From NCBI RefSeq assembly GCF_900111485.1, contig NZ_FOIC01000008.1:1-64000 (forward strand): a stretch of 64,000 bases of DNA, in the 5' to 3' direction. A program made the position numbers and the translations under genes. The DNA is from Natrinema hispanicum (lineage in GTDB: Archaea; Halobacteriota; Halobacteria; Halobacteriales; Natrialbaceae). Within the stretch, counting starts at the first letter, position 1. The number at the start of each line of letters is the position of its first letter. The notes beneath the pieces are model-generated. The model ran no database searches and was not told where the DNA came from. It saw nothing but the letters and a program-made list of their open reading frames with translations. This document shows, piece after piece, positions 1 through 64,000 of the stretch.

Positions 1-65
1 TTTGTCTCGCTCGTCACTCCGTTCCTCACTCGCAAAATCTGGACCAAAATTCCTGGCCAATCGTC

Positions 66-1202
66 TTAGTTGACCTCGAACTCGATCGCCGCACCTTGTC
101 CAAAGCCGACACACAGCGTCGCCAACCCGAGGCCGCCGCCGCGTTTCTTGAGTTCGTGAAGCAGCGTGACCGGCAGGCGGGCACCCGAAGCCCCCAGCGG
201 GTGGCCGATCGCGATCGCGCCGCCGTTGACGTTGAAGATTTCGGGGTCGATCCCGAGTTCGTCACGCGCGTACACCGTCTGACTGGCGAAGGCCTCGTTG
301 AGTTCCACGAGGTCGTAGTCGTCGATGTCGCGGCCGTTTCGCTCGAGCAGCCCTCGCGTCGCCGGGACTGGGCCGATCCCCATTACGGTGGGGTCGACGC
401 CGGCGACGTTATTCATGCCGACCTCGGCCATGATCTCGAGGTCGTGCTCGTCGGCGAAGGCCTCGCTCGTGACGAGCAGGGCGGCTGCGCCGTCGGAGAT
501 CTGGGAGGCGTTACCGGGAGTAACCATGCCATCGGATTTGAAAACGGTCGGCAGCTCGGCGAGTTTCTCGGGGGTGGTGCCGGGACGGAGTCCCTCGTCT
601 TCCTCGACGGTGCCGTCATTGGTTTCGATCGGGACGATTTCGTCGTCGAAGCGCCCTTCCTCGGTGGCCTCGACCGCGCGCTGCTGGCTGCGGGCGGCGT
701 ACTCGTCCTGTTGCTCGCGGCTGATGTCGTACTCCTCGGCGACCTTTTCGGCGGTCATCCCCATCTGGAGCTCGCCGATGTTGTACAGTTCGGCCAGCCG
801 CGGGTGGACACTGCCCATGTTCTCGCCCATCGGGACGCGACTCATGTTCTCGACGCCGCCGGCGATGATGGCGTCGCGGTTGCCGGCCGCGATGGCGTCG
901 GACGCCGAGATGATCGCTTGCATCGAGGAGGCACACCACCGGTTGATCGTCGCTGCCGGAACGTCTTCACCCAGTTCCGAGAGCAAGGCAATGACGCGGG
1001 CGACGTTGTTCCCCTGCTCGCCGCGTTGCTGTGCACAGCCCCACATCAGATCGTCAATCTCGGCACCCGAGAGGCCTGTTTCCGCGAGGATCTCGTCGAT
1101 TAGCGGGACCGAGAGGTCTTCGCTGCGAACGTCAGCGAACACACCGTCTTCTTTCCCCTGCGGCGTTCGGACTGCCTTCACGACGACTGGCGTCTGTGTC
1201 AT
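66..1202 (-). CDS. Acetyl-CoA C-acyltransferase (thiolase)
   Basis: 378-residue thiolase. It joins or cleaves acyl-CoA and acetyl-CoA in the cytoplasm, as in beta-oxidation or acetoacetyl-CoA formation. The nucleophilic cysteine is C90 in NRWCASSMQ, the catalytic histidine is H334 in GHPLGASG, and the second cysteine is C364 in CVGFGQG. Length and motif spacing are those of a complete thiolase. The ATG at 1200-1202 begins [16 protein letters not shown], the usual thiolase N-terminus. No SCP2/DUF35 partner adjoins it, which argues for a degradative-type enzyme; chain-length preference cannot be read from sequence. It is transcribed alone, away from the next gene. Confidence 0.93.
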
Positions 1203-1470
1203 GTCCTACCGAATGCCGTACACGGCCTTAAATCCGGTCGAACTCGCGTTCATACGCGAGCCGTTTACGGCCAGTGATGCCCCTCGGTGGGTCGAGTTCT
1301 ACCGCGATCGATCGCGGATCGCTGTCGTCTGATACGGTCTGCTGTCACGAGTGCCCGGTGCAACCGCAGTGCGGGTCGCGGTTGCACCGGAACTGACTGA
1401 CAGGAGTCCGTATGATGAGCGGACTCGCTCGAGAACAACCCTTATCTCGGATTGTTGGGAATACGCGGGC

Positions 1471-2124
1471 ATGGACGAGGACGGAGCGAACGCCGCTCGA
1501 GTCGATGGCGACACGGAATCGGGTGCCGACGACGCAGGCACCGCCAACACGGACGGTCCCGGTGCAACTGACGAGGCATCGATGCCGGGCGTCCCGGACC
1601 CCGATCCGCAGGAAAATGACGTGCCCGATGATGTCCAGAAGTACGCCCGCTTCAAGAAAATGGACGGCGCACAGTACGACCGGGTCAACGATTTCCTGCG
1701 GGATCGCACCTACATCACCGCCCGCGAGTGGGCGATCGCCCGGCTCTGTTCTGACTTCCGGACCGAGACCGGCGTCGAGATGACCAAAATCGGCGAGAAC
1801 CTGCCCGACCTCGTCCCTTTCATGACCGACACCTACACGCCACAGGCGGTCAACCAGGCCCGTGCCTCCTTCGAGGAGAAGGTCCGGATGGCCGGCGCAA
1901 CGTTCCTCTACGGCGCGATGTGTGATTTCTTCACCGCCGAGGAACTCGACGACGTAATGTACGAAGCCACCGAGGTCGCCAAATTCCTGCTGGAAGTCGA
2001 GGGCGTCGACCTCTCGGTCGAGGACGAACTCGAGGCCGAAGAGCGCATCTCGAGTGTGATGCGCGAGGTCCGCGAGGCCAGCGCGGAACTCCGTGCGGAG
2101 GACGTCACCGGGACCGACGAGTAG
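1471..2124 (+). CDS. DUF5806 family protein
   Basis: 217-residue soluble acidic protein. Residues 1-50 are a low-complexity Asp/Ala/Gly/Glu segment. The rest is a compact, mostly helical domain starting near VPDDVQKYARFKKMDG, which I recognise as the haloarchaeal DUF5806 family; its function is unknown. I use the ATG at 1471 because residues upstream in frame look non-coding and homologues as I recall them begin with an acidic stretch. It stands alone between the thiolase and an MFS gene. No membrane segments or cysteine clusters are present. Confidence 0.8.
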   Translation: MDEDGANAARVDGDTESGADDAGTANTDGPGATDEASMPGVPDPDPQENDVPDDVQKYARFKKMDGAQYDRVNDFLRDRTYITAREWAIARLCSDFRTETGVEMTKIGENLPDLVPFMTDTYTPQAVNQARASFEEKVRMAGATFLYGAMCDFFTAEELDDVMYEATEVAKFLLEVEGVDLSVEDELEAEERISSVMREVREASAELRAEDVTGTDE

Positions 2125-2262
2125 GCAGATCACGTCTCGCTCACGAGACTCTTCCTGATCAGGCTCGTCTGTGATCAGTTGTCCGTCGTCGGCGACGCGT
2201 CACAGGCAGTGATGGCCTGCCCGTTTCGGAACGCTTGAGAGCCGCTGTCGGCAACACCACCC

Positions 2263-3420
2263 GTGCCCCGCGCTCGCCTCTTTGGGTCCCTCTGTGGCCT
2301 CGTCTTTCTCCTCAATCTCGCCAGAATCGTCTTTGCACCGCTGCTGGACGTGTTTATCGCCGAGTTCGCGATCAGCAAGGCGACAGCCGGGCTCATCGCG
2401 ACATTGGTGTGGGTCGGGAGCGCATCCCTTCGGCTCCCCACTGGATGGGTGCTCACGAAAGTCCCGCGACACCGCGTCGTCGTCGCCTCGGGTGTCGTAC
2501 TCACGGCGTCTTCGGCCTTTGCCGCGACCGCGACGACGGTGCCACATCTCATGGCCGGGGCCTTTCTCATGGGCGTCGGCTCCGGCGTCTACTTCGTCTC
2601 GGCAAACCCACTTTTAAGCGAACTCTATCCGTCTCGCGTTGGCCGCGTTATGGGAATCCACGGGGCAGCCAGCCAGCTCGCTGCGGTGATCGCCGCGCCG
2701 TTCGTCGCGCTCTCCGTGCTCGTCGACTGGCGGCTCTCGCTGTGGGTGATCGCCGGCGGCGCAGCGCTTGGCACGGCCTACACCTGGCTCGCTGCGAAGG
2801 GGACCGAGATGCCGACGGCGGGACGCACAGATCGCGAGTTCGTCGCCGGTGCACTCTCTGAGTGGCGCATCATCGTCACCGCGCTGGCACTCGTCGGCGC
2901 GGCGGTGTTCGTCTGGCAGGGCGTGTTCAACTTCTACGAACTCTACATGCAATCGAAGGACCTCTCCGACCGGACTGCGGACACGATGCTCACGCTCGTC
3001 TTCGCTGCCGGTGTCCCGGCGTTTTACGTCGGCGGTGATCTGGCTGATCGGTTCCCACACGTCCCGTATCTGCTCGGCATCGTCGGAGCGTTCGCCGCGT
3101 GCCTGCTCGCGTTGACGCTCGTCGACGGCCTGCTCGCGCTTGTCGTGCTGACCGCCCTCCTTGGCTTTATCATCCACGCGCTGTTTCCGGCCACGGACAC
3201 GTATCTCCTCGACACCCTCCCGGATTCGACGCGTGGTAGCGCCTACGCCGTGTTCAGCTCCGTCTGGATGCTGACCCAATCGCTTGGCTCCTCGGTCGTC
3301 GGGCTGGTCCTCGAGCGCGGCTACGCCTACGACACGGTGTTTGCCACCGCCGCGCTCTGTCTTGGCGGCTCGATCGTCGTCCTCGCCGCCCTCGAGCGGG
3401 ACGGCCGGCTGCCGAGTTGA
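2263..3420 (+). CDS. MFS transporter
   Basis: 385-residue polytopic membrane protein with about 12 hydrophobic segments, as expected of the major facilitator superfamily. A short charged loop near residues 60-70 (TGWVLTKVPRHRVVV) follows TM2, the place of the MFS signature loop, and a second similar loop (GGDLADRFPHVPYL) lies in the second half. The reading frame begins with GTG at 2263 and a signal-like hydrophobic TM1 follows at once; I see no ATG alternative that keeps TM1. Substrate is not predictable. It is monocistronic, ending near a tRNA-like element and tRNA-Leu. Confidence 0.85.
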   Translation: MPRARLFGSLCGLVFLLNLARIVFAPLLDVFIAEFAISKATAGLIATLVWVGSASLRLPTGWVLTKVPRHRVVVASGVVLTASSAFAATATTVPHLMAGAFLMGVGSGVYFVSANPLLSELYPSRVGRVMGIHGAASQLAAVIAAPFVALSVLVDWRLSLWVIAGGAALGTAYTWLAAKGTEMPTAGRTDREFVAGALSEWRIIVTALALVGAAVFVWQGVFNFYELYMQSKDLSDRTADTMLTLVFAAGVPAFYVGGDLADRFPHVPYLLGIVGAFAACLLALTLVDGLLALVVLTALLGFIIHALFPATDTYLLDTLPDSTRGSAYAVFSSVWMLTQSLGSSVVGLVLERGYAYDTVFATAALCLGGSIVVLAALERDGRLPS

Positions 3421-3551
3421 GACGAGATGTCGGACAGAAGTCAGTGAAAAGTCGCTCGAGAAAGCCGGCTGTCTCCATCGACGACAGCTGACCCTGAGCA
3501 AGTGATCTTCAAATAGTTTTGTCGGACAGTATGAGAGGTCTCGAGACACGT

Positions 3552-3640
3552 TGCAAGGGCTGGGATTTGAACCACGCCCGAGAACCTGCTCATGGTTCGA
3601 GAGAGCGAAGCTCGGTCTGATTCAAATCCAGCGTCTCGCA
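3552..3640 (-). repeat. tRNA-Leu-derived hairpin element (att-like or pseudo-tRNA)
   Basis: Read on the minus strand, this 89-nt segment starts TGCGAGA and ends CCCTTGCA, like the acceptor ends of the neighbouring tRNA-Leu. Its last 22 nt match the tRNA-Leu 3' end with one mismatch. The 5' part carries GGATTTGAATC, which is complementary to the T-arm-like 3' part, so the whole can fold into a long hairpin instead of a cloverleaf. There is no anticodon arm. It looks like a duplicated tRNA 3' end, as left by integrase elements, or a dispersed tRNA-mimic repeat. Confidence 0.6.
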
Positions 3641-3672
3641 GACACGACTCTCACTGTCGTTCGAGTCGGTAT

Positions 3673-3756
3673 GCGAGGGCTGGGATTTGAACCCAGGGAC
3701 CCCTACGGGAGCGGGTCTTAAGCCCACCGCCGTTGGCCTGCTTGGCTACCCTCGCA
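3673..3756 (-). tRNA. tRNA-Leu (anticodon TAA)
   Basis: 84-nt class II tRNA on the minus strand. The acceptor stem TGCGAGG pairs with CCTCGCA, the anticodon loop CTTAAGA gives anticodon TAA, there is a long variable arm, and the T-arm loop is TTCAAAT. No intron is visible and CCA is not encoded. Confidence 0.95.
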
Positions 3757-3821
3757 CAGAAGGCAGTCAGTCGTTGTCCCGGGGTGGGGATGTGCGTTTC
3801 GGTGTGCGCTCGAGCCGAGAT

Positions 3822-4160
3822 TTACCAGTTGACGCTCAATGTACCGTCGCCGTGAGGGTCGGGCGCGATCTCCTCGTCAGTGCGGCGGTCGACGACGTGG
3901 ATACAGCCGTCGTCTTTCTTCGCGGGACAGACCTCTGCGGCACGGACGTTGTGCTCGAGGTCCTCTTCGCCGAAGAAGTATTCCTCCGGTTGGGCCATGC
4001 CCGAGGCGATCGACATCTCCCAGTTGGCGCTGACTTCGGCACACTTCCCCGCGCCGAAGCACTTGTTGGCCTCGAAGATGATCTTGTAGGGCTTCTCTTC
4101 GACCGGCGGTGCGTCGCTCGAGCCGACGTCGCTGGCGCGTTGAATACCGTCGTCGCTCAT
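3822..4160 (-). CDS. Ferredoxin-like iron-sulfur protein
   Basis: 112-residue acidic protein with four cysteines in an arrangement like a single-cluster bacterial or archaeal ferredoxin: NKCFGAGKC near residues 34-40, then AAEVCPAK and DDGCIHV near 78-85. The first 25 residues are a low-complexity Asp/Ser/Pro leader. A [3Fe-4S] or [4Fe-4S] cluster is inferred from the CxxxxxC...CP pattern, but spacing departs from the canonical CxxCxxC, so cluster type is uncertain. It probably serves as a cytoplasmic electron carrier. It lies just downstream of the SDR gene on the same strand with about 60 bp between them, so the two may be cotranscribed. Confidence 0.72.
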   Translation of the reverse strand: MSDDGIQRASDVGSSDAPPVEEKPYKIIFEANKCFGAGKCAEVSANWEMSIASGMAQPEEYFFGEEDLEHNVRAAEVCPAKKDDGCIHVVDRRTDEEIAPDPHGDGTLSVNW

Positions 4161-4220
4161 GTGTCTCCCTTCGAGCGAGTGGCCTTTCGCGTTACGGTTG
4201 GTCCGAATGAGAGCGACGAC

Positions 4221-5171
4221 CTACGCCGAGACCTCGGCTTTCGGCTCCGGTAAGTCGTAGGTGACGCCAGTCAGCTCGCTCGAGACGGCCCATAACCGAC
4301 GGGCCGTTTCTTCGTCGTAGGACTGCTTCGAGGAGGCCTGGCGTTCAGGCGTCCCACGCATGTTCATGAATCCGCCGGGGCCGTAGTACGCGCCACCCTC
4401 GGCTTCGGGTGCGGTCGCGGCGTACAGCGTCGGGAGTGCGCCCATGGCGGCCGACTGGGCAAGGGCCGTGTTCATGGCCCACATCGCGGCCTTCCGGAGG
4501 CGGCTGCCGCGCTGTTCGGGGCCGCGAAACTGCAACTGCGTGTTCGCGTAGCCCGGATGGACGGCGATGCTCTTGGCGTTCGCAGCCGCTGTGAGCAGCC
4601 GTCGCTCGAGTTCGTACGCGAACAACACGTTCGCCAGTTTCGACTGGGCGTAAGCGTCCCACGGGTCGTAGGACTGCTCGTGCTGGAGATCGTCGAAATC
4701 GATCTCGCCGCGTTCGTGGATGCCGCTCGAGACGGTGACGATCCGCGACTCGGACGCGTCGTGTGGGTGGAGGTTCTCGAGCAGCAGCCCGGTAAGCGCG
4801 AAATGACTGAGGTGGTTGACGCCGAACTGGGTCTCGAAGCCGTCTACCGTCTCCGAACGCGGGATCGCCATGACGCCAGCGTTGTTGATCAGAACGTCGA
4901 GATCTGCGTCGCCGAGTCGGTCGGCGAACGCGTGGATCGACTCGAGATCGCCCAGATCGCACGCCTCGGGACGCAGGTCGGCGTCGGGGATGTCGGCGCG
5001 GATGTCCCGCGCTGCGTCTTGGCCGCGCTCTGTGCTCCGGCAGGCCATAATCACCGTCGCGCCGTTGCGTGCGAGTTCCCGGGTCGCCTCGAGGCCGATG
5101 CCGCTGTTCGCGCCCGTGACGACGACTTGGCGGCCTTCCTGATCGGGGATATTGTCGGCTGTCCAGCCCAT
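4221..5171 (-). CDS. Short-chain dehydrogenase/reductase
   Basis: 316-residue SDR of the retinol dehydrogenase/WW-oxidoreductase-like subgroup. The Rossmann TGANSGIG motif is at about residues 19-26, NNAG near 92, the catalytic serine follows in VTVSSG, and the YAQSK motif supplies the active-site Tyr and Lys. It uses NAD(P)H to interconvert a carbonyl and an alcohol in the cytoplasm; the substrate is unknown. The ATG at 5171 gives MGWTADNIPDQ, the usual haloarchaeal start for this subgroup. The ferredoxin-like gene follows on the same strand. Confidence 0.9.
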   Translation of the reverse strand: MGWTADNIPDQEGRQVVVTGANSGIGLEATRELARNGATVIMACRSTERGQDAARDIRADIPDADLRPEACDLGDLESIHAFADRLGDADLDVLINNAGVMAIPRSETVDGFETQFGVNHLSHFALTGLLLENLHPHDASESRIVTVSSGIHERGEIDFDDLQHEQSYDPWDAYAQSKLANVLFAYELERRLLTAAANAKSIAVHPGYANTQLQFRGPEQRGSRLRKAAMWAMNTALAQSAAMGALPTLYAATAPEAEGGAYYGPGGFMNMRGTPERQASSKQSYDEETARRLWAVSSELTGVTYDLPEPKAEVSA

Positions 5172-5293
5172 ACGCGCGGTACGCTACCGCGGCCCTAAAG
5201 GCGTGTGCCGGCTATCCCCCTCGGTGCGCGGCTTCGGCGGGATTGAACGGGCTGCCGACGGGTATTCCAGCGATAAAACAGTGGTTTCGACAG

Positions 5294-5812
5294 TTACTCG
5301 TAGTCGACCGAGACGGACTCGAGGACGACGTCTTCTCGCGGACGGTCGTTGGCGTCGGTGTCGACGCTGCCGATCTCGTGAACGACGTCCATTCCATCAG
5401 TGACCTTGCCGAAGACGGCGTGGCGGCCGTCGAGGTGGGGCTGGGCGTCGAGCGTGATGAAGAACTGCGAGCCGTTGGTGTCGGGCCCGGAGTTGGCCAT
5501 GCTCAGGATCCCTTCGTCGTCGTGGCGCAGTTCGTCGTGGAACTCGTCGTCGAACTGGTAGCCGGGACCGCCGCGGCCGGTTTCGGTCGGGTCGCCGCCC
5601 TGAATCATGAAGCCCTCGATGACGCGGTGGAAGGCCACGTCGTCGTACAGCGGCTCGCCTTCGACTTCCTCGCCGGTCTCAGGGTCAGTCCAGGTCTTGC
5701 CACCGGTCGCGAGGCCGACGAAGTTGTCGACGGTGCGTGGTGCGCGTTCGTCGTAGAGTTCGACCTCGATGTCACCTTTGTTCGTGTGCAGGGTCGCAGT
5801 AACGTCTCCCAT
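5294..5812 (-). CDS. Peptidyl-prolyl cis-trans isomerase (cyclophilin type)
   Basis: 172-residue cytoplasmic cyclophilin that speeds prolyl bond isomerisation during protein folding. It has the conserved AFHRVIEGFMIQGGD active-site segment, SMANSGPDTNGSQFFIT in the middle and HAVFGKV near the C-terminus, covering the complete fold. The frame stays open upstream to 6145, but the ATG at 5810-5812 gives MGDVTATLHTNKGDIEVELY, the family's normal start, and upstream residues are arginine-rich out-of-frame sequence. It is divergent from the next gene. Confidence 0.93.
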   Translation of the reverse strand: MGDVTATLHTNKGDIEVELYDERAPRTVDNFVGLATGGKTWTDPETGEEVEGEPLYDDVAFHRVIEGFMIQGGDPTETGRGGPGYQFDDEFHDELRHDDEGILSMANSGPDTNGSQFFITLDAQPHLDGRHAVFGKVTDGMDVVHEIGSVDTDANDRPREDVVLESVSVDYE

Positions 5813-5968
5813 ACGTCGGGGTCGACGGGACGACTGAAAACGATAGTGGTCTCGCGTCGACGGTCGCCGGCTCCATTGGCGCGATTTACGATCGCCCGAT
5901 CCAATTGTGTCGCCTCGGTGCTGACTAGCGGCCGCAAGTACATACCGCCGGCCGTGGAACGACCCGCC

Positions 5969-6952
5969 ATGAGCGATGGCACGCACACAGCGGCGGAGGT
6001 CACGCTCGATCGATTGCCGTCGGGCGTGGAACTGACGACGACGGTCCACACCTATCGGGGCGGCAAGCCAGGACCGACGCTGTACGTGCAGGCGGCCCAG
6101 CACGGCCGCGAGATCAACGGGACGGAACTGCTCCGCCGGTTTCACGAGCGCCTACCGCTCGAGTCGCTGTCGGGGACCGTGATCGCCGTCCCCGTCGCGA
6201 ACCCGCTGACGTTCGATCGAGTCTCCTACACGACACCGGAGCCGTTCGACAGTGTCAACCCGAACATGAACCGAGTCTGGCCGGGCGACGCCGACGGCAG
6301 TCTCCACCAGCGCATGGCCGCCCGCCTCTGGGAGTACGTCACGGCAGTTGACGCCGTTGTCGATCTCCATACGGGCAGCCCCGACATGCTCCCCCACGTC
6401 GTCTACAGCGCAGGCGACGACCGATCCCGGTCACTTGCTGAAGCCTTCGGGACCGATCTCCTGTTGGCCGAACAGGCCGGCGACGACGCGCCGGACGCGT
6501 GGTCCCAGCGTGATTTCGACGGCAAGCTCCGTGTCACCGCCGCTGCCGAGGGGATCCCCGCGATCACGCCCGAACTCGCCCACAACAAGCAGATCCTCGA
6601 GGGAGTCGTCACGGACGGCGTCACGGGCTTGCTCGATGTCTGTCGTCAGCTCGATCTCCTTGCCGGCGCGGTACCCGAACGTGAGCAGACTGTCGCCCAC
6701 AATCACGCCGGACAGGTCACTGCCACCGAGTCCGGACTGTTTCGACCGAATCCGACGCTCGAGGTGGGCGACGTGATCGAGGCAGGGACGCCGATCGGGA
6801 CGGTCTTTCAGCCGACGACGTACGAATCGCTCCACGAGCCATGCGTCGATCGCGATGGCCTGCTCTATGCACTCACTCGAGAAGCGACGGTGACTGCTGG
6901 CGACCAACTCGCGAGCGTGGCGGTAGCCGACGACGAGCATTTGATCGCGTAA
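5969..6952 (+). CDS. Succinylglutamate desuccinylase/aspartoacylase family protein
   Basis: 327-residue zinc carboxypeptidase-fold (M14-like) hydrolase. The zinc-ligand motif H-G-R-E appears in AAQHGREINGTEL near residue 50, and the second histidine is in VVDLHTGSPDM. PNMNRVWPG in between is typical of the family. Members cleave N-acyl amino acids or related amides; the substrate here is unknown. The frame is open back to 5243, but the ATG at 5969 starts the recognisable protein and the upstream part overlaps the cyclophilin gene antisense. The C-terminal 90 residues form a beta-rich, lipoyl-like extension (HNHAGQVTA...GDVIEAGTPIGT), as in other archaeal members. Confidence 0.87.
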   Translation: MSDGTHTAAEVTLDRLPSGVELTTTVHTYRGGKPGPTLYVQAAQHGREINGTELLRRFHERLPLESLSGTVIAVPVANPLTFDRVSYTTPEPFDSVNPNMNRVWPGDADGSLHQRMAARLWEYVTAVDAVVDLHTGSPDMLPHVVYSAGDDRSRSLAEAFGTDLLLAEQAGDDAPDAWSQRDFDGKLRVTAAAEGIPAITPELAHNKQILEGVVTDGVTGLLDVCRQLDLLAGAVPEREQTVAHNHAGQVTATESGLFRPNPTLEVGDVIEAGTPIGTVFQPTTYESLHEPCVDRDGLLYALTREATVTAGDQLASVAVADDEHLIA

Positions 6953-6961
6953 TCGGCGGTA

Positions 6962-7963
6962 TCAATCACTCCTCGAGAGATCGACTGTCGCCGAACCGGT
7001 TAGCAGCGTCTTGTCTGTGGCCGTCCGCGCCTCGAGTGTCGTCTCGACCGTTCCATCATCGGGATCGATCTCGGCGACTTCGCCCGTCGCAACGACGGTG
7101 TCGCCGGGGAAGACCCGCGACCGAAATCGGACATCGAAACGTGTGATGTCTCGCAGATCGAACCAGCGGGTGACGACACGGGAGGTGATGCCGGCGGTTA
7201 ACATCCCCTGCCCGAAGACGCTCTCATTGCCGGCAGCCGTCGCGTACGGGTCGTCGTAGTGGATCGGATTGAAATCACCGCTCGCGCCCGCGTACCTGAC
7301 GAAGTGCCGGCGCTCGAGGCCGTTGACGACGACCGTCGGGCCGCTCTCGCCGACCGCGAGTCCGTCGAGTTCGCGGACTCGCTCGAACCCGTCGCCGGTC
7401 GGTGACGGAACGTCGCTGTCGGCCGTGACGGCACCACCGTTTGGCTCGGCCGTGTCGTCCGCTGTGTGCTCATCGGCAACCGCGCTCTCCGTCTCGAGCA
7501 TGGTGGTCCGCTCGGTGAGCACGCGGTCGTCGTGCTGATCGCTGTACTCGGTCTCGAGGTGGGCGACGGTCATCGTCCCTGCACGGCCCCCTTCGCGCTG
7601 GAAGACGTCCGTGAGGGTGGTCGTTCCCTCGAGCACGTCGCCGACGAACAGCGGGCGCTCGTACTCGTGGCACTGTTCGCCGTGGAGGACGTACTCTGGT
7701 TGGAAGCCGAGGTCGAAGCCGGTGCCCTCGATGCCCTCGGGCGTGTATCGCGGAAACCGGCTGACCTGGCTGTAAGTCAGTGGCGCGGGCACGCGGTCGT
7801 AGCCCCGCATTGCAGCGGCCGCTGTGTCGCGAAACACTGGGTCATTAGACGTGATCGCGCGTGCAAACTCCGCGACCTTGCCGGCCTCGAGACGAAACGC
7901 TTCGGTGGTGACCCGCGAGTCGCCGACCATCGCCTCGAGTTCCGCCAGTGACTTAGTCGGCAT
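6962..7963 (-). CDS. MaoC family dehydratase (two hotdog domains)
   Basis: 333-residue double-hotdog protein. The C-terminal half carries the MaoC hydratase signature around YAGASGDFNPIHYDD and GQGMLTAG, where Asp and His serve the (R)-specific hydratase reaction on trans-2-enoyl-CoA. The N-terminal half looks like the FAS1-like dehydratase domain, with a low-complexity Asp/Thr/Ala linker between. Neighbouring CoA-transferase and thiolase genes fit acyl-CoA metabolism. It ends ten bases after the convergent desuccinylase-family gene. Confidence 0.85.
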   Translation of the reverse strand: MPTKSLAELEAMVGDSRVTTEAFRLEAGKVAEFARAITSNDPVFRDTAAAAMRGYDRVPAPLTYSQVSRFPRYTPEGIEGTGFDLGFQPEYVLHGEQCHEYERPLFVGDVLEGTTTLTDVFQREGGRAGTMTVAHLETEYSDQHDDRVLTERTTMLETESAVADEHTADDTAEPNGGAVTADSDVPSPTGDGFERVRELDGLAVGESGPTVVVNGLERRHFVRYAGASGDFNPIHYDDPYATAAGNESVFGQGMLTAGITSRVVTRWFDLRDITRFDVRFRSRVFPGDTVVATGEVAEIDPDDGTVETTLEARTATDKTLLTGSATVDLSRSD

Positions 7964-8151
7964 TGTGCTGTCCCTCGGCCGTTTGACCGGTCGTCGTCGG
8001 CAGTCGTTCCGTCGTGGCGCGGTGCGTGTCGGGACCGTCCTGTCCGCGTCTCATTGTCACCACGGTTTGCGGACGGCTGACATAACAGTATTCCCGGTCG
8101 CGGCTGCTCGGACGAAGCCGCTACTCGAGGCCGCTCGAGTGAGGCAGCGAG

Positions 8152-9315
8152 TTAGCGGATGACGCCCGCATCGCGCAGCTCGGCTCGCTGTGTCTCGTCG
8201 TAGCCCACCGACGCGAGTAGTTCGTCGGTGTGCTCACCGTGGGCTGGCAGCGACTCGTCGTCGCTTTCGGGTGCGTCCGGTCCCGCAGCCGGGAACCCAA
8301 CTCGTGGGGGTGCATCGTCCGGCCGTTCGATCAACCCGCGGGCCTCGAACTGTGGGTGCTCGAGGGCTTCGGCCGGCGTATACACCGGTCCGACCACCGT
8401 TTCGTCACCCAGCGTCTCGAGCCACTCGTCCCGCGAGCGACTCGCGAACAGGTCGGCGAGTTCCGCACGGATGGCTTCCAGTTCGGCTGGATCGTCGGTC
8501 TCGTGAACGTCGATGAGATCCTCACGCCCGACGTCCTCGCAGAACGTGGTCCAGAACTTCTCCTCGAGTGCTGCGAACGTCACGTATCGGCCGTCTGCGG
8601 TCTCGTAGACGTCGTACCAGGGTACTGCCCCGGTGAGTGCCGTCTCGCCAGGACGGGGATCGTCGCCGGTCAGCGCTTCGTAGGAGAGTGCCTGCGAGAA
8701 GGAGGCAACCACGTCGGTCATGGCGATGTCGATGTACTCCCCGCCGGTGCCGAGTTCGCGTGAGAGCAGGCCGCCGACGATGCTGAACGCCGCGAACAGG
8801 CCGCCGCCGAAGTCGCTGATCTGGTAGCCCGGAATTTGCGGCGGTGCCGACTCGTCCTCGCGGGTCATATCGAGCAGTCCAGAAACACCGACGTAGTTGA
8901 GATCGTGGCCCGCGCGATCGGCGTACGGGCCGGTCTGGCCGAAGCCCGACAGCGAACAGTAGATCAGGTCGTCGTTGTACTCGCTCAGCGTCTCGTAGTC
9001 GATCTCGAGGCGGTCGGCAACGCCCGGTCGGAACCCCTCAAAGACGACGTCGGCTGTCTCGACTAGCCGGTAGAACGCGGCCCGCCCCTCCGAGGATTTG
9101 AGATCGAGTGCGATGCTTCGCTTGCCGCGATTGACGTTGTCGAACAGCGCGCCGACGTCGCGGTCGGTCATCGGCGGCATATGCCGGGCGTAGTCGCCCG
9201 TCCTGGTGTCCTCGACCTTTATCACGTCGGCACCTGCATCGGCGAGCAGTTGCGTTGCGTACGGCCCCGGAAGGAGGCGGGTCAGATCGAGAATCTGAAT
9301 CGAATCGAGTTGCAT
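8152..9315 (-). CDS. CaiB/BaiF family CoA-transferase (class III)
   Basis: 387-residue family III CoA-transferase or alpha-methylacyl-CoA racemase. The N-terminus has the family signature ILDLTRLLPGPYATQLLADAG followed by GADVIKVED, and GRGKRSIALDLK-type residues (VNRGKRSIALDLKS) at about 60-75. The usual catalytic aspartate position lies in the segment YDVYETADGRYVTF region and GLLDMTRE region; I cannot assign it exactly. It moves CoA between carboxylic acids or epimerises branched acyl-CoA. It lies on the same strand as the MaoC gene. Confidence 0.87.
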   Translation of the reverse strand: MQLDSIQILDLTRLLPGPYATQLLADAGADVIKVEDTRTGDYARHMPPMTDRDVGALFDNVNRGKRSIALDLKSSEGRAAFYRLVETADVVFEGFRPGVADRLEIDYETLSEYNDDLIYCSLSGFGQTGPYADRAGHDLNYVGVSGLLDMTREDESAPPQIPGYQISDFGGGLFAAFSIVGGLLSRELGTGGEYIDIAMTDVVASFSQALSYEALTGDDPRPGETALTGAVPWYDVYETADGRYVTFAALEEKFWTTFCEDVGREDLIDVHETDDPAELEAIRAELADLFASRSRDEWLETLGDETVVGPVYTPAEALEHPQFEARGLIERPDDAPPRVGFPAAGPDAPESDDESLPAHGEHTDELLASVGYDETQRAELRDAGVIR

Positions 9316-9457
9316 GTGCTCACGTGCCGGGCCGTTCGTAAAAGATTACTGTCGTTTTTCGCCTCGTGGTGGGACACCGTGATAGCAGACCGTCGCAGTC
9401 GACACCGAACGAACCGCGATTCGAAAACAGTGGAAATTGCCCGGTTTCGTCGACCGC

Positions 9458-10540
9458 TCAGTACGCCTGTAGCTCCTCGAGGACGGCCTGTGCGCTGCCG
9501 TCGGCGATGACCTCGCGGGCCTGCTCGAGACCGGCTTCCAAGCTGTCGACGTCCTGGCGGGCGTACATCCGGAACGCACCGTTGAGCGCGATCGCGTCGG
9601 CGAAGTGGTCGTCGCGCTCGCCGGCGAGGACGGCTTCGGTGATCGCTGCGGAGTCGGCTGCCACGTCGTCAACGGCGAGATCGTCGCGTTCCATCTCCAT
9701 GCCGTACTCGGCGGTTTCGATCTCGTAGTCCTCAAAGGACTCCTCGCCGTCGGCTCCCGTTTCGTCCCACTCGGCGACCTTCGTGTAGCCGGGGCGGATG
9801 TCGTCGTAGCCTTCCATCCCCTGGAAGAAGATCGCGCGGGAGTAGTCGAGTTGGTCGCTTTCTTTGATGAGATCGGTCAGTTTCTTCGCGAACGCGAGGT
9901 GATAGAACGAGCCCAGGTGCACGTCGGCGTTCGCCGGGTTGGCGACGGTCTCGATCGTGTTGACGAAGGTTCGGACGCCCATCTCGTCGCGACGCTCGAA
10001 GAGGTCGTCGATTCCGGGATTGAACGCGGGCTGATAGTAGAAGCCGAAGCCGGTCTCGTCGACCATGTCGGCGCTTTCCGTTGGCTCGAGTTCGGTTCGG
10101 ATGCCGAGTTCGTCGAGGACGTGTTTGTACGCCGTGGCCTTCTGGGAGGGGACGTAGTCGCCGGAGTGGACGACGACCGGCGTGCCCGCGGCGGCGGCGA
10201 CGACGCCGGCACCGACGCCGAGGATGGCGGACGTGTCCTTCCCGTCGTAGTTCGCACCGCAGTCGACCGGATCACACTCGGGCTCGGCGGTGACGACCGA
10301 CTCCTCACGCATGACGTCGGTGTAGGCCGAAAGCTCCGCGGGGTTGTTGCGCTTCCAGCGGTTGGCCAGCCAGAACGCACCGAGGGTGGTGTCCTCGGGC
10401 TCGCCCGCCAGAATCCGCTGGAACGCCTCGCGAGCCTGGTCGTGGCTCATGTCGTCGGCCGACTTGGGACCCGAACCGATGACCTCCGTCATCAGGCGTT
10501 TCAACGGCCATTCGCCGAACGTCTGGGATGCCTTCGCCAT
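9458..10540 (-). CDS. Anthranilate phosphoribosyltransferase-like protein (TrpD family)
   Basis: 360-residue glycosyltransferase family 3 protein. The N-terminal helical domain begins WPLKRLMTEVIGSG and includes LAGEPEDTTLGAFWLANRWKRN. The PRPP-binding loop usually GTGGD is replaced by GANYDGKDTSAILGVGAG at about residue 95, and PVVVHSGDYVPSQ follows. The departure from the canonical loop suggests a TrpD2-like paralogue and not the tryptophan-pathway enzyme, and no trp genes adjoin. The frame is open to 10699, but the ATG at 10540 starts MAKASQTFGEWPLKRLM and fits homologues. Confidence 0.75.
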   Translation of the reverse strand: MAKASQTFGEWPLKRLMTEVIGSGPKSADDMSHDQAREAFQRILAGEPEDTTLGAFWLANRWKRNNPAELSAYTDVMREESVVTAEPECDPVDCGANYDGKDTSAILGVGAGVVAAAAGTPVVVHSGDYVPSQKATAYKHVLDELGIRTELEPTESADMVDETGFGFYYQPAFNPGIDDLFERRDEMGVRTFVNTIETVANPANADVHLGSFYHLAFAKKLTDLIKESDQLDYSRAIFFQGMEGYDDIRPGYTKVAEWDETGADGEESFEDYEIETAEYGMEMERDDLAVDDVAADSAAITEAVLAGERDDHFADAIALNGAFRMYARQDVDSLEAGLEQAREVIADGSAQAVLEELQAY

Positions 10541-10756
10541 GTGCGGGCGTTGGAACGGACGGCGCAAAAACCCCCCGTTTCCTGCATCCTTCCGGGAAAC
10601 AGTCCGTGAACACTCGCTCACGTCTCCGCCCGTGTCTGAGTGTTCGTGGTGTATATAACCGGCCAGCAGCGGGGCCGTCTCCTGTGAACCCACTGGCACT
10701 GTCGACGACCGAGGAGTCCCGAAACCAATACAGGGGCCGTCTCCCTAGAACGGCCA

Positions 10757-11797
10757 ATGAGCACCCTGTCGGGGAACTGGCGTGAGGCCATCGACGACGT
10801 GGACGCGGCGCTGATCGACGGCTACCAGAGCGGCTTCCCGGTCGAGGAACGGCCGTTCCGTCAGCTCGCTGCCGACCTCGAGATCGACGAATCGGACGCA
10901 GTCGAGCGCGTTCGCGCGCTCAAGGAGGCGGGGATCGTCCGCCGGTTCGGTGCCGTCCTCAATCCGCCCGTGATCGGCTCGTCGACGCTCGCTGCCGTCC
11001 AGGCACCCGAAGACCGCTTCAACGAGATCGCGACGATCATCAACGACTACCGGCAGGTCAATCACAACTACGCCCGCGACCACGAGTGGAACATGTGGTT
11101 CGTCGTCACCGCCGGGTCACAGCAGCGACGCGACGAGATCCTCGCCGAGATCGAGGCCGAGACCGGCTGTGAGGTTCTCACCCTGCCGATGGTGACCGAC
11201 TACTACATCGACCTCGAGTTCCCCGTCGTCAACAGCGATCGGTTCGCACGCGAGTCCCTCGAAGATCGTACCGATTCGTCGGCCACCCGGATCAGCGAGG
11301 AAGCGACCGGCGATCTCTCTACACTCGAGGCAGACCTCTTGCTCGAGATTCAGGACGGCTTTCCGCTGTCGGCGACGCCGTATCGGGATATCGCCGACAC
11401 CATTGACTACCCACTCGAGGACGTCCTCGAGGCCGTCTCCCGGCTGCTCGAGAACGGCTGTATCAAACGGATCGGCTGTATCATCAACCACGTCGTGACC
11501 GGTTTCGACGCTAACTGTATGGTCGTCTGGGACGTCCCCGACGAGAACTTAGACGAGTGGGGCGAGCGTGCAGGTGGCCTGCCGTACGTGACCCTCTGTT
11601 ATCACCGGCCGCGCAGACCCGACCAGGAGTGGCCGTACAACCTGTTTACGATGATTCACGGCCGCGATCCCGAGGCCGTCGACACGAAGATTGACGAACT
11701 CGCAGCCGACTATCTCCCCGTCGATCACGAGCGGCTCTACTCGACCGAGACGCTAAAACAGACGGGCGCACGCTACGATGACCTGATCGGCACCTAA
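10757..11797 (+). CDS. ahbAB: Siroheme decarboxylase AhbA-AhbB fusion (Lrp/AsnC-like)
   Basis: 346-residue protein made of two homologous Lrp/AsnC-type halves. Each half starts with a winged helix (FPVEERPFRQLAADL; FPLSATPYRDIADTI) followed by an RAM-like alpha/beta domain. The first half has HNYARDHEWNMWF, the second has CYHRPRRPDQEWPYNLFTM, which are hallmark segments of siroheme decarboxylase AhbA and AhbB. The enzyme removes carboxyl groups from siroheme to give didecarboxysiroheme in the alternative archaeal haem pathway (also heme d1 NirDL/GH). Both subunits are usually separate; here they are one chain. Older annotation would call it an AsnC regulator. Confidence 0.83.
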   Translation: MSTLSGNWREAIDDVDAALIDGYQSGFPVEERPFRQLAADLEIDESDAVERVRALKEAGIVRRFGAVLNPPVIGSSTLAAVQAPEDRFNEIATIINDYRQVNHNYARDHEWNMWFVVTAGSQQRRDEILAEIEAETGCEVLTLPMVTDYYIDLEFPVVNSDRFARESLEDRTDSSATRISEEATGDLSTLEADLLLEIQDGFPLSATPYRDIADTIDYPLEDVLEAVSRLLENGCIKRIGCIINHVVTGFDANCMVVWDVPDENLDEWGERAGGLPYVTLCYHRPRRPDQEWPYNLFTMIHGRDPEAVDTKIDELAADYLPVDHERLYSTETLKQTGARYDDLIGT

Positions 11798-11895
11798 CGA
11801 CCGATCGCCCTCGACGTCACGCAGTCGGCTGTCCAATGGGGCTGGCCGGTATGTGTACGAAATCGTGAAATACCAAATTATATTGGAATAGTCTC

Positions 11896-12010
11896 TTTAA
11901 ATCCGCGCTCCAACAGACGGGTTGCACCGCAAGGTGCGCCATGTGTGGGGTCCACCACCGCTTACCATTCGAGCCCCCACACAGCGGCTTCCGATTCTGG
12001 AAGCGTCTCC
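11896..12010 (+). ncRNA. Candidate small RNA with three consecutive hairpins
   Basis: This lies in a 325-bp stretch with no gene. A TATA-like TTTAAA at 11896-11901 is followed about 25 nt later by three hairpins: GCACC-GCAA-GGTGC (11924-11937, a GNRA-type loop), GTGTGGGG (11943-11950) with CCCCACAC (11975-11982), and GCTTCC (11987-11992) with GGAAGC (11999-12004). A T-rich stretch follows near 12030. No convincing ORF covers it. Family unknown; it is an inference from structure alone. Confidence 0.4.
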
Positions 12011-12122
12011 TCATAGAGCAACGACCATAATAAATGATTTTGCCACTCTCGAGCGAGGTATCTCGTCGATGACGCGGCGTCCACCCTGCGCTGTCGAGCG
12101 ATGCTGCCGTCGGAGCGACGTG

Positions 12123-15100
12123 CTACTGTGGCCGCTCGAGTGCCTCCGCCACGACCTCGATCGGCGTCGGTGGCTCTTCGGGTGCGCCGGGGCGGTTCTC
12201 GAGTTGGGTCCGACAGGAGGCACCCGGCGCGACGACACGGTCGCCGTCGCTGTCTGCGACCTGCTCGTAGAGGATCGAAGCGATGGCGTCGCTCATCGAG
12301 GCGTGTTCGGCCTCGTAGCCGAAGGAGCCGGCCATCCCACAGCAACCTGAATCGAGCGGGTCGACGGCGTAGCCCGCCCGTCGAAGCACGCCGACGGCGT
12401 GGTGGTCCTTCGCGACCGATTTCTGGTGGCAGTGGCCGTGGTAAACGAGCTGTTGCTGTACCGCCGCGGGGTCGAAGTCGATGGCCTCGTCCAGCCGGAA
12501 CGTATCGATGTACTCACAGATACCGTAGGTCGCGTCGGCGACCGTTTCGGCTGCGTCGGACGTAAGCAGATCGAGGTAATCGGACTGGAACATGACTGCA
12601 TCGGAGGGTTCGATCACGACCACGTCCCAGCCGGCGTTGACCTGCGGTGCGAGCGCGGTCACGTTCTCGCGGGCCGTCGTTCGCGCTTTCTCGAGAAAGC
12701 CCTTCGAGAACGCCGGCCGGCCGGTATCGCCCAGTCCGTCGGGCACTCTGACGTGGACGCCCGCGGCCTCAAGGACGCGGACGGCCGCTTTCCCGGCGTC
12801 GGGATGGTTGTAGTTGGTATAGGTGTCGGGATAGAGGATGACCGTTCGATCTGCGTCGGCCTCGCGAACGCGCGAGCCGCCGCGTGTTGTGAACCACTCC
12901 CGGAACGTCTCGTCGTGGAACGTCGGCAGCGGCCGGCTCGAGTCGATGCCGACGGTGGCCTCGAGGATCTTGCGAGCACCGGGAACCTTCGACACGGCGT
13001 TGGTGACGGGCGCGAGTCGACTCCCCCATTTCGAGAGCGTCGCGACGTTGGCGAAGAGCCGATCGCGCAGGGTCGCGCCGTTGCGCTGGTGGTACTCGTG
13101 GGTGACCTCGGCTTTGAGCTTCGCCATGTCGACCTCGCTCGGACAGTCGATGGCACAGCCCTTGCAGCCGATACAGAGATCCATCACCTCCTCGACGAAC
13201 TCGTCGGAGACGGCTTCGTCAGGATCTACGTCGCCGCTCATGGCCTGTCGAAGCGCGTTCGCCCGGCCGCGGGTTGCCGTGATCTCCTCGCGGCTGGCCC
13301 GGTAGGTGGGACACATCACGCCGCCGGTCGTCGACTGTTCGCCGCGACAGCCGCCACAGCCATGACAGAGCTCGACCATGCCTTGCATGCCGTTGTCGTT
13401 GTCCCACTGGAGGGTCGGCTCGAACCCTGCCTCGAAGTCGTAGTCGGGGTCGAATCGCAGGTGTTCGCGCAGGTCCGTTGGGTCGTCTTCGCGGAAGACG
13501 ACCTGCCCGGGATTGAGGAGCCAGTCGGGATCGAAGGCGGTCTTGAGATCCTGGAACGTTTCCCAGAGCTCGTCGCCGTAGAGTTTGTGATTCCATTGCG
13601 TGCGTGCGCGGCCGTCGCCGTGTTCGCCTGAGACCGAGCCACCCAACTCGACCACGAGGTCCGTCACGTCGTCGGCGATGCCGTGGAGTTGCTCGAGGCC
13701 GACCTCCGTCTTCGTATTGACCAGCGGCCGGACGTGGAGTACGCCAGGGCCAGCGTGGGCATAGAACGTGGCATAGGTGTCGTGGGTCTCGAGAATCTCC
13801 TCGAAGCCTTCGACGAACTCGGGGAGCCGTGCGGGCGGGATCGCAGTGTCCTCGATAAACGAGATGTGCTTCGCGTCGGTCGTCCGCGAGAGCAAGATCG
13901 GGAGCCCGGACTTGCGGAGCTTCCAGAGCTTCGCGCGTTCTGCCTCGTCGTAGGCCTCGAGCGCCTCGATCGCGCGCGTTTCGGCGTCGCTGTGTGGCAC
14001 ATTGGCGGCTGGCTCGCCGGTGGGTGTCGCCGATGGCACCCGGTCGGCAAGCAGGCCGGCAACCTGTTCTTTCCCGTGGGCGTCGTCCTCGGCGTAAAAC
14101 TCGACGAGCAAGACGGCGTTCGTTCCCTCGGGCAGGATCTCCGTGACGGGGCCGAACTCCGCAGTGTCGCGGGCGAGGTCGATCAACACGTCGTCGAGCA
14201 CTTCGACCGCGGCGGGGTCGTGTTCGAGGATCGGCTCGACATCGCACATTGCGGTGTGGAGATCCGGATAGCACAGCAAGGTGACGGCCTTCGTTTCGGG
14301 GACGGGCTCGAGCGAGACCGTCGCTTCCGTCACGATCGCGAGCGTCCCCTCGCTGCCGGCCAGCAGGCGCGCGAGGTTGACGGTGCCGGGCTCGCCGGTT
14401 TCCTCGCCGCCGGGCAACTCGTCGCCGCGAGCCTCGGCGACGAGCCGATCGAGGTTGTAACCCGAGACGTTGCGCTTGAGATCGGGGTAGGTCTCGTCGA
14501 TCAGAGCCGCGTCTTCCTCGAGAATCCGCTCGACTTCGGCATAGATCCGTCCCTCGAGGTCGCCGTCGGGAGCTGCTCGCTCGCTGAGCTCCGCTCTGGT
14601 CACCTCGCCGAAGCGGGTGACGGTGCCGTCGGCGAGGACGGCCTCGACCTCTTCGATGTAGGCGTCTGTCTTGCCGTATTTCAGGGAGTGTGCGCCGGTC
14701 GAGTTGTTGCCGATCGCGCCGCCGATCGCGCTTTTGTCACGCCACGCGGGGTCAGGTGCGAACTTGAGGTCGTGGGGAGCCAGCGCTTCGTTCAGCGTGC
14801 CCACGATCGTCCCAGCCTGGACCGTCGCGGTGCGGTCGTCGGGATCGATCGCGCGGATCTCGTTCATATGCCGGGTGAAATCCAACACGACGGCCCGGTT
14901 GACCGTCTGGCCGGCGAGGCTCGTCCCGCCGCCCCGTGGGAGCACTGGAATCTGGCGTTCGGCACAGTACTCGAGGATCCCCGCGACGTCGGCCGTCGAT
15001 TCGGGGAAGGCGACAGCGATCGGGGTCACTTCGTAGGCGCTTGCATCGGTCGCATATAGCTCGCGGGAGTAGGAGTCGGCCCGGACCTCACAGTCGACCA

Positions 15101-15206
15101 CTCGCTCGAGGTCTGTGACCAGGGCCGGGCGGTCGACGTCGTCGCTCCGGTAGTCGTAGTTCGCTCGCCGGTCGGCGGCCGGGTCGGCGCTCGGCTCCAA
15201 AGACAT
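12123..15206 (-). CDS. FAD-linked oxidase with Fe-S and CCG domains (D-lactate/glycolate dehydrogenase-like)
   Basis: 1027-residue dehydrogenase. Residues about 60-270 form the FAD-binding PCMH domain (VLPRGGGTSLAGQTVN; AIGGAIGNNSTGAHS), followed by the FAD-oxidase C-terminal domain with SGEHGDGRAR. Next come ferredoxin-like clusters (CHGCGGC; CIGCKGCAIDCPSEVD at about residue 680-700) and a GlpC-like cysteine-rich C-terminus (HGHCHQKS, SGCCGMAGSFGYE). This is the one-chain type that oxidises D-2-hydroxy acids such as D-lactate or glycolate and passes electrons to the membrane quinone pool. The exact substrate is uncertain. The ATG at 15206 is preceded by a short intergenic region. Confidence 0.9.
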   Translation of the reverse strand: MSLEPSADPAADRRANYDYRSDDVDRPALVTDLERVVDCEVRADSYSRELYATDASAYEVTPIAVAFPESTADVAGILEYCAERQIPVLPRGGGTSLAGQTVNRAVVLDFTRHMNEIRAIDPDDRTATVQAGTIVGTLNEALAPHDLKFAPDPAWRDKSAIGGAIGNNSTGAHSLKYGKTDAYIEEVEAVLADGTVTRFGEVTRAELSERAAPDGDLEGRIYAEVERILEEDAALIDETYPDLKRNVSGYNLDRLVAEARGDELPGGEETGEPGTVNLARLLAGSEGTLAIVTEATVSLEPVPETKAVTLLCYPDLHTAMCDVEPILEHDPAAVEVLDDVLIDLARDTAEFGPVTEILPEGTNAVLLVEFYAEDDAHGKEQVAGLLADRVPSATPTGEPAANVPHSDAETRAIEALEAYDEAERAKLWKLRKSGLPILLSRTTDAKHISFIEDTAIPPARLPEFVEGFEEILETHDTYATFYAHAGPGVLHVRPLVNTKTEVGLEQLHGIADDVTDLVVELGGSVSGEHGDGRARTQWNHKLYGDELWETFQDLKTAFDPDWLLNPGQVVFREDDPTDLREHLRFDPDYDFEAGFEPTLQWDNDNGMQGMVELCHGCGGCRGEQSTTGGVMCPTYRASREEITATRGRANALRQAMSGDVDPDEAVSDEFVEEVMDLCIGCKGCAIDCPSEVDMAKLKAEVTHEYHQRNGATLRDRLFANVATLSKWGSRLAPVTNAVSKVPGARKILEATVGIDSSRPLPTFHDETFREWFTTRGGSRVREADADRTVILYPDTYTNYNHPDAGKAAVRVLEAAGVHVRVPDGLGDTGRPAFSKGFLEKARTTARENVTALAPQVNAGWDVVVIEPSDAVMFQSDYLDLLTSDAAETVADATYGICEYIDTFRLDEAIDFDPAAVQQQLVYHGHCHQKSVAKDHHAVGVLRRAGYAVDPLDSGCCGMAGSFGYEAEHASMSDAIASILYEQVADSDGDRVVAPGASCRTQLENRPGAPEEPPTPIEVVAEALERPQ

Positions 15207-15327
15207 ACGTCACCCTTGCGCAGGGGCGACAAAAAGCACCCGCATTATCCCATTAGACGACCGGTACTGGGCTGTTCAGTCGTCTCGCGTTTCGCTGTCA
15301 ATTACTGATGTCACAGGAAGGGGGGTT

Positions 15328-15358
15328 GGACAGGCGGGGGATCTCGAACCCCCTGTCC
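15328..15358. terminator. Strong GC-rich hairpin in the intergenic region
   Basis: GGACAGG at 15328-15334 pairs with CCTGTCC at 15352-15358 with an extra inner GGG/CCC. On the minus strand the right part reads GGGGGTTCGAGATCCCCC, similar to a tRNA T-arm with one extra loop base. It may be a tRNA fragment or a transcript-end hairpin. The surrounding 15207-15640 otherwise holds only promoter-like AT-rich sequence near 15478-15505. Confidence 0.35.
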
Positions 15359-15640
15359 GGCACGCGTTTGGTTCTGAGATGTGATCGAGGTCAAACGTCG
15401 CCTCACTGCTTTTCAACGCGTGTTCCCCTGGGGGCCGCCGTCCGCTGTCTCGAACGGCGCTTGTCTGTACTCGAGGCATTAAAACAAACAATGTGCCTAA
15501 CTAGTGAGGTATCTGTGCCGATGGCCCCACCAAATCGCAGTCGGCCCCGCTGTCGGCTTCGCGGCGATCCATGTATCCCGTGACCGTGCACCATGACACT
15601 AATCGGAATGTCTATCTCTCTCATCCGAGACGGAAGACGT

Positions 15641-16810
15641 ATGCTGGATTTCGTACAGCTCGAGGCCGATCTGGGGCAAGAAGAGCGACTCATCCGCGAG
15701 ACAGCGCGTGAGTTCGTCGCAGACCACGTGCGACCCGACATCGGCGAGCATTTCGAGAACGGGACGTTCCCGACGGAGTTGATCCAGACGATGGGCGAGC
15801 TGGGGTTTTACGCACCAAATCTCGAGGGGTATGGCTCGCCGAACGTCTCGGAGACCGCCTACGGGCTGGTGATGCAGGAACTCGAGGCCGGCGACTCCGG
15901 AATCCGCTCGATGGCGTCGGTTCAGGGTGCGCTCGTTATGTACCCCATTCACGCCTACGGCAGCGAGGCCCAGAAAGAGGAGTGGCTGCCGGCGCTGGGT
16001 GAGGGCGAGGCAGTCGGTTGTTTCGGGCTGACGGAACCCGAACACGGCTCGAACCCGTCGGCGATGGAGACCCACGCGGAGCGCGACGCCACCGGCGACG
16101 GCTACGTCCTGAGCGGGTCGAAGACGTGGATCACGAACGCGCCGATCGCCGACGTCGCCGTCGTCTGGGCGCGCGATCGGTCGGCTACCGACGACCCCGT
16201 CCGCGGGTTCCTCGTCGAAACCGACCGCGATGGCGTCACGACGCCCGAAATCGACGGCAAACTCTCGATGCGCGCGTCGATCACCGGCGAGATTGGATTG
16301 AACGACGTCTCCGTGCCCGAGGAGAACGTTCTCCCCGGCGTGTCCGGTATGAAAGGGCCGCTGTCTTGTCTCACGCAGGCCCGGTATGGCATTGCCTGGG
16401 GCGCGGTCGGCGCGGCACGGGACTGCTTCGAGGAGGCCCGCGAGTACGCCACCGAGCGCGAGCAGTTCGGCGGTCCGATCGGCCGGTTTCAGCTCCAACA
16501 GGGAAAACTCGCGGAGATGGCCACCCAGATCACGCTCGGCCAGCTGCTGGCCTACCGACTGGCCGACCTCAAAGAACGCGGCGAGTTGCGCCCCCAGCAC
16601 GTCTCGATGGCCAAGCGCAACAACGTCCGCATGGCCCGCGAGCAATCCCGCGTCGCCCGCGAGATGCTTGGTGGCAACGGCATCACGACCGACTACTCGC
16701 CGATGCGCCACCTCGCGAACCTCGAGACGGTCTACACCTACGAAGGGACCCACGACATCCACACGCTAATCTTAGGCGAAGACCTGACCGGGCTGCAGGC
16801 CTACCAGTAG
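15641..16810 (+). CDS. gcdH: Acyl-CoA dehydrogenase, probable glutaryl-CoA dehydrogenase
   Basis: 389-residue flavoprotein. Family landmarks along the chain match glutaryl-CoA dehydrogenases: CFGLTEPEHGSNPSAMET, KTWITNAPIADVAVVWAR, LTQARYGIAWGAVGAARD, LKRNN-like AKRNNVRMAREQSR, MLGGNGITTDYS, and NLETVYTYEGTHDIHTLILG with the catalytic glutamate in YEGTHD. It would oxidise and decarboxylate glutaryl-CoA to crotonyl-CoA in aromatic or lysine degradation, passing electrons to ETF. The frame is open back to 15593, but the ATG at 15641 begins MLDFVQLEADLGQEER as in homologues. Monocistronic. Confidence 0.88.
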   Translation: MLDFVQLEADLGQEERLIRETAREFVADHVRPDIGEHFENGTFPTELIQTMGELGFYAPNLEGYGSPNVSETAYGLVMQELEAGDSGIRSMASVQGALVMYPIHAYGSEAQKEEWLPALGEGEAVGCFGLTEPEHGSNPSAMETHAERDATGDGYVLSGSKTWITNAPIADVAVVWARDRSATDDPVRGFLVETDRDGVTTPEIDGKLSMRASITGEIGLNDVSVPEENVLPGVSGMKGPLSCLTQARYGIAWGAVGAARDCFEEAREYATEREQFGGPIGRFQLQQGKLAEMATQITLGQLLAYRLADLKERGELRPQHVSMAKRNNVRMAREQSRVAREMLGGNGITTDYSPMRHLANLETVYTYEGTHDIHTLILGEDLTGLQAYQ

Positions 16811-16983
16811 GTCACGCCGACGTCTGAGCTGCGTTCCGTCGGCATCTGCGCTGCTGCCCTCTTCAGAGTGATCTTCTTGTTCCGTACGAATCGAAACCGA
16901 TCGCTCGAGCAGTTGATTGCCGCAAACGATGGACGAACTCGTCACAGAGATCCAACTCTCGAGTTCGGTCGTCGGAAAAACAG

Positions 16984-17057
16984 TGGGCCAACTCGGATTT
17001 GAACCGAGAGCCTCCACCTTATCAGAGTGGCGCTCAACCTGATTGAGCTATTGGCCC
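16984..17057 (-). tRNA. tRNA-Ile (anticodon GAT)
   Basis: 74-nt tRNA on the minus strand. The acceptor stem GGGCCAA pairs with TTGGCCC, the anticodon loop CTGATAA gives GAT, and the T-loop is TTCAAAT. No intron is seen. The 173 bases before it (16811-16983) hold no gene. Confidence 0.95.
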
Positions 17058-17133
17058 GCGTCGCCTGCTTCGCACTCGATAGTTGCTCGGTGGAACGTTT
17101 AAACGTTTCTTTCTGGAAGCCCCGTGCGAATCG

Positions 17134-17715
17134 CTACCGGGCAAAGGGGTCGTCGTCTCGGTCGTCATCGTCACCGAACTCGACCGTATACGAGTCCTCG
17201 CTGCCGTCGCCGTCGACGGTATAGTCGTCGTCGCCGAGGTCGTAGGTTCCGCCACCAGTCGAGTCGGTCCGTCCTTGCGCCGTCTCTTGGTCGGGGAAAC
17301 CGAACGTCCAGACATTCCCACTGGCGAATCCGCCGGTCTTCTTGTCCGCGTACGGCACGATCACGAAGCGTTTGAGCGCCGCGCGGATCGGAATCCGTGT
17401 CACTGGCACGGCCAGCAGGAAGCCGATGGCGTCGGTCACCAGTCCCGGCGTCAGCAGGAACGCACCGGCGGCGATCAGCAAGCCGCCGTCGAGCAGTTCG
17501 TTAGTCGGCGGCTCGCCACGAACCATCGAGCGTTGCATCTTCCGGAGCGTTCGCCGCCCTTCGGCTCGCACGAGGAGCATACCCACCAGGCCCGTCAGGA
17601 CGACCAGCAGCACCATCCCGACCCAGTTGAGGAAGCCGAACTGAGTGACGATCACCGCGAGTAACACGGCGTCGAGAAACGGGATGAGCAACAGCGCGAA
17701 GATCCACCAAGGCAT
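17134..17715 (-). CDS. FxsA family membrane protein
   Basis: 193-residue membrane protein. TM1 begins at residue 5 (WWIFALLLIPFLDAVLL), TM2 follows directly (WVGMVLLVVLTGLVGMLLV), and a further hydrophobic hairpin with the FxsA-typical LLIAAGAFLLTPGLVTDAIGFLL spans about 80-105. The C-terminal 60 residues are acidic and low in complexity (DDDDRDDDP). FxsA proteins of bacteria interfere with phage exclusion by F plasmid; the archaeal role is unknown. It is convergent with tRNA-Ile and divergent from the DUF255 protein. Confidence 0.85.
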   Translation of the reverse strand: MPWWIFALLLIPFLDAVLLAVIVTQFGFLNWVGMVLLVVLTGLVGMLLVRAEGRRTLRKMQRSMVRGEPPTNELLDGGLLIAAGAFLLTPGLVTDAIGFLLAVPVTRIPIRAALKRFVIVPYADKKTGGFASGNVWTFGFPDQETAQGRTDSTGGGTYDLGDDDYTVDGDGSEDSYTVEFGDDDDRDDDPFAR

Positions 17716-17866
17716 ACCACGCTCTAGCCGCCGAAGGGTGAAAGTCCTTTACTCTCGTCACAGCAGCCGCCCTGCTTGAGGCCCGATCGGACACGCCGAC
17801 GCACACTCACATGTCGGGAGCGAAAGCGAACGAAGGGCTTACCCCGGCGACTCGCCTCGCTCCGAT

Positions 17867-19507
17867 ATGGACGATCCAACGCGCGTCGAGTGGCGCGAGT
17901 GGGGCCAAGCGGCCTTCGATGAGGCGGCAGCGGCCGATATCCCCGTGTTGCTCTCGCTGACTGCGACGTGGTGTGATCACTGCCACGAGATGGACGCCGA
18001 AACCTACGCGGAGCCTCGCATCGCGGCCAACATCAACGATAGTTTCGTGCCCATCCGGGTCGATGTCGACCGGCAGCCGCGCGTCCGCGACCGATACAAC
18101 ATGGGCGGGTTTCCCTCGACGGTCTTTCTCGCACCCAACGGCGAGGTCCTGACGGGGGCGGGCTATCTCGGCCCCGACGGGATGCGCCAGGTCTTAGATA
18201 GCGTTCGGACGATGTGGCAGACCAAAGGCAGCGGCGCGGCACGCGTTCCGCGGCCGCTGCGAGAGGATAACCCGCCAGCAGGCGAACTGACGCCGGAGAT
18301 CGAACAGGCCATGCTGGGTCAGTTGTCGGAAACGTACGACGAGACCGCCGGCGGCTGGGGCCAGGAGCCGAAGTTTCCACTACCGGACGCCCTCGAGTTC
18401 GCGCTCAAACGCGACCGGGAGATGGCGCTGCGGTCGTACGACGCCGTCAGCGCGAACCTGTTAGACGAGTACGAGGGCGGTTTTTACCGGTTTGCGACCG
18501 ACCGCGACTGGTCGGGGCTGCAACACGAGAAACTCCTCGATTCCAACGGCGCGCTGGTGCGTGCGTTCGCAAACGCCTATCTTCTCACGGGCAAAGACGA
18601 ATACCGCGAGCCTGCCGAGCGCACGATCGACTATCTGACCGCAACGCTCTGGAACGGTGATGCCGACGCCTTCGCGAACAGTCAGGCACCTGGCGAGGAC
18701 GATGCTCACAGCCTCGACGCGACCGACCGAGCGAGCGCCGACGAGCCACCGGTCGACGACGGCGTCTTCGCTGGCCCGAACGCGCTCGCGATCGAAGGCC
18801 TGCTGACCTACTATGCGTACACCGACGACGAGCGCGCCCGCCGATACGCCGAACGCGCACTCGCGACCCTCCGCGAGGACCTGCTCGTCGACGGCGTCGT
18901 TACCCACTCCCTCGAGAACGCGGCGAGCGACGACGGACCCACGTGTCTCCTCACGAATCAGGCCCGTGCGCTGGGTACACTGACGACGGCCGCGAGCACG
19001 ATCGATCCGTCCGTCCTCGCGGACGCAACGGCGATCGCCGACGCGACGATCGACCGCTTGTACGACGAGGACTCGTTCCTCGACGGCCCTGCCGAAGGCG
19101 TCGGCCTACTCGACCGATCCCTGCGACCGCTCGACGCGAACGTTGCGTTCGCCGACGGGCTGCTCGAGCTGGCCGTCCTCAGCGGCGACGATCGCTACCG
19201 CGAACTTGCCCGCGAGACGCTCGAGGCTTTTGCAGGGGCCAGCGACCGCTTTGGCGTCCAGATCGCACGCTACGCGACCGCAGCCGCCCGGCTGCTCGAG
19301 GGGCCGCTCGTGCTCCGCGTCGCCGCCGACCCCGGCTCGGATCTGCACCGGGCGGCACTCCGACTCGCGGACCACGAGAAGGTGGTCGTTCCCGACGCCG
19401 ACGGGCTCGAGGCGGGAACGGCACGGGCCGAACGGGGCGACCGTGTGTCTGAGCCTGCCGAAACCCCAGCGGAGTTGAGCGAGCGCGTCCAGACGATCCT
19501 CGACTGA
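17867..19507 (+). CDS. Thioredoxin-domain DUF255 protein (YyaL/SSP411-like)
   Basis: 546-residue cytoplasmic protein. Residues 1-120 form the DUF255 thioredoxin-like domain with the redox-type motif WCDHC at about 42-46 and YNMGGFPSTVFL with the cis-proline. The remainder is an alpha/alpha barrel of the kind seen in N-acylglucosamine 2-epimerases (QEPKFPLPDALEF, YEGGFYRFATDRDW, GPNALAIEGLLTYY). It resembles YyaL/SSP411 but is shorter than the ~650-700 residues usual in that family, mainly in the C-terminal half. Function is unknown in archaea. The ATG at 17867 starts MDDPTRVEWREWG. Confidence 0.85.
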   Translation: MDDPTRVEWREWGQAAFDEAAAADIPVLLSLTATWCDHCHEMDAETYAEPRIAANINDSFVPIRVDVDRQPRVRDRYNMGGFPSTVFLAPNGEVLTGAGYLGPDGMRQVLDSVRTMWQTKGSGAARVPRPLREDNPPAGELTPEIEQAMLGQLSETYDETAGGWGQEPKFPLPDALEFALKRDREMALRSYDAVSANLLDEYEGGFYRFATDRDWSGLQHEKLLDSNGALVRAFANAYLLTGKDEYREPAERTIDYLTATLWNGDADAFANSQAPGEDDAHSLDATDRASADEPPVDDGVFAGPNALAIEGLLTYYAYTDDERARRYAERALATLREDLLVDGVVTHSLENAASDDGPTCLLTNQARALGTLTTAASTIDPSVLADATAIADATIDRLYDEDSFLDGPAEGVGLLDRSLRPLDANVAFADGLLELAVLSGDDRYRELARETLEAFAGASDRFGVQIARYATAAARLLEGPLVLRVAADPGSDLHRAALRLADHEKVVVPDADGLEAGTARAERGDRVSEPAETPAELSERVQTILD

Positions 19508-19688
19508 GAGGACTGCGACCACTGTGTACCGGGGCACCCGCATGACGGGTCGCGGGTGCGCCGGCACTGACTGTGGGGAGTCCGTATGCGACCGTCTTTG
19601 GCAGCTAGTTCGGCTCGTCTCAGTCGGTGCTGTCATCTATTTAAAACTAGCCTAGCGTTTATGCCCTTTCGATAGGTTCGTGTTTAAT

Positions 19689-20492
19689 ATGGCCACTCTT
19701 AGAGACCTCGGGCTTTCCGAGTACGAAGCGCGGGCTTATCGATCGCTGCTCACCACCGGCCCCACAACGGCAAAGGAGTTGTCGCGGGCCAGCGACGTGC
19801 CGATGGGACGGATCTACGACGTGCTCAATAGCATCGAACAGTACAATCTGGTCCGTAGCCAGGCTGCGAGTCGGCCAAAGAAATACGTCGCCGTCGAGCC
19901 CTCGACGGCGCTCGATCGACTCCTCGAAGACAAGAAACGCGAACTCGAGGAAGAGGCCGAACAGTACGAATCGATCGTCGACGACCTCTCCGACGAACTC
20001 GACGCAGCCGAGCCGGTCGACGAACAGTTCTGGACCGCTGCCGTCGGTCCCGAGGAGACGCGAGATCTGCTCTTAGAGCGGCTCGCAGCGGCCGACAACG
20101 ACATCGTGATGGTATCGGCACATCCCTCCCCACAGTGGAACATCGAGGCCGTCAGCGAAGCGGTCAACGCACAACTCGAGGACGCACTCGATAGGGGTGT
20201 CTCGATCGATCTCCTGATGACCCGCGACATGGTCGCCTCCCTCTCCGAAGCGGTCGGCCGCCGCTACCGGGAAACCTTACAGCAACGGGAGGCGTTCAAC
20301 GTCCGGACCCACGACGATCTCACGGGCTCGTTCAACATCATCGACGGCGTCGAGGTCTGCATTCAGGTGCCGAACCCGCTGTCTTCGGGCGAGGCCTTCG
20401 GTATGATCGACCTCAAAGATCCGGAGTTCGCCGCGAACGTCCACGCGGAGTTCGTCCCGCGGTGGGAAGCGGCGGAGCCCCTCGAGTTCTAG
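19689..20492 (+). CDS. TrmB family transcriptional regulator
   Basis: 267-residue regulator. The N-terminal winged helix ([15 protein letters not shown], then [19 protein letters not shown]) binds DNA. A coiled-coil linker spans about residues 75-110 and a C-terminal sugar-binding-like TrmB/PLD-like domain follows. TrmB proteins sense sugars or other metabolites and act as repressors or activators. A GTG at 19680 lies in frame, but the ATG at 19689 gives [17 protein letters not shown], the common start. TATA-like elements lie at about 19641 and 19657; the second fits a leaderless transcript. It overlaps mptA by 4 bp at the 3' ends (convergent). Confidence 0.9.
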
Positions 20493-21415
20493 TCGCTGAT
20501 CTCTTCGCGCAGCGTCCCCAGCTCGACGACGCGCTCGGCGTGGGCGTTGTGCTGGTGGATCGACTCGTCGTTGGACTGGGCCATCGTGATCACCGCGTCG
20601 TCTGGCAGGTGGTCGAACTCGTCGACGACGCCTTCCGCCATCGCACGCACGCAGTCCTCGACGAACTTCGCGTCGGCGTGGGCCTCGTAGGTCATGTGAT
20701 CCTCGTCGGGTCGCTTCGCGAGGTTGTAGATCCGCGCGCTCATCGAGTCCCGCGCGATGTCGATGACGTCATTGAGATCGACTTCAGGGTCGCCACCCGC
20801 CTCGACGGTCAGCGTGGCGTGGCCCCGCTGAGAGTGGCCCGGCTGTGGCACTTCCGCTAAGAATTCGGTGATCGTTTCTTCTTCGACACCGAGGTCCTCG
20901 AGCGTCTGTTTCGCGCGGGCGGCGGACATCCCCTGTGAGCAGGGACAGACGGTCATCCCGGTGACCTGCGCGCCGATTTCCTCGCGGGTCCCTTCCTCCG
21001 TCGCCGTCGCCGAGGCCACGATATCGACCATGTGTTGGGTCTCGCGGTCGCTTGCCGGCGTCTGCTCGCGGCGCATGAACTCGGCTTCCATCGAGACTTC
21101 CGCTCGGGAGGTATAGTCGTGTTTCTCGAGCAGCCGTTCGGCGGCCTCACCGCAGACTTCCTCGACCCCGTAGGCCTCCTCGCGAGTCGCGTCCTCCAAG
21201 ATTTCGTCGATGACCTCCATGTTGCGGCTCATGTCCGCACCCTTGCGCCAGGCGGGGAGGTCGACGAAGACCTCGAACTCGGCGGTGAGGACGATCGGCC
21301 GTTTGTCCTCGCGGGCGATCTTGACGAGCTTGTCGACGCCGGTGACACCGACCTGGCTCAAACCGACGGTCACGTCGGGCGACGTCGCCTGCACGTCCGG
21401 CAACTGATGACTCAT
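20489..21415 (-). CDS. mptA: GTP cyclohydrolase MptA (type IB)
   Basis: 308-residue GCYH-IB enzyme that opens GTP to 7,8-dihydroneopterin 2',3'-cyclic phosphate, the first step of archaeal pterin (H4MPT or folate) synthesis. Recognisable segments are [13 protein letters not shown] at the N-terminus, [10 protein letters not shown] with the catalytic/metal-binding cysteine at about 156, [15 protein letters not shown], and [15 protein letters not shown] at the C-terminus. I use the ATG at 21415 ([11 protein letters not shown]); another in-frame ATG lies at 21424. Its promoter region faces the four-copy repeat block upstream. Confidence 0.93.
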
Positions 21416-21504
21416 TGGCAGCATTCAGGGGAGCGGCCGATTCAAGCTTTCGGAACCGGGAGTATTACTGTGGGGCGTCTCGGCACTGGCTCGAGCCGTC
21501 GATT

Positions 21505-21543
21505 CTTTAAGTACCTCTGGTCACAAGGTAGAGCTATGACGGG
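21505..21543 (+). promoter_or_regulatory. Promoter-like repeat, copy 1 of 4
   Basis: 39-bp repeat. It contains CTTTAAG (TATA-like), then TCTGGTCACAAGG, then an ATG at 21536 and ACGGG. TATA-to-ATG spacing is about 30 nt, which fits a leaderless start. The tiny frame from 21536 reads 15 residues to a TAG (MTGDRRVSN...). This copy has GTAGA where the others read GTGAA, so the TCAC/GTGA symmetry is imperfect. Confidence 0.65.
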
Positions 21544-21636
21544 AGATCGTCGCGTCTCGAATTCTCACACCGCCGAGCGGTAGGTGTGTCCGTGTCTCGA
21601 GTAGCTGAGAACGATGCAGGTTCGGCGCTCGTCTTC

Positions 21637-21675
21637 CTTTAAGTGCTTCTGGTCACAAGGTGAAGATATGACGGG
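21637..21675 (+). promoter_or_regulatory. Promoter-like repeat, copy 2 of 4
   Basis: Same 39-bp unit, exactly 132 bp after copy 1. Here TCACAAGGTGA is a perfect inverted repeat lying between the TATA-like CTTTAAG and an ATG at 21668. The tiny frame reads MTGRRPFS then stop. The 93 bp between copies 1 and 2 do not resemble those between copies 2 and 3. Confidence 0.65.
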
Positions 21676-21768
21676 AAGACGGCCGTTCTCCTGACTGCTG
21701 GTTCGGTAGTGACGATGTCGTTTCGTTCACGGTCGTCATCGTGACGTGTCTACCCACGCCCGCTGGTT

Positions 21769-21807
21769 CTTTAAGTGCCTCTGGTCATAAGGTGAAGCTA
21801 CGAAGGG
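21769..21807 (+). promoter_or_regulatory. Promoter-like repeat, copy 3 of 4
   Basis: Exactly 132 bp after copy 2. The symmetric part is TCATAAGGTGA (one change). The ATG of copies 1 and 2 is ACG here (CTACGAAGGG). It lies 49 bp before the nucleotidyltransferase ATG at 21856 and is the natural promoter candidate for that gene. Confidence 0.65.
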
Positions 21808-21855
21808 CATTTGGAACCCGGTCTTCTCTCGTCTTCCGCGCCTCGAGCCACAGCT

Positions 21856-22776
21856 ATGGCCGCTGTCCCCGAACACGTCCACGAGACCGTCGCCGACCAC
21901 TTGATGGCGATCGAACGCGAGTACGATGTCGCGGTCCCGCTGGCGGTCGCCCGCGGGAGCCACGCCTGGGGTGGGGCGAGTCCCGACAGCGACTACGACG
22001 TCGGCTTCGTCTTCGTGTCGACCGATCTGCGTCGGTACGCCCATCTCGAGGGCGCTCCCGAGACCATCGTCGACGATCGCGGCGCGTTCGAGTACCAGGG
22101 CTGGGACGTGCGGACGTTCGCCCGATTGCTCGCCGACTCGAACGAAGGCGCGATCGATCTGTTGCGTAGTCCGATCCGCTATCGGGCCGCATACGAGCCT
22201 GCCGACCTCGCCGCCTACATCGAACAGACGTACAATCCGATCGACCTCTATCACACCTGGCGCGGGATCGCGACGAGCAACTATCGCAAGTACATCTCGC
22301 ATCACTTGGTCCGCAGTGATGACGAACTCTTTCCGATCATCGAGGCAGCCGACGAGACGTACATCGTCGAGACCGACGACGGCACGATGACGGTGTCGGC
22401 CGACGATGAGCGATTTCAGGAGACACAAACGAAGCCCACGGTCAAGCGAAACCTGACGATCCACCGCGCGGCCATGGCCGCCCGCTATCTCAAAGCGACC
22501 GGCGAGCACGGCACACACGATCTGCCGGCGCTGGCGTTCGAGACGTTCCTCCGCGAGCAGGCACCTGTGGTTTTCGACGCTGAGCGGATCGAGCGCGCCC
22601 GCGAGTTACTCGAGCGAAAACGGGCCGGCGAGGGAGACGCCACGATCGGTGATGCTGTCGGCCGCGCGTTTGCACACCCACCGAAACGGATCGATCCCGA
22701 CGTGCATGCACGGGCTGGTCCCGACCCTGCGCGACTGAATGGGTTCGTCGACGAGCTGATCGCTGCGGTCCAGTAG
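21856..22776 (+). CDS. Predicted nucleotidyltransferase (COG3541/RlaP-like)
   Basis: 306-residue protein of the DNA polymerase beta superfamily. Residues 31-52 hold the minimal nucleotidyltransferase signature RGSHAWGGASPDSDYDVGF, with GS at 34-35 and metal-binding D46 and D48. Downstream segments (EGAIDLLRSPIRYR, YRKYISHHL) fit the COG3541 group, where some members act in RNA repair. Substrate unknown. The frame is open to 21811 (TTG), but the ATG at 21856 fits the family. It is flanked by copies 3 and 4 of a promoter-like repeat and shares CGAGCCACAGC just after each, suggesting a duplicated regulatory region. Confidence 0.82.
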   Translation: MAAVPEHVHETVADHLMAIEREYDVAVPLAVARGSHAWGGASPDSDYDVGFVFVSTDLRRYAHLEGAPETIVDDRGAFEYQGWDVRTFARLLADSNEGAIDLLRSPIRYRAAYEPADLAAYIEQTYNPIDLYHTWRGIATSNYRKYISHHLVRSDDELFPIIEAADETYIVETDDGTMTVSADDERFQETQTKPTVKRNLTIHRAAMAARYLKATGEHGTHDLPALAFETFLREQAPVVFDAERIERARELLERKRAGEGDATIGDAVGRAFAHPPKRIDPDVHARAGPDPARLNGFVDELIAAVQ

Positions 22777-22795
22777 TCCGTCGGTCCCGTCCGTC

Positions 22796-22834
22796 CTTTA
22801 AGTGGTTCTGGTCACAAGGTGAAGCTACGAAGGG
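22796..22834 (+). promoter_or_regulatory. Promoter-like repeat, copy 4 of 4
   Basis: The same 39-bp unit, with a perfect TCACAAGGTGA, 19 bp after the nucleotidyltransferase stop and about 150 bp before the epsilon-like gene at 22986. As in copy 3, ATG is replaced by ACG and CGAGCCACAGC follows about 30 bp later. Confidence 0.65.
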
Positions 22835-22985
22835 CTTTTCGCGGACCGTTCGTCTCGAGACACGAGCCACAGCACCGGTCGTTGTCCCCGTCCGAACTCG
22901 ATTTGTTAGCAACCTTGTCAGTCGAATTGACACGCCACACGTGCGGAGCGAGCCTTTTTCACGCTCCCCCTCCGAGCGACAGGTG

Positions 22986-23750
22986 ATGCACGACGACGGT
23001 GCCGATCCTGGTCGCTCCCACGTGGCGGGTGGGACCAGCACGGACGGCGTCGAGTACGATTTCGATCGTGAGCGACGCCTCGAGACCCGGCCCGGTTCCG
23101 GGGCGCTCTCGCGGGCGGCGGTCCAGCGCGATTCGACGGTTCGCCAGTGGGGCGTCGTCACGCCGAGTGCGACCGTCATCGGCCGCGCCGACTCGCCCGA
23201 TGCGGACCTTCCCGAGAGCGTCCGCCGTCTCCACGACGAACAGCACGCGGCGACGCCGGGCTACAGCGAGCGCGCCCATCGCCTCGATCGGCTGCGAACC
23301 ACGCAGGCGCTATGTAACGCCCTCGAGGTGACGCCGTGGCAGCGCGATCTCGCGCTGGGCGTCATGGACGAGATCGATCTCACCGAGTTCGGCAGCCAGC
23401 GGGCGATCGAGAAGGTCGCGCTCGTGGTGATCCGCCACGTCGTCGACGTCGACCGCCAGCAGTACTTCGGGCTCGACGATATCGACGCACAAGCGCTGTC
23501 TGCCGACCGGATGGAAGAGCTGTTCGCCCAGTATCGGGCCCACGACATCACCGACGAGGAGTCGTTCAAGCGCCTCGCGGCCGAGTACGGACTGGATACG
23601 ACGAGCCTGAATCGCTTGCGTCGCGTCCTGAAGTCGCAACTCGACGACGAGCTCCCGGCCTACGGTCGCAACCCCTACCGCGATCCGAACCTGCCTGACG
23701 TGACCGATCAAGACACTGCCGACGCAACCGTCTCCGGAACGGAACGCTGA
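22986..23750 (+). CDS. Probable haloarchaeal RNA polymerase subunit epsilon
   Basis: 254-residue soluble protein. The N-terminal third is acidic and low in complexity. The conserved part starts TVRQWGVVTPSATVIGRAD and continues LDRLRTTQALCNALEVTPWQRDLALGVMDEIDLTEFGSQRAIEKVALVVIRHVVD in short blocks. I recognise this as the haloarchaeal protein annotated as DNA-directed RNA polymerase subunit epsilon; the region also resembles a cyclin-like repeat of TFB. I use the ATG at 22986, five bases after an AGGTG ribosome-binding-like sequence, over an in-frame GTG at 22941. The name rests on memory of the family, not on a search. Confidence 0.55.
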   Translation: MHDDGADPGRSHVAGGTSTDGVEYDFDRERRLETRPGSGALSRAAVQRDSTVRQWGVVTPSATVIGRADSPDADLPESVRRLHDEQHAATPGYSERAHRLDRLRTTQALCNALEVTPWQRDLALGVMDEIDLTEFGSQRAIEKVALVVIRHVVDVDRQQYFGLDDIDAQALSADRMEELFAQYRAHDITDEESFKRLAAEYGLDTTSLNRLRRVLKSQLDDELPAYGRNPYRDPNLPDVTDQDTADATVSGTER

Positions 23751-23777
23751 CCTGCCAGTTGCCGGTGAGAGACGCTT

Positions 23778-23829
23778 CTATCGTAGCCACTGAAAGTCAG
23801 TGTGTAAATCGTTTCAGTGGCTACGATAG
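23778..23829. repeat. 18-bp perfect inverted repeat
   Basis: CTATCGTAGCCACTGAAA at 23778-23795 is exactly reverse-complemented at 23812-23829, with a 16-base loop. It follows the epsilon-like gene by 28 bp and sits between convergent genes, so it could end transcription from both sides. The long AT/GC-mixed stem without a T-run is also typical of a mobile-element end pair or a very small MITE. Confidence 0.85.
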
Positions 23830-23907
23830 TGTCCCGTCCCGAGTCCGTCGCTGCGTGCCAATCGAACGCGGGTCGGCACCTCGCGTGACTTGCCCGATCG
23901 GGAGTGA

Positions 23908-24744
23908 CTACTCGAGCTTGTCGAGCCCGTCGAGGAAGTTCGCCTGTGGGCCGACGAGCGTGACGGAGTCGTCCGCGAGCGAGATCGAGACCGTCGCCGG
24001 CGGCTCGAGGCGTTGTCGGTTGCGTCCGTCGCTGATCGCGTAGGCGGTGTCGGTGCCGGAGACCGTGAGCGTGAGTTCACTATCGGGTTCGACCACTAAC
24101 GGCGGCATCGACTCGGTCGCCGCCATCTGCGTGACGACGAGTACGTCGGCCGACGGATGAACGAGCGGGCCGCCTTCGCTCAGGTTGTAGGCCGTCGAGC
24201 CCGTCGGCGTGGCGATGAGAACGCCGTCGGCGTGGCTCTCAGCATACTGCTGGCCGTCGACGCAGATCTCGATGGTTGCACCACCACCGTGGCCCCGCCG
24301 GGGACCGTGGACGACTACCTCGTTGAGCGCGGGGTCGAGCGTCCACTCTGTGTCGACGCCCGTCGCCTGCAGCCGCGCCAGTTCGCGTCCCTCGACGGTG
24401 CCCGTCTCCTCGAGGTCGGCGACGAGGTCGGTGACGACAGCGAGTGCGTCGTCGGGGGCGACGGCGTTGAGAAAGCCGACTTCGCCCAGATTGACGCCGA
24501 GAATCGGCGTGGGGCCGACTTCACGGGCGACGAACAGCAGCGTTCCGTCGCCGCCGATACTCACGACGAGATCGCGCCCCGCCATCGCGGCGACCGGGAC
24601 GGCGGTCGCGTCGACCGCCTCGCCAGTGAGCTCGTCGACGACGACGCGTGCGCCCTCGCGCTCTATGGTCTCGACGAGGGTCGCGGCGAGTGCCTGTGCT
24701 CGTTCGTTGTTCCGTTGAGCCACGATTCCGACGGCGACGTCCAT
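23908..24744 (-). CDS. nadK: NAD kinase
   Basis: 278-residue NAD(P)+ kinase that phosphorylates NAD to NADP. GGDGT is at residues 64-68, the conserved NE is in LNEVVVHG, and the TPTGSTAYNLSEGGPLVHP block with the Ser/Gly-rich NAD-binding loop is near 175. The length is standard. It begins at the ATG at 24744 (MDVAVGIVAQRNNERA). The C-terminus faces the inverted repeat at 23778. Confidence 0.95.
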   Translation of the reverse strand: MDVAVGIVAQRNNERAQALAATLVETIEREGARVVVDELTGEAVDATAVPVAAMAGRDLVVSIGGDGTLLFVAREVGPTPILGVNLGEVGFLNAVAPDDALAVVTDLVADLEETGTVEGRELARLQATGVDTEWTLDPALNEVVVHGPRRGHGGGATIEICVDGQQYAESHADGVLIATPTGSTAYNLSEGGPLVHPSADVLVVTQMAATESMPPLVVEPDSELTLTVSGTDTAYAISDGRNRQRLEPPATVSISLADDSVTLVGPQANFLDGLDKLE

Positions 24745-25458
24745 CGTCGGCGGCTTCCCGCCCCGTGGTCAAAAAGCCACGCTTGTCTTGCTGCGGTCCC
24801 AAGCCCGCCAGCCAACTCGCAGTCGTCGATGTCGATCCGATCGAGATGGCACACAGCCTGGGTCGATCCGCACCGAACTCCCGACACTCATCGAGGCGGT
24901 CAGTGTCTCGTGGCTCGTGTTGGAGTCGATCGTTCCTGTCGGACACCAGTCCGTGAGGGCTCGATCACGTCTCGATGCCTGCTGCCGCAGGCGACAGCAT
25001 CTCGAGTTCGATCGATCCGTTCCCTGGGTTATCCGAGAGGGTGTCGTTGCTCGAGCTGATGGACGTGGATCGGGCGAACCGGCGGAACGAAATCTATGAT
25101 TTCACCTGCGGTTTGAAGAATGTGGGCGTTACCACGTTGCGAACGAGCGAAGCCACAGCGGCGAGTCGTACGCCTTGTGGGATGGTATCATCGCGTATCT
25201 CATCGATGCCCTCGTCTTCAACTACGCTCAGTCGGACGACTTCCCCGAGACCAGACTGGCAGTCGAAAGCCAGCAGCTCCGCGATGCGAACCACTCTCGA
25301 GAGCACTCTCGAGACGTCTCGGTTCACCAGCAGGTGAACCTGTGTTCCCATCACTTTCCGGGGCAGTGAACTGTTACGGCGACGGCTGACCGAGTAACAG
25401 CGAGTTAGGGTGTCGTTTGGTGTCCATACTTTTGCGGGTACGGACGCCATACCTCCGC
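24745..25458. other. 714-bp stretch with only decayed coding traces
   Basis: No intact gene is supported. A plus-strand frame from about 25098 to 25290 reads protein-like (FEECGRYHVANERSHSGES followed by YALWDGIIAYLIDALVFN) but has no start codon and a stop just before it, so it may be a remnant of a haloarchaeal gene. The rest is arginine-rich antisense-like sequence in every frame. Confidence 0.35.
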
Positions 25459-25698
25459 ATGGCCCAACGGACGACCGCCGACGAAACACTGCCACGAGAC
25501 GAACTTGCCGCCTACCTTCGGGACCTCGCGGCGGAGTTCGAGCGGGGCGACGAGCAAATCACCGTTCCCGTCGGGAACAAGAACGTCACGCTGATGCCGC
25601 CGGAGACGCTCGATGTGTCGGTCGAAGTGGTCGAACGGTCGTCGATGCTGCGAGGGGACCGCGAGACGGTTGACATCGAACTGAGCTGGAAACGGTAA
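25459..25698 (+). CDS. Amphi-Trp domain-containing protein
   Basis: 79-residue acidic protein. The core EQITVPVGNKNVTLMPPETLDVSVEVVERS-type strand pattern and the C-terminal VDIELSWKR with its tryptophan match the small amphi-Trp domain family found widely in haloarchaea; function unknown. I use the ATG at 25459 (MAQRTTADETLPRDELAAYLRDL). The next gene starts one base after its stop region (25700), so the two form an operon. Confidence 0.82.
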   Translation: MAQRTTADETLPRDELAAYLRDLAAEFERGDEQITVPVGNKNVTLMPPETLDVSVEVVERSSMLRGDRETVDIELSWKR

Positions 25699-25699
25699 T

Positions 25700-26062
25700 A
25701 TGGCTGTTGTCGACTCGATCCTCATCTTCGTCCTGAGTCTGCTCGTGGGAACGGTCGGCATCCTCGCGGGCGTGCGACTGGTGATAGACAGGGATGCGGG
25801 CTTTGCGAACGCAGCCGTGACTGCACTGATCGGCGCGATCGCGTGGGCGATCACGAGTTTCTTCGTCGGCTGGGTCCCGATTCTGGGTGTGTTGTTGATG
25901 CTTGCCGTCTGGGTCGGCGTGATCAACTGGCGCTACCCCGGCGGCTGGGGTGCTGCCGTCGCGATCGGCTTCGTCGCCTGGATCGTCGCGGTCGGGATCG
26001 TCTACGCGTTCGCGGTGATCGGCTTTGTCACGCCCGATGCGCTCGGAATCCCGGGTGTGTGA
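25700..26062 (+). CDS. Small four-TM membrane protein
   Basis: 120-residue hydrophobic protein with about four membrane segments (residues 5-27, 37-60, 62-78, 85-110). No catalytic or binding motif is visible. It begins at the ATG directly after the amphi-Trp gene stop and is probably cotranscribed with it. I do not recognise a named family beyond a generic haloarchaeal membrane protein. Confidence 0.75.
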   Translation: MAVVDSILIFVLSLLVGTVGILAGVRLVIDRDAGFANAAVTALIGAIAWAITSFFVGWVPILGVLLMLAVWVGVINWRYPGGWGAAVAIGFVAWIVAVGIVYAFAVIGFVTPDALGIPGV

Positions 26063-26149
26063 AACGATCGGGTGGCCTGCGCGTTCCCACCGCCGAAGAT
26101 GGAGGGAAACCCCTTTTTCCGTCGGCGCGAGAGGACAGTCTAGACAGCG

Positions 26150-26584
26150 ATGTACGAGACGATTCTGTTCCCGACTGACGGCAGCGAGCACGCGGCGACC
26201 GTCGCGGATCACGCGATCGATATCGCGGCCACACGAGACGCCACTCTGCACATCCTCTCGGTCGTCGACGACCGTGCCTTCCTCGTCCTTGACGACGACC
26301 GCGTCGAGCGCGTCCGCGAGGACCTCGCGGCGACCGCCCGCGAAGCAATCGACAACGCCGTGACCCGCGCCACCGAACACGACATCGAGACAGAGACGGC
26401 AGTCGAGACGGGCAACCCGGCCGAGTGTATCGTCGACTACGCCGCGGACGTCGATGCCGACCTGATCGTTATGGGAACCAGCGGCGACGAGTACGAACGC
26501 AACGTCGTTGGCAGCGTCTCACAGCGCGTCGTCCGCGAAGCGCCCGTTCCCGTCACCACCGTCGGCCCCGACGTCGAGAACTGA
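26150..26584 (+). CDS. Universal stress protein (UspA family)
   Basis: 144-residue UspA-fold protein. It begins MYETILFPTDGSEHA, the usual first strand and helix, and has the ATP-binding signature GxxGx9GS in the form LIVMGTSGDEYERNVVGSVSQRVVREAPVPV at the C-terminus, split here as MGTSGDEYE and GSVSQRVV. ATP binding is inferred. It is a single-domain member and is transcribed alone. Confidence 0.93.
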   Translation: MYETILFPTDGSEHAATVADHAIDIAATRDATLHILSVVDDRAFLVLDDDRVERVREDLAATAREAIDNAVTRATEHDIETETAVETGNPAECIVDYAADVDADLIVMGTSGDEYERNVVGSVSQRVVREAPVPVTTVGPDVEN

Positions 26585-26698
26585 TTCGGGGCCGCCCGAC
26601 GAGCCGGGGTCACGCTTGCCTCACACCCGATCGCCGACGTGACGAGCCGTTTGCCGTTGCCCGCTTTTCGACGGATCGGCTCGGTACACCAGTTTGAT

Positions 26699-28216
26699 AT
26701 GTCTTCTGTCGCTACTGACGGAGACATGCGTCGCTCGCTCGTGATCGCGGCCGTCTTGCTCTTCCTTGCGTTCGTGCTCATCGGTGGGCCATCGATGGCA
26801 CTGTCGCTCTCGTCGAGCCAGCAGCCGGCCGCGGAGCCGACCCACACCACACAGCCAACCCCGGCCCTCGTCTCGTTCGACGACTCCAAGAGCGGCTTCT
26901 GGGAGTATCTCAGCCCTCGCAAGGGATTTCAAAAGCGGAGCCCGATCAACGTAATCGTCCGCGGTGATGTCGCGGATATCGAGCGGGTGCTGGTCGAAGC
27001 GAGCGACGGCGACTGGTCCGAGATCAACGAGTCCGAGGAGCCTGCGGTCCCGAAGACGTACGCCCTCGTTGGGGGCAACGCCTCCGACAACGAGACCCAG
27101 TCGATCACCGAACCGCCGTCGAACGACTCGGTCGCCACCGAGTCGAACACCTCGACGTACAACTCGTCGACCAACTCGAGCCCCGATGCAACCGACAACG
27201 CATCGAACGGCCCCCGGAGCCGCCTACCCGAGTTCAACTGGGGTGAGGCCGACGGCGGAACTCGCTACGCCTACGTCGACCCCGGACCCAACGAGAGCGG
27301 CTACTGGACGACCGAAACACGCCAGCTCGAGGACGGCAGTTACTACGGCCAGCGCTATCACATCCGCCTCTATGAGAGTCCCAACGAGGACGACGACTGG
27401 GTCGCCATGCAGACCCACTCCGAACACTTCGACTGGTTTACGCTCCGCCACCGCGTCCACGGCTCACAAGCCGCTCAGCGAACCGTCGAGTCCAACTTTA
27501 TGGCCCATCCCCAGATCGACGTCGAAGACGACGTACGGCGGATCTATCTTGGGAACAGCAACTCTTCCGATGCCGACGGCTGGGCGACGGTAGTCGATCT
27601 CGCCGGCCTGCTCGTCGTGCCCACGCTGGTCGGCATCCAGGCTCGCAGGCGTCGCTCTCACGACTCCACTGGAGCCGACCACGTCACCGACCGACTGGGA
27701 CAGCGAACGGCCGACGCCCTCGACCATCACCTGACCGCCGCCGATCGTCGTCGCCTTGCGGCTCTACTCGCCCGACTCGAGGGGGGCCACTTTGCCCTCG
27801 CCTTTGCCATCATCGCCCTGTTGCTCGGCGTGCGGGCGGGCGGTATCGTGCTCGAGCACCGCGCGACGTTCCTCAGCCCCCACCAGATCGCCGCGGTACT
27901 GTATCCGGTGATCAGCCTCGGTCTCCCGACGGCGACCTACCTCATCGCACGCGGGCTGACGCGCCGGCTCGACGCCGCCGTCGTCGCCGCGGGCTCGCTT
28001 GCGGTCGCGATCTGGCTCGACTACGGTATGCTCGGCGTCGATACACTGCCGCTCGAGGTCGTCGTCCAGCGGATGCTCGTCGTCGTCGCGCTCGGACTGC
28101 TCGCTGGCGGTGCGGCCAAACGCGCAGCGCGCCCCTCGAGGGTCAACGACATGTTGCTGGTCGGAATCGCGATGTGGGTACTGGTGCTGGTCGGCACGCT
28201 GTCGGGTCATTTCTGA
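26699..28216 (+). CDS. LssY C-terminal domain-like membrane protein
   Basis: 505-residue membrane protein. An N-terminal TM/signal region (RRSLVIAAVLLFLAFVLIGG) is followed by an extracellular acidic domain with SPINVIVRGDVADIERVL, and RYHIRLYES, HSEHFDWFTLRHRVH and FMAHPQIDVEDDVRRIYLG, which resemble the LssY C-terminal domain. A Ser/Asn/Thr-rich linker (about 150-180) may be glycosylated. The C-terminal 170 residues hold about five TM segments. ATGs at 26699 and 26726 both fit; the latter starts directly at the TM. Function unknown. Confidence 0.6.
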   Translation: MSSVATDGDMRRSLVIAAVLLFLAFVLIGGPSMALSLSSSQQPAAEPTHTTQPTPALVSFDDSKSGFWEYLSPRKGFQKRSPINVIVRGDVADIERVLVEASDGDWSEINESEEPAVPKTYALVGGNASDNETQSITEPPSNDSVATESNTSTYNSSTNSSPDATDNASNGPRSRLPEFNWGEADGGTRYAYVDPGPNESGYWTTETRQLEDGSYYGQRYHIRLYESPNEDDDWVAMQTHSEHFDWFTLRHRVHGSQAAQRTVESNFMAHPQIDVEDDVRRIYLGNSNSSDADGWATVVDLAGLLVVPTLVGIQARRRRSHDSTGADHVTDRLGQRTADALDHHLTAADRRRLAALLARLEGGHFALAFAIIALLLGVRAGGIVLEHRATFLSPHQIAAVLYPVISLGLPTATYLIARGLTRRLDAAVVAAGSLAVAIWLDYGMLGVDTLPLEVVVQRMLVVVALGLLAGGAAKRAARPSRVNDMLLVGIAMWVLVLVGTLSGHF

Positions 28217-28323
28217 CCGCCGTCGCGTCGATTTATCGGTGAAACGGCTCGTCACTCCTCTGTGAGGCCGGCGTTCTATCGCGGCGAGGCCTTAAGTTCT
28301 TGCGCCGTTGTTCTCTACATGAC

Positions 28324-29289
28324 ATGGCAAGCCCACCCCGCCAGCGCGAACGTAATCCTGGAACGACAGAACAAACGCAGGAATCAGCGGGTGAGCGTGC
28401 CTGCGACGAATGCGGTGGCGGGACCCTCGTCAAAAGCGAAGATCAGGGCGAACTCGTCTGTGACGAGTGTGGCCTGATCGTCGAAGGGACGAACATCGAC
28501 CATGGGCCAGAGTGGCGGGCGTTCAACCACTCCGAACGCCAGAACAAGTCACGGGTGGGCGCGCCGACGACCCAGACGATGCACGACAAGGGGCTGACGA
28601 CCTCGATCGACTGGAAGAACCAGGACGCCTACGGCCGGTCGCTTTCTTCGGACAAACGCAACCAGATGCGCCGCCTGCGTAAGTGGCAAGAGCGCATCCG
28701 CACCAAAGACGCCGGCGAGCGCAACCTGCAGTTTGCACTCTCCGAGACTGACCGGATGGCGTCCTCACTCGGCATTCCCCGTTCGGTGCGCGAGGTCGCC
28801 TGTGTGATGTACCGGCGTGCACTCGACGAAGACCTCATCCGCGGGCGCTCGATCGAAGGCGTCGCGACCAGCACCCTCTATGCCGCCTGTCGGATGGAAG
28901 GCATCCCCCGCTCGCTCGAGGAAGTTTCCGGCGTCTCACGCGTCGAGCGCAAGGAGATCGGCCGCACGTATCGGTATGTGGCCCAAGAACTCGGCCTCGA
29001 GATGGAACCGGTCAATCCCAAAAAGTACGTGCCTCGCTTTTGCTCGGAACTCGAACTCTCCGAGGAGGTCCAGGCGAAAGCCAACGAAATCATCGATACG
29101 ACGACCGAACAGGGACTGCTCTCGGGCAAGTCCCCAACTGGTTACGCCGCGGCCGCGATCTACGCCGCCTCACTGCTCTGTAACGAAAAGAAGACCCAGC
29201 GGGAGGTGTCCGATGTTGCGCAGGTAACCGAAGTGACGATCCGCAACCGGTATCAAGAGCAGATCGAAGCGATGGGGATTCACGAGTAA
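28324..29289 (+). CDS. tfb: Transcription initiation factor IIB (TFB)
   Basis: 321-residue basal factor that bridges TBP and RNA polymerase at archaeal promoters. The zinc ribbon has C27, C30, C46 and C49 (CDECGG ... CDECGL). The B-reader/linker segment with PEWRAFN follows, then two cyclin folds with repeats beginning near [15 protein letters not shown] and [17 protein letters not shown], and a recognition helix [20 protein letters not shown] box at about 28291 lies about 30 nt before the ATG at 28324, fitting a leaderless transcript. Haloarchaea carry several tfb genes; which one this is cannot be told. Confidence 0.93.
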
Positions 29290-29393
29290 GCGGTCGTCGG
29301 CGCTCGAGTCTCGACGGCGGACGCGACACAGGCTGATACTGTTCTTGATCGCTGACAGTGTCGTGACTGTCTCTCAGACGAGTCCTCGAGAAA

Positions 29394-29464
29394 TGCGCTG
29401 GCCGGGAATTGAACCCGGGCTATGAGCTTGGGAAGCTCATGTCCTACCACTAGACCACCAGCGC
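29394..29464 (-). tRNA. tRNA-Gly (anticodon CCC)
   Basis: 71-nt tRNA on the minus strand. The acceptor GCGCTGG pairs with CCAGCGC, the anticodon stem TGAGC/GCTCA encloses loop TTCCCAA, giving CCC, and the T-loop is TTCAATT. No intron is visible. Confidence 0.95.
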
Positions 29465-29595
29465 GCGATCCGTTCGAGTGTACCCGCCGATTACACTTCA
29501 ACGTAGCGCTCTCGAGCACACATCGAAATCGGTCGTTCGACCACTTTTTCGCAGGGAGGGGAGCCTATTAGGCACCACCACCCCTAGCCTGTCAC

Positions 29596-30390
29596 ATGAT
29601 CGACCTTCGCTTTTCGGAGGCAGAACTCGAGCAACAGCGCGACCACATCACGGGGTTCATTCGCGACCAGGTCGAGGCTGCGGGTGCCGACGGCGTCGTC
29701 CTCGGTTTTTCGGGTGGGATCGATAGCACGCTAACTGGCCATCTCGCCGTTGAAGCGCTTGGGGCAGAAAACGTCCACGGGCTCGTATTGCCGGCACACG
29801 TCAGCAGCGAAGAACACATGAGCGACGCCGAGCGGGTCGCCCAGAATTTGGAGATTACCTACGACGTGATCGAAATCGAGCCGATCGTCGACTCGTTGCT
29901 ATCTGTCTACCCTGAAGCCGAGGGTGACCACGAAGCCGTCGGCAATGCCCGTGCCCGTGTTCGGGCGGTGCTCAACTATCTCGTCGCCAATCACGAGAGC
30001 CGGCTGGTGTTGGGCACCGGCAACCGCAGCGAGGCCGCCGTCGGCTATTTCACCAAGTACGGCGACGGCGCGGTCGACTGTCACCCGATCGGGAACCTCT
30101 ACAAGGCACAGGTTCGCCAGCTTGCCCGCCACGTCGGCGTCCCCGAGGACCTGGCAGAAAAGACCGCGACCGCCGAGCTGTGGGCCGACCAGACCGATGA
30201 GGACGAACTAGGAATCAGCTACGAGACACTCGACTCGATTCTGGCGGCCCATATCGACGGCCCGCTCTCGGTGGCGGCGACTTGCCGGCTGCTTGAGGTC
30301 GACGCGGAGACGGTCGAGCGGGTTCGCGGGATGTACGACGGCAGCGAACACAAGCGTACGGTGCCGCCGGCTCCAGCGCCACTCGAGTAA
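29596..30390 (+). CDS. nadE: NAD+ synthase
   Basis: 264-residue adenylating amidotransferase that converts deamido-NAD to NAD with ammonia. The P-loop SGGIDS is at residues 39-44, VLGTGNRSEAAVGYFTKYGDG is the second conserved block, and KTATAELWADQTDEDELG-type residues bind the substrate. It has no glutaminase domain, so free ammonia is used. With nadK at 23908-24744, NAD metabolism is represented twice in this part. The ATG at 29596 follows a short promoter region after tRNA-Gly. Confidence 0.95.
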   Translation: MIDLRFSEAELEQQRDHITGFIRDQVEAAGADGVVLGFSGGIDSTLTGHLAVEALGAENVHGLVLPAHVSSEEHMSDAERVAQNLEITYDVIEIEPIVDSLLSVYPEAEGDHEAVGNARARVRAVLNYLVANHESRLVLGTGNRSEAAVGYFTKYGDGAVDCHPIGNLYKAQVRQLARHVGVPEDLAEKTATAELWADQTDEDELGISYETLDSILAAHIDGPLSVAATCRLLEVDAETVERVRGMYDGSEHKRTVPPAPAPLE

Positions 30391-30478
30391 TATCGACCGG
30401 GGCCGGTCCGGTTCGCTCAGCGAGACGTTCTCTGCTCGTCACTGAGGTCGCTGTGCGTGCGAGTTGTTCGGCTCCTGT

Positions 30479-31183
30479 TCACTCGAGCACGGCATCGATA
30501 TCGTCGGCGTGGGCGGCGACGAGATCGGCAAAGGCTGCGGCCTCGCGTCGCTCTTGTGTCGCCCGCTCGCTGTCGTCACGGAGCCGTCGTTTCAGGACCG
30601 GCAGCGTGTCGGTGGCGTTTGCCGCGATCTCCTCGGCGACCGACCGTGGCTCGTCCTCGATGCGCGAGATCACGCCCATTCGGAGCGCTTCCTCGGCATC
30701 GATCGATCGCCCGGTGAGTGCGAACTCGAGGGCGTCGCCCTCGCCCATGACGCGTGGCAGCCGGACGGTCCCGCCCCAGGCACCGAACAGCCCGAAGCTG
30801 ACGCCCGGCTCGCCGTAGGTCGAGTCGGGTGTGCCGATGCGGACGTCACAGGCCAGCGCGAGCTCGAGGCCGCCACCGCGTGCGGGGCCGTCGATCCCGG
30901 CGACGACGATCGCCGATGTGTCCTCGATCGCGCGTGCGACGCGCTGGCCCAGTCGCGCAAACTCGGCTGCACGGTCGCGATCCCCCTCGAGGGCTCCAAC
31001 CGCGTTCAGGTCCGCTCCCGCCGAAAAGGCCGGCCCGCGCCCGTGGAGATAGACCACCGGCTCGTCGGCGTCGTCGACTGCCGTCTCGAGCGCGGTGAGC
31101 CCGTCGACGGTGAAGGCGTTGCGCGCCTCGGGGCGGTCGAGCGTGATCGTCCGAATCGATCCGTTCGTGTCAACGTCGATCAT
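30479..31183 (-). CDS. Enoyl-CoA hydratase/isomerase family protein
   Basis: 234-residue crotonase-fold protein. The oxyanion-hole segments are GRGPAFSAGADL at about residues 48-60 and AGIDGPARGGGLELALACD near 95-110. The two catalytic glutamates of true hydratases fall in ARGGGLELALAC (Gly/Leu-rich) and YGEPGVSFGLF; the second is present, the first is not obvious, so reaction type is uncertain. It is divergent from the DUF7114 gene and shorter than the usual ~255. Confidence 0.85.
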   Translation of the reverse strand: MIDVDTNGSIRTITLDRPEARNAFTVDGLTALETAVDDADEPVVYLHGRGPAFSAGADLNAVGALEGDRDRAAEFARLGQRVARAIEDTSAIVVAGIDGPARGGGLELALACDVRIGTPDSTYGEPGVSFGLFGAWGGTVRLPRVMGEGDALEFALTGRSIDAEEALRMGVISRIEDEPRSVAEEIAANATDTLPVLKRRLRDDSERATQERREAAAFADLVAAHADDIDAVLE

Positions 31184-31243
31184 AGTTGCAGTCGATCAGG
31201 CGTTTCCAAAGGTCTTTGCCTACTCCGTCGTAACCCCCCGCTA

Positions 31244-32032
31244 ATGGAGAAGGCCGACAGCTGTCGGCGTGCCGCCGTCGAGGCCGTCGCGGACGTCGAA
31301 CCACCACGGTTGTACGAGTACATCGAATCCGTCCTCGACCGGGCATCGATGGTTCCCGCAGCACTCACCTTCGAGAGCGCTGTGGCGATGGCTCCCGAGG
31401 GCCACGCCCTCGAGGACGCTGAGGGCCGCTGCCACGACATCGAGCCCGAAGCTGGGACCCACCACCAATCACATGCGTCCGACCGCGATCACGACCCCGA
31501 GAGCATCGTCACGCACGCCGCCGGCGTCCAGCTCATCTACGAGGGGCTCCGACTGACGCGGTCGCTCGCTCACGACGAACCGTGGACGGCGACCGACGCC
31601 GATGCCAGCGATGCTGACCTCGCGATCCTCGCGGCCGATATCCTCGTCGCACGCGGCTTCTACCTGCTGGCTCACACCGACGCCGCAGGGAAAGCCGTCC
31701 GCACGGTCCAGTCGTTCGGGCGCGACCAGACCTGCCGCACTGAACTCGAGGCCGAGACGGAGGCAGATATCGGGACCGACAGCACCGATCCCGAATCGAT
31801 CGACACCAATCTCGAACGCGACGTGCTCGAACTCGCCGTCCGCACCGGCGCTGTCGCTGTCGACGAAACCCCGTCACCCAAACTGCTCGCCGTCGCCACG
31901 GACATCGCCGACGCGACCGGCACCTCGTTCCCGCCGGTCACGGAGTGTCTGACCGATCTCGAAGCGAAGGTCCGCGAACAGTCGCTCGAGGACTCAACGA
32001 CTGATCGAGCGACATCGGCGACGGATCACTGA
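31244..32032 (+). CDS. DUF7114 family protein
   Basis: 262-residue soluble acidic protein. It is mostly helical with segments PPRLYEYIESVLDRASMVPAAL, AAGVQLIYEGLRLTRSLA and LAILAADILVARGFYLLAHT, a layout reminiscent of the alpha-helical prenyltransferase fold but without Asp-rich motifs. I recognise it as the haloarchaeal DUF7114 family of unknown function. I use the ATG at 31244 (MEKADSCRRAAVEAVAD); the open frame upstream overlaps the enoyl-CoA hydratase gene antisense. Confidence 0.75.
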   Translation: MEKADSCRRAAVEAVADVEPPRLYEYIESVLDRASMVPAALTFESAVAMAPEGHALEDAEGRCHDIEPEAGTHHQSHASDRDHDPESIVTHAAGVQLIYEGLRLTRSLAHDEPWTATDADASDADLAILAADILVARGFYLLAHTDAAGKAVRTVQSFGRDQTCRTELEAETEADIGTDSTDPESIDTNLERDVLELAVRTGAVAVDETPSPKLLAVATDIADATGTSFPPVTECLTDLEAKVREQSLEDSTTDRATSATDH

Positions 32033-32210
32033 TCGTATTTCTCACACCGGCTGACTCGAGTTCGTCACCGATCGCGCACTGACGTGCGATCGCCGCTGCA
32101 ATGACGGCCAGTGGCGACGATAGATACTGGGAGCTCGCTACGCCATACCGACGCATAGCCCGTCCGAATCGAAACCCATAAAGACGGCTCCGAACAACGA
32201 AGAAGTACGC

Positions 32211-32282
32211 GCCTGGGTAGCTTAGCGGTAAAGCGCGTCCTTGGTAAGGACGAGAGCCCGGGTTCAAATCCCGGCCTAGGCT
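32211..32282 (+). tRNA. tRNA-Thr (anticodon GGT)
   Basis: 72-nt tRNA. The acceptor GCCTGGG pairs with CCTAGGC with one G-U pair, the anticodon loop TTGGTAA gives GGT, and the T-loop TTCAAAT is canonical. No intron. Confidence 0.95.
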
Positions 32283-32521
32283 TTCCCTGCTTTCTGGCGA
32301 GGACGTTTCCCACTGTGCCCTTACTGATCGTCTTCGAGCGTCTGTTCAATAGCGCAGCCCCTCTTCGTTGCCCCGCTTGGAAAGCTAGGAGAGGACGGGC
32401 CTCAGAAACGGGCGGGATGTCGATACGAGCGCTCGAGGGCGTCGACGGATCGATCGTTGTGTTTTCCTCAACGAGGCTAACAGACGGATAGTAACGACCG
32501 GACGGTGAGACGGAAGCGCAC

Positions 32522-33957
32522 ATGCTCGACGATTCTCGACGAGCGTTCCTGAAGACGCTCGGTCTTGGAGTCGGTGCCACAGGCGTCGGCGGTATCGCTG
32601 TTGCTCAGGAGACCACCGGAACCGATCAGTGGGAGCAACCTCGCGGCTGGACGACGTTTCGGGAGGGGCCACAGCGAACAGGTGCGATAGCCGAGGCCGG
32701 CCCCGCTCCCTACGCGACCACCGACTGGTCGCTCTCCCTTGACGGCACGATGCGTACCGGTGGTCAGGATACGCTGCCGAGCCGGTTCTCGCCGATGGCA
32801 CGCTGTATCTTGCAGTGGCGACGGAGACCGGGACCGACGACAGTACGGGATACGTCTCTGCGTACGATTCCACGACAGGCGACCAATTGTGGACGCGAAC
32901 TGATCTCCCTGCGCCCCGAACGCCCGCAGTCGGCGACGAGATGCTCTACTTTGCGACGAAGCCACCAAGTATCTCTCAAGACGGTCAGGGCGGCTTCGTC
33001 GCGCTCGATGCCGACACCGGCGAGACGAGCTGGTACAGGGATGATAACTCGGACTGGGCCGATCCCCTCCTCGCGGCGGGGAACCTCTACACGTCGCGTC
33101 TCGGTCGGTCGGACGATGGTCGGAATGTCTGTCGACTCGATCCGAGCACCGGAGAAACAGTCTGGAAAATCGACGCTGTTGGTGGCCAGATCAGCTACGC
33201 CGACGGAACGCTGTTCGTCAGTACTGGGAGCGCGTTAGACGCTGCTGACGGTTCTGTGCAGTGGAACATCTCCACCGAGGCCGGCGGGGATGCCACGGTC
33301 CAGACCGTGCGTGATGGACGCGTGTTCGGCGTCGAACGTGGTACGGGGGAAACCGAGTACGGTATCCAGTCACGGTCGGCAGCTGATGGCACGCTCCGCT
33401 GGATGTACTCCTTCGTCGGCGACGAGGACGACGAATACATCAGTCGACTCGCGGTCGATGACGAGCGCGTCTACTTCGTAACCCACGTGGGCGATCCGAC
33501 GAACGCCGGTGGGCGGAGCGCGACGATCACGGCACTCGCGGCGGAAACCGGAACGCTGGAGTGGCGTTACGAGACGGATGCTTACCTCGCCGGCGATCCG
33601 ACGGTGGCCGACGGGACACTATACGTCGGTGGCAAGTACGGACCCGCGTCGAGCCCCGAGCCCGAAGTCCCGGCTTACTACAAGGGACTCGTCTTCGCAC
33701 TTGACGCGGCGTCTGGTGAGTACGAGTGGGGATACGTACTCGAAGCGGGAACACCGCCGGAACGCCTGTCGTCGTCGATGAAACGGCATACACGGCGACG
33801 TACGACCCCACCGAACTCGAAGCCGAGTACGTCGATGCGACCCTCTTCGCCCTCGAGAGTAGTGCCGATCGGCCCGATGCCGCTCATCGGCCAGGGAACG
33901 ACGCCTGCTGACGAGTTGACCAATCTTCGGCTCGAGTGTGCTGTACCTGCTGGCTGA
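32522..33957 (+). pseudogene. Tat-exported PQQ-like beta-propeller protein, two frameshifts
   Basis: The frame starts at 32522 with a twin-arginine signal (DSRRAFLKTLGLGVGATG) and AVAQETTGTD. Near 32776 the coding frame shifts from the first frame to another (EPVLADGTLYLAVATETGT continues), which then runs through repeated propeller blades (GYVSAYDSTTGDQLW, GFVALDADTGETSW, NVCRLDPSTGETVW, LVFALDAASGEYEW). Near 33755 it shifts again (GTPVVVDETAYTATYD). Blades are of the PQQ-binding-repeat type, in an exported protein. Two separate shifts point to a pseudogene, unless both are sequencing errors. Confidence 0.85.
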
Positions 33958-34124
33958 TCGCTTGTGACACTCGCAGCGCTGTGGTATCGTGGTGATCTGA
34001 ATGCCGAACTGTCCGTCGTGTAACGGCCCTGTCTCGTACGATTTCGCGTCTGCACGGTGATGGTGACACCGTCGACTGGTGTCCACGATGTCGAGACAGG
34101 CGGTGAGACCGCCCAAAACGAGCG

Positions 34125-35777
34125 TTACCGGTCGGTCAACAGGCGACGCAGGATGTCACCGTAGGCGGGGCGAGTGATCAATACCCCGATGAAGACGCCG
34201 AGGATGGTGATGATCGCGAATCCGCGGAGATCGCCGAGGCTCAAGACGGCAAGCGGCGAGAGGGCCACGACGGTCGTCGCCGCGGCGGCTCCGATGACCC
34301 AGAAGGCTTTGCGGAACCGCGACTGGAAGACCCGTTCCGAACTGACGTCACCCTCGTCCATCACTTCGTCGGCGATGATCACGAGGTCGTCGACCCCGGT
34401 CCCGACGACGGCGATAAACCCGGCGACGTGGGAGAGATCCAGCGGCATACGTATCAACGCGGCGAATCCGAGCAAGACGACGACCTCTGCCAGTGCCGTG
34501 ACGATCATCGGCAGGGCGACGCGCGTGTCCGTATAGCGTGCGTAGACGACGCCGCTGACGGTAAACACTGAGAGAAGCCCGATCAGCAACGAGTACTGTT
34601 TGAACTGGTCGGCGTGGGCCGCTTCGATCGAGTAGACCTGACTCTCACCGAAATCAAGCGGTGCGCGCAGGCTGCCGGCTTGCAGATTGACCGAGAGCGA
34701 CTGGGCGTCCTGTTGGTTCTGAGCACCCATCTGGAAGATGGGGTCGTTGGCCCACTCTTGGCTTTGCATCGTCTCGGCCAGGCTCGAGCCCATGCTGTGT
34801 GCGGCGACGGGCTTGCCGTCGGTGACCGTCACCAGACAGTATTGATCGTTCTCGTGGTCGAAGTCGACGGTCCCGTTGGTGGTATCAAGACTACACCGGC
34901 CCATCCCTTCGCTCGGATCGGTGAAGCCCTGCTCGTTCATCTGCTGTTGGAACCCGGGTGCGGCGTCCTCGCTGACCTGAACCGGGACCACGTAGCCCTG
35001 ACTTGCCTGTCCCGGCCGCGACTGTTCTTGTCGAGGTGGGTCGACGCTGGCGATGTCGTCGCCGGTCAGCACCGTTTCGTTGGTCTGGTTCCCGCTTTCG
35101 GTGGGATAGTAGGCGACGACCTCGACGACGCCGCGCTCTGAGAGGATGGTGCGGAGTTCGTCGGAGCCCATGTTGGGCACTTCGACGACGATATAGTGGT
35201 CGCCGTTCGGCGTCGTCTGCTCGTAAACTGTGCCACCGGAGAGCCCCGCAGCGTTGATCTTCGTTTGGATCGTCTCGATGATCTGATCGCGGGTCCGCTG
35301 GCTCACGCCGTCGCGGATATCGTCTTCTGAGACGTCAGCGCCTGCCGATTGCAGTGCCGCAGCGAACTCCGCTTGGCTGACGTCGTCGGTGAACACCTCC
35401 GCGACGACCGTTCCGTCGTCTTGGACGTGGACGCTGGCGTTGGCCGGTTCGAGGCCGAGTTGGTCCGCCCCGTCACCGCGGAGCGCTGCCTCGAGTTCGT
35501 CGATCCGATTCTGGTCGACTTGCCCGTTGTCGCTGACCGCGTCAGGTGCGACCCCCTCGGCGGTCATCCCCGTGACGGGGGCCCGCAGCCGGGTCCCGCC
35601 CTCGAGGCCGAGGCCGAACTCGAGGTTCGTGGGGCTCTCCTGGAGGCTCTCGTTTCCGGCGACGCTGTTGTCGGCGACGATACCGCCGGGGATGAACAGG
35701 GCGACGACGGCAAAGCCGACGAACGCCACCAGCAAGAGCACCCGCCAGTTGGACTTGACGGTGCTGATCGGATTCAT
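34125..35777 (-). CDS. secD: Protein-export membrane protein SecD
   Basis: 550-residue RND-type subunit that with SecF aids Sec translocation, using the ion gradient. TM1 is at the N-terminus (VLLLVAFVGFAVVALFIPGG), a large extracellular P1-like domain follows with GLDLxGG-type FGLGLEGGTRLRAPV, and about five TM segments follow including VAGFIAVVGTGVDDLVIIADEVMDEG, the conserved region of SecD. Archaea use SecDF without SecA. The secF gene lies just upstream on the same strand and overlaps its start by 4 bp (35774-35777), so they form one operon. Confidence 0.94.
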   Translation of the reverse strand: MNPISTVKSNWRVLLLVAFVGFAVVALFIPGGIVADNSVAGNESLQESPTNLEFGLGLEGGTRLRAPVTGMTAEGVAPDAVSDNGQVDQNRIDELEAALRGDGADQLGLEPANASVHVQDDGTVVAEVFTDDVSQAEFAAALQSAGADVSEDDIRDGVSQRTRDQIIETIQTKINAAGLSGGTVYEQTTPNGDHYIVVEVPNMGSDELRTILSERGVVEVVAYYPTESGNQTNETVLTGDDIASVDPPRQEQSRPGQASQGYVVPVQVSEDAAPGFQQQMNEQGFTDPSEGMGRCSLDTTNGTVDFDHENDQYCLVTVTDGKPVAAHSMGSSLAETMQSQEWANDPIFQMGAQNQQDAQSLSVNLQAGSLRAPLDFGESQVYSIEAAHADQFKQYSLLIGLLSVFTVSGVVYARYTDTRVALPMIVTALAEVVVLLGFAALIRMPLDLSHVAGFIAVVGTGVDDLVIIADEVMDEGDVSSERVFQSRFRKAFWVIGAAAATTVVALSPLAVLSLGDLRGFAIITILGVFIGVLITRPAYGDILRRLLTDR

Positions 35778-36649
35778 GAGCGGACCCCCTCGAATTTGTA
35801 CCAGCGAAGCAGACTCAGATTCAACATGTAGGTGTTCATCAGGTCAGCTGCGAGGCCGACGAACAGGATGATACCGATCGATGCCAGCAGGTCGATGCCG
35901 AACAGAAACGCCGCGACGCCCATCACGAGCATCGCGACCATCGACGTGACCGTCATCGTGACGCCAGTGCGCATCGCGCGGTAGGTACTCTCATAGAAGT
36001 CACCGCTGCGGCGCAGGACGTGGTTGTTCAACAGGATGTCGGAGTCGACGGAGTAGCCGATCAACATCAGCAGGCCGGCGACCGTCCCAAGCGAGAGCGG
36101 AATCCCGACGAGTCGCATGAACGCAAGCGGGATCATGAGGTCCGAAAACGCCGAGATGACGATCGCGATCGAGGGGACGAACGTCCGAAACAGCAGGAAG
36201 GCGATCGCGCTCATCCCGACGAAGGCAATGACGAGTCCCATGAGGGCCGTCTGCTGGCTTCCCTGGCCGAAGCTCGCCGACGTCGACGAGATCGATTGGA
36301 CGATCGCGCTGTCGCCGTCTTGGGCCAGGTTCGATTCAGCCTGCTCTCGTAGGGACTGAGAGTCGGTCGAGGCGAACTGCACGATATACTGGTTCTCGCC
36401 GCCTGCCCCAGTCACCGATTCAGGCTGTTGATCGAACGCCGACGAGATCTCGTCGGCCGACGCCGTCGTCTGGACGGTCAGTTCCGTCCCACCGGCGAAG
36501 TCCATCCCCAGCGGCACCGGCGTGCCGTACACGAGAAACGATCCACTGAGGACGAGCAATGCAACCGCGAGGACCGCGAGCGGAACCGCCGCGAGTTGGC
36601 GGTTACTGTACCGGTTGTATTCGATCTCCGGTACGTCGAAATACGCCAT
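35774..36649 (-). CDS. secF: Protein-export membrane protein SecF
   Basis: 291-residue partner of SecD. It has TM1 (AAVPLAVLAVALLVLSG), the conserved LGMDFAGGTELTV segment, and a five-TM C-terminal core including TVAGLLMLIGYSVDSDILLNNH, the SecF signature. The ATG at 36649 gives MAYFDVPEIEYNRYSNRQL as in other haloarchaeal SecF; a further in-frame ATG at 36691 adds 14 residues and is less likely. The stop overlaps the secD start by 4 bp, indicating translational coupling. Confidence 0.93.
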   Translation of the reverse strand: MAYFDVPEIEYNRYSNRQLAAVPLAVLAVALLVLSGSFLVYGTPVPLGMDFAGGTELTVQTTASADEISSAFDQQPESVTGAGGENQYIVQFASTDSQSLREQAESNLAQDGDSAIVQSISSTSASFGQGSQQTALMGLVIAFVGMSAIAFLLFRTFVPSIAIVISAFSDLMIPLAFMRLVGIPLSLGTVAGLLMLIGYSVDSDILLNNHVLRRSGDFYESTYRAMRTGVTMTVTSMVAMLVMGVAAFLFGIDLLASIGIILFVGLAADLMNTYMLNLSLLRWYKFEGVRS

Positions 36650-36767
36650 ATATCGCTTCTCTTGCAGGCCCCCGAAGTAAGCCTTCTCCATTTCGACTCC
36701 CTTTCATCGCCGCGTGTCAGCGAATCGACTCCGACGGCCCCGCCACTCGCGACGACGACCCACTGGC

Positions 36768-37241
36768 TCAGTCCGGTAGGTATCGGACGCTCATCACGCC
36801 GTCGGCTGCCGAACATCGCACCTCTACGCGAACCGCTTCGAGTCGGGCCGCCCGCGCGATCGTCTCGTCGTCCTCGAGGACGTCCTGGGCTGCTGCCTCG
36901 AGGTCGTCTTCGGGGAGACAGAACACATGCAGTTCACCCGTCCCGGCGCGCTCTTCTTGGATCAGGTCGCCGACCTCGGCGTCGGCTGCCAGCGCCTTTT
37001 CGTGCTGGGTCGGCTCGAGATCGCTATCGACCAACTCGATCGAGCGCCGTTCCGCGACGTCGATCACTTCCCACGCAATCTCCAGGGGCGGTTCCGGTGC
37101 GACGGTCGCCTCGAGGACGTCGTAGACCTCGAGGTCGGGATTTGACGCGAGGGGGTGGACCTGTGCGGTCTCGACGTCGCGGACGACCGCCGACTCTGGC
37201 TCGGCGTGCGTGACGACGAACGTCCCCGTCTTTTCGCTCAT
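36768..37241 (-). CDS. DUF5812 family protein
   Basis: 157-residue acidic soluble protein. The N-terminal MSEKTGTFVVTHAEPESAVVRD is the family start; an OB-like beta-rich first half (LEVYDVLEATVAPEPPLEI) precedes a helical C-terminal half (DLEAAAQDVLEDDETIARAARLE). I recognise it as haloarchaeal DUF5812, function unknown. It sits next to secF, and is the last gene before GC content and gene order change sharply. Confidence 0.78.
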   Translation of the reverse strand: MSEKTGTFVVTHAEPESAVVRDVETAQVHPLASNPDLEVYDVLEATVAPEPPLEIAWEVIDVAERRSIELVDSDLEPTQHEKALAADAEVGDLIQEERAGTGELHVFCLPEDDLEAAAQDVLEDDETIARAARLEAVRVEVRCSAADGVMSVRYLPD

Positions 37242-37304
37242 GGGCGCTCGTTGGTGGTGGATGGATTTCGGGGTTTCGGCTTTGGGTCGTGTGGCTGTGC
37301 GAGC

Positions 37305-37385
37305 GCCCACCTACTGCTACGGTGGCACAATAGCGGCGATCACCGTGGAACGCAGCACGCACCGCTCTCGATCGACTCGGGGTTT
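37305..37385 (+). pseudogene. 3' fragment of a nuclease-like gene
   Basis: The frame reads HLLLRWHNSGDHRGTQHAPLSIDSGF, closely matching the C-terminal end (LPLLRWHGGGDHRGTEQAK) of the broken nuclease gene at 38303-38687. At DNA level 37314-37351 and 38613-38650 agree in about 31 of 38 bases. No start or catalytic part is present, so this is a leftover piece of a second copy. Confidence 0.65.
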
Positions 37386-37414
37386 CGCAAAACGGTAATG
37401 GGGGGTGGGGGATA

Positions 37415-37433
37415 CCTCCGGATGTTCCGGAGG
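37415..37433. terminator. Perfect 8-bp hairpin at the core/island junction
   Basis: CCTCCGGA at 37415-37422, loop TGT, then TCCGGAGG at 37426-37433. A T-rich run (ATTGTTTTC) follows at about 37440-37447. It looks like a transcript-end hairpin for a lost gene. Confidence 0.45.
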
Positions 37434-37689
37434 CAATTCATTGTTTTCGGTAATTCCTGTTAGTTGTTACGGTACCTATCATTCGGCCAACAGGGTTATT
37501 TCAACACACTGCAAATCCGTAGATGGCGGAGGGATCATTCCGTCAATGCGAGATCGACTCCGATCGACTTCGAGACAGACGGACTCTCTCCGCGCACCTG
37601 GGATCGATCCACCGTCAATAGCCACATCATCACCGATCCCAGACCCACCCGATTGATACATTTCCTCTCGGATGGGGGCTCAAACGCTG

Positions 37690-37870
37690 GCCTCTGGCCG
37701 GCGTTTCTCGAACGAAAACCGAACTCAGTAGTGACGACACGCGCGGTTTCAACATCGAACGGCACCGTTCGCGTCGACAGCGTCTCGGCAGCTCCCAGCG
37801 CTGCTTGCGTGTGAGTTCATCGCGCTCGAGGACCTGGCGGGCAGCCTGGACGCACTTCGGAAGCGAGCTA
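37690..37870 (-). pseudogene. DUF7692 gene remnant, copy A
   Basis: On the minus strand the sequence reads VQAARQVLERDELTRKQRWEL and, after a frameshift, AETLSTRTVPFDVETARVVTTEF. This is the C-terminal half of a haloarchaeal DUF7692 protein, a small family often near integrases. Its N-terminal half is missing, cut off by the HTH-type ORF that starts at 37805. A second broken copy lies at 39571-39832. Confidence 0.6.
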
Positions 37871-38173
37871 CGGGATATAGAGGCCGAAATCGAAGGAATC
37901 CCTCCGACGAACTACCGATACAACACGAAAGAGGCCAGCGATTGGAGTTGGTCGGATTACGGAGAGGAAACCGACGATATGGAGGCCGACGAATCGGCCC
38001 GAATGACGGCAATCTGGACGGTGATCCAGTGCAAACAGGAGGGAATGAGCGACCGTGAAACCGCCAAATTCGTGCCGTACAGCCATGAATGGGTCAATTC
38101 TCGATGGAAGGAGTACCAGAAAGAAGGAAAGCACACAGAGGCACTTAGCAAAGTCGAGGAGAGAATCGCATGA
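37805..38173 (+). CDS. Helix-turn-helix-like hypothetical protein
   Basis: Up to 122 residues. The part from about residue 15 (WTHFGSELRDIEAEIEGIPP) looks like real protein. The C-terminal region ARMTAIWTVIQCKQEGMSDRETAKFVPYSHEWVNSRWKEYQ is a clear helix-turn-helix pattern, of the kind that recognises phage or element DNA. The start is uncertain: TTG at 37805 is the only start that includes the whole frame and the 5' end overlaps the DUF7692 remnant, so the N-terminus may have been replaced. An ATG at 37979 would leave the HTH part. Function unknown. Confidence 0.5.
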   Translation: MRVSSSRSRTWRAAWTHFGSELRDIEAEIEGIPPTNYRYNTKEASDWSWSDYGEETDDMEADESARMTAIWTVIQCKQEGMSDRETAKFVPYSHEWVNSRWKEYQKEGKHTEALSKVEERIA

Positions 38174-38278
38174 CTGCGTCGGGTTGCATAGGTGGTAAGC
38201 GCATTCACATCCCCTTTAGTCACAGCCCACAGCCTGCTCCGCTCCCGATGGGCGCGCGGCTTGGGGGCAGCGGAGGCG

Positions 38279-38287
38279 TATATATAA
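38279..38287 (+). promoter_or_regulatory. Strong TATA box
   Basis: TATATATAA lies about 25-30 bp before the GTG cluster at 38303-38312 that would start the broken nuclease gene. The GC-rich palindromic stretch CGCGCAACGCGCG (38290-38302) follows. Confidence 0.5.
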
Positions 38288-38302
38288 CAGCGCGCAACGC
38301 GC

Positions 38303-38687
38303 GTGGTGCGCGTGAATTGCTCGAAACGAGCCAACCACTTTGGGACGGCCGTCGAGAAACGGATGGCCGAGAAGCGACGATTCGATCTCGAGCGGGCACG
38401 ACGCGAGGTTCGGCAACGGGACTCCCGTCGAGATCAAATCAACGATGCACAAACACGCCAACGGCCAGCCCGGCAACTGGAAGGTCTACCGGAAATACCA
38501 TGAGAAGTTCCGGCGGCACGACGGCTGGTACTGTTTTGTCGTTTACCGGCCACATGGGCGCTCAGGACTGACGATCCTCCAGAACAAGATGGTCCGCTCG
38601 AGCGATCTCCCCTTGCTTCGGTGGCACGGTGGTGGCGATCACCGCGGAACCGAACAAGCGAAGATTTCGATCAGTGCTATATTTTAG
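38303..38687 (+). pseudogene. PD-(D/E)xK nuclease-like gene with one frameshift
   Basis: The first part reads NHFGTAVEKRMAEKRRFDLER in one frame and, from about 38395, HDARFGNGTPVEIKSTMHKHANGQ continues in another, followed by WYCFVVYRPHGRSG and LPLLRWHGGGDHRGTEQAK. GTAVE, D/ARFGNGTPVEIK and the spacing are those of a PD-(D/E)xK active site of the Holliday-junction-resolvase or restriction-endonuclease type (inference). The family seems haloarchaeal and is common in integrated elements. A single frameshift makes it a pseudogene. Confidence 0.6.
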
Positions 38688-38739
38688 CGATCTGTCTTAC
38701 TTCAGCGATTTTATAGCACATAGGTAATTTTTTCGAAAC

Positions 38740-39543
38740 ATGAATCGGCGAACTGCAGGTGTTATAATTGGAATGTTGACAGTGGTTTGTCTTGGACTTG
38801 TATTTTCCATCGTATATCCGCCCTCAACTACAGAGTTAGACTATCGTGATCCGTTCACTTCTCCTGAGACCAGTGAGTATGAACTGTCCGGTGAAATAGT
38901 CGTTGACGGAGAACTACTGGTCGAATTGGAGGCGACCGTGACAGCCAATGGATCGCGGTATCGGTCTATAGGGTCAGATGAGGATCTTACTGAGTCGTAT
39001 CAAGAATCTCCTGGCGAAGACAAATATATACGAATGAAGGTAAGAGACGGTTCAGTTGACCAGCGAATAGAGCAGATAGAAAACGACGATGATCGGAAAT
39101 TGATTCGTGAAGATCGCGCCGATGAAGAAGTTATCCTTGTGATATTAGAAAACACGACGGAAGATCAAGCGGATAATATCATAACAAATATAGAACTATT
39201 CACCAACGTCCTCCAAAGCACGAAGTATCGGCAGGTAGATGAAACGGCCGAGAACCGCGTATACGAGCCTCAAGACGGATGGTTTGGTGGCCACCGTTTT
39301 CGCCCTTACCGAATTACTGATTCAGCCGGTCAAGTGATCGTTGACAAAGATTCGTACGAAGTCAAATCCGCAAACGTCTCTTGGGATCGCACCTCGGATA
39401 CCGAAACCTACGCTCAGTACCTAATAAATAGAGTAATTGCCGACGAAACGGAGACCATAGATCTGAGATTCGAATCAGACACAGATGTCGCCGAGACGGA
39501 AGTCCCTCAGTGGGTCGAAAATGCACAAGAGGAAGCTAAATAA
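38740..39543 (+). CDS. Membrane-anchored hypothetical protein
   Basis: 267-residue protein with an N-terminal membrane anchor (AGVIIGMLTVVCLGLVFSIVY), and the rest acidic and predicted outside the cell. No known domain is recognised. The outside part has LolA/LppX-like character: YELSGEIVVDGELLVELEATV at the start, a mid part rich in charged residues, and EVKSANVSWDRTSDTETYAQYLIN later. AT-rich codon use differs from the core genes, which fits transfer. A promoter-like TTTTATAGCAC lies at about 38711. Function unknown. Confidence 0.6.
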   Translation: MNRRTAGVIIGMLTVVCLGLVFSIVYPPSTTELDYRDPFTSPETSEYELSGEIVVDGELLVELEATVTANGSRYRSIGSDEDLTESYQESPGEDKYIRMKVRDGSVDQRIEQIENDDDRKLIREDRADEEVILVILENTTEDQADNIITNIELFTNVLQSTKYRQVDETAENRVYEPQDGWFGGHRFRPYRITDSAGQVIVDKDSYEVKSANVSWDRTSDTETYAQYLINRVIADETETIDLRFESDTDVAETEVPQWVENAQEEAK

Positions 39544-39570
39544 GAGAGATTTTGCGTTATAGACGCGAGA

Positions 39571-39832
39571 TCAGTCTCTTTCTATAGTTACCGACTGTTG
39601 AACCTCAAAGCTCGTCACCTTCGTTGACAGCGTCTCGGCGATCTCTTGGCGCTGCTCGTGAGTGAGATCGTCGCGCTCGAGGACCTGTTTTGCGCTGTGA
39701 CGAGACGAGGGACATCTTCGCAGGCCGAGACGACGGCTTTCGTCTTGTTACAGTCGTAGAAGTCGGCTGCTCGCTCGATTGCATCCTCGCGATAGGCGTA
39801 GTTGCCATCGTCTCGAGCAGGTCGCTTTCGCG
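39571..39832 (-). pseudogene. DUF7692 gene remnant, copy B
   Basis: The minus strand reads DGNYAYREDAIERAADFYDC and NKTKAVVSACEDVPRLVTAQ, then, after a frameshift near 39695, KQVLERDDLTHEQRQEIAET and LSTKVTSFEVQQSVTIERD to a TGA at 39571. It is close to a whole DUF7692 protein but lacks a clear start and is frameshifted. Copy A at 37690-37870 shares the C-terminal half. Confidence 0.62.
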
Positions 39833-39844
39833 TTCACAGAGCGC

Positions 39845-39909
39845 CCTGCCGGATTCGAACCACGCCGACGGCTCGCTTCGCTCGCCGTCGTCTCGTTCGA
39901 ACCGGCAGG
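39845..39909. repeat. tRNA-T-arm-like inverted repeat (probable att site)
   Basis: CCTGCCGGATTCGAAC is followed 35 bases later by GTTCGAACCGGCAGG, a near-perfect inverted repeat, with an inner CGACGGC/GCCGTCG hairpin. The minus strand reads GTTCGAATCCGGCAGGGCGC, the look of a tRNA 3' end. It lies about 160 bp before the integrase start, the usual place for an attL/attR made of a tRNA 3' end. No whole tRNA with this end is in the window. Confidence 0.55.
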
Positions 39910-40071
39910 ACAGCATGTACTCGCGGCTCACGAGGTGTTCGCCGCGAGAAACATGGGCCCTGCCGGGGAACATCCAGAATCTTCGGGGCCCTCAGCCAGC
40001 TGTTGGTAGACGTGAGAAGCGCTCAGAAGCGCGTTTAGAAATCGCTCGTCATCGGCCTTCAGTGAGAGATC

Positions 40072-41085
40072 ATGACAGACAACCTCGAACCCCTCGCACC
40101 AGCAAAGGGGATGCAGATGTACCTCGACGAACGGAGTCACGAACTCGCGGACGCGACGATCCAATCTCACCGGTATCGGCTCAAGCAGTTCGTGCAGTGG
40201 TGTGAAGAAGACGGTATCGACAATCTCAACGAGTTCACTGGGCGAGACATCCACCGATTCCGCGTCAAACGCAGAAACGAAGACGAGCTCGCAACTGCCA
40301 GCATGAAGGGGCAGCTCGCTACCCTGAGAATGTTCTTCCGCTTCTGTGCCACGATCGATGCAGTCGAACCAGGACTCGACGAGAAGATCATTCTTCCAAC
40401 GACGACCGAGGAGGATGCTCGCTCCGAATTGCTGAATCCTGAACGAGCTCAGAAGGTACTCCAGTTTCTTGACCAATACCGCTACGCGCGTTTAGAACAT
40501 GCGCTAATAGAGGTCCTCTGGCACACTGGGCTTCGTATCGGCGCAGCGATTGGGCTCGATATTGGAGACTACAACGCTGACGAGCAGTACCTCACACTTG
40601 TCCACCGACCCGAGGAGGGGACCTCACTCAAGAACGGGCGAAAGAGCGAACGACTTGTCGCACTGAGTGATCCAGTCTGCGAGGTATTAGATGACTGGCT
40701 CTCGGTCAATCATCCGAGGGTCGTTGATCAGTACGACCGAAAGCCGCTGTTTGCGACGAAAATCGATCGCTTGAGTCGGACTCGTGGTCGGACGATTATC
40801 TACCAGTACACGCGCCCGTGCGTCTACACCGATAGCTGTCCTCACGATCGGGATCTGGACAGCTGTGATGCCCTACCTACTGAGCATTCACACGCGTGTC
40901 CTTCCTCGTTGAGCCCTCATCCAGTCCGACGGGGCGCTATCACCCATTTTCTCAAATCTGACGTTCCTGAAAATATTGTCAGCGACCGAATGGATTGCAG
41001 CGAGGCGGTTCTTGAACGCCATTATGACCAGCGATCAGATCGTGAGAAACTACGGCAGCGACGACGCTATCTCCCTAATAATTGA
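40072..41085 (+). CDS. Tyrosine recombinase/integrase
   Basis: 337-residue phage-type integrase. The N-terminal SAM-like core-binding domain is about residues 10-95 (LDERSHELADATIQSHRYRLKQF). The catalytic domain has box I HTGLRIGAAIGL (Arg near 154), HPVRRGAITH (His and Arg near 283-287) and the nucleophile in LERHYDQ (Tyr near 317). A Cys/His cluster (CVYTDSCPHDRDLDSCDAL, HACPSS) inserted before box II is typical of haloarchaeal integrases and may bind zinc. It is intact and next to a probable att site; it probably drove integration of the island. The small membrane-protein remnant follows 21 bp later. Confidence 0.9.
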   Translation: MTDNLEPLAPAKGMQMYLDERSHELADATIQSHRYRLKQFVQWCEEDGIDNLNEFTGRDIHRFRVKRRNEDELATASMKGQLATLRMFFRFCATIDAVEPGLDEKIILPTTTEEDARSELLNPERAQKVLQFLDQYRYARLEHALIEVLWHTGLRIGAAIGLDIGDYNADEQYLTLVHRPEEGTSLKNGRKSERLVALSDPVCEVLDDWLSVNHPRVVDQYDRKPLFATKIDRLSRTRGRTIIYQYTRPCVYTDSCPHDRDLDSCDALPTEHSHACPSSLSPHPVRRGAITHFLKSDVPENIVSDRMDCSEAVLERHYDQRSDREKLRQRRRYLPNN

Positions 41086-41106
41086 ACCTTGGACTGAATT
41101 GGTTTA

Positions 41107-41292
41107 ATGACTATCCTACGATTTCACCAATTTGCGATCCTGCTGACTGGTGTGGGGCTATTTACAGTTGGCGTGCTTGGCATTACGGGCAACTTCTCAA
41201 TATAGACGGTATTGATGCTACTGATCCTCACTGTGGTGTCATTGGTGTCGTTTTATTTGGGGCAAATTTCTGCGTCCCAATACCGCCAGTGA
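41107..41292 (+). pseudogene. Small two-TM membrane protein with an internal TAG
   Basis: One frame runs from ATG 41107 to TGA at 41290 and is broken by TAG at 41203. Both halves are strongly hydrophobic (FAILLTGVGLFTVGVLGITG; VLMLLILTVVSLVSFYLGQ), which is what a 61-residue two-TM protein would look like. The end QISASQYRQ is repeated as QIFAPQYRK before a stop at about 46795-46818, in a second copy lacking the rest. The stop may be a single point mutation. Confidence 0.55.
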
Positions 41293-41315
41293 TCAGAGCT
41301 ATCTGTTATGTGTAG
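41263..41315 (+). repeat. 53-bp direct repeat, left copy
   Basis: Shares about 44 of 53 bases with 46792-46844 in the same orientation. It covers the last codons of the small membrane gene and its 3' flank. Together the two copies enclose the block with the Mrr-like endonuclease, the rhomboid-like protein and three mobile elements. Confidence 0.75.
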
Positions 41316-41676
41316 ATCCGTATTGACAGATGAGAAATCTACCAACCAGAGTACAGCTACAAAGAGGCGTGATGAATTGAGGTGCATATTCAGCACAGAA
41401 AGAAGAACCACGACAGCCCAGATATCGCCGGGACCGGGGGCGAGCCCTCGATCCCTGGCAGAGGGAGTTGGCAGGTAATATCCTCCTCTAAATCATTTAC
41501 ATCCGGGTCCGAAATAAAAGCGTCTGGCTGAGGGAGATTGAACACATCCACACAACCAGACATTTTCCTTATCAGACCAACGCTTTAGCTTCAACTCTCA
41601 CACCAGTCGGGAAGTACCGATATTTGGTATACATCTAAGACAGAGGATTAATAGACTGTTTGTTCTAAGAACACCC
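41316..41676. other. 361-bp region without a gene
   Basis: I see no coding frame, tRNA or hairpin that I would support. It is AT-rich before the endonuclease start (TTTGGTATACATCTAAGACAG near 41623). The 41380-41395 sequence (GCATATTCAGCAC) recurs at 46728 and near 45775 (inverted). Confidence 0.4.
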
Positions 41677-42786
41677 ATGAATGCTACAGAAATAAAGCAG
41701 ACACTTGAGCAGATACGTGACGCTGATGAGACTGGTACTTCTACAGAGTTTGCCCGAGAATCAATTACCCAGTTTCTGACCGCACTTGGATATGAAGATG
41801 AGAATATCCACTGGGAAGTTGCACTACCTTCAGAAAAGTCCGATAGTGGTCGGTATCGGCCGGACGCTATTATTGCAAAAAGTTCGGATACCCGTCCTTG
41901 GCTCGCAATTGATTCATATAATTTTGTAAACCAGGATCCCCCCACATATGGGAAACTAGATGGATATGGCCAACGGAGTGAAACATTCGAATATTTAACA
42001 GATATTATGACTACAAATGCATCACTAAGTGTGGTCATATCTGATGAAATTATAGCATATTCTGTCAATTCAAAGAATATGGATGGATTTATTTCAGACC
42101 ATACACAGATAAAACATCTAGATGATTTAGATGAGTTCATAGGAGATATAATAGACAAACTGTCTCCACCGGACAGTTTACCTACAGAACAAACGGACTG
42201 GGATATTTTTGGACCATCAAAAATTGAGTCAGATTATTTTGAAATGTCGTTAGAAAGTTATGAATCTGGTCTTGAAGCGACAATATCTGGAGTAGGTAGT
42301 AAGGATAAAGAAGATAAGCAAAGCACTAATAACAAGGGAGATTTATTAGAAAATCTAACTAAACATATAATAGGGTCAACAAGTGGTGTTATTGTGAGAG
42401 AATCGAATAGATATACTAAAAGAGGAGAATATGATCTAATATTAGAGAGGAACGGAGAAGAAGCACATCCTGTGTTTGATGAATTTGATCGGTTTATACC
42501 AGTTGAATGCAAAAACGTTCCAGACGATTCTGTTGGGACAGACGACGTGAATCATTTTATACGGAAGGTGAGATGTAGTGGATGCAAAGCTGGAATCCTA
42601 GTGACTACAGGAACAGTTTCAGGAGATCGTGGTAAGTATGCTTTATCTAGCATTCGTGATTCTTTTGAGAATCAGGGAATAACGATAGCAGTCATAAGAA
42701 ATAGCGAACTTCAGGAATTAAAGACCGGGAGGACTTTCCCTGAGCTCCTTGACGATTGGATTTTCGATTTACGATTTCCGAAATGA
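41677..42786 (+). CDS. Mrr-like restriction endonuclease
   Basis: 369-residue protein. The N-terminal 170 residues resemble type I HsdR N-term-like sequence (TQFLTALGYEDENIHWEVAL; YRPDAII, WLAIDSYNF), and the C-terminal domain carries the PD-(D/E)xK core GDLLENLTKHI, RGEYDLIL, FIPVECKN (Glu/Lys at about 275-277) and GILVTTGTVSGD. Mrr proteins cut modified DNA. No methylase adjoins, which fits a modification-dependent (type IV) enzyme; alternatively it is an orphan. Codon use is AT-rich, indicating transfer. The ATG at 41677 starts MNATEIKQTLEQIRDADE. Confidence 0.72.
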   Translation: MNATEIKQTLEQIRDADETGTSTEFARESITQFLTALGYEDENIHWEVALPSEKSDSGRYRPDAIIAKSSDTRPWLAIDSYNFVNQDPPTYGKLDGYGQRSETFEYLTDIMTTNASLSVVISDEIIAYSVNSKNMDGFISDHTQIKHLDDLDEFIGDIIDKLSPPDSLPTEQTDWDIFGPSKIESDYFEMSLESYESGLEATISGVGSKDKEDKQSTNNKGDLLENLTKHIIGSTSGVIVRESNRYTKRGEYDLILERNGEEAHPVFDEFDRFIPVECKNVPDDSVGTDDVNHFIRKVRCSGCKAGILVTTGTVSGDRGKYALSSIRDSFENQGITIAVIRNSELQELKTGRTFPELLDDWIFDLRFPK

Positions 42787-42962
42787 TACAACTATAATAT
42801 GGGGTTGGGATAGAATCAGCCTCGTAGTGAGGGTGTCATAGAATATTTCCCATACAAAACAGGAATCGCTCAGTTCAGAGGATGTGTTCAGCACCTCGTT
42901 CCTGTCTGATTCTGAGTAGATGATTGCCCGATGTGATACAGCATTCAGACGCATTTGACGAA

Positions 42963-43085
42963 TTAAGTATTTGTAGCAATATATGCGAAAACACCAGCCA
43001 GAACGATCAGAACTAGCATTTGTACTGTGATTAACAGTAGCCGTTCTTTGAGCCCTGTCCAAAAACTGTCCCACTCAGATGCCAT
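42963..43085 (-). CDS. 40-residue single-TM peptide inside the mobile unit
   Basis: The frame runs from ATG (43085) to TAA. The peptide begins MASEWDSFWTGLKERLLL and has one TM of about 20 residues (ITVQMLVLIVLAGVFAYIA). The N-terminal amphipathic stretch with three Trp/Phe plus one TM is the shape of small membrane toxins or pore peptides (inference). A TATA element and a palindromic operator lie in front (43093-43118), spaced for a leaderless transcript. No partner gene is in the unit. Confidence 0.55.
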   Translation of the reverse strand: MASEWDSFWTGLKERLLLITVQMLVLIVLAGVFAYIATNT

Positions 43086-43092
43086 ACCAGCA

Positions 43093-43118
43093 TGTAATCA
43101 TTAGATTACATATAAATA
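43093..43118 (-). promoter_or_regulatory. TATA box and palindromic operator of the small peptide gene
   Basis: Plus strand: TGTAATC (43093-43099), ATTA, GATTACA (43104-43110), a perfect inverted repeat. On the minus strand ATATTTATA lies directly upstream (about 43111-43118), about 29 bp before the ATG, so the palindrome sits between the TATA box and the start of the transcript, where a repressor would block it. Confidence 0.6.
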
Positions 43119-43259
43119 TTGCTAATAAATATGTATTCAGTTCCTCACGGCTGATTCGGTTATGAGACTGTGGAATAAACACTGTGATAAGAGTTCTATG
43201 ACACCCTATCGTAGTGCTAAGTTCGGGCTGCTTGGATCACCTCCCCTTTCAGTCCCCGT

Positions 43260-43314
43260 CTAGTTTAGCACCTCCGCTGGCGGTTGTCCGTTGAGTGATT
43301 GGTGTGGTCGCTGG
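43260..43314 (-). pseudogene. C-terminal fragment of another transposase
   Basis: The minus strand reads QRPHQSLNGQPPAEVLN then stop, the last part of an integrase-core transposase. It is cut by the left end of the IS6-family element at 43315. Its upstream part is not found on the other side of the IS6 element. Confidence 0.55.
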
Positions 43315-44075
43315 GCACTGCTAGATTGAACCCCTCTGTTTGAGGGCTTCAACTGGCGGTTGATTGTCGAGTGCTTGATGACTGCGGTGGTGGTTGTAGT
43401 AGGCGGTGTAGGCAGTCAGCCAGCGCTTGGCGCTGGTCTGACTGCCGTTCCATGTTTTGTGGAACCGCTCGATTCGCATCGTATAGGTCTGAAAGAACTT
43501 TTCAACGATGTTGCGGTCAGTGTAGTTGAAATCGCCGTTGAGATTAGTTCGAGCAAGGGCAGTCAGGTAGCCCATGCCATCAACGAGAAACTCCGCGTCT
43601 GCGACGCGGTGTTTCTCTTTCAGCTCCTCTAAGAACTGTTCAGCCAGGATCTCGGCCCCTGTGCTTCGAAATTCGTGCATGAGCACGACTTTCGAATCGA
43701 CATCAATTGCAGCGTAGAGCCACGCTTTCTCTTCGTTCCCGAGTTGAATCTGTTTCTCATCGACCGCAACACGGTCCAGCTCTGCTGTGAAGTCTTGCTC
43801 GTAATAATCAGCGTAGGCTTAGTACCAGTGCTGAATCGTAGCTCGGCGTCGTTCGACGCCGAACCACTCACAGAGGTCTCGACATTCCGCTAACGAGGCT
43901 GCTCCAGCATGGGCAGCGCACGCCAGCCTGATCAGCCAGGCTGGCGTGCGCGTCCGATCGCTATCCAAAAATTCCACATCAGAAGAACCCGTTACATCGA
44001 CTTGGAGTTCTTCGAGCAGCATGTTCCCACTTCCCTCGAAGAACTCCGCTCAGTTCAACCTCAATCTAGCAGTGC
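43315..44075. mobile_element. IS6-family insertion sequence
   Basis: The left end GCACTGCTAGATTGA at 43315 is matched by TCAATCTAGCAGTGC ending at 44075. At 761 bp with one transposase gene on the minus strand it is of typical IS6 size. The flanks (GTCGCTGG and ATAGACGC) do not match as a target duplication, so recombination has occurred since insertion. Confidence 0.82.
43321..44022 (-). pseudogene. IS6-family transposase with an in-frame stop
   Basis: The frame reads 233 residues from ATG 44022 to the stop at 43321, interrupted only by TAA at 43819-43821 (after TIQHWY, before AYADYYEQDF). The DDE residues are in AAIDVDSK, FLVDGMGY and RIERFHKTW, with YYNHHRSHQAL at the C-terminus. One base change would restore it. 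The element itself is probably no longer self-mobile. Confidence 0.8.
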
Positions 44076-44193
44076 ATAGACGCGAAAAAGTCCGTCTAAA
44101 CAGGAAGACAAACGAGATAGCTCTGGTGTGCAAGAACTCCACCACTATCCGCATATCCATAATTTCATAATATTCTGTTGAGGGATTATCAAT

Positions 44194-45642
44194 ATGGCTG
44201 AAAGTGGAATTGGAATAGGGAATATACTCTCCGGGATTATCGGAGCCTCAGCGGTCATCATCGTAGCGTACTTGCGTGAATATTTGAGGAAGCGCACAAA
44301 AAGAAGAAAGATACGAAGTGCTCTGTACGCTGAGATACAGGCAACGAACACCTTGGGCGCGGCTGAAGATATGCTTGACAGCGCCTCTGGATCCTATTTT
44401 TACATAGAACATGACTTCATCCCCACCAATGTTTATCAATCTAATTTAGCCGACATAGGTCTGCTCTCAGAGGATGAAATTGAAAAGGTAGTTGAATACT
44501 ACACTAATGCATTAATTGCTAAAGAAGAACGGGCGGGCTGCTCGAAAGTAGAAAACGACGATGATGCGTCTTTGGAGCAGAGAATGTCAGCTGCGGGTAC
44601 GTTCAAAAGCACTATATCGTATTTACAAGACGCTCGTCAGGAAGCCATGGAATCGCTTGAGTGTCATATGGACACTCCCCCAAATGACGAGGAGAGTAGT
44701 GGTGATGAAACTCCTAACGAAAGAAAAGAACCGCAACAGCAGGAGGATTCCCCGTCACCGTCTGGAGCTAAAGAATTAGCTCAGATTTTACTTCACCCAT
44801 GGCGTAATGCATGGCAGCGCGCGTCTGCTATAGAATCTGTACTTGCATTTTTGCTAGTCCCTTCCATACTCACTGCTGTAGAAGCGAGTGTAGATTCCCA
44901 AGCATGGGCGCTACCCTTGTCTGCTGAATCAATCCTTCAGCCAGAGGTTTTGCCCCTCGCATTTACTTCTTCATATGTCCACGCCGGCCCATCTTTCCTC
45001 TGGGGAAACGTTCAAGCGTATCTCCTCATCATGTCAGCATTGTTCCCGTTGGCAATCATTGCAGGATACAAGCGAGAACTCCTCGCCATCTCGCTATTCA
45101 ACCTTCTGATTGTTCCGTTCTTAGCGAGTTGGGTGAGTCTAATTCTCCCAGGAAGATTCGCATCTGGATTCTCCGGCGTTAATGCTGCCTTCTTGGGGAC
45201 TCTGTTTGTCTTCTTATTTGTGGCATGGGGTTCAGAAGAGGAAACTGTCACCCCTATCTGGTCATTAGTTCCCGGTCTGATTTCTCTGTCGATCGCCTTC
45301 GGTTTCGCTTCAATTGTATCACCACGGCTCCCCCTCCTTACGGAATATGTTGCAGGATTTGGAATCGTCGGTACAATACTTCTGGTTTATTTCTTCCGAC
45401 GCATCGGGTTCAAACCCCTTCAGGTGTTTAGCCCATATCGGAATTCGGTATTGTTCTGGGGAGTGTTGATTAGCGTAATCGGGTTTGCAGGCTTATTTTT
45501 GGTAGTATCGCCGTCCACCAACGTGCTAGCTCACCTGACAGGATTTTATGTTGGTTTCTTTATTCCCTTTTCCCTTCTGACGGGGCGCACCCTTAACAGG
45601 CCAATTGTTGAGAATATTAAGACAATTATAAATAACATCTAA
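44194..45642 (+). CDS. Rhomboid-like membrane protein with cytosolic N-terminal domain
   Basis: 482-residue protein. TM1 is at about residues 10-27 (SGIIGASAVIIVAYL). A charged cytosolic region up to about 200 holds a coiled-coil-like helix and an acidic linker (NDEESSGDETPNERKEPQQQED). The C-terminal half has about six TMs with rhomboid-like landmarks: HAGPSFLWGNVQAYL near 262, GFSGVNAAFLG with the potential catalytic serine near 325, and HLTGFYVGFF with the potential histidine near 447. That pairing suggests an intramembrane serine protease. The gene lies between the IS6 and IS5 elements and is AT-rich. The role is unknown; regulated cleavage or defence signalling is possible. Confidence 0.6.
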   Translation: MAESGIGIGNILSGIIGASAVIIVAYLREYLRKRTKRRKIRSALYAEIQATNTLGAAEDMLDSASGSYFYIEHDFIPTNVYQSNLADIGLLSEDEIEKVVEYYTNALIAKEERAGCSKVENDDDASLEQRMSAAGTFKSTISYLQDARQEAMESLECHMDTPPNDEESSGDETPNERKEPQQQEDSPSPSGAKELAQILLHPWRNAWQRASAIESVLAFLLVPSILTAVEASVDSQAWALPLSAESILQPEVLPLAFTSSYVHAGPSFLWGNVQAYLLIMSALFPLAIIAGYKRELLAISLFNLLIVPFLASWVSLILPGRFASGFSGVNAAFLGTLFVFLFVAWGSEEETVTPIWSLVPGLISLSIAFGFASIVSPRLPLLTEYVAGFGIVGTILLVYFFRRIGFKPLQVFSPYRNSVLFWGVLISVIGFAGLFLVVSPSTNVLAHLTGFYVGFFIPFSLLTGRTLNRPIVENIKTIINNI

Positions 45643-45787
45643 ACTGCTCAGATACCCAATCGGTAGATATTCTTCCGATAATAGGAATCGGCTCGTTCAT
45701 CGAGCCCTTCTCGACCGAATCACCGCACATGTACTTCACCAGTTCGCTGTTCTGCGCTCGCTCGTCACGCCATGCTGAATATGAGCT

Positions 45788-46726
45788 GTAGGGCTTGTTT
45801 AGACGCGTGAGATCAGTGGTATCAGTGCCTCACAGCTTGCTCGATGTTTCTGACGGCAGCCTTTAGGACGAGTTCTCTGAATTGGCCAAACCACGTTCTA
45901 GCCCGCAACGTCTCGCCAAACCGATGTTTCAATACGAAGAATATCGCCTCGACAATCGACCGTCGGTGATAGACATTCTCGTCGTGGCGAGCGTTATGCG
46001 CTTTGTCGAGCGCGTAGAACTCTCGATGTTTGATCACTGGTCGGATGCCAGCGTCCCTGAGTTCGTGCCGCAGCGCGTCCCAGTCGTATCTTTTGTCGGC
46101 GGTAATCGTGGTAAGCTTGGTGAGATTCTCGTGAGTAGCTGTCGTCCAACTTGTGTATCGTGCGGCTGTTTCATCGAACAATGAACGTCGAGGATGACGC
46201 TGGTATCGCAATCGACGAGTGCTGTCGTCTTGATATCGTCAAAGTTGTAGCCGACGCGGAGAACGTAGTGACGGCTGGCTTGATGGCGTTTGAAGACGGT
46301 TGCGTCGATCGCCTGAACGTCGCCGAGGTCGTGCAGTGAGACAGACAGCCGCAATAACACCCGCCAGATCCGCATTTTGAGATCTTGTTTCCGCGTACAG
46401 ACGGTCGTGAAATCCGACAGCTGATTCACAGAAAGTCCGAGTTTCGCGGCGATTCCGGGCATCTCGTGCAGAATGTCGAGCAACAGGCGATATGGCTGGT
46501 TCAGGTATTCCCGGAGGCAGTGGATCGAGATAATCACCCAGTCAGCGTAGCCGCCGTCACCCTTCCTGATCGCCGGCGCTGGCTTGCCGATGACAGCGTT
46601 CTGGGACAAATCGACACATCGGTCGGTGAAGCGGGCGAGTTGAGACGGCATACTCGCCGCTCCCTCGCTCAATTCCACATAATCCCGGTCAAGACGTCAA
46701 CTGAGCAGCGTCTAAACACGGCCTGC
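45788..46726. mobile_element. IS5-family insertion sequence
   Basis: The left end GTAGGGCTTGTTTAGACGC and the right end (minus strand) GCAGGCCGTGTTTAGACGC are inverted copies. Both flanks carry GCT, a 3-bp target duplication consistent with some IS5 groups. It encloses a damaged transposase gene. The fragment left of it (45663-45787, minus) reads protein-like: SAWRDERAQNSELVKYM. Confidence 0.75.
45822..46678 (-). pseudogene. IS5-family transposase with a frameshift
   Basis: The first part from 46678 (MELSEGAASMPSQLARFTDR, then SVNQLSDFTTVCTRKQDLKM and VQAIDATVFKRHQASRHYVL, and DVHCSMKQPHDTQVGRQLL) shifts frame near 46120 into NLTKLTTITADKRYDWDALR, REFYALDKAHNARHDENVYH and RRSIVEAIFFVLKHRFGETL. 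DDE residues are in AIDATVF, ADKRYDW and RSIVEAIF. One frameshift; programmed slippage cannot be excluded but a single broken copy in a decayed region favours a pseudogene. Confidence 0.78.
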
Positions 46727-46791
46727 GCTGTATATTCAGCACGGCCGCTGAAACCTGTCGCTGCTTGAGGATTTCAACAGAGCACCTAGAC

Positions 46792-46844
46792 CAAATTTTC
46801 GCACCCCAATACCGAAAGTGATCAGAACTATCTGTTATGTGCAG
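46792..46844 (+). repeat. 53-bp direct repeat, right copy
   Basis: Second copy of the 41263-41315 sequence in the same orientation. It ends before the mcrC 3' side. The copy keeps only the last codons (QIFAPQYRK) of the small membrane gene, so it looks like the remnant of a duplicated gene end or of an insertion site. Confidence 0.72.
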
Positions 46845-46907
46845 GCGGAGGCGTTATGGATAGCAACCGCGAGTGAACGGGAAGTGTCTAACTGGGTATT
46901 AGCAGGG

Positions 46908-48761
46908 CTACCAGTTCAACCCAAATGGAGGCGGAGAGTAGTGATCGGAGAGTAGGCCGTTTTGCGCGACTTGGAAGCAGTGTATCCTTATGTACTCGTT
47001 CGCGTCACCAAGATCGGGTCGGACCTCAAGTAGTTCATTATCCTGTGCGATAGCCTCTGCGTCTGGATCACCAGCTGGAATGAAGAAGGGAACAACAACG
47101 TCCCAACCGTCGGCCACCTCATTTTCCAGATAGCTTTGCAACTTCCGGTTTGCACCAAGGATAGGCCGAACTTCTCGTGGATTCAATCTATTGGAGAGGC
47201 GCTTGTCCCTCACGATATAGTTGAGAATCGCTCTCGTGTTGTCTGCCACGGCCGCTGGTGTGAGTCGCTTCTCACCGATGATATCGGTCAGGTTCGACGC
47301 TTCCACCTCTGGATGGCAGACTGGCCTGTTACGTAAATCAGTAGTCGCATTGGTGCTGCGCTGCTTGCCGAAGCGGTCACGGAGGTAGTCTTGAATTGCC
47401 TTTCTAAGTCCTTCAGTAGAGAACTCGTCCGCCTCGGGAGTGATGATGGTCAAACCACCGCTCCTACCTTGGAATTTGAATGTCTCCGCTTCTGCGAGCG
47501 GAGCCACCATCGCCAAGTTCTCCGTCTCCAAATGGAAGCCGTAGGAGAGTAGCCGAGATCGGGACCAACTACCCTTGAGTGGGTTTTTCGCTTTGGCATA
47601 GTACTTGCTGTCGAGTACCGCCTCAACTCCCTCATCGGACCGTATCACGTGGTCGGGCTGGCTTCGAAGGGAGATGCTATCATCTTCAAACAACTGGTAG
47701 GACTCCTTCTTGATGCTGAAGCTATCCAACCCATCGATCATCGGGTTCCCTTGTAGGTACTCAAGTTCCTCCGTCAGTGCTAGTCCAACGTATTCCTCAA
47801 AGAGAGACTCCATCCCGATGATGTACTCCATCAATAGCTCCTCTCGGCCCTGGTCTAAGGGTTGGCCAATCGAAGAGGAAAGGATCGTCTTCGAGATTTC
47901 CAGTGCCTGTGCGTAATAGTGGCGCTGTCGGGGAATATCGTTCGTGGTGATCTCTGGTATGTCGCTCAGCGAGACACTCTTCCCCGTAACGCCGCGGCTT
48001 TCAAGTCGTTTGATTGCTCGCTCAAGCCGCGAGTATATTCGCGTGTAATTTTGGTTGTCACTCGCACCTGCGTACAAGTGGAACAGCCTCTGTAGCTCTT
48101 TCCCAGCACGATAAATCAGATCATTGACTGGAATGCTGTACTCAACGTCCTTTTGAACGAAGACGTGCTTTGGCACGCCTTTCGGGAGATCAAAATTACG
48201 AAGGCTGCTGTGTATATCAATCTGGCCTCTCGCGTCCAGTGCCTCTGTTCGTCTACGTTCAAATGAACGGATGAACCCGTGTCTGAAGATATCGTCCAAG
48301 CTATTGAGATAATTGACTGCAACAACGATGAATATATCTTCAATTCCGATATCATCTGCGAGGAAATCCCGAATCGGGATGCCCCGATATCTCAGTGATC
48401 GGCGATGGTAGCCGACATCCAAGAACATCTCCAAGATTTCTCCCCAGCCGATTTTCGGATCAATCTGGAGCGTCGCGTTTGGTGTGAGATTGACAATCCC
48501 GACGATATCTTCTACATCAATGACCAGTTCGTTGTCTCGGACTTCAACGGTGACGACCTTGGGGTCTGAGTTATCATTTGTCGGACTGACCCTTTTAATG
48601 TAGGTATTGGCCGCTTCACCTTCGATGAATGCAGCCCGTTTCAGCTGGTCTACGATATCTGGCGGATACTGGCGTACTCTCCGCTTACCTTTCTCCTCGA
48701 CCTGTAGCCGCGGCTGAAGCGCCCCTTCAACATCCCTGCTCTGCCCCGGTCGTATGCTCAT
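46908..48761 (-). CDS. mcrC: McrC, nuclease subunit of McrBC-like restriction system
   Basis: 617-residue McrC-type protein. The N-terminal region (about 1-330) matches the McrC insertion part with VGIVNLTPNATLQIDPKIGW and SLRYRGIPIRDFL. The PD-(D/E)xK nuclease core follows: MESLFEEYVGLAL, RSQPDHVIR and EAVLDSKYY with Asp/Lys at about 384-386. A C-terminal 170-residue extension is unusual for McrC (RKAIQDYLRDRFGKQRS onward). Partner of McrB: the GTP/ATP-driven motor and nuclease cut modified foreign DNA. Its start overlaps the mcrB stop by 4 bp (ATGA), so the two are coupled. Confidence 0.85.
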   Translation of the reverse strand: MSIRPGQSRDVEGALQPRLQVEEKGKRRVRQYPPDIVDQLKRAAFIEGEAANTYIKRVSPTNDNSDPKVVTVEVRDNELVIDVEDIVGIVNLTPNATLQIDPKIGWGEILEMFLDVGYHRRSLRYRGIPIRDFLADDIGIEDIFIVVAVNYLNSLDDIFRHGFIRSFERRRTEALDARGQIDIHSSLRNFDLPKGVPKHVFVQKDVEYSIPVNDLIYRAGKELQRLFHLYAGASDNQNYTRIYSRLERAIKRLESRGVTGKSVSLSDIPEITTNDIPRQRHYYAQALEISKTILSSSIGQPLDQGREELLMEYIIGMESLFEEYVGLALTEELEYLQGNPMIDGLDSFSIKKESYQLFEDDSISLRSQPDHVIRSDEGVEAVLDSKYYAKAKNPLKGSWSRSRLLSYGFHLETENLAMVAPLAEAETFKFQGRSGGLTIITPEADEFSTEGLRKAIQDYLRDRFGKQRSTNATTDLRNRPVCHPEVEASNLTDIIGEKRLTPAAVADNTRAILNYIVRDKRLSNRLNPREVRPILGANRKLQSYLENEVADGWDVVVPFFIPAGDPDAEAIAQDNELLEVRPDLGDANEYIRIHCFQVAQNGLLSDHYSPPPFGLNW

Positions 48762-50032
48762 CGGCCGCTGAGTCTCTGTTCTTCGCTTTCGTACCGTTGT
48801 TCGGCGAGTTCGATTGCGGGAGTCAAGTCGAACTGGTCAAATTCGTCGTCCAGTCTCCGATAGTGGTTAGGCAACTCTTCGATTTGCGGGAACGTCGCAT
48901 CATTCAGCAGACGTGGCAGTATGTAGATCTTGAACGCCTCTCCCACAGCTCGCGGGGGGTCGTCTCTGTGTACGCCGACCCCTGGGTCGTCTTCTGGGCC
49001 AGGGCTGGATTCAGTGACGGTACCAAGGAAAGCGGCAACGTCACGGTAGTGCATAGGCCCGAACTCGTGGATTCCAGTCCCGTCGTCTGTTCCGTAATTC
49101 AGTCCCTCGTAGTCTGCGTGGAACAGATTGACCAGTTGTGATGTACTCAACTGCCCATTCTCAACGTGATGGTTCACCCAACCACTGAACAGTTCTTCTC
49201 TGGCAGCCCGATCGTATCCGCCTACCTTTATCATTGCAAACCGGCGGGTAATTGCGTCGTCCAGTTCGTTGACCGTCCTGTCGGACACGTTCATTGTGCA
49301 GATAATTTTAACTCTGGAGTCGAGAGTGATCGTTTCTCCAGAGCTCGTCTCGAATAGCGTCTGAGATCGATTTTCGATGGCAGTGTAAAGGGGACCGAAG
49401 ATTCTAGAGATGTCTGCTCGGGTCAGTTCGTCAATTATCAGCCCCCAGTTCTCGTCAAAATCTTGTGCTTGAATGACGGCATTCGAAACACAACCCGGTT
49501 CTTTGACGTACTCTACGCTCTCCCCCGAGTAGTCGGGTGCGATTCGTCCGATGATATCTTGATCCGTCCAAGATGGAGCAGCCGTTTCTATGTCGTAGCC
49601 GACTGCCGTTTCCATCGCCAGTTGTTTGGCAAGCGTAGTCTTCCCCGTACCCGTAGGCCCGTACAGCACGACCGGCTTACCCACTGCCAAGGCACCGAGC
49701 GCGTTCTCCCACACGGCCTTTGGGACAACCTTGCTCAGATTCCGTGGATCATCTTCGCGGGAAACAACGTCCCTCTTTAGTTCAGCCGATATATGGTTCG
49801 AACTTAGGATAGCTTTCCGAATTGGTCCTATCCCCCTTTCGCCGTCGTGGAGAACGTCAACGGGTTTCTCTCCAAATTTCTCGTCCAGTTCGTTCAATAG
49901 ATATTGTATTGTCTCTGAATCGGTCGCGTCTTCGATAACACGCTGCGCTGTATCCTGATCCCGAGAAATCTCAGAGTTGAGTCGTTTAGCGTCATCAAGT
50001 GAGTAGCCAGATGACTCCCCGATACTGCTCAT
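48758..50032 (-). CDS. mcrB: McrB-like AAA+ GTPase/ATPase
   Basis: 424-residue AAA+ motor. The Walker A motif LYGPTGTGKTTLAKQ is near residue 122, the Walker B LIIDELTRADISRIFG near 197, and the McrB-typical TMNVSDRTVNELDDAITRRF near 250. The N-terminal 100 residues show no known modified-base-reading domain, which is the part that sets target choice in other McrB proteins. It is the first gene of the mcrBC pair. The short N-terminus resembles archaeal McrB variants. A 236-bp gap separates it from the OLD-type gene on the same strand. Confidence 0.85.
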   Translation of the reverse strand: MSSIGESSGYSLDDAKRLNSEISRDQDTAQRVIEDATDSETIQYLLNELDEKFGEKPVDVLHDGERGIGPIRKAILSSNHISAELKRDVVSREDDPRNLSKVVPKAVWENALGALAVGKPVVLYGPTGTGKTTLAKQLAMETAVGYDIETAAPSWTDQDIIGRIAPDYSGESVEYVKEPGCVSNAVIQAQDFDENWGLIIDELTRADISRIFGPLYTAIENRSQTLFETSSGETITLDSRVKIICTMNVSDRTVNELDDAITRRFAMIKVGGYDRAAREELFSGWVNHHVENGQLSTSQLVNLFHADYEGLNYGTDDGTGIHEFGPMHYRDVAAFLGTVTESSPGPEDDPGVGVHRDDPPRAVGEAFKIYILPRLLNDATFPQIEELPNHYRRLDDEFDQFDLTPAIELAEQRYESEEQRLSGR

Positions 50033-50268
50033 AGGTCTTTATTATCCCACGACGATATAAATGTCAGGAAGAATTTCTTATATATTAGAAGGAACGGACG
50101 GACTTTGCTCCACAGAACATCGCTCAAGCTGAGATCTGTCAGGAAATATAATTGTATCGATACGGGCCAGAGGTCATAAGCAGGTACGTGTGATTTCAGA
50201 ATTTACGATATCTGTCGGCTTCAATCTATTTCGCTTGTCTATCTGCTAATAGAAGTCGGATCTAGAGA

Positions 50269-53200
50269 TTAAACGTCTGGATCCATGGCTGAATCAATCT
50301 CAGCAAATAACCGATTAAATGAATCGAGCTGATTTTCGTCAACTTCCGACCGATTCAGTCGAGAAGCGATTCGTTCCGCAATCTGCCGTTTGCGGAGTTC
50401 GATCTCACCTCTTGAGTTTTGGATTTCTTCAGCGATATCTGATTGTTCCAAATATTCTACTAAGACTTTGTCAAGCCGTGTTCCATCGTATTCAATACCC
50501 CCGATCTCCCAACTCAGTCCGCCAATTTCCTCTACGGAAGCGGGCTCAAAACTGGATTCGAGTTCAGATGTATATTCTTCATACTCTGCGTTGAATTCGG
50601 AAACGTATAATTGAGGAACAAACATATCTTCGGTTACGACGTTTTCGCTGCTAGAAGTGTTTTGTAATAAAACAACACGATCTGTTTTAATATCGTGATT
50701 ATGGTCTCTGATTCTTTCGTACGTGTCTTGGCCTGCCTTGTCACTGTCCAGCATTATTACGTAGTCAATCCCTTCAGCTTCCAGCCAACTTGCTTGCCCC
50801 ACGACGTTACTGGCTCCACGGACCGGCATAACTGAAACTTCCTGCCACCCAAATAAATCTCTGTCCAGAACTTGGTTGAAATAATTAGCTACCGCAGCTA
50901 TTACGTAATACTCGGTTGGACCCTCAACAAGGAGTTGTCGGCGGGATACAAAGGGGGAAGAGCCAAGATCAACACCTAATGCATTTCGAAGAGGCTCAAG
51001 AGTGTGATTATCCGATTCAAAGATGTCTTCTCTAATTTTTGTACCTCCCCCTGGAGTATCCTCTACAGCACGAATTCGTGAAGGGTAGCGTTTGTCAATT
51101 AAGTATGGTGAATGTGAAGAGAAAACTACTTGTTCACTTTCTCCGATCTCATTAACTGATTCAAGCCAATCGCGTTTCCCCTCTGGATGGAGGTAGACTG
51201 CGGGATCATCCAAGAGTAGTACCTTGCTTTCATGATCATCGCCGCTCGTTTCCGCGAGCAAATTAATGTAGAACGAGAAAAACCACTGGAAGCCCTCACT
51301 CCGTTGTGAGGGATAAGTTAGCGGTCGTTCGTCTACTGCAGAACCTGAGTTTAGTTGATCTTGAATCATCAGGTGGAACGTCTCGTCTGAGTCAACCCAG
51401 TTGAGATCAATATTCAGGCTTTTCTGAGACCAAGCTGCGTTCAGTTTATCTTCTATTCTGTTCTGAGCGTGCTCAATCGCATTTGATTGAGCTAACATTG
51501 AATCTCCAAAATCATCTAGTGATACCTCACCGATATCTAGAAGATTCTGGAAAGTGTTTCGCTCACCGTTCTTTAATTGGTCAATCGATGCCTTATCGCT
51601 AATAAGGTCGTAGCTATCATAATACAATACGTTCGGAGAAGGTAGATCGGGTTCGTCTACATCAACGGAAGCCTCAATTTGCGAATCATAGCTATTGTCG
51701 AAGTATTTTGTTCTTGTAATAGTGAGTGGATGTTCAATCTCTTGGGATATATCGGGGTAAAAGTCTTCAACCAGCGATTTGCTAAGCTGGAACCGAAGGG
51801 TGATTATGGGTATATCCCCATCAAAATCTGAAGTCGCCTTTGAATTGGAGAGATCCCGATCCGTATACTCATAATCCTTCGAGAAGGAGTTGATCGCTTC
51901 TAAAGTAGAGGTTTTCCCACTCTCATTTTTGCCAATTAGGGTTGTCACATTCTCCAACTCGATAAACCCTGTATCTCTGATATTTCTGAAATTTTGGATG
52001 CGTATCTCAGATATTTGTATTGCTGGCCCACGTTCTTGCGAAAAAACTTTTTTATTAGACTCTCCTTGGACACTCTCCTCAGTGTCTTCGAAGTCATCCT
52101 GAACGATTTCTTCCTCAACGAATTCCAAAGAACTCTGAGTAGATTCTTGATTTGCAGATTGCTCCCCTTCAACTTTCACCAAAGTACTGGAAGATAGAAG
52201 GGAATCTAACTGTTTCAGAGACCCTGATGAAAGCTCTAAACGGGTGGGTTTGCTTCCCCGACCAACAATGTATTCGCCGAGTCCGGCACTTTCTGCTGTC
52301 TGAAGTATAGTCGTAATTGCCTTCCTCAGGGTTTCATCTTGGTAATCTCTAAAGTTGAACGTGGTTCGTAGCTCCTTGCGGATAGTCGGTGAGTCTATCC
52401 AATCTATATCTCCCCCATCCTCACTTGACTCTGCTATAGAAGACCGAAGAATATGCCGATAACTGGAACACCGCTTAATTGCCTCTTTGAATAGGTTCTC
52501 TCTCTCTGATTCTTCAGAGGCAAAAGCCAACTCGAACCCATCATCTGTAAGTTTAAAACCCTCTTCCGTCTCTTCAACAAATCCCAGTGCTTTCGCGTAT
52601 TTCGTAGACCCCCGAACAGATCTTTTTGAAACATCAAGATCATCGGTAAGACTCTCTACCGAATGAGTTCCACCTTTTGAAAGCACGCCTACTAAATCTA
52701 GAAGTGCCTCCGGATTTCCGCGAGTAGGAGGAAATTCAATTTCCCGAGGATTGTCCGGTAATTCTTGAGTTGAAGTCAAGTTGACTGATTCCACTTCCGT
52801 GTCTTTTTCATTATCTTGACTAGGAGATATTCCATCATCGGATGTGTAGACAACTGGGTCTTCCTCTGAAGTATCCAACTTGAAGAACCCAAACAGAGAG
52901 AAGATCTCAATCGCTGTGGAAACACTTCCCAGATTGTCTTTATCGATATCCAACTGACCTGCTACTTTAGTCGAAAGTTCGTCGAGTGTGAATTCTTCGT
53001 TCTTAGCTAAGAACTGGGCTTCAGAGAATAGATCATACTCGCTCAGATTTTCCCCAATATTTTTTCTCGCTTGTTCTTTTGAATCACCGACCTTCCTAAA
53101 ATAGTCAACAACTGGTTTTGACGGAACATACACTCCTGCTTTCTCAGCCTCGATCAAGCTAATATCACTGAAAAACCGAAGGCAACTGGAGCAAGTGGTT

Positions 53201-53334
53201 TCGTTCAGATTTATTGCAGCCTTCTTATAATGAATCGGTTCTCTCTCTTCATCGTATCTTTTCACTAAATCTTCTAGAGCAGTTAGATGTGCATCAGGAC
53301 TGAACCTATCAAGGGGAAGAGGTCGGTCAGACAT
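50269..53334 (-). CDS. OLD-family ATPase/TOPRIM nuclease with N-terminal winged-helix region
   Basis: 1021-residue protein. Residues about 1-440 are a winged-helix-like region (two modules: TLDELSTKVAGQLDIDKDNL and SVESLTDDLDVSKRSVRGST), including a CSSC near 47-50. The SMC-like ATPase follows, with Walker A LIGKNESGKTSTLEA near 463-474 and Walker B LLLDDPAVYLHPEG near 705. The TOPRIM domain has LLVEGPTEYY near 800 and VIMLDSDKAGQD near 860. OLD proteins cut DNA in antiphage defence (OLD, GajA, PARIS relatives). The N-terminal part is far longer than in P2 OLD. It shares strand with mcrBC, so it may be coexpressed; whether it acts with it is unknown. AT-rich. Confidence 0.82.
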   Translation of the reverse strand: MSDRPLPLDRFSPDAHLTALEDLVKRYDEEREPIHYKKAAINLNETTCSSCLRFFSDISLIEAEKAGVYVPSKPVVDYFRKVGDSKEQARKNIGENLSEYDLFSEAQFLAKNEEFTLDELSTKVAGQLDIDKDNLGSVSTAIEIFSLFGFFKLDTSEEDPVVYTSDDGISPSQDNEKDTEVESVNLTSTQELPDNPREIEFPPTRGNPEALLDLVGVLSKGGTHSVESLTDDLDVSKRSVRGSTKYAKALGFVEETEEGFKLTDDGFELAFASEESERENLFKEAIKRCSSYRHILRSSIAESSEDGGDIDWIDSPTIRKELRTTFNFRDYQDETLRKAITTILQTAESAGLGEYIVGRGSKPTRLELSSGSLKQLDSLLSSSTLVKVEGEQSANQESTQSSLEFVEEEIVQDDFEDTEESVQGESNKKVFSQERGPAIQISEIRIQNFRNIRDTGFIELENVTTLIGKNESGKTSTLEAINSFSKDYEYTDRDLSNSKATSDFDGDIPIITLRFQLSKSLVEDFYPDISQEIEHPLTITRTKYFDNSYDSQIEASVDVDEPDLPSPNVLYYDSYDLISDKASIDQLKNGERNTFQNLLDIGEVSLDDFGDSMLAQSNAIEHAQNRIEDKLNAAWSQKSLNIDLNWVDSDETFHLMIQDQLNSGSAVDERPLTYPSQRSEGFQWFFSFYINLLAETSGDDHESKVLLLDDPAVYLHPEGKRDWLESVNEIGESEQVVFSSHSPYLIDKRYPSRIRAVEDTPGGGTKIREDIFESDNHTLEPLRNALGVDLGSSPFVSRRQLLVEGPTEYYVIAAVANYFNQVLDRDLFGWQEVSVMPVRGASNVVGQASWLEAEGIDYVIMLDSDKAGQDTYERIRDHNHDIKTDRVVLLQNTSSSENVVTEDMFVPQLYVSEFNAEYEEYTSELESSFEPASVEEIGGLSWEIGGIEYDGTRLDKVLVEYLEQSDIAEEIQNSRGEIELRKRQIAERIASRLNRSEVDENQLDSFNRLFAEIDSAMDPDV

Positions 53335-53533
53335 GTGATTGAGATGTGCGATTCTAGGTACATAATGATTGCTAGAAATTCCGACGTGCCGAAGCCGTTT
53401 TTTGACCAGTCTTGCTGAGTTATGCCACTACTTGCAGCGTGTGAAGAGCAGTGATTTTACAGCTGATACCGGAACTTCACCGTCTTTCGATCGGTGCGGT
53501 TTTCCTTATCTAAACAGTGCTCCCCAGATAGAT

Positions 53534-54664
53534 TCACCAGTCTGGCCAAGATTTTCGAACCGCTTCGGATCGATCTTCCTTCTTTTGCTGCTTCGACCGT
53601 GTATCATAGTGTTTTCTCAGTACGTTTTCGGATACGTTGAATCGATCACTGGCCAGATCTCGACGGAGCCCACCGCTTAGCTGATTGACTATTGCACCTC
53701 GTCGAATTGCATGCGGGTAATATGACTGTGGGCAGACGTTCGAATCTGGGTCGCAACTGCCATCACAGGTCGGTCCATCAGACGTTTCGGGTGCCCAGTG
53801 ACAACTCGTTGCTTCGTATATCCATCGGCGCAGTGTTGACCGTGATGCACGTCCATATGACGTTGCGAACAAGGGTCGTCGTCCATAATCGTCGGTGACG
53901 TCAGGACGTTCAGTGTCGATGTACAACTGGATCGCTTCTACGGTGCAATCCTTGATCACGATATCGCGCTCACCGTCCCCTGGTGTATCATCATCCTCAC
54001 TGCCGTTTTTGAGTCGAGTCCCGGTTTCTGGCCGGTGTCGGAATCGAAGTGTGTTGTTATCTGGATCAAAGTCCTGTAAATCGGCCGAATGAATGTCACC
54101 GATTCGCGGTCCGCCATTCCAGCCGAGTTCCATCAGAGAGTGCATTGAAGATCCGCGGCGACGTTGCCGCAGTCTTTGGATGCTAGCAGCTGCCGTCTCT
54201 TCGGGAATTGTCTCGTCGCGCGCCTTCAGTGAGAGTCCGAGTTCCTTCTTGTCGAGAAGTCGGTAGACTCCCTCCTCGCAGTAGTTTCGCCTTGCAAGCC
54301 AGCGTAACCACGCCCGGACATTTTTCGTGTGGGTGAGGATTGTGGCGTCTAGGTCGTACTCCAGTTCGAGTTTGTCTATGTACCCCTCTACCAGTTTTAC
54401 CGAAATGCCTGCTGGGTGTGTTACGCCGTGATCTTCGGAAAAGTCAATGAAATCCGGGATAGTACGGTGGTACTGACCACGTGTGGCTGGGCTCCGGTTT
54501 TTTCGACGAGACAAGTATCGATCAAATTGCTCCGACAGAGTTGGCTGTTTCAGGGGAGAGAGGCCGTTTTCTGGTGTTTCTTCGATCCTGGCTGCTTCTA
54601 GAACCTGCTCGATTGTGTCGGGATCATCAATTTGAACCAGTACTTCAGCCAACTCTTTCGTCAT
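53534..54664 (-). CDS. Tyrosine recombinase (second of a tandem pair)
   Basis: 376-residue recombinase. Core-binding domain about 50-130 (FDRYLSRRKNRSPATRGQYH). Catalytic residues: Arg in WNGGPRIGDIH near 186, HAIRRGAIVN near 318 with His and Arg, and Tyr in LRKHYDTRS near 352. A Cys cluster (SCHW, TCDGSC, NVCPQ) precedes box II, as in haloarchaeal integrases. It starts 2 bp after the stop of the upstream recombinase-like gene, so the two are cotranscribed. N-terminal 45 residues resemble no named domain. Confidence 0.87.
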   Translation of the reverse strand: MTKELAEVLVQIDDPDTIEQVLEAARIEETPENGLSPLKQPTLSEQFDRYLSRRKNRSPATRGQYHRTIPDFIDFSEDHGVTHPAGISVKLVEGYIDKLELEYDLDATILTHTKNVRAWLRWLARRNYCEEGVYRLLDKKELGLSLKARDETIPEETAAASIQRLRQRRRGSSMHSLMELGWNGGPRIGDIHSADLQDFDPDNNTLRFRHRPETGTRLKNGSEDDDTPGDGERDIVIKDCTVEAIQLYIDTERPDVTDDYGRRPLFATSYGRASRSTLRRWIYEATSCHWAPETSDGPTCDGSCDPDSNVCPQSYYPHAIRRGAIVNQLSGGLRRDLASDRFNVSENVLRKHYDTRSKQQKKEDRSEAVRKSWPDW

Positions 54665-54666
54665 AG

Positions 54667-55572
54667 TTAGTTAACTAGGTCAGCAATAGCACACCACCGA
54701 ATATCGGAAGGAGTTACGCTATAATGCTCCGGAGAGCGGTTCTGATCTCCTGAACTTTCCTGCTGTACATTGGCGCTATGCGGAGAGTATGTGATAGCGG
54801 TTTCACTCTCCTTCTTAACCGATCGGCGAAGGGTGCAACTGCTAGACCTCCCTCGTGAGGATGTAAACAGCGGTCGCCTCCCGTTCTCATGACTCGCCTT
54901 TCGTTCATAATCCAAATATATTTTCAGTGGCTCACTCGTTGTTGCCGAGATTTCAACTGAACGCTCAGTAACCAACCCTGCTTGTGATGCCAAGAACTGG
55001 TCGGACAATTCAACCTCTACTACTGATTTATCCAAATCAATATTTGACAGATTAATCCTCTGAACAGGGCCTACAGGGCTCATCGTATCGGCCAGGATCT
55101 CTGCGAAAACGTGCGTCCGGGACCCGAACCTGCGTTGCCGAAGGTGATCGAACAATGCCTCTACAGTTTCTCTGGTGGTTTCATCAAGACATCGACCCTC
55201 ATTAATTGGATGCCAAATTCGGTTCTTCAGCGTATCCACCTCTGGAGCGGCCCCCATGTTGAGTTCTGAAGCAATCTGAACCTTCACCAGCTCAGGATCA
55301 TCCCCTGTGGCAACAGCAAGGTAGTTTGCTACAGTACAGAGGCGACCATATACGGTATCGACGCTATGGTTACTGGAAATAAGGCAATCTTCCACAAAGC
55401 ACGCTACTTGTTCATCACGCGCGTGCTCGGGAGCGATACCATGTTTCTCACACCAGCATCGATATACGGTAAGATCCCGCTTGTGAGAATGATACGTACT
55501 TGCGGGCACGGTCCCGGAAAGGTGATCAAGATAAGTCGTGATTTTAGTTGTCTTGTTCGCTGCACTTGCCAT
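54667..55572 (-). CDS. Recombinase-like protein lacking the catalytic tyrosine
   Basis: 301-residue relative of the downstream recombinase. The core-binding part (PASTYHSHKRDLTVYRCWCE) is intact, and a partial catalytic domain follows (GRRPLFTSSRGRSSSCTLRR, TPSDIRWCAIADLVN). Box II has SDIR in place of HxxR, the Cys cluster is lost, and the protein ends before the usual C-terminal tyrosine. It should be inactive by itself, but the intact frame and coupling to an active paralogue suggest a non-catalytic partner subunit. First of the pair, with the other starting 2 bp later. Confidence 0.7.
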   Translation of the reverse strand: MASAANKTTKITTYLDHLSGTVPASTYHSHKRDLTVYRCWCEKHGIAPEHARDEQVACFVEDCLISSNHSVDTVYGRLCTVANYLAVATGDDPELVKVQIASELNMGAAPEVDTLKNRIWHPINEGRCLDETTRETVEALFDHLRQRRFGSRTHVFAEILADTMSPVGPVQRINLSNIDLDKSVVEVELSDQFLASQAGLVTERSVEISATTSEPLKIYLDYERKASHENGRRPLFTSSRGRSSSCTLRRSVKKESETAITYSPHSANVQQESSGDQNRSPEHYSVTPSDIRWCAIADLVN

Positions 55573-55758
55573 CGTGTTTGAGCCTATGACCAGATACGGA
55601 CTAGACAGCAGTCAGCATATTTGCAGAAGAATTCACGACAAGTGACGCCCAATCGTACCGTTTGAGGTAGAGTTTATAATAGACAACGTGATTTTCTATC
55701 GGGATTGAATTCTACCAGCGCTTCATGGGAGTCCCCTTTCAGTTTGAAGTCACCCTCG

Positions 55759-56475
55759 TCAATACTCCAAAGCTCGGCTCTTAACCACTTTATCCGATCT
55801 TCTATGTCTATATGAGATCTCTTTACAAACCATTAAATCAAGCTCAAGGGCCATGCTCTCTTTCACCTCCTGTGGGGATAATGTTTCACCATCAGGAGTG
55901 TTTACTGCCATTTGATACCGCTTATTCTCACCAGAGTAGTCTTTATCAAGATAGGTGGGAAGATCATCTTTGGTTGGGGTCTCATATAATCTTGTATTCG
56001 GGTTAACCAATACTAGATCAGGGACCTCTTCCTCAATGTATCTTTCAGAATCAGAATCCTGAAGTTGATCTTTTCCTAGCTTAATTCCATCTGAAAGTGC
56101 TCTTCTGAAAGCCAGTAATTCATCAGTTGGTTTGTCAGATGGAGTATAGCCTTCGTCGAGAATTTCCTCATCAAATATTCCGTCGTAATCGATTGTGTCA
56201 TTGGTGATTATGTACGCGAGGGCGATAAGGTGTTTTGCGGCATCCTGATGATCATCTACTTCATCAACTACTGCTTCATCTGTGACCTTTTCAAATAGCT
56301 CCCCAAAGGAATTTAGATTCGAGATATTATCAATGTCGAGTCCGGATAGAAATTTTAGATCGTCCATTGCCATTGCAACTCGTTCTTGGCATGCGTTTTT
56401 TCGCTTCGACTTGTTCTTTTCATCGTCCTGTAACCAGTCACGATCGGTTTCAGTGAGTAAACCCTTCTCTGGCAT
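55759..56475 (-). CDS. Haloarchaeal element-associated hypothetical protein
   Basis: 238-residue acidic protein. It begins MPEKGLLTETDRDWLQDDEK, where LTE-DR-WL is a pattern I have seen at the start of many uncharacterised haloarchaeal element-borne proteins. A C-terminal half with PDLVLVNPNTRLYETPT, then QMAVNTPDGETLSPQEVKES. The frame is open to 56589, but the ATG at 56475 fits that pattern. Same strand as the recombinase pair 190 bp downstream; it could be a third gene of that unit. Function unknown. Confidence 0.5.
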   Translation of the reverse strand: MPEKGLLTETDRDWLQDDEKNKSKRKNACQERVAMAMDDLKFLSGLDIDNISNLNSFGELFEKVTDEAVVDEVDDHQDAAKHLIALAYIITNDTIDYDGIFDEEILDEGYTPSDKPTDELLAFRRALSDGIKLGKDQLQDSDSERYIEEEVPDLVLVNPNTRLYETPTKDDLPTYLDKDYSGENKRYQMAVNTPDGETLSPQEVKESMALELDLMVCKEISYRHRRSDKVVKSRALEY

Positions 56476-56822
56476 GACAGATAGGATTTCACGGTGCTTG
56501 TAATAAAAGCGCTGACGAACCGGCAGTTCAAACCAAATTCCCGTGACGTTTGCTTTAGTTAGTGAAATGGAAATAAATACACTACTCATTCCTGTATGGA
56601 ATCAGAACAAGCAAATCCGCTAACGAAAGATATCGGATTAGAAGCCAGTAGTCTCAATAGGGCTAGCAGCCGCGTTACAGGAAGTGTTCTGGGCAGAATT
56701 GAAACCAAATCTTTGATTCTGTCTGCCATAGCGAACAAATCGAACAGACATCGACAGTCCTCAATAACTTCAAGATGTCCTCGTCAAGTTTGGACATGAC
56801 TTAGGGAGGATGTGTTCAAGTT

Positions 56823-58085
56823 ATGAACGCTGACGATCCCGAAGCTCTCGACGACCGACTCCCCCGACAGGAGAGGCTCTTCGAAGAAGCAGACCTCCCC
56901 GAGACCGACTACGAGACCATCGACGACTACGTCCTTCACCGGAAGGCGAACAAAGACAACGAAGATCACACGCTCGCGGGCAACCTCAAGCACCTGCGCC
57001 TCGCCTCCCAGCGAGCTAGCGTCCCGCTGACCAAGATGGGTCAGACCGACTTCAACCGGTTCATTGTCGAGGAACTCGACGAAAACCGAGGACTGTCGGA
57101 CGGGACGATTGATAATTACAAGAGCGCGATCCGGCCATTCTTCGAATGGCTGGGCCGCCCATGGTATGCCGACATCGAGTTCAAGGAAGAGGATGAGGAC
57201 GAATCCGGCCCGGACCCTGAGGAGCTGCTGACGCAGGAGGAGATCGATGCACTCCTCGAACAAGGCGACAGCCGGGGGAAGGCCCTCGTGGCGCTGTACG
57301 CCGACACGGGCTGGCGTGCATCCGCTATCGCCAGTCTCCGAATGAAGCACATCGACCTGCGAGGAGACGTTGCAGCCGTTGAGGTGAACGAGGACGCCTA
57401 CGTGAAGAGCGCGGAGGGCCACACCCCATTGTCGTTCTCGCGGGCGCACATCGCCACGTATCTGCAAGGGGAGCATCCCCGCCGAGATGACCCGGAGGCG
57501 GCGCTCATCCACAAAAAGGAGGGCTACGAAGGTGAGGACGGGGCTCTCTGTACGAGTCGCATCCGCACCATCATCAAGGAGATGGGAGAGGAAGCCGACA
57601 TTGAGCGCGAGCGACTGAACCTCCACAACTTCCGGCACACCGCCGTCACGCGGTGGCGGCGGCAGGGACTTCCCGATCGAATTATCGTGAAACGCGCGAA
57701 GTGGGTGGAGGGCACGAAGATGCTCGAACGGTATGACCACCCGACTGAGGACGAAGAACTCGAAGACATGGCCGTCGCCATGGGATTGATTGAACGCGGG
57801 AATCTCGACGGCACCGATATTGGTGAACCGGGTGATGACTCTCGGGAGTGTCCGGCGTGCTTCGCCGTCGTCCGCCGTGGGGCCCGGTACTGCCCGGGGT
57901 GCGGGAACCCGCTGACAGCCGACGCTGCGCACGATCTTCCGCCGGAAGATATTCAAGATCCCGAAGAAACCGCTGAAGATCTTGCCGACATAGAGGGTGT
58001 TATTGATGAGATGGGCACCGGCGTGGTCTTAGAACAAATCCTCCAGCAAAACCCGGATCTGCTGAACAAACTCGACTTCGATTGA
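56823..58085 (+). CDS. Tyrosine integrase with C-terminal zinc ribbon
   Basis: 420-residue site-specific recombinase. Core-binding domain about 40-130 (YVLHRKANKDNEDHTLAGNL). Catalytic residues: Arg in DTGWRASAIA near 164, HNFRHTAV near 268-272, and Tyr in MLERYDHPT near 303. The C-terminus carries a CxxC-CxxC zinc ribbon (ECPACFAV ... YCPGCGNPL, 342-361) and a helical tail. The ATG at 56823 is preceded by GGGAGG. Composition is more GC-rich than the neighbouring genes, so it may have come from a different source. It is convergent with the small gene at 58088. Confidence 0.88.
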   Translation: MNADDPEALDDRLPRQERLFEEADLPETDYETIDDYVLHRKANKDNEDHTLAGNLKHLRLASQRASVPLTKMGQTDFNRFIVEELDENRGLSDGTIDNYKSAIRPFFEWLGRPWYADIEFKEEDEDESGPDPEELLTQEEIDALLEQGDSRGKALVALYADTGWRASAIASLRMKHIDLRGDVAAVEVNEDAYVKSAEGHTPLSFSRAHIATYLQGEHPRRDDPEAALIHKKEGYEGEDGALCTSRIRTIIKEMGEEADIERERLNLHNFRHTAVTRWRRQGLPDRIIVKRAKWVEGTKMLERYDHPTEDEELEDMAVAMGLIERGNLDGTDIGEPGDDSRECPACFAVVRRGARYCPGCGNPLTADAAHDLPPEDIQDPEETAEDLADIEGVIDEMGTGVVLEQILQQNPDLLNKLDFD

Positions 58086-58087
58086 CA

Positions 58088-58270
58088 TTACTCTGACTCC
58101 GTTTCTTGGGCAGCTTCCAATTCACGTTTTGCCAGTTCAACCTCGGCATCCCCAGCAGCAATGAGTGCGCTAATTGCCACAGTACGAGCCCACCTGTCGC
58201 CCTCTTGTAGAGCGTAGTAAATGTCTTCGCGGTGTTGTGCAACATACTCACGGAGTTCGTCATCAGTCAT
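58088..58270 (-). CDS. Small helical protein
   Basis: 60-residue, Glu/Ala-rich, predicted helical (DDELREYVAQHREDIYYALQ). It ends 3 bp after the integrase stop. No homologue recognised; likely a small element-borne protein. Confidence 0.45.
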   Translation of the reverse strand: MTDDELREYVAQHREDIYYALQEGDRWARTVAISALIAAGDAEVELAKRELEAAQETESE

Positions 58271-58469
58271 AGTCCCGGAATATCGTCTACTTGGTATGGG
58301 CCCTGGTATTTGTTGTTTTCATTTCAACACTGAATCAAAATCTGACTCCAGTTGACGGATCAGGTCTCTTTTCGGCCGTTGCGATCACATCATTGACGCC
58401 AAGTCATTTCATCAATTGGCGATTGGATCACTACCGGGAACTGAATATCTTGCTCTGTTGAATATCTTA

Positions 58470-59120
58470 CTATCGAACGTACCTTGGTAGAAGTTCACGA
58501 TTATATCGGCTGAGTTTTACTTGTTCCTCAGTGAACAGGTCCCCAAGTGTCAGTTCTAGAGTCTCCGGGTTGAATCGTCCAACCTTGAGTGGAGCAATCC
58601 GCTGGATATACTGTTCAACTCGATCAACATCATGACGTCCGCCGGTATGGAAAATCAGATACGTACGATATCCATTGGAGAACATTCTTCTAAGACGGCG
58701 ATACAGGGCAAGCTTTGATGCCTTGTGATAAATTTCAGCAGCAATCTGTACAGGATTTGTAATCTTCACATCCGCGATTACGAAGTTTGGCTGAGTCCCA
58801 ATCCACTTTTCGACGTTGATCTCTACTGGTTCACCAGTGAGTTCATTGATACGGTTGTGGAGGGCTTTTACAGTTATTTCAGCGACAATCTGATGTCCCC
58901 CGGATATTGATTCGGCCGCAAAGCAGTCGGGCGTTCCATCCTTATGAACAAAGAAATCGAGCAGATACTTTGTTGACAATCCATTATATTCGACCTCCCT
59001 ATTACAAATAGGGCAACTGAAATTGTATTCTAAGGTTGGATAATGACTTTGACTAATTAGTGTCTGTATTTCTTTACCAGTATAGATGTGGTTGATATCG
59101 TTACGTTTTGCTATGAACAT
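58470..59120 (-). CDS. CoiA-like protein (PD-(D/E)xK nuclease, tentative)
   Basis: 216-residue AT-rich protein. CPICNREVEY near residues 37-46, with KDGTPDCFAAES, HQIVAEITVKALHNRI and EINVEKWIGTQPNFVIADV follow, then VQIAAEIYHKASKLALYRR. This order (Cys pair, HxxxK helix, acidic ..D in PNFVIADV, E in AAEI..S) is the layout of competence protein CoiA family nucleases. The match is by pattern only. It lies between an integrase and small regulators. Confidence 0.42.
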   Translation of the reverse strand: MFIAKRNDINHIYTGKEIQTLISQSHYPTLEYNFSCPICNREVEYNGLSTKYLLDFFVHKDGTPDCFAAESISGGHQIVAEITVKALHNRINELTGEPVEINVEKWIGTQPNFVIADVKITNPVQIAAEIYHKASKLALYRRLRRMFSNGYRTYLIFHTGGRHDVDRVEQYIQRIAPLKVGRFNPETLELTLGDLFTEEQVKLSRYNRELLPRYVR

Positions 59121-59350
59121 TGGCTATTGCATATGAATGATTGTTTGGTTATTTCTGGTCCTAGACTGGACCAGTATTACGCCGGTACCCTTCTGCAGCC
59201 GAGAATAATCTTTTCAGATTCTCATGTTACTGTGTACGTTGAAAGTCAGGTACTTACTCAATCGCCAGTTGATACCGAACGTAAAATACCACCTTCAATT
59301 ATGTCTTTTAGCTTCAAATCTATAATCAATTGGAAATCTCAACAAGACCC

Positions 59351-59728
59351 CTAATTTGTATCCGTGTATTCCTGGCTCAGTAACGTCTGGAGCGCAATCT
59401 CATTGAGATTGCTCAAAAGAAGGGCAAGCGTATGATTAGATCCAGCAGTAACAACCTGTCTCTTGGAGTCATAGATGATGATATTGGCGTCTGAAAGGGT
59501 CGATAGATGCGTCTGAGAAAGTGCATTGTACACGTTCCGGTACGGCTCACCAGTCGCGCAATCCACCGAGACGTCTTGTTCTTGGGCGGTGATTTCCTTG
59601 GCGAGAGTTCGGACCGAGAGTTCATCATCGCTCTCAGCCACCAGCTTGATCACGTATCGACGACGTGATGCTCTAAGTGAGTGGTAGACCTGTGAGAGAA
59701 AGTCGTCAATGGAGCTGTTGTAATCCAT
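59351..59728 (-). CDS. DUF7344 winged-helix protein
   Basis: 125-residue protein. It begins with the haloarchaeal DUF7344 pattern (DDFLSQVYHSLRASRRRYVI, LSVRTLAKEITAQEQD, YNALSQTHLSTLSDANIIIY), a winged helix with likely DNA-binding. It is divergent from the small HTH gene at 59910, and the palindromic sites lie in between. Confidence 0.75.
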   Translation of the reverse strand: MDYNSSIDDFLSQVYHSLRASRRRYVIKLVAESDDELSVRTLAKEITAQEQDVSVDCATGEPYRNVYNALSQTHLSTLSDANIIIYDSKRQVVTAGSNHTLALLLSNLNEIALQTLLSQEYTDTN

Positions 59729-59829
59729 AGCGAATCCGTAAAATCAGCCTATGAATCACCAACAACTGTGCTCCTAAGGCATATCCGCGAGCGATCATTC
59801 GCATGTTCTCGTGCAAATTCGGCACGGAA

Positions 59830-59878
59830 TTAGTTCTTTTGAAAGAACTAATGACGGTTAGTTCTCTCAAGAGAATAA
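59830..59878. promoter_or_regulatory. Pair of palindromic operators
   Basis: TTAGTTCTTT (59830-59839), TG, AAAGAACTAA (59842-59851) is a perfect 10-bp inverted repeat. A second, TTAGTTCTCT (59858-59867), CA, AGAGAATAA is imperfect. The two are 28 bp apart, between divergent genes of two small regulators. GAATAAAT within the second overlaps a likely TATA box for the gene at 59910. A repressor binding here would control that gene, perhaps autoregulation. Confidence 0.65.
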
Positions 59879-59909
59879 ATGGCTAACTACCGTCTGACCA
59901 GCGCTTTTC

Positions 59910-60158
59910 ATGATGGACGACGGACCTGGCCGGAAACCGACGATCACTGACGACGACATCCTCGACGTATTTCGCTCAGCCTCTGATCCCGTCCTGACTA
60001 CGTCTGAGGTCGCATCTCACTTCGATATCACGCATCGAGGTGTTCGGGATCGGTTGGCGAAATTAGAACAAGAAGGTGTGCTTGAATGCAAGAAGGTCGG
60101 TGCGCGTGGGATGGTTTGGTGGTATCCCGGCCACACATCAACTTCTGAAACACCGTGA
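59910..60158 (+). CDS. Small winged-helix DNA-binding protein
   Basis: 82-residue protein. The HTH region is TSEVASHFDITHRGVRDRLAKLEQEGVLECKKVGARGMVWW in pieces, of the MarR/PadR-like or IclR-type wing. The ATG at 59910 (or 59913) is about 35 bp after the operator pair, fitting a short-leader transcript. It likely represses its own promoter. Confidence 0.72.
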   Translation: MMDDGPGRKPTITDDDILDVFRSASDPVLTTSEVASHFDITHRGVRDRLAKLEQEGVLECKKVGARGMVWWYPGHTSTSETP

Positions 60159-60173
60159 ATTTTGCACTGCAGA

Positions 60174-60200
60174 GTGTGTCATAGAACAGTTCCCAACACC
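60174..60200. repeat. Solo end related to the 42830 mobile unit
   Basis: GTGTCATAGAACAGTTCCCA matches the left end of the 42830-43208 unit (GTGTCATAGAATATTTCCCA) in 17 of 20 bases. No matching opposite end is seen nearby, so it is a truncated copy or a chance match. Confidence 0.5.
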
Positions 60201-60291
60201 CATCTCAAACCAGTCTTGAGTGAATAATCCAAAATAAAAACCTGCGAACGTAACAATGGATTGATGCAGATTATAGATCCAACATGAATCA

Positions 60292-60474
60292 ATGGAAGAC
60301 ATCCCGCAACCGTCACGTGATTCGTATTCGGCCGGTGATCGAGTTCAAATCTACATTGGTTCTGACGACCCCGATTCCCGGTATCACGGTGTAGTCTGCG
60401 AGGTTGTCGAAGTTCTCACGGATGATCTTGATTCGGAAACTGATCTCGGAGTTCTTCCTCCGCAGACGGTTTAA
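60292..60474 (+). CDS. Small DUF8139-like protein, probably C-terminally truncated
   Basis: 60-residue acidic protein, with SAGDRVQIYIGSDDPDSRYH and GVVCEVVEVLTDDLDSETD, which match a haloarchaeal small-protein family (SH3-like barrel; DUF8139 by memory). Family members run on for about 35 more residues. A shifted frame after 60455 reads PNWKLPVSSSELDE, like the usual C-terminus, so the frame is probably broken. The TATA-like ATTATA is at about 60274, so a near-leaderless start fits. Confidence 0.5.
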   Translation: MEDIPQPSRDSYSAGDRVQIYIGSDDPDSRYHGVVCEVVEVLTDDLDSETDLGVLPPQTV

Positions 60475-60945
60475 GATCGTGTCCGAACTGGAAATTACCT
60501 GTATCATCCTCAGAGCTCGATGAATCTTCGTTATCTGATGTCGGCATCTTATCTAGTTACCTTCTATTTTACAGTGGGGAGATATCGTCTCTTGTGATAA
60601 CAGCTGTTGGCAATGTGATTGACTTTATTCAGTCTGACCGGCGCGGACACTGCGGAATCGTAGCCGGTCATTGATTGTTACTCAGTGCTCCTGCTTCGTT
60701 TCTTCTATCTTATTTTTATTACAAATCCTATCTGGAGTGACTAGCTTCACTCGAAGCTCTCCGAAACCGTACTTTGAGTGAGTGATGAATAAGGACGGGT
60801 TCAGAGAGACGGTTGCCAATCGTGTTGCCTACAGAGGACAACTGGGCAAAGTGAGTAAGATGATTCGAGAAACTTTTTCCTGAGTCAGATGGTTTGAGTG
60901 AATCGGTCACCAGAGCTGTTCAGACTTATAATAGTGGTAGAATGA
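60475..60945. other. 471-bp region without a supported gene
   Basis: No coding frame that I would defend. Short repeats of ATGATTCGAGAAACTT (60861) and ATGATTAGAGAAACTT (60942, overlapping the 3' end of the STAND gene) suggest a small duplication of that gene end. Confidence 0.35.
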
Positions 60946-63900
60946 TTAGAGAAACTTCTCAATAGCCCGAATCTCCTGTGTTAACCATCGGCGTACGGTA
61001 GGGTTCGAAGAAGCCCTACGCAATTGCTTCAGTTCGTCTCGGCGACTGCGAAACAGATCGTTCCCAAACATCCCACCTCGTTCTATGGCACTCAATTCTT
61101 CAAAAACATCATCTGTGTCCCCGTGGCGAATCAGCAATTCCCGAGTTAGATTCCACCAACCAGAGTGGCTCATTGAGGGCAAGCAGCGTGCTAACTGCGG
61201 TGCACGTTCTTCGGGATCGTCATCCACCCAACTCCATAACGTGGATTCAGGAACGGACAAGATGGCAGATTCACCTGAATTTACTCTGGTTCCCGCTAAC
61301 CAGGCCTCAAGCCTAGCCCGACTGGAATTATCATCGAATCCCTCAGCGACTAATTCCCATGCTTTCTGGGGTTCTTGTTCGAATAAGGGCCGGAGAACGA
61401 CATCAAGATTATCCCGACTTCGGACAACACCACCTGTCTGGCCCAATGAATCAATGATTTGCTCAGCGATATCAAACCCATTTGATATATCCTGGGAAAT
61501 AGTGATTTCAGCTAATTGTTCCCACTCATACCAATGGCCGCCAATGGCTACTTCTGATTCCCCCTCTACAAGATCAGGATGGGTGAGCGCCGGTACGATC
61601 ATGTTGTTCTCGACTCGTGGAGCATCATCACGCCGGTAAAAGTCGCACGCTAGATTCACCAATATGCTAGATGCCTTTGCCGTATTTTCATCCAATAAAT
61701 AGGACCCAATTTCCAAAAATGTGTCCTCAGATAGATCACCGCCACGTGCGATAGGTTCAATCTGGTTAATTTTCCGGATTGGAATATCGCCATTCCTTAT
61801 AGAATCTAAAATCATCTCAGCCGCTTCATCTGAAGGGTCAGCTCGCCGAACTAGGAAGGGGAAGAAATGGATCAGGTGTCGATCGTCTTTTAAACGATCA
61901 AAAACATTCTTTGGAGCATCCTCACAGGTGTCAGTAATACTATTAAGATAACTGCCAAACATACAACAAGCTGCATTAGTTTCGACCTCTTGTAAACCAG
62001 TTAAGAAAACATCAATTAGTTCCCTATCATGGTCCCGCTTAGCGAGTTCTCGTCCGAAATCAACTGCGTTCTGTGAAGAAGCTTCATGCAGCCAATCCAA
62101 CTCATCGGAAATTCTATCTGGATTTTCAACAACTTCCTCTGCCAGGGAAGCAATTCGCCTCTCTGTGACCTCTTCACGTTCTTCCGAACGATCAACCAAG
62201 TTATGACCAGCGATATATCGTTTCAGTTTTGTGTGGAAATCCCGGTTCGTTAGCTCATCTTCAAACTCTTGCCATGACTTTTGAAGTTCTTCTGGGAAAC
62301 CATCTGCATCATAGTGGACAATCGCACTAGTTGCTGAAATTATTTTATTAGCATCTATATCCTGATGATCTAACAATTCTCGGAGAGTGCTTTGAATGGT
62401 CGGGGTCAGATCCTCACTTTCTGCCAATCTCCGGCTATTACTAGTCAGGATGTTTACTGCATTCTCAAAGTTCCCCTCACGGAATTTATCTAAATTCCTT
62501 TTGATAAGTTTCCAGACTTCCTCGAAGTATTCTATTCTTTCTTCGTTGGTATCGGGAGACCAAAGATCTGGTGCTGGCTTGGCACCTTGGCGATGTGGGA
62601 TTCCGCCACCCCTACTTCCTCGGATTGATAGAACTTGTTCGGCCGCTTCTAACCCAACTCGATGTTTGTCAGGGTCATGGGAAGAAAGGAGATCCTCCAG
62701 AATCGGATATCGATCCATCGGAGCAACTTCAGTCGGGGCATATGGACCAGGATGCGGCGAAAATAAGTCCGCGAACAACCCTGTAGAATTGTTCACGTAC
62801 TGATCATCATTCTCTGCCTCTGCTAACTTCTGTAGGAGCCTAGCTGCACCGAAAAAGTGCTCCTCCCAGACTGCGATCCGTCGCAAACTCTCAAGAATAG
62901 TCCTCCGACTCTCGATTTTCTCTAGTTCCTCTCGCTCTTTCGTTCCTATGAACATTTCAAGAGTATCTAAGGCTTCATCAGGAGAGACCTCAGCAAGCCC
63001 CCTGAAAATTGGTCCAATATCCGCTTGGAATCCATATCTTCCGAACCATTCTGTTGTGTAGAGTCTATCAACAGACCAATTTTGGACTATGTCTAGGGTA
63101 TTAGCATACGGTATTCTCTCAGCAAATGTCCATTTCAATCTTGAAGGACAGCTTTCATGAAATATTGAATCTAGGATTGAGGAGTTCCTTTCAAGTGCAG
63201 ATTTCATCAAATAGGTTGCCAATGGAATTGTTCCGAGTGACAACAATTCTTCACCCTTCAATACATCTCTATCTTTCTCGTATTGGACTATTTCTGAAAT
63301 AGTGTTCTCTGAATAATCAGAGTCCAAGTCGAACGCCTTGATGACCCACTCTTTCTCATTTGAGTTGTTTTCCCAATTAATACGGTCGAAAAATGCAAAA
63401 GGTGTCAATATTCTCTTGACATCACGCAAGTCTGGTGCATCTTGTTCGTTGCCAACCAACAGGCGGTCAAAGATAGTGGAATCAGAGACTTCCACCACAC
63501 TCTCTTCTGTGTCATCAGTAGTGTATCGCTCTGCCAATAACAATGCCATTTCGGGGTATCCGTCCGCAATTGTAGCGAATCGGTCTACCGTGTGGCCTGG
63601 CAACTCTGAATACGCAGCATTTAGAATATCCTTTAATTCATCCTTTGATAAACGATCAATTGTCAAAGGCAAATCTGCAGATACTCTACTTCGATCAGTT
63701 GAGATCGAGATCAACGCCAATCGATTGTAGGACCCGTACCTGTTAATGAAGGCTCGATGCTGCTCCCTGGAGCAGTTATCCAAGATGATGATTGCTTCTC
63801 GACTATCATCCATTTCTAGCGTTGTGGCTAATTCACTGCCCTCAAATTCATCTGCGGCCCCGTATATAACGCGCTTCGAAAATTGTTCGTGATTGACTGC

Positions 63901-64000
63901 CTCGTACACTAAGCGGGTTTTACCTAACCCGGAGGTTCCTCGAACTCTGCAAACCGGACAATCGTCGATATCCTCAAACTCTCCTGTTTTTGTAAGCAGG
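60946..64000 (-). CDS. STAND-like P-loop NTPase, 5' end beyond the window
   Basis: At least 1017 residues; the frame stays open to the right edge. The Walker A motif RVRGTSGLGKTRLVYE is at 63905-63955, preceded by CPVC, and Walker B lies in AIIILDNCS. Then an AAA-like helical subdomain (LALISISTDRSRV, PEMALLLAERY), and about 700 residues of irregular helical repeats without a named domain. This layout (NTPase followed by a long repeat region sensor) is that of STAND proteins, including antiviral Avs-type ATPases. The effector domain, if any, would be at the N-terminus outside the window. AT-rich; 3' neighbours are small regulators. Confidence 0.72.
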   Translation of the reverse strand, partial: LLTKTGEFEDIDDCPVCRVRGTSGLGKTRLVYEAVNHEQFSKRVIYGAADEFEGSELATTLEMDDSREAIIILDNCSREQHRAFINRYGSYNRLALISISTDRSRVSADLPLTIDRLSKDELKDILNAAYSELPGHTVDRFATIADGYPEMALLLAERYTTDDTEESVVEVSDSTIFDRLLVGNEQDAPDLRDVKRILTPFAFFDRINWENNSNEKEWVIKAFDLDSDYSENTISEIVQYEKDRDVLKGEELLSLGTIPLATYLMKSALERNSSILDSIFHESCPSRLKWTFAERIPYANTLDIVQNWSVDRLYTTEWFGRYGFQADIGPIFRGLAEVSPDEALDTLEMFIGTKEREELEKIESRRTILESLRRIAVWEEHFFGAARLLQKLAEAENDDQYVNNSTGLFADLFSPHPGPYAPTEVAPMDRYPILEDLLSSHDPDKHRVGLEAAEQVLSIRGSRGGGIPHRQGAKPAPDLWSPDTNEERIEYFEEVWKLIKRNLDKFREGNFENAVNILTSNSRRLAESEDLTPTIQSTLRELLDHQDIDANKIISATSAIVHYDADGFPEELQKSWQEFEDELTNRDFHTKLKRYIAGHNLVDRSEEREEVTERRIASLAEEVVENPDRISDELDWLHEASSQNAVDFGRELAKRDHDRELIDVFLTGLQEVETNAACCMFGSYLNSITDTCEDAPKNVFDRLKDDRHLIHFFPFLVRRADPSDEAAEMILDSIRNGDIPIRKINQIEPIARGGDLSEDTFLEIGSYLLDENTAKASSILVNLACDFYRRDDAPRVENNMIVPALTHPDLVEGESEVAIGGHWYEWEQLAEITISQDISNGFDIAEQIIDSLGQTGGVVRSRDNLDVVLRPLFEQEPQKAWELVAEGFDDNSSRARLEAWLAGTRVNSGESAILSVPESTLWSWVDDDPEERAPQLARCLPSMSHSGWWNLTRELLIRHGDTDDVFEELSAIERGGMFGNDLFRSRRDELKQLRRASSNPTVRRWLTQEIRAIEKFL

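Follow-up and report, generated by a model that had tools for sequence, protein, structure and literature searches.

A haloarchaeal OLD-family nuclease with two predicted winged-helix modules in front of its ATPase

Nucleases of the OLD family normally begin at their ABC ATPase (PMC10568477, PMC12796447), and how the stand-alone ones find their target is an open question, to the point that it has been asked whether any of them works alone (PMC10568477). In Natrinema hispanicum (contig NZ_FOIC01000008.1; the window, i.e., the whole 64,000-nt stretch analysed here) a gene of this family encodes about 435 residues ahead of the ATPase. What are these residues, and what could they do for the nuclease behind them? 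Our analysis suggests a DNA-targeted antiviral nuclease of an architecture that is not described in the literature searched; we found no account there of an OLD protein with such a front region, and the haloarchaeal clade U8 (PMC12796447) may include it. The likely targeting part is here attached yet separable, and recognition and cutting can therefore be examined one by one.

The gene, its catalytic half and the OLD classes

The gene starts with ATG, runs through without a single internal stop and encodes a protein of 1021 residues, in which two front modules (N1 and N2) are followed by the ABC ATPase and then by an OLD-type TOPRIM. Its parts are as follows.

50269..53334, minus strand: N1-N2-OLD nuclease gene, 1021 aa (single ORF; Pfam and PADLOC matches; intact homologues in L050 and L031)
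52795..53334, minus strand: module N1, residues 1-180, predicted tandem winged helix (profile A3; model; profile similarity to N2)
52180..52746, minus strand: module N2, residues 197-385, predicted tandem winged helix with a FokI/BrxA-like recognition fold (AF2 model; structure matches; separate copies, including one in HRTV-5)
52024..52179, minus strand: acidic linker, residues 386-437 (net charge -11; no match to the tail profile here)
50953..52023, minus strand: OLD-type ABC ATPase, residues 438-794 (Pfam AAA_15 and AAA_21; motif positions)
50605..50952, minus strand: OLD-type TOPRIM, residues 795 to about 910 (Pfam PF20469, full profile; alignment to TsOLD 6P74)

Both catalytic motif sets are complete, i.e., Walker A GKNESGKT (residues 468-475; 51910-51933), Walker B LLLDDP (residues 706-711; 51202-51219) and the TOPRIM motifs LVEGPTE (at 802) and LDSD (862-865), the latter lining up with those of TsOLD (6P74). 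A preliminary description of this DNA had already noticed all three sites, with Walker A near residue 463, Walker B near 705 and the TOPRIM at about 800-860. AAA_15 (PF13175, 1.6e-18) and OLD-like_TOPRIM (PF20469, 9.6e-8 over residues 795-865) both score above their Pfam cut-offs, and Old is the best PADLOC match of the whole protein (1.7e-36), which thus has the order that marks the family, an ABC ATPase with Walker motifs and then an OLD-type TOPRIM. The same description took the sequence for one gene, and a division into two was rejected, the ORF also being single and uninterrupted in L031 (1007 aa) and L050 (about 1024 aa).

Having ATPase and TOPRIM in one chain encoded by a lone gene, the protein resembles the class 1 OLDs (P2 Old, TsOLD), as seen in the motif alignment with TsOLD and a BLAST match to P2 Old, and like them it has no conserved partner among the four fusions compared. 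Unlike class 1, it does not start at the ATPase and has 435 extra residues comprising two predicted winged-helix modules. Class 2 (Gabija) is recognised by an adjacent UvrD-like helicase (GajB), and the neighbours here are mcrB and a tyrosine recombinase; class 3 (retron) by an adjacent reverse transcriptase and ncRNA, the former being absent from the Pfam-scanned neighbours; and PARIS (class 4) by ATPase and TOPRIM on separate genes, which here share one ORF. The suggestion that the front region lies outside the described OLD classes was supported, as known classes lack the roughly 435 extra residues.

The front modules and their predicted fold

When sampled genomes of the order were searched with residues 1-435, N1 (1 to about 180) and N2 (about 197-385) were also found apart from each other. 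Profile searches of defence and domain libraries placed the front 435 residues in no Pfam family above its cut-off and in no PADLOC model. Below curated cut-offs, N2 members weakly matched AAA_assoc_C (PF09821; 8 of 20 members) and DUF7226 (two of 20), families that differ in architecture. For DUF5343 (PF17278), which the front modules may resemble, the Pfam search gave no match from any N2 member. Over 100 columns the profiles of N1 and N2 line up in register (P 0.001), with a score of 27.3 against a maximum of 24.7 in block-shuffled controls, and because this alignment beats all 99 of 99 such controls, the view that the two are related, duplicated modules is supported, though weakly. Of the "duplicated winged-helix N-terminus" first proposed for this gene, the winged helices are thus upheld by structure prediction and the duplication more weakly by profile alignment. 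The CSSC reported in the same region is there, and C48 and C51 vary among homologues; it is therefore no motif, and a zinc or disulfide site was dismissed.

Structure prediction recovered winged helices in the front region on models of medium confidence. An initial AF2 model of both modules together, built on two sequences, had low overall quality (pLDDT 46) and included a clear winged helix at residues 206-281, matching structures of CggR, MarR and Zalpha at Z 10-11. Within N1, residues 101-165 were modelled as a winged helix (pLDDT mostly > 60), and its first half had no confident model. For N2 alone (AF2, 3 sequences; mean pLDDT 66, pTM 0.57; the five models spanned 34-66) the predicted order is a winged helix, three helices, a second winged helix (pLDDT about 64-70) and a final helix. 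With VIA-align the top match of this model was FokI bound to DNA (Z 12.3, 3.2 Å, 176 residues), alongside free FokI (Z 12.1) and Nt.BspD6I (Z 10.2, 170-174 residues); single winged helices reach similar Z but cover only about 65 residues. In the Foldseek list BrxA (7zge) ranked first by TM over the whole length (0.46/0.52), though no match was significant, and Foldseek returned nothing significant from a viral library. Neither a PDB profile search (at E < 1) nor a Pfam search with N2 members found FokI, BpuJI or BrxA. With FokI and BrxA out of reach of sequence profiles, the likeness is stated at the level of the fold, i.e., N2 is, with medium confidence, a tandem winged helix with a FokI/BrxA-like recognition fold. 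Only N2 has a tandem HTH that superposes on the FokI recognition region, on this medium-confidence model, and N1 may share its fold.

The comparison with FokI, Nt.BspD6I and BrxA extends over most of the predicted module. BrxA, which contains a pair of HTH motifs and binds dsDNA, has itself been likened to SspB, BpuJI and FokI (PMC9240713), and BpuJI is linked to N2 only through that paper. Unlike these proteins, to which there is no sequence-level match, the fusion has an OLD-TOPRIM cutter and not PD-(D/E)XK, and no partner methyltransferase occurs among the island genes scanned. N2 is very acidic as a whole (mean net charge -15), whereas its predicted recognition helix 1 has a mean net charge of +1.4 (+5 here, with the sequence KRSVRGSTKYAKA) and its wing 2 one of +1.15, where R365 is conserved in 19 of 20 members.

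The modules in other loci and a proposed function

N1 and N2 are shared across effectors. Both also occur as separate genes in haloarchaea, and N2 does so in the virus HRTV-5. N1 (by profile A3) stands alone in L034 and L039 and together with N2 forms 506-aa proteins in L032 and L033, while N2 alone makes up many proteins of 250-320 aa; a search for N2 across the phylum found almost nothing beyond the order. In L032, L033, L035 and L042 the partner is putatively a HEPN protein, the motif RNxxGxH being invariant in it (4/4), and in L035 and L042 the genes of module and putative effector have a 9-bp gap or a 4-bp overlap between them. These 320-334-aa partners are called putative because the motif is all that supports the assignment, with no PDB or Pfam match. 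HSDR_N nuclease stands beside or is fused with the modules in L045. HerA-like ATPases lie beside N2 in L036, L037, L040 and L043 (in L037 and L043 judged by gene order and N-terminal sequence only). Several haloarchaeal loci, nameless in PADLOC and Pfam, are thereby flagged as candidate defence systems. One front domain serving many effectors has a known precedent in HEPN/Toprim-NTD1 and AbiJ-NTD, which occur with HEPN, TOPRIM, REase and other effectors (PMC3710099); unlike N1 and N2, neither of which matched any family of these types in Pfam, the described examples are mostly bacterial.

Most of the separate forms finish with a conserved strand-helix tail, which scores above shuffles in 14 of 17 (leave-one-out tests) and in none of the six fusions (four OLD, two Ymh). 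In the gene studied here the tail is absent and the acidic linker (386-437) stands in its place. The simplest reading would be that the tail binds a partner and becomes dispensable once the effector is fused.

Some of these loci offer observations of their own. The HerA-type genes form a recurring haloarchaeal operon (L036 9394-13607, L037 9205-13477, L040 1061-4285, L043 9277-13441) of a 137-162-aa protein, a tailed N2 protein and a HerA-like ATPase with a coiled coil, joined in L036, L037 and L043 by a 329-aa protein in convergent orientation with a match to the N2 profile (with AAA_assoc_C in L036), and it looks like an unnamed defence system. In L041 (7416-10054) and L049 (7666-10342) one protein joins N2 with a Ymh-type HEPN domain, and a GHKL-type ATPase comes next, that of L041 resembling MzaB. 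In L034 (9113-10877) and L039 (7919-9629) a tailed N1 protein overlaps a protein of unknown family (300 aa) in which the stretch HDRWILSD is conserved; a PLD-like reading of this partner was dropped, its HxRx4D motif having been seen by eye only, with no Pfam or PDB support. In L048 (8967-9482) an N2 protein precedes a 171-aa protein that consists solely of CDC48 N-terminal domains. Finally, gp40 of Halorubrum tailed phage 5 (HRTV-5; L051 7983-8750) is a tailed N2 protein two genes from a type IIG RM gene, and viral contig scans with four N1/N2 queries returned only HRTV-5 itself.

What, then, could the front modules do for the OLD nuclease? We lean, by a little, towards N1 and N2 reading DNA and directing or switching on the nuclease in antiviral defence. 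The fusion would be a single-protein haloarchaeal defence nuclease in which N1 and N2, as paired winged helices of FokI/BrxA type, would recognise a sequence, a modification or a structure in invading DNA and recruit or activate the attached ATPase-TOPRIM part, which would then nick or cut DNA under the control of ATP, like other OLD proteins. Related systems would have the modules as separate proteins beside other effectors, mostly with a tail to which the partner may be bound; in the present gene, fusion of the effector would have replaced that tail. DNA binding, nuclease activity, the trigger and the antiviral function are thus what we infer for the fusion. Weighing against DNA reading are an N2 model of medium confidence built from 3 sequences and the lack of a significant FokI match by Foldseek or profiles. 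The genome, searched for two methyltransferase families, has no N6_Mtase and one N6_N4_Mtase locus, on another contig; with that one locus elsewhere and none in the scanned genes of the island, host DNA would have to be protected from a FokI-like enzyme by some other means.

More tentatively, and as a possibility that we would not rate highly, N1 and N2 could be a haloarchaeal family of plug-in DNA readers of the FokI/BrxA type, fused to or in operons with unrelated effectors (OLD-TOPRIM, HEPN, PD-(D/E)XK, HerA, GHKL/Ymh) in a whole series of undescribed immune systems, and the OLD fusion would be a one-protein restriction-like enzyme with no dedicated methyltransferase that tells self from non-self otherwise.

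That the added domain sets what the enzyme recognises, as first suggested, agrees with the resemblance of the predicted N2 to the FokI-type recognition part, and the choice offered between a DNA and a protein trigger persists as one between rivals. Winged helices can also bind proteins, and AriA of PARIS responds to Ocr. The front modules might thus sense a protein or act as inhibitors, either holding the OLD nuclease inactive or binding a viral protein, with the nuclease set free on infection; in relatives with separate genes they would control HEPN and other effectors as an antitoxin or a switch does. We regard this as the main rival, and as rather unlikely. It would suit the operon-like pairing seen in L035 and L042 with effectors of known or putative toxicity, a tail that resembles a partner-docking element, the very acidic character of the modules overall and the protein sensing known for OLD ATPases (PMC12839542). 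However, the whole-module fold matches are DNA-recognition domains, positive charge gathers on the predicted recognition helix and wing 2, and the partners include HSDR_N and, in the virus, the nearby type IIG RM gene, both of which act on DNA.

Origin of the fusion and its island

Four fusions are known (the window, L050, L031 and L030), three of them from 392 sampled genomes (the window's own counted) and one more from a separate scan of genome contigs, and the front region of about 435 residues is present in all four. They form one clade (100/100) that requires one change on a tree containing no OLD class 2 or class 3 reference sequence, and they span at least three haloarchaeal families. 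Thus, the fusion arose once. L031, from the same family as the window, branches outside the other three, whereas L050 (Salinigranum salinum, Haloferacaceae; OLD part 77.5% identical to the window's) and L030 (from another family, with a frameshift in the TOPRIM region) group with the window, and this therefore points to spread by horizontal transfer. The nearest haloarchaeal OLDs outside the clade (L084 and L085, 673-674 aa) begin directly at the ATPase, as does P2 Old, in line with the earlier statement that OLD nucleases start there, and the stretches fetched around them hold no N1 or N2 genes. No partner gene is shared among the window genes compared in the four fusions, where only integrases recur (2/4).

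This distribution bears on whether the gene could be a chromosomal maintenance OLD and not a defence gene. The only characterised archaeal OLD, Cran1 of Sulfolobales, does act in cell cycle progression (PMC12796447). Cran1, by contrast, follows the Sulfolobales species tree in its conservation (PMC12796447), whereas the fusion, being rare, spread over at least three families and adjoining recombinases in two of four cases, is not vertically kept, and we regard a maintenance role as very unlikely.

In the window the gene belongs to an island bounded on the left by a 337-aa recombinase (at 40072) and on the right by two recombinases side by side (53534-55572).

40072..41085, plus strand: left boundary recombinase, 337 aa (Phage_integrase; 95% identical to that of genome G344)
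41677..42786, plus strand: Mrr_cat-type restriction endonuclease, further island cargo (PF04471 above cut-off)
46908..48761, minus strand: mcrC, 617 aa (PF10117, 6.6e-14)
48758..50032, minus strand: mcrB (AAA_5 and McrB matches)
53534..55572, minus strand: right boundary tyrosine recombinases, 376 and 301 aa (integrase domains; pair also in G344, with other cargo)
55759..56589, minus strand: 276-aa protein travelling with the recombinase pair (48.5% identical to its G344 counterpart)

The right-hand pair is 64% and 37% identical to that of G344, whose recombinases enclose type I HsdM/S and HsdR, GmrSD and an AAA_15 ATPase instead of the Mrr-like, McrBC and OLD-fusion cargo of the window. Because the same flanking recombinases enclose different defence cargo in G344, the site is a defence-gene exchange site.

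Could the fusion serve McrBC next door as an accessory, in one joint system or as part of a first line and its backup? The coordinates confirm the shared strand and 236-bp gap that had led the preliminary description to pair them, and OLD proteins are known as backup effectors in wHTH-rich BREX loci (PMC12839542). However, the pairing failed on the homologues, as mcrBC adjoins none of the three other fusions; mcrB has TATA-like boxes of its own at -29 and -52 (in its upstream sequence), and the island is a site of mixed cargo. With no conserved neighbourhood the functional link was rejected, the accessory reading is already largely refuted and very improbable, and mcrBC is probably a separate system. 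Barely probable, lastly, is a front region that works as an autoregulatory transcription factor domain ahead of an OLD part acting as any class 1 OLD: its best single-domain matches are transcription factor winged helices (e.g., CggR, MarR), but two modules with four predicted winged helices exceed the usual need for operator binding, and the whole-module match is to restriction enzymes.

The island and its surroundings hold three further features. McrC (46908-48761, minus strand) is long, its McrBC domain ending near residue 389 and being followed by about 230 residues with no Pfam match above cut-off. Two overlapping ORFs in different frames (45822-46678, minus strand) together resemble a broken IS transposase within the island. 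Beside the recombinase site, DNA at 58465-60143 is 82.5% identical to G344 and encodes a 216-aa protein, a DUF7344 protein and a small winged-helix-like protein.
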